A stretch of DNA of 10,702 nucleotides from assembly GCA_002732675.1 (NCBI GenBank), contig NVRR01000087.1, forward strand, positions 1-10,702. The letters are read 5' to 3'. Below, piece by piece: positions 1-10,702 of the stretch (within the stretch, counting starts at the first letter, position 1; every line of letters starts with the position of its first letter). The DNA comes from Sneathiella sp. (GTDB lineage: Bacteria > Pseudomonadota > Alphaproteobacteria > Sneathiellales > Sneathiellaceae). The position numbers and the translations under genes were made by a program. The notes beneath the pieces were generated by a model. The model was not told where the DNA came from, did no database searches, and worked only from the letters and a program-made list of their open reading frames with translations.

Positions 1-606
1 CTGCTCAAATGTTTTTTCCACGCCCTTGCTGCTGACGACCGTCGTTGCGACCGACGCAGGCACAGTTTCAGGTTCGGCGGGCATGCCAGCTTTCGTCTCA
101 GCTACCTTTTCTTCGGCAGAACTGGGCACCGCTTTAGGTTCTGCTGGTTCGACAGTCTCCGTGACGACTGTCGCCGTTTCCGTGACAACCGCCGCCGGGG
201 GTTCCACCGCCTCGACGGTCTCGGTGACAGCCGTAACCGTTTCCGTGACAACAGTCGTCGCTTCCGTGACCGTCACCTCCTCCTCAACGACCTCGGTTAC
301 GACGGTGGACAACACCGGTAGAGGGGCTTGAACAGAGGTATCGGCGCGCAAGATTTCATCTGTATAGCGGGCATTTTTACGATCCGCCCTCAATCCTTCT
401 TCAATCTCTCCGGCATCTTCGTCAATCGCCGTCTTGTCCGGGCTGGCTGGAACCGAATTCAATGTTGGGAATTCATCTGCTTTCTCGTCCGCTGTGTCCG
501 TAGCACAGGCCGAGACCAATAATGACATCGCCAATAAAACGATACCCGCATGACAAAAAAACAGCCTGTTAAGCCGTTCGCAAAAGGAATTAAAAACTCG
601 AGCCAT
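1..606 (-). CDS. Repeat-containing envelope lipoprotein (3' end outside window)
   Basis: I read 202 codons from an ATG at 606 down to base 1 with no stop, so the C-terminus is missing. Residues 1-34 form a signal peptide ending in a lipobox (LVSAC), which predicts a lipid-anchored protein exported to the cell envelope. After it comes an acidic stretch with FPTLNSVPASP and ADRKNARYTDEILRAD. From memory, that pattern occurs in alphaproteobacterial lipoproteins that end in an OmpA-like peptidoglycan-binding domain. Then follows a low-complexity region rich in Val, Thr, Glu and Pro, with two copies of a 15-residue unit of the form xVVTETxTxVTETVE. Such a region is probably an extended linker. Function cannot be assigned without the C-terminus. 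An in-frame GTG lies one codon upstream, and no strong ribosome binding site decides between the two. It is divergent from phaC. The plus-strand open frame across the repeats is an antisense shadow. Confidence 0.72.
   Translation of the reverse strand, partial: MARVFNSFCERLNRLFFCHAGIVLLAMSLLVSACATDTADEKADEFPTLNSVPASPDKTAIDEDAGEIEEGLRADRKNARYTDEILRADTSVQAPLPVLSTVVTEVVEEEVTVTEATTVVTETVTAVTETVEAVEPPAAVVTETATVVTETVEPAEPKAVPSSAEEKVAETKAGMPAEPETVPASVATTVVSSKGVEKTFEQ
149..252. repeat. Imperfect direct repeat, 63-bp period, in the lipoprotein gene
   Basis: Two copies of about 41 bp start at 149 and 212. They share the run GTTTCCGTGACAAC and, on the minus strand, both encode the VVTETxTxVTETVE unit. 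The period is 21 codons, so gain or loss of a unit would keep the frame. Related shorter motifs continue to about 300. Confidence 0.6.
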
Positions 607-834
607 CACATCGCCAGTCACGTAATTTACTTTTACCAGTTTGTGGTTCGGTAAAGAAATACAACATTTTGATTTAACTTACCTAAATTCGAAGATATCA
701 TAAAGCATATGGGCGACAAATCCGCAACGTTTTCTACAAGCGTCATGTATTAAGAATATCTTTTTTCTGGCCGCTTTTAATCGTAACTATTAGTCCCTTG
801 CGAGCCTCCAACCTCTAACTGAACGGGTGCCATT
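607..834. other. Divergent intergenic region, lipoprotein / phaC
   Basis: This 228-bp A+T-rich stretch must carry the promoters of both flanking genes. I saw no -35/-10 pair convincing enough to list and no inverted repeat. In particular I saw no paired CTGC...GCAG motif of the kind I would look for as a PhaR-type operator. Confidence 0.5.
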
Positions 835-2658
835 TTGCAAAATTCCGATCCGACTGAAAATAGTAAGGAAATCATCGATAATTCCCAGGAATTTGCGGAG
901 AATTTTGCGAAAATTGCCGTTCAAAGCCAGGAAATCGTTACAGAATTTCTTAATAGTCAGAAAACCAAGGATGTCGATCCCGACCCGTTGAATATTGGCA
1001 AGGCCTTCATGGAAATGACGACGAAAATGATGGCGGATCCGGCAAAAATCCTGGAAGCACAAACGACGCTTTGGAAAAACTATCTGGATCTTTGGCAAAA
1101 TGCGGCGCTTCGGGCAAGCGGGAAGGAAGCCGATCCGTTGGCGACACCGCAAGCAGGCGACAAGCGTTTCAAATCTGAGGAATGGAGCAAAAACCAGGTA
1201 TTTGACTATATTAAGCAGTCTTACCTTCTGACATCTAACTGGCTGCAGGATACCGTCGCCGACGTTGACGGACTTGACGACCAGACCAGAAAGAAAATCG
1301 ATTTCTACACCAAGCAATATACGGACGCGCTCTCCCCGACTAATTTTTTCTGGTCCAATCCGGATGTCCTGAAAAAAACCATGGAAAGCAAGGGAGAGAA
1401 CCTTGTCACAGGGCTTGAAAATATGCTCGATGACCTGAAACGGGGGAAAGGCCAACTCAGCCCGAAGATGACCGATGAGACGGCGTTTGAAGTTGGCAAG
1501 AACATCGCTGTTTCACCGGGTAAGGTCGTATTTGAAAATGATCTGATGCAATTGCTGCAATTTTCGCCCTCGACCAAGACAGTCTATAAGAAGCCGCTGT
1601 TGATTACACCGCCCTGGATCAATAAATTTTATATTCTGGACCTGAAGAAGGAAAATTCCTTCATCAAGTGGAGTGTTGATCAGGGCTACACTGTCTTCGT
1701 CATTTCCTGGGTCAATCCGGATGAGCGCCATAGGGAAAAGACATTCGAGAGCTATATGTCGGAAGGTATTCTGGCGGCACTGGACGCAATCGAAGCCACC
1801 ACTGGCGAGCGGGAAGTCACCGCAATCGGATATTGCATTGGCGGGACCTTGATGGCATCGACATTGGCGTATCTCGCCGCGATCGGAGAAGAGCGGATCA
1901 CAGCCTGCACTTTCTTCGCCACCCAGCTCGATTTTGAAGATGCGGGCGATCTGCTGATCTTCACCGATGAAGAACAAATTCAGATGATCGAGCGGAAAAT
2001 GGAAGAAACCGGTTTCCTTGAAGGCCGGGACATGGCGGCAGCATTTAACATGCTCCGCTCCAACGATCTGATATGGTCTTTCGTGATCAACAACTACCTA
2101 CTCGGCAAATCCCCTTTCCCGTTCGATCTTCTCTACTGGAATTCCGATACGACAAATATGCCGCCGAAAATGCATAGTTATTATCTGCGCAATATGTATC
2201 AGAAAAATTTGCTGCAAAAACCAGGGGCGCTTACCTTGGGCGGCCAGCCTATTGATCTTGGAAAAGTCACGATCCCGATCTTTGTTCAGGCCAGTAAGGA
2301 AGACCATATCGCGCCTTTTGGTTCTGTCTTCAAAAACACAACATTGTTTAGCGGGCCCGCCGTATTCATGCTGGCGGGGTCGGGCCATATTGCCGGCGTG
2401 ATCAATCACCCGGACGCCAAAAAATACCAGCATTGGACAAATACGAAGAAGAAGAAATACGAAACGGCTGATGACTGGCTCGCCGATGCGACGGAGCATC
2501 CGGGGTCCTGGTGGCCCTATTGGGATAAATGGCTCAGTAAAAAATCCGGGCCAAAAGTGCCTGCACGTGATCCATCAAAAGGTAAATTGAAAGCCATTGA
2601 AGACGCGCCGGGAAGCTATGTTAAGGTCAGAGCGAAATCTGCAAAACCCACTGACTGA
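835..2658 (+). CDS. phaC: Class I poly(3-hydroxyalkanoate) synthase PhaC
   Basis: Polymerises (R)-3-hydroxyacyl-CoA into polyhydroxyalkanoate, with release of CoA, at the surface of cytoplasmic storage granules. The 607-aa length fits class I synthases. A helical N-terminal region (about 1-120) precedes the PhaC N-terminal domain and an alpha/beta-hydrolase core. The lipase-like box GYCIGG places the nucleophile at Cys334; Asp490 (KEDHIAP) and His518 (GSGHIAGV) complete the triad, with spacing like that of known class I enzymes. The C-terminal GSWWPYWDKWL is also typical. The start is TTG at 835: a stop at 820 closes the frame, the only other candidate upstream is ATT at 832, and the first ATG would remove about 58 residues of conserved N-terminus. 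The ribosome binding site is weak. No phaA, phaB, phasin or phaR gene is visible nearby. It converges with the P460 gene, with 5 bp between stops and no terminator seen. Confidence 0.96.
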   Translation: MQNSDPTENSKEIIDNSQEFAENFAKIAVQSQEIVTEFLNSQKTKDVDPDPLNIGKAFMEMTTKMMADPAKILEAQTTLWKNYLDLWQNAALRASGKEADPLATPQAGDKRFKSEEWSKNQVFDYIKQSYLLTSNWLQDTVADVDGLDDQTRKKIDFYTKQYTDALSPTNFFWSNPDVLKKTMESKGENLVTGLENMLDDLKRGKGQLSPKMTDETAFEVGKNIAVSPGKVVFENDLMQLLQFSPSTKTVYKKPLLITPPWINKFYILDLKKENSFIKWSVDQGYTVFVISWVNPDERHREKTFESYMSEGILAALDAIEATTGEREVTAIGYCIGGTLMASTLAYLAAIGEERITACTFFATQLDFEDAGDLLIFTDEEQIQMIERKMEETGFLEGRDMAAAFNMLRSNDLIWSFVINNYLLGKSPFPFDLLYWNSDTTNMPPKMHSYYLRNMYQKNLLQKPGALTLGGQPIDLGKVTIPIFVQASKEDHIAPFGSVFKNTTLFSGPAVFMLAGSGHIAGVINHPDAKKYQHWTNTKKKKYETADDWLADATEHPGSWWPYWDKWLSKKSGPKVPARDPSKGKLKAIEDAPGSYVKVRAKSAKPTD

Positions 2659-2663
2659 TTGCG

Positions 2664-3308
2664 TTATTTAGCGTCAACGCGATAGTCGTCAGGCACGAAG
2701 AAAATGTGGTCCAGTGATTTTTTGGCGGCGTGGCAAGCGATGCAGAATTCTACATTTTCTGCGTTCTCGCCTTTCGTCATGCCAAAAATACTCCCGTCGG
2801 GCAAGACCATCGTATAGCGCCAATCGCCACTTTTTCCGTTAAAACCGCTGTTCATTTTTTCCATGAGGAACAACGCTCCAGGATATACATGTCGGTCGGA
2901 TGTCACTGAAAAGCTGCCCTTGGCAAGGATGGAACCTTCGGGATAAGTCTCGCCTTTTTTGAGCGACCCGTAGTCATGAGCAATCATGTTGGCATAATTG
3001 TTGACATAACGCGCACCGTGGGTTGCTGAAATATAGGGGGCTTTGTTATACCGTTGCCAGCTCGTATATTTTGCAGCAGCGCCGATATCAGATTGCGCGA
3101 AGATAGCGCGAATATCTGGCAGCACGGTCTGATAAATCTTCTCAGCTTGCTGCTTGGTCAGATTGGCGGGGTCAGAGAGCTCAATATGCCCGATCGGCTT
3201 ATCGCCGGTATCTGCTTGTGCCTGAACGGCGCCAGGGAGAAAGGCGCAGAACAGGCACAGATAAGTCGCGATAAGACTGTTTTTTGTCCTGAGGGTAAAT
3301 GAGGTCAT
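2664..3308 (-). CDS. Secreted cytochrome P460-family haem protein (short paralogue)
   Basis: This 214-aa protein has a signal peptide (residues 1-30, cleavage near AVQA) and one c-type haem site, CIACH, at 189-193, so it should be periplasmic with a covalent haem. The layout matches the cytochrome P460 family: a central THGARYVNNYAN block, GSILAKGSFSV, LFLMEKM, a GDWRYTMVLPDG strand pair, then CxxCH near the C-terminus. Characterised P460 enzymes oxidise hydroxylamine, and cytochrome c'-beta relatives bind NO. The substrate here is unknown. Lys130 in ILAKGSF sits where I would place the haem cross-linking lysine of P460, by eye only. The ATG at 3308 was chosen because it gives a proper signal peptide and has GAAAGG 6 nt upstream. 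A longer frame from GTG at 3395 adds 29 residues unlike a leader. It lies 86 bp downstream of its Cys-rich paralogue and is probably co-transcribed with it. Confidence 0.85.
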   Translation of the reverse strand: MTSFTLRTKNSLIATYLCLFCAFLPGAVQAQADTGDKPIGHIELSDPANLTKQQAEKIYQTVLPDIRAIFAQSDIGAAAKYTSWQRYNKAPYISATHGARYVNNYANMIAHDYGSLKKGETYPEGSILAKGSFSVTSDRHVYPGALFLMEKMNSGFNGKSGDWRYTMVLPDGSIFGMTKGENAENVEFCIACHAAKKSLDHIFFVPDDYRVDAK

Positions 3309-3314
3309 GATCGG

Positions 3315-3320
3315 CCTTTC
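3315..3320 (-). promoter_or_regulatory. Ribosome binding site of the short P460 gene
   Basis: GAAAGG lies 6 nt before the ATG at 3308 and supports that start over the GTG at 3395. Confidence 0.55.
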
Positions 3321-3394
3321 AGCGCACCTAAAGCAACACCCCTCACCCTTTGCGGCTCGGATGATGCCCCCTTGCCAACACCCGAGAACGCTCA

Positions 3395-4399
3395 CTAATT
3401 GACGCGGTATTCTTCCGGTAAGAAGAACAAGCTATCAGTATCTTCCGCCGCCATGTGGCATTCGTAGCAGAATGTAACGGCCTCAGTACCCGTACTATTT
3501 GTCGTGCCGACGGTCTGCCCATTTGGCAAGATCAGCGTGTATTTCCAATCGCCACTTGCCTTGCTAAAGCCAGCCGCCATTTTTTCCATTACGAACAAAG
3601 GCCCGACAACGGCCCGCCCGTCGGTTTGAACCGCGAAACTATCCTTAGCGAGCACGGAGCCAACCGGCATCCTGCCATTTTCTTCATATTTAAGGTAAGC
3701 TTCCTCAGCCACCGCGTTGGCATAATTACTAACATGTCGCCCACCATGGGTTCCCGATGCATAGGGTGCCGTCGAGAACACTTTCCAATCCGTATAATAT
3801 GTGGCGTGATCCAGCCCTGATTTCGCATAGGAATTCTTCATATCCGCTTTCAGGCAGTCATATGTGGCATTGGCTTCAGCGGGCTCAAGCTCCACGTCCG
3901 CCATGGCAGACGCGCCGCAGGGTCCGCACGGGTTACAAGGGTTGCTGGCAGCACAAGGGTTCTTGGCGGCGCATGGATTACAGGGATTGCAGGCTTTCTT
4001 CGCCGCACATGGGTTGCAGGCGCCACAAGCGCTTGGCTTCTTCGCCGCGCAAGGATTGCAGGCCGCCGCTTTCTGAACAGAGGGGACAACACAGTTTGCG
4101 CTACTTTTCGCCGCGCAAGGATTACAGGCATTTGCCGCGCAAGGGTTCTTGGCAGCACATGGATTGCAGGCTTTCTTGGCGGCGCAAGGATTGCACGCAC
4201 CGCAGGGTTTTTTAGCAGCACATGGGTTGCAGGCGTTGGCTGGCTTCTTCGCCGCACATGGGTTACATGCCGCCGCGGCGGGCTTCACCGTCATCAAAGA
4301 TACCGGTACGGCCACCGTTGCCACCGCAATTAATCCGCCGACACCCATCAAGGCCGGAATGAAGGTCGTTGATAAAAGCTTTCCCTGAAATGACGGCAT
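3395..4399 (-). CDS. Cysteine-repeat cytochrome P460-family protein
   Basis: This 334-aa exported protein has three parts. Residues 1-44 are a signal sequence with a hydrophobic core at about 14-35 and an AAAA cleavage region. Residues 45-161 are a low-complexity array with 25 cysteines, made of variants of CNPCAAKKx and NPCAAx. Residues about 170-334 are a P460-family domain with the haem motif CYECH at 311-315. That domain aligns by eye over its whole length with the neighbouring short paralogue ([42 protein letters not shown]), with Lys252 at the possible haem cross-link position. The haem domain should be periplasmic. The CNPC array could bind soft metals such as copper or zinc, or form many disulfides; this is inference. 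The ATG at 4399 was chosen because GGGAGAG lies 7 nt upstream. The alternative GTG at 4432 falls inside a palindrome. It is the first gene of the pair and ends TAG at 3395. Confidence 0.85.
3917..4267 (-). repeat. CNPCAAK cysteine-repeat array
   Basis: This stretch encodes residues 45-161 of the P460 fusion: about ten CNPC units (one pair sharing a cysteine) separated by [13 protein letters not shown] or similar spacers of 9-22 residues. There are 25 Cys in 117 residues. The DNA repeats with it, which is why long shadow frames rich in AAHGLQ-like words appear on the other strand. Confidence 0.9.
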
Positions 4400-4406
4400 A
4401 AATTTT

Positions 4407-4413
4407 CTCTCCC
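4407..4413 (-). promoter_or_regulatory. Ribosome binding site of the Cys-repeat P460 gene
   Basis: GGGAGAG lies 7 nt before the ATG at 4399. It fixes the start and places the upstream palindrome in the leader or promoter region. Confidence 0.7.
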
Positions 4414-4422
4414 AAAATTGCG

Positions 4423-4436
4423 CAGAGTGCACTCTG
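4423..4436. promoter_or_regulatory. Perfect 14-bp palindrome upstream of the P460 pair
   Basis: CAGAGTGCACTCTG is its own reverse complement. It ends 23 bp before the ATG at 4399, in the 128-bp gap between the carbonic anhydrase gene and the P460 pair. The position suits an operator for a dimeric regulator of the P460 genes. It does not match the FNR/NnrR consensus (TTGAT-N4-ATCAA). The regulator is unknown. Confidence 0.45.
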
Positions 4437-4527
4437 ATACTCTCATGGAAAATTTACGCCGAGCCGGAAAAACAATCCCCTCAACTTTCTTCACGATAGG
4501 GTGAGATTTAGAACCAGGCTCTGAAGC

Positions 4528-5052
4528 TCAGCCGAGCTCCGTCTTATAGGTCTGCGCCAGTTTGGCATAATGCCCGGCACCGTTCGTCAAGGACGCCCGC
4601 TCTTCGTCGGTTAATTGACGGAGACATTTCGCCGGAGATCCGCCCCTTAGCTCACCGGCACGCACCCGCTTTCCAGGGGTAACCAGAGCGCCCGCGGCAA
4701 CCATTCCGCCACTTTCTACAACGACACCATCCATTACGATCGCGCCAAGCCCGACAAAACTGCCATTTTCCAACGTACAGCCATGGATCATGCAGTTATG
4801 CCCAACCAGCACATCATCGCCGATTGTTGTGGAGAAAGTGCCGTTGGACACATGGATCACGGTTCCGTCCTGGATATTGCTGCGCTCCCCAACACGAATG
4901 GCATGAACGTCGCCGCGAAGGACACAGTTGAACCAGATACTGGAACCCTCCCCGATTTCGACATCCCCGATAATCGACGTAGACGGCGCAATAAAGGCGC
5001 TTTCCGCGATGTTGGGGGTGATCCCCTTAAAGGGAATAATATGAGCAGACAT
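4528..5052 (-). CDS. Gamma-class carbonic anhydrase family protein
   Basis: This 174-aa protein has left-handed beta-helix hexapeptide repeats from about residue 12 to 140 and a short C-terminal helix. The family forms trimers with a metal site between subunits. The three metal-ligand histidines are present as His67 (VIHVS), His85 and His90 (GHNCMIHG), together with Arg46, Asp48, Gln61 and Asp62. Reversible CO2 hydration in the cytoplasm is therefore plausible, though many relatives (YrdA, CaiE, PaaY types) have weak or unproven activity. The start ATG has AAGGAG upstream that overlaps the argC stop codon, and only 14 bp separate the genes, so co-transcription with argC is likely. I have not given a symbol because the subfamily cannot be settled by eye. 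Confidence 0.9.
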   Translation of the reverse strand: MSAHIIPFKGITPNIAESAFIAPSTSIIGDVEIGEGSSIWFNCVLRGDVHAIRVGERSNIQDGTVIHVSNGTFSTTIGDDVLVGHNCMIHGCTLENGSFVGLGAIVMDGVVVESGGMVAAGALVTPGKRVRAGELRGGSPAKCLRQLTDEERASLTNGAGHYAKLAQTYKTELG

Positions 5053-5066
5053 GACTATTTAACTCC

Positions 5067-6128
5067 TTACGGGAAAAGAGGCGCTTGTTCCAGACCAAGC
5101 GTTTCCGCCAGGCCGAACATCAGGTTCATATTCTGAACCGCCTGACCGCTTGACCCTTTGACAAGGTTATCGATCACGGCGATCACAACCGCACGCCCCG
5201 GTATCCTGTCTTCAAAAACGTTAATAACGCAATTGTTTGATCCCCGAACCATTTGGGTATGCGGAACGCCGCCGTCCGGCAATACCCGCACAAAAGGCTC
5301 CCCATCGAAGGTTTGCTCGAAGGCGCTTCGGATATCCGCTGCGGTCTTTCCGGGCGTCAACCTGACATGGGATGTGATCAATTCACCCCGGCTCATGGGG
5401 ACAAGATGCGGCACGAAATTAACCCGGACATCGGCGGCGGGGGCACCAATCGCCTTCGCAACCTCCTGCTCAATTTCCGGGGCATGGCGATGCTTGGCGA
5501 CACTATAGGGACTTAATCCCTCCCCGGCCTCGCTAAACAGCGTATTTTGCTTCAAACCCCGGCCCGCGCCCGTCACACCCGATTTGGCGTCAATGACCAG
5601 ATCATAGGCATCAATGATACCCGCTGATACCAATGGCAATAACGAGAGCAATGCCGCAGTTGGGAAGCAACCCGGACAGGCCACCAGCCGGGCGGCGCTA
5701 ATGGCGCTTCGGTTCATTTCGGTTAGGCCATAGACGGCTTCCACTTGCAAATCCGGCGCGCGATGTTCATGGCCATACCATTCCGCATAGGTCGCCACGT
5801 CATCAATCCGGAAGTCCGCTGACATATCGACGATTTTCAAATCACCGGGCAAACTGGCAATGAGTTCCTGCGTGGTGCCATGGGGCAATCCGCAAAAGAC
5901 GACATCGGCCTCGCGCCAGTCAACCTCATCAAGGGCAATCATATCGGGGAGGCCATAGCCGCCAAGGTGCGGATATACTTCCGCGACGGACTGGCCCGCC
6001 TTTCGGTCCGCCGTCAGAAAGCTAATGTCAACATTTGGATGCCGCAGCAGCAGCCGCATGGCTTCTGCGCCGGTATAGCCGCTGGCGCCGACAATCCCGG
6101 CTTTGATTTTCTGTCCTGTACTGGTCAT
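5067..6128 (-). CDS. argC: N-acetyl-gamma-glutamyl-phosphate reductase
   Basis: Carries out the NADPH-dependent reduction of N-acetyl-glutamyl 5-phosphate to N-acetyl-glutamate 5-semialdehyde, the third step of arginine synthesis, in the cytoplasm. The 353-aa protein begins with the dinucleotide-binding motif GIVGASGYTGAEAMRLL (about residues 12-28). The catalytic cysteine is Cys154 in ACPGCFPT. The HRH motif at 213-215 provides the conserved histidine, and the segment KSGVTGAGRG is also characteristic. Length and motifs are complete. The ribosome binding site is modest (GGA about 10 nt upstream). It lies between an unrecognised small gene (47 bp upstream) and the carbonic anhydrase gene (14 bp downstream). 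No other arg gene is in the window. Confidence 0.97.
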   Translation of the reverse strand: MTSTGQKIKAGIVGASGYTGAEAMRLLLRHPNVDISFLTADRKAGQSVAEVYPHLGGYGLPDMIALDEVDWREADVVFCGLPHGTTQELIASLPGDLKIVDMSADFRIDDVATYAEWYGHEHRAPDLQVEAVYGLTEMNRSAISAARLVACPGCFPTAALLSLLPLVSAGIIDAYDLVIDAKSGVTGAGRGLKQNTLFSEAGEGLSPYSVAKHRHAPEIEQEVAKAIGAPAADVRVNFVPHLVPMSRGELITSHVRLTPGKTAADIRSAFEQTFDGEPFVRVLPDGGVPHTQMVRGSNNCVINVFEDRIPGRAVVIAVIDNLVKGSSGQAVQNMNLMFGLAETLGLEQAPLFP

Positions 6129-6150
6129 CTTATTTATCCGGGCCTTTATA

Positions 6151-6162
6151 TTCGGCGCCGAA
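6151..6162. repeat. 12-bp palindrome upstream of argC
   Basis: TTCGGCGCCGAA is a perfect palindrome in the 47-bp gap between the small hypothetical gene and argC. It could be a weak hairpin in the transcript or a protein site. It is short and G+C-rich, so chance is a real alternative. Confidence 0.3.
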
Positions 6163-6175
6163 CTCCTCTAAGCAA

Positions 6176-6514
6176 TTATTTGGTCAGATATTGCTGGTGC
6201 TCGCCCTTCAGGGCCTTATCTGCAAACCAGATCAATATGTTTAAATCGAAAATCTCTCTTGCGTCATCGTCCAGTCGGAGGCGGCCTTTTTTCAGGCCCG
6301 CAAGGATTTCCTTATTTGCTTTTCGAAGGAGGGCGTTTCGAACCGATCCCCGGACATCCAGCTGATCTTTCATTTCTGTGATCAGCTCATCCCCTTGAAC
6401 AGTGTGAGTATAATCCTTCACCGTCAGGGCGAAAGTCCCTTCTGCGTCCAAATCGATACCCAGGCTGTCAATCACCAGGTTGTCCGCATTTTTGATCGGG
6501 TAATCCATGTCCAT
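6176..6514 (-). CDS. Unrecognised 112-aa protein upstream of argC
   Basis: I do not recognise this family. It has no signal peptide, no membrane segment and no cysteine, so it is probably a soluble cytoplasmic protein. The N-terminal half (NLVIDSLGIDLDAEGTFALTV) looks like beta strands. The C-terminal half is charged and probably helical (ALLRKANKEILAGLKKGRLRL, then DDDAREIFDLNILIWFADKAL). The ATG at 6514 was chosen because GGGA lies just upstream; the next ATG, two codons on, is also possible, and a TTG at 6523 would add three residues. It is framed by the cold-shock terminator on one side and argC, 47 bp away, on the other, so it may be the first gene of the argC transcript. Sensible codon use and protein-like composition argue that it is real. 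Confidence 0.7.
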   Translation of the reverse strand: MDMDYPIKNADNLVIDSLGIDLDAEGTFALTVKDYTHTVQGDELITEMKDQLDVRGSVRNALLRKANKEILAGLKKGRLRLDDDAREIFDLNILIWFADKALKGEHQQYLTK

Positions 6515-6615
6515 AATTCCCAAGGCGTCGTAAAGAGGTTAATTCAGGAGGGTTTTCTACACTAATTCAGATGCCGCGCAAAGATTTCCGAGCCAATACC
6601 CGGCGAAAGCGCAAT

Positions 6616-6641
6616 AAAAAAGGCGGCCGGAGCCGCCTTTT
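6616..6641 (-). terminator. Intrinsic terminator of the cold-shock gene
   Basis: On the minus strand, GGCGGC pairs with GCCGCC across a 4-nt loop, preceded by AAAA and followed by TTTTTT. It lies about 20 bp beyond the cold-shock stop codon. The flanking A and T runs make it nearly symmetric. Confidence 0.88.
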
Positions 6642-6661
6642 CATTCACCGGAACATAATTC

Positions 6662-6871
6662 TCAGTCCAGCAGCACAAGCTCTTCCGCTGATGTTTTGCC
6701 GTTACGTCCTTCAACAAGTTCAAACTGAACTTTTGCGTTTTCTGTGAGGGACGTCAAACCAGCTCGTTCAACAGCTGAAATATGCACAAAAGCGTCTGCC
6801 CCGCCGTCTTCTGGTGCGATGAAGCCGTAGCCTTTAGTCGGGTTAAACCACTTTACTGTACCTGTTGCCAT
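6662..6871 (-). CDS. Cold-shock domain protein, CspA family
   Basis: This 69-aa protein is a single five-stranded OB-fold domain that binds single-stranded RNA and DNA and acts as an RNA chaperone at low temperature or in growth transitions. The RNP1 motif (KGYGFIAPE) and RNP2 motif (AFVHISAVE) are intact, and the start GTVKWFNPTKGYGF is diagnostic. The ATG at 6871 is preceded by GGGAG 7 nt upstream; a longer frame from 6889 adds six residues and is not supported. It is monocistronic, with its own terminator and a long leader. The paralogue type (cspA, cspC, cspE) cannot be told from sequence alone. Confidence 0.96.
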   Translation of the reverse strand: MATGTVKWFNPTKGYGFIAPEDGGADAFVHISAVERAGLTSLTENAKVQFELVEGRNGKTSAEELVLLD

Positions 6872-7022
6872 TTTTAGTCTCCCGGACACTAATTCTATAT
6901 TTCCAATTAAAACCGCCGACGAAGTGCCCGATTGCAGCGAGATTCTGACTGGTGGAGATCCCTGACATCACGAAAATCGGATGCCCCTTTTCAATCCCAG
7001 ATGTTTCGGGTACTGGAAAATT

Positions 7023-7051
7023 GTTACAATTGCAAGAAACAATTGTGCCAA
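7023..7051 (-). promoter_or_regulatory. Candidate promoter of the cold-shock gene
   Basis: On the minus strand, TTGGCA (7051-7046) and TGTAAC (7028-7023) are 17 bp apart, matching sigma-70 hexamers at 5 and 4 of 6 positions. Transcription from here would give a leader of roughly 145 nt, in keeping with the long leaders of CspA-type mRNAs. Confidence 0.35.
7026..7046. repeat. Inverted repeat ACAATTG / CAATTGT
   Basis: A perfect 7-bp inverted repeat with a 7-nt spacer overlaps the candidate cold-shock promoter. It could be an operator, or chance pairing in an A+T-rich region. Confidence 0.4.
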
Positions 7052-7149
7052 ATCCGATAAATGTGATCAACTTCACTTTCTTTTTTTCCCGCCCCGCGAC
7101 GACGATAATATATGCTGCCAAGTAGTGAAAACCGGCTGGAGATACGCGG

Positions 7150-7797
7150 ATGGTTCCAGAACTTAGTTTAATCTTGGCCTTTATCGCCAGTGCGCTCCTT
7201 CTCGCCGCAGTGCCAGGTCCGGATGTCGTTTATGTGGCGATGCGCGGGCTTGCGCAAGGGCGGCGCGCCGGGCTGGTGGCGGCCTTAGGGCTGATAACGG
7301 GGATTTTCGTTCATATTCTGCTCGCCGCCCTCGGCCTCTCAGCCATCCTTGCCTCCTCCCCCCTATTATTTTCCATCATCAAATATGCAGGCGCCCTCTA
7401 TATCCTGTATATCGGGTGGCAGATTGCCCGCGCCGCGCCGCTGGAACTCGATGGAAATCAGCAGCAGATGCCGCTCCGCCAGATATTCCGGCAAACCGTA
7501 TTGATGAATATCTTGAACCCGAAAGTCGCGCTGTTTTTTTTGGCATTTTTACCGCAATTCGTTGATACCGCGTCTGAACATGCAACGGCCCATTTCATCT
7601 TTTTCGGATTCCTGTTCCAGATCTGCTCATTGTTCGTCATGGCCAGCGTTGGTATCTTCGCGGGCTCCATTTCGTCGGCTTTGAGACAAAATGAATTTGC
7701 GGGCTTATATATAAACAGAATAGTCGGCACGATCGTGATGCTGTTGGGCGCCGCCATTCCGGCCAAGGAGATATGGGATTTCGTTTCTGAAAACTAG
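7150..7797 (+). CDS. LysE/RhtB-family amino-acid exporter
   Basis: This 215-aa inner-membrane protein has about six hydrophobic segments (roughly residues 5-25, 38-62, 68-88, 115-135, 145-170 and 190-208). It carries the LysE-superfamily signatures: PGPD near residue 23 and NPKVALFFLAFLPQFV in the middle. Family members export amino acids or related small molecules using the proton gradient. The substrate here (lysine, threonine, homoserine, leucine or other) cannot be read from sequence. The start ATG is supported by CTGGAG at 8 nt. The GFA gene starts 33 bp after the stop with its own strong ribosome binding site, so the three genes may form one transcript. Confidence 0.93.
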   Translation: MVPELSLILAFIASALLLAAVPGPDVVYVAMRGLAQGRRAGLVAALGLITGIFVHILLAALGLSAILASSPLLFSIIKYAGALYILYIGWQIARAAPLELDGNQQQMPLRQIFRQTVLMNILNPKVALFFLAFLPQFVDTASEHATAHFIFFGFLFQICSLFVMASVGIFAGSISSALRQNEFAGLYINRIVGTIVMLLGAAIPAKEIWDFVSEN

Positions 7798-7830
7798 GAT
7801 CAGCAGTTAATTGGGGTAAGGAGAAAGAAC

Positions 7831-8241
7831 ATGGGACATACGGGAAGTTGCCTTTGTGGCGCGGTTGCCTATGAAGTAAGCGGGGCGCTCAGGGACGTAA
7901 TTTTCTGCCATTGCAACCAGTGCCAGCGTTCCAGCGGAAACTATTTTGCCGCGACCGCCGCGGCAAATGATCACTTCAAGCTTACCGAGGATCGCGGCCT
8001 GAAATGGTATAAATCTTCCGATTGGGCGGCGCGCGGTTTTTGCCAGGAATGCGGTGCCAATATGTTTTGGCGGAGGAAAAATGCGGATCGTATCAGTATT
8101 ATGATGGGCACCCTTGATGCGCAGGACACAGGGCTTAAAGCCACGCGCCATCTTTTTGTCGCCGACAAGAAGGACTATTATGACATCCTGGATGGCGCCG
8201 CTCAATTTGACACGTACCCACAGGAGTTGAAAGACGGATAA
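7831..8241 (+). CDS. GFA-fold zinc protein 1
   Basis: This 136-aa cytoplasmic protein belongs to the family of glutathione-dependent formaldehyde-activating enzyme (Gfa, CENP-V/GFA domain). All seven family cysteines are present: Cys7, Cys9, Cys71 and Cys74 match the structural zinc site, and Cys26, Cys28 and Cys31 (FCHCNQC) match the second, catalytic-type site. Gfa speeds the addition of glutathione to formaldehyde, but most family members are uncharacterised and often not formaldehyde enzymes. No formaldehyde-oxidation gene is adjacent, so I do not assign that reaction. AAGGAG precedes the ATG. The next gene, a paralogue, starts 10 bp after its stop. Confidence 0.92.
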   Translation: MGHTGSCLCGAVAYEVSGALRDVIFCHCNQCQRSSGNYFAATAAANDHFKLTEDRGLKWYKSSDWAARGFCQECGANMFWRRKNADRISIMMGTLDAQDTGLKATRHLFVADKKDYYDILDGAAQFDTYPQELKDG

Positions 8242-8251
8242 GGAATATACT

Positions 8252-8740
8252 ATGAAACTGGAAGGATCCTGTCATTGCGGTGGCGTGTCATTTGAATTGA
8301 TGTCCGCACACCCTTACCCTTTTAACTACTGCTTTTGTTCGATTTGCCGCAAGACCCAGGGCGGCGGCGGCTTTGCCATAAACCTAGGTGGTGACGCGGC
8401 GAGCCTGAAAATCAACGGAGCAGAAAATATTTCGGTTTATCAGGCCCGGCTTCAAGATGAGAAAACGGGCGAATTCCACACCAGCCCCGGCAAAAGGCAT
8501 TTTTGCCGCATTTGTGGAAGCGGGCTTTGGCTTTTTGACCCGCGTTGGCCAGAACTGGTCCACCCTTTTGCGTCGGCCATTGATACGGAACTCCCGTCTC
8601 CGCCCGAGCATACCTATTTGATGATGGCGTCGAAGAAAAGCTGGGTGCCGTGCCAGCCCGGTCCAGACGACAAAATATTTGATGAATACCCGGACGAATC
8701 TATAGCGGCCTGGCATCAACGCCAGAAACTAGAATGCTGA
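8252..8740 (+). CDS. GFA-fold zinc protein 2
   Basis: This 162-aa second member of the GFA family keeps the same metal pattern: Cys7 and Cys9, Cys27, Cys29 and Cys32 (YCFCSIC), then Cys85 and Cys88. It is longer than its neighbour because of an extra segment before the third cysteine pair and a longer C-terminus with HPFASAIDTELPSPPEHTYLMMASKKSW, which is typical of one GFA subgroup. The ribosome binding site AAGGA lies 8 nt upstream and the spacing to gene 1 is 10 bp, so the two are co-transcribed. The sequences differ too much for a recent duplication. Substrate unknown. Confidence 0.92.
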   Translation: MKLEGSCHCGGVSFELMSAHPYPFNYCFCSICRKTQGGGGFAINLGGDAASLKINGAENISVYQARLQDEKTGEFHTSPGKRHFCRICGSGLWLFDPRWPELVHPFASAIDTELPSPPEHTYLMMASKKSWVPCQPGPDDKIFDEYPDESIAAWHQRQKLEC

Positions 8741-8757
8741 TGTAGGGTCGTTGGTTT

Positions 8758-8791
8758 CGCGGACGTCATATTTTCACAATATTTGGTCGCG
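8758..8791. repeat. Weak interrupted inverted repeat after the GFA pair
   Basis: CGCGGAC and GTCGCG flank an inner ATATT / AATAT inverted repeat with a 5-nt loop. There is no T-run, so it is a poor intrinsic terminator. It lies in the 83-bp gap before the phosphatase gene and could be a regulatory site or chance. Confidence 0.2.
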
Positions 8792-8823
8792 ATAACTCCT
8801 CATCAGATATTCTCGCAGTAGAA

Positions 8824-9369
8824 ATGGAAGCCATGCGCAAACTAACATTACTTCGTCATGCGAAATCCAGTTGGGATGACCCGGAAAAAACCGATTTTGA
8901 AAGGCCTTTGGCGCCCCGCGGACGGCGGGCGGCGCTTAAAATCGCGGCGTTTCTTGCAAGACATCACCTTAACCCTGATTTTATTCTGTGTTCCCCGGCG
9001 CAGCGAACCCGTGAAACCCTCGCCCGCATACTTCCGTTTTTGACGGAGGATATCGAGATACGGATGGACCGGGCGGTGTATTCTGCCGGGATCGGGGACG
9101 GTCTTGTGGCGTATCTGAAGACGCGCCCGGCCGACAATCAGCACATTATGATTATTGGTCACAACCCGACCATGCAGCAGCTGGCGCTCACTCTGGCCAA
9201 ACCGGATCAAGCCGGACAATATTCCGAAATGGAACGGAAATTTCCATCAGCCGCTCTCGCCCATATCGAATTTGATATCTCGTCCTGGCGGGAGCTAAAG
9301 AGTGATGGACGCCTCATGCATTTCGTCCTACCTAAAAACCTCAAGGGGAATAAAGGCGGTGCTGTTTGA
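8824..9369 (+). CDS. SixA-like histidine phosphatase family protein
   Basis: This 181-aa protein belongs to the histidine phosphatase (phosphoglycerate-mutase-like) superfamily. The phospho-accepting His12 lies in LLRHAKSSW, followed by RPLAPRG, CSPAQRTRET and the second catalytic histidine, His113, in GHNPT. The compact size and the RHAKSSW opening resemble SixA, which removes phosphate from phosphohistidine proteins in E. coli; the true substrate here is unknown. No signal peptide, so cytoplasmic. The ATG at 8824 is used; the ATG at 8833 (MRKLTLL) is equally plausible since neither has a strong ribosome binding site. The stop codon overlaps the TTG start of the next gene, which implies translational coupling. 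Confidence 0.9.
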   Translation: MEAMRKLTLLRHAKSSWDDPEKTDFERPLAPRGRRAALKIAAFLARHHLNPDFILCSPAQRTRETLARILPFLTEDIEIRMDRAVYSAGIGDGLVAYLKTRPADNQHIMIIGHNPTMQQLALTLAKPDQAGQYSEMERKFPSAALAHIEFDISSWRELKSDGRLMHFVLPKNLKGNKGGAV

Positions 9370-10010
9370 AAAAAATTGACCTCTCAACGTGGGAGCGCAA
9401 AAGGCAATATGAACTTTTCAGGTCCTATACCTTTCCGCATTTCAGTCTGACAGTCCGGCTGGATATCACCGAATTCGTCGAGATGGCGAAAGCGGAAAAG
9501 ATTTCGCGGTTCAATGCCGTTCTGTTTGCCGTCATGAAAGCGGCGAATAACATCCCCGAATTTCGCACCCGGTTCCACCAGGAGCAAATCGTCGAATATG
9601 ATATCGTTCATCCCTCCTACACCGTTCCCATTGCCAACGATCATTTTGCCTTTTGCGACGCAGAATATTCAAACGACTGGGCGACGTTTGACAGGAACTG
9701 CCGCCATTCGTCAGAACAGGCTCGGGCACAGCCGGAATTGGCAGATAACGCCGCCGAAACTCAACATTGGATATACACCAGCTGCACGCCCTGGCTGGAT
9801 TTTAGTGCGGCGACACATCCCGTTGCCAACGCCGATGACTGTATTCCGCGTATCGCCTGGGGGAAAATCACGAATGACAGGGATCGCTGGCACCTCCCGG
9901 TCAACCTGCAGGTCCATCACGCCTTGATGGACGGGTTTCACGCGGGGAAATTTTATGAATATCTGGAGAAAAACCTGACCGGCTTTAAGGCCGACAACAT
10001 CACATCATGA
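9366..10010 (+). CDS. Chloramphenicol acetyltransferase (CAT)-family protein
   Basis: This 214-aa protein has the length and order of type A CAT enzymes. The N-terminus IDLSTWERKRQYELF matches the family opening, SCTPWLDFSA matches the PW-containing active-site segment, and VHHALMDGFHAGKFYEYLE contains the HHxxxDG motif with His185 as the general base and Asp189. The family transfers acetyl from acetyl-CoA to a hydroxyl, classically of chloramphenicol, and works as a trimer. Chromosomal environmental homologues may have other acceptors, so resistance is not assumed. The start is TTG at 9366, read from the overlap TTGA with the phosphatase stop. The beginning of the family domain directly after it supports this start, and AAAGGCGG lies upstream. 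Its stop overlaps that of the convergent PAS gene. Confidence 0.9.
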   Translation: MKKIDLSTWERKRQYELFRSYTFPHFSLTVRLDITEFVEMAKAEKISRFNAVLFAVMKAANNIPEFRTRFHQEQIVEYDIVHPSYTVPIANDHFAFCDAEYSNDWATFDRNCRHSSEQARAQPELADNAAETQHWIYTSCTPWLDFSAATHPVANADDCIPRIAWGKITNDRDRWHLPVNLQVHHALMDGFHAGKFYEYLEKNLTGFKADNITS

Positions 10011-10538
10011 AGAGATATCGATATAGGTACTCCGCTCTACCGAAAGCGAAAGTATCTGGTCTTCGCGTGTAATTCTGACCTCTGCTTCGACAAAGCCGCT
10101 CGAGAAGAATATAAGGCGGTTACAGATGTCGTCATGGTCAAGGAGCGGAAACCCGACCGCCGCACTTCTGGCAATTTTTCCGCTTCTTGTTCGCCCCGCA
10201 AGTATGACAATAATCCCGCAAGGCTGCGTAACCATCATGGTTACACTCCTGCTTGCCTCATCGCGAAATTCATCAGGCCATAAATCAAGCAAATTTTTGC
10301 CGGTGATTTCCTGGCCAAAAAACTCGACAAGTTCTGTGCCCGCCAGGCGTGAGATAACTTCTTCACCCGACTGCACCTCATACATCGCGATACCGGGTAA
10401 AAGCCGGACGATCTTGGTGGGATCAAAAGCACTGCGGTTTGGAACGCCGCCATCCCGCGGCAAACTGCGCCAGTAATCCGCAAATTCCTCTGCTTCTGGC
10501 GTTATCCAGTCAAGTTGATCGAAGGTTTTAAGAGACAT
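10005..10538 (-). CDS. PAS domain protein, PAS_5 type
   Basis: This 177-aa cytoplasmic protein resembles the PAS_5 family common in alphaproteobacteria. The features are an N-terminal helix containing ADYWRSL, PNRSAFDPTKIVRLLPGIAMYEV, then SRLAGTELVEFFGQEITGKNLLDLWP. The fold should be a single PAS sensor domain with no visible output domain (no kinase, cyclase or DNA-binding segment). The ligand and partner are unknown. The start ATG follows an A+T-rich stretch without a clear ribosome binding site, and the promoter would have to lie in the low-G+C block to the right. It converges on the acetyltransferase gene and the two share TCATGA as Ser-stop on both strands. Confidence 0.85.
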   Translation of the reverse strand: MSLKTFDQLDWITPEAEEFADYWRSLPRDGGVPNRSAFDPTKIVRLLPGIAMYEVQSGEEVISRLAGTELVEFFGQEITGKNLLDLWPDEFRDEASRSVTMMVTQPCGIIVILAGRTRSGKIARSAAVGFPLLDHDDICNRLIFFSSGFVEAEVRITREDQILSLSVERSTYIDISS

Positions 10539-10550
10539 AAAAAATATACA

Positions 10551-10702
10551 CGAATTCCCAAAATACTTTCTACCGCTATATCACTTAACGTTATAAGTGC
10601 CAATGAAGAGATTAGTTCAGAAAATGTGGTGGCGTATATAAAAGGTTCTGAAAAGCCAAATGAATATGTGGTCATATCTTCTCATTTAGATCATATAGGC
10701 AT
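10551..10702 (+). CDS. Fragment of an M28-family metallopeptidase, no start visible
   Basis: Reading the frame of base 10599 gives a stop-free run that includes SSENVVAYIKGSEKPNEY followed by VVISSHLDHIG. That is the signature of M28 aminopeptidases just before and including the first zinc-ligand motif (HLD). The window ends inside the domain. No ATG, GTG or TTG in frame could give a signal peptide and N-terminal region, and the left limit given is approximate. G+C is about 33% here, with codons such as ATA, TTA, AGA and AAA, unlike the rest of the window. It may be a gene remnant, acquired DNA or the far side of an assembly junction. The out-of-frame ATG at 10603 runs into a stop quickly and is not a start. 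Confidence 0.6.

Follow-up and report, generated by a model that had tools for sequence, protein, structure and literature searches.

The product of a Sneathiella sp. gene, which we call the array-P460 protein, combines a long array of regularly spaced cysteines with a c-type haem domain that is, by its Pfam profile, a member of the P460/cytochrome c'-beta superfamily. The array is real, old and widespread, and it is an independent module, used on several exported proteins. Together with its recurrent partners, a DUF6969 protein and an FGE-like protein, we place it among the exported Cys-rich buffering systems, as a new variant with a function that we infer, and not among the bufferins. As a tentative reading, quite possible if somewhat short of probable, we propose that the array, once exported, holds soft metals as thiolates, with copper the first candidate; it would be served by dedicated partners, resemble bufferins without their MNIO enzyme and be coupled through its haem to redox or NO stress.

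The window (the whole stretch of DNA analysed, 10,702 nucleotides) belongs to a metagenome-assembled genome that is 65.9% complete, whose nearest relatives by sequence and gene order are a Proteobacteria bin and several Sneathiella. The array-P460 gene is read on the minus strand from an ATG at 4399 to a stop codon at 3395-3397 (Table 1). The initial annotation had described 25 cysteines in residues 45-161, ahead of a P460 domain carrying a CYECH element, and both the count and the profile bear this out: exactly 25 of the 28 cysteines in the protein fall within that stretch of 117 residues, which leaves C182 and the CYECH pair, and the match to PF16694 (E 5.5e-11; its 43.4 bits exceed the cut-off of 27) spans profile positions 3-124 of 125. 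The N-terminus resembles a Sec signal sequence, with a K near the start (KLLSTT...), a hydrophobic stretch and an Ala-rich end (PAAAA) ahead of C45. A second P460 gene follows 86 bases downstream on the same strand; its product has the same Lys, His and Phe positions as the array-P460 protein. A promoter and terminator scan gave a signal of about chance level. An open reading frame at 1-621 (minus strand) runs off the edge of the window; its product begins like a lipoprotein (LLVSACA) and contains a repeat rich in Val, Thr and Glu, and a related gene comes after phaC in seven Sneathiella-like loci.

Table 1. Coordinates of the array-P460 gene, its parts and the adjoining P460 gene in the window.
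Feature	Position	Strand	Detail or basis
Array-P460 gene	3395..4399	minus	334 aa + stop
Signal-sequence-like N-terminus, residues 1-44	4268..4399	minus	sequence
Cys array, residues 45-161	3917..4267	minus	25 Cys, nine CNPC, eight CNPCAAK units
Central element CVVPSV, residues 103-108	4076..4093	minus	divides the array into two halves
Cytochrome_P460 domain PF16694, residues 201-325	3425..3799	minus	Pfam profile
H218	3746..3748	minus	aligned with capping Phe32 of M. capsulatus cytochrome c'-beta
K252	3644..3646	minus	aligned with c'-beta Phe61 and the cross-linking Lys of N. europaea P460
F269	3593..3595	minus	aligned with c'-beta Gly82, the place of the P460 distal carboxylate
CYECH haem c attachment motif, residues 311-315	3455..3469	minus	sequence
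Second P460 protein, without array, 214 aa, CIACH	2664..3308	minus	PF16694, E 1.6e-10

The units had been described as near-regular, and their regularity stood while their uniformity did not. In 120 proteins listed among the 1252 matches of a full-length search (our own protein, P0001, included), 3476 of the 4022 Cys-Cys gaps of at most 15 residues (86%) are multiples of three, versus 26% in residue shuffles. The array is nevertheless divided into two halves, around CVVPSV in our protein, by a conserved C-x-[VI]-P-[RS]-[LV] element; the relaxed form of this motif, C-x-[VILF]-[PE]-[RSKQ]-[LVIAM], occurs in 119 of the 120 listed proteins and at 68 of the best 80 of 233 P460 loci (see below). All 120 proteins have CNPC-type motifs and CxxCH, in a search whose ranking favours array-bearing proteins; they contain 20-62 cysteines each, and the length of the array varies. 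Its spacers are of low complexity (Ala/Asn/Pro/Lys), with next to no Met (0.14% of array residues), His (0.03%) or acidic residues (Asp/Glu, 0.19%). A recent expansion of a DNA repeat can be ruled out: Tandem Repeats Finder reported no repeat within the array-P460 gene, and the eight CNPCAAK units are each coded differently, their third-position identity (0.43) being that of independent codons (0.45, as expected from the codon usage of five other genes of the window). The repeat is therefore old, and its Cys spacing is maintained by selection on the protein.

A search of genome contigs with the P460 domain alone retrieved 233 relatives. Counting an array where there are three or more array motifs, 77 of the best 80 of these 233 carry one; two of the remaining three (L062 and L078) have no motif, and L072 has one motif and 13 cysteines. 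These numbers rule out an isolated fusion or an assembly artefact, and the absence of the array from all close orthologues, which the initial annotation had named as counting against its own reading, is not what we observed. The fusion is thus common, the array occurs elsewhere as well, and the record titles of the relatives read Alphaproteobacteria, Rhodospirillales, Sneathiella, Kiloniellales and similar, some just Proteobacteria. A plasmid search gave no match. In P0128 and similar array-P460 proteins, a LysM domain is placed between array units, which hints at attachment to peptidoglycan.

Three positions of the haem pocket, those of K252, H218 and F269, are invariant (Lys, His and Phe, 91/91 each) in 91 proteins selected from the 120 listed, P0001 included. 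The underlying alignments with cytochrome c'-beta and with N. europaea P460 (NeP460; its cross-linking Lys numbered by hand count) are weak (E 0.007 and 0.04). The register of the c'-beta alignment is supported by entry 7zqz, which differs at exactly the place aligned with Phe61 and which is, in the part of PMC11928373 available to us, the F61V variant of cytochrome c'-beta. NeP460 has a gap at the distal-carboxylate position, so the reading of F269 rests on the c'-beta alignment. By that alignment, the carboxylate (Glu96/Asp102) is absent and replaced by Phe in 91/91 proteins, and the capping residue is in 91/91 a His, neither Phe nor Arg; Phe and Arg are the capping residues given for known P460 and c'-beta proteins in the available part of PMC11928373, where His is not listed. 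The same part of that paper links the distal carboxylate to NH2OH oxidation in P460, and describes NsP460 as having the Lys, no carboxylate and no hydroxylamine oxidation. With the Lys kept and Phe at the carboxylate position, our domain comes nearest to NsP460 in its table, and would be a cross-link-competent, NsP460-like P460 without the distal carboxylate. A hydroxylamine oxidase, the first guess for a P460 domain, has F269 against it, and the link to hydroxylamine drawn initially is not sustained. With the superfamily, the protein shares the P460 profile match and CxxCH and, with P460 proper, a Lys at the cross-link position; it differs by the fused N-terminal array, the His cap and the Phe at the carboxylate position.

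Related genomes also have clusters of CNPC motifs at a distance from P460 genes. In 20 such stretches that we read, the array-only proteins are 79-135 aa long as called (their starts being uncertain) and have a signal-like N-terminus. One type adjoins DUF6969; L089 (in G011, 100% complete) and L090 (in G004, 86%) contain an array-only protein, and no P460 relative was found in either genome. A second type has a pyridine nucleotide-disulfide oxidoreductase on one side and a sensor kinase on the other, and the source genome has it too (L099). The protein there (L099:1980-2228, on G000:C42) has 82 aa, with a HAMP sensor kinase and, upstream of the oxidoreductase, a VTT-domain gene as its other neighbours; L087, L088, L098 and L105 look alike in arrangement, the Pfam assignments being those of L099.

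Furthermore, in a second protein search, a SoxA/TsdA-like cytochrome c turned up that is flanked by the array on one side or on both, and the array was also seen together with LysM. The Pfam matches of this cytochrome c are weak: three of six scanned proteins exceed the SoxA-TsdA cut-off and one of the six that of CCP_MauG. Close matches to it (E up to 3.3e-33) occur in 12 of the 398 genomes of a phylum sample; nine of the 12 carry the Cys array, G761 and G522 have Glu/Ala/Gly repeats without Cys in its place, and G476 has no array. Among individual loci, L161 carries the array and L166 does not; viral contigs gave no confirmed cytochrome c fusion. The loci of the array-type cytochrome c genes with Cys-free Glu/Ala/Gly repeats are L186:4987-5700 and L187:5095-5991; the two genomes with such versions are 100% complete, and DUF6969 was not found in them.

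DUF6969 is present in five of the nine cytochrome c array genomes, adjacent in G733, G462, G749 and G736 and on another contig in G472, versus none of the three without a Cys array, numbers that are small; G462 (array, DUF6969) and G522 (Cys-free, no DUF6969) belong to one genus. No DUF6969 was found in G364 and G421 (99-100% complete), whose NPCAAK arrays are sparse, nor in G632 (67%) and G647 (57%), which have the cytochrome c array. Two of the 12 genomes, G733 and G749, have the FGE-like family proper (E about 1e-138).

That the array serves specifically as a leader or reservoir for the P460 haem domain, for instance supplying metal or electrons for the Lys-haem cross-link, is very unlikely in our estimate. 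The frequency of the fusion among the best P460 relatives speaks for it; against it, the array is found without P460 and also accompanies a cytochrome c that belongs to a different family, while the adjoining second P460 protein keeps the Lys position and has no array. The idea of a metal-delivery module dedicated to the haem protein, raised at the outset, is therefore not supported.

One branch of the cytochrome c proteins departs from the usual composition. At eight loci of one family (L169-L176), the repeats contain Met, and in seven of them His too, as in NPCSMKKHNPC (for L174, composition was measured over part of the array); as read from these repeats, the Cys/Met/His set fits the ligand set expected for copper. 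No DUF6969 was seen within the short flanks examined at these loci. At L169 and several others of the eight, the next gene encodes about 400 aa with a CAQC(H) element. A long, length-variable and conserved array, with a Met/His branch that fits a soft metal, upholds the preference of the initial annotation for repeated thiol sites over ordinary folding disulfides.

A purely structural role, in which the array would form an extended, disulfide-cross-linked stalk or matrix, keratin- or cornifin-like, that keeps the haem domain off the membrane or in the cell wall, seems unlikely to us. It would suit the low-complexity spacers, the LysM domain between array units in some versions and the Cornifin and Amelogenin Pfam matches to the array, which are probably compositional, and the Cys-free repeats of L186 and L187 show that a spacer role is possible without Cys. 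The prevalence of gaps that are multiples of three and the retention of Cys as the length varies argue otherwise, as do the array-only proteins, which have nothing to hold, the co-occurrence of array genes with DUF6969, and the two complete genomes in which Cys-free versions go without DUF6969.

The two partners lie outside the window and emerged from the gene neighbourhoods of the best 80 of the 233 P460 loci, with open reading frames called by a simple script that may have missed some neighbours. DUF6969 (PF22308) occurs at 30 of these loci and the FGE-like gene (PF03781) at 25, both together at 23; where at least 5 kb upstream and at least 3 kb downstream are available, 24 of 49 loci have one or both. 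Seven different gene orders occur, loci with one partner counted, so the link between the array and its partners survives rearrangement.

The association with DUF6969 is also seen genome-wide. Flagging genomes of 385 Alphaproteobacteria by at least three hits to the CNPC pattern on the same strand, we found DUF6969 in 38 of 41 flagged genomes versus 51 of 344 others, a comparison for which the Fisher test ignores phylogeny. Two flagged genomes do not have real arrays (in G171 the hits are 1.3 kb apart, in G317 they are on three contigs); DUF6969 is present in 37 of the 39 credible ones, the misses being our own incomplete genome and G147. Taking 173 families, DUF6969 is held by all 18 with a credible array versus 26 of 155 others, again with a Fisher test that ignores phylogeny. 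Within the genus of the window, it occurs in 19 of 23 other genomes, and the four congeners without it (G005, G006, G010 and G013) have at most one CNPC hit each. DUF6969 was not found in our own genome, which is 65.9% complete; the FGE-like gene of this genome lies at the edge of contig C148, where a DUF6969 gene following it, as in G022, would be cut off.

DUF6969 also keeps company with other Cys-repeat proteins. We picked by hand 20 DUF6969 loci without a credible CNPC array, 19 from the 51 unflagged DUF6969 genomes plus the one in G171, mostly with weaker DUF6969 scores. At eight of these, from seven families, another Cys-repeat protein is encoded nearby, with, for example, CSPCGAAKANPC or CCAAEGCC repeats; six adjoin DUF6969 and two lie at a distance of 1.3-1.6 kb from it (a script filter picked out seven, and one, at L145, was noticed by eye). 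L101 has such a neighbour too. No Cys-repeat neighbour was seen at the other 12 of the 20, and a filter hit farther from DUF6969 at L150 was dismissed as a likely chance frame. P460-related genes without CxxCH and without a Cys array stand beside DUF6969 at L108:2429-3550 and L132:76-1212.

The DUF6969 protein is His-rich, and an alignment of 18 chosen sequences has invariant HYP, HxH and GHFH elements and further invariant His and Asp. As no signal sequence is evident, it is probably cytosolic. A PDB search with it returned two matches (E 0.04 and 1.8), both of which we read as chance. The invariant His and Asp, together with the lack of an evident signal, lead us to regard it as a putative metalloenzyme or escort acting before export. 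In openly licensed PMC literature we found no assigned function for the array or for DUF6969, nor for the fused architecture, in agreement with the initial annotation.

The FGE-like gene is found within 1.5 kb at 18 of the 30 best-scoring DUF6969 loci, and it is missing from several near-complete genomes with arrays and DUF6969 (e.g., G001, G003, G017 and G021). Its product looks exported and matches PF03781 (E 8.3e-42) and, by profile, the solved ToxD, CalU17, SUMF2, OvsA, FGE and EgtB, a likeness to the FGE/SUMF1 fold. It is FGE-like by its predicted fold: the signature GGSWDD[KS]GCG[VI]CR is particular to the partner family, and a GCGxC Cys pair near the C-terminus is invariant in 23/23 rows of an alignment of 23 of the 25 genes (L023, an over-long frame, and L030, truncated, were left out). 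The active site of FGE itself is a copper-binding Cys pair, and the motif that FGE recognises is CxPxR; the array has C-x-P and no CxPxR.

Many cysteines and a capacity to store soft metals also characterise Csp and metallothioneins; the array differs from these in its repeat and in its fusion to a c-type haem, and the array-P460 protein has no Csp or metallothionein Pfam match at E up to 0.01. The closer comparison is with bufferins. In the part of PMC12452194 available to us, bufferins and oxazolins are MNIO-modified, Sec-exported Cys-rich RiPPs; bufferins are exported copper chelators, fusions to Cytochrom_C and FGE-sulfatase domains occur in a few of them, 58 Cys are counted in one EGKCG-type protein, and FGEs are termed cuproenzymes. 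As far as that part goes, the bufferin fusions and the cuproenzyme FGE are an independent sign that Cys-rich buffers, cytochromes and the FGE fold go together. The array proteins resemble the bufferins described there in being Cys-rich and putatively exported, in their variable repeat number and dedicated partners, and in their haem and FGE links. They differ in having no MNIO near the arrays, in their CNPC repeat, which is neither EGKCG nor Buf_6/12Cys, and in their partners, DUF6969 and the FGE-like protein.

We reject membership of the bufferins on the distribution of MNIO (PF05114), which was found neither in our own genome, as far as it is complete, nor in the array-bearing G001, G003, G008, G017, G018 and G021 (98-100% complete). 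It is present in nine of 22 array-bearing relatives, where a different contig, or a distance of more than 100 kb, separates it from the arrays and DUF6969. MNIO enzymes thus seem not to be needed by the array system. One genome without a flagged CNPC array, G028, has an MNIO gene (G028:C8:141792-142583; locus L137) less than 5 kb from DUF6969 and a small NPC-repeat protein, and the two systems may meet there.

The remaining neighbours of the best 80 of the 233 loci include a YeeE/YedE-type sulfur transporter (PF04143) at 10 loci, MsrB at seven and a cytochrome c at eight, and at L094 a rhodanese and a YeeE-like gene are near DUF6969. No recognised copper protein is among the neighbours scanned with Pfam. 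At L089:2543-3037, L104:3742-4239 and eight further loci, YeeE and Cys arrays are accompanied by a protein family (about 165-190 aa) that has a CQF element and matches nothing in Pfam.

These neighbours point toward sulfur rather than copper, which counts against the metal reading, and they favour a sulfur or redox capacitor, in which the CNPC dithiols would cycle between thiol, disulfide and persulfide and serve as a periplasmic store of sulfane sulfur or oxidising equivalents, which electrons would enter or leave by way of the haem. The SoxA/TsdA-like nature of the other haem partner, the c-type haem of both and the oxidoreductase and sensor kinase flanking array-only proteins would agree with such a device. 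We nonetheless consider it rather unlikely: metal accounts better for the Met/His-enriched branch, the available part of PMC12452194 terms FGE, after which the partner's fold is named, a cuproenzyme, and no periplasmic electron donors for so many dithiols were identified.

Our preferred reading, soft-metal binding outside the cytoplasm, draws on the density, softness and repetition of the dithiols, on the variant with Cys, Met and His and on the resemblance to bufferins. The two halves of the CNPC dithiol array, placed ahead of the P460-fold c-haem domain in a putatively exported protein, would bind several soft metal ions as thiolates, Cu(I) first and possibly Zn, Cd or Hg, and so serve as a sink for them or buffer them, either in the periplasm or at the cell surface. 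DUF6969 may modify or escort the array before export, and the FGE-like protein may act on it afterwards. The haem domain, with a Lys-cross-linked P460 centre, would bind NO or another small ligand, or pass electrons, and would couple the array to redox or NO stress and not to hydroxylamine oxidation. On the whole, the initial interpretation is partly supported.

A wider proposal, which we hold to be somewhat unlikely, is that DUF6969 is an unrecognised class of metal-dependent enzyme modifying the cysteines of exported Cys-repeat proteins, which the FGE-like protein would finish outside, so that Proteobacteria would make RiPP-like, haem-coupled metal or sulfur buffers independently of MNIO. 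If this is true, DUF6969 and the GCGxC branch of the FGE fold, here without a described role, would gain a substrate, and a common proteobacterial system of exported Cys-repeat proteins would be a bufferin-like device without MNIO, often wired to a c-type haem. The occurrence of the array alone or on an unrelated haem protein, often with DUF6969, suggests an undescribed extracytoplasmic system for holding metal or reactive sulfur.
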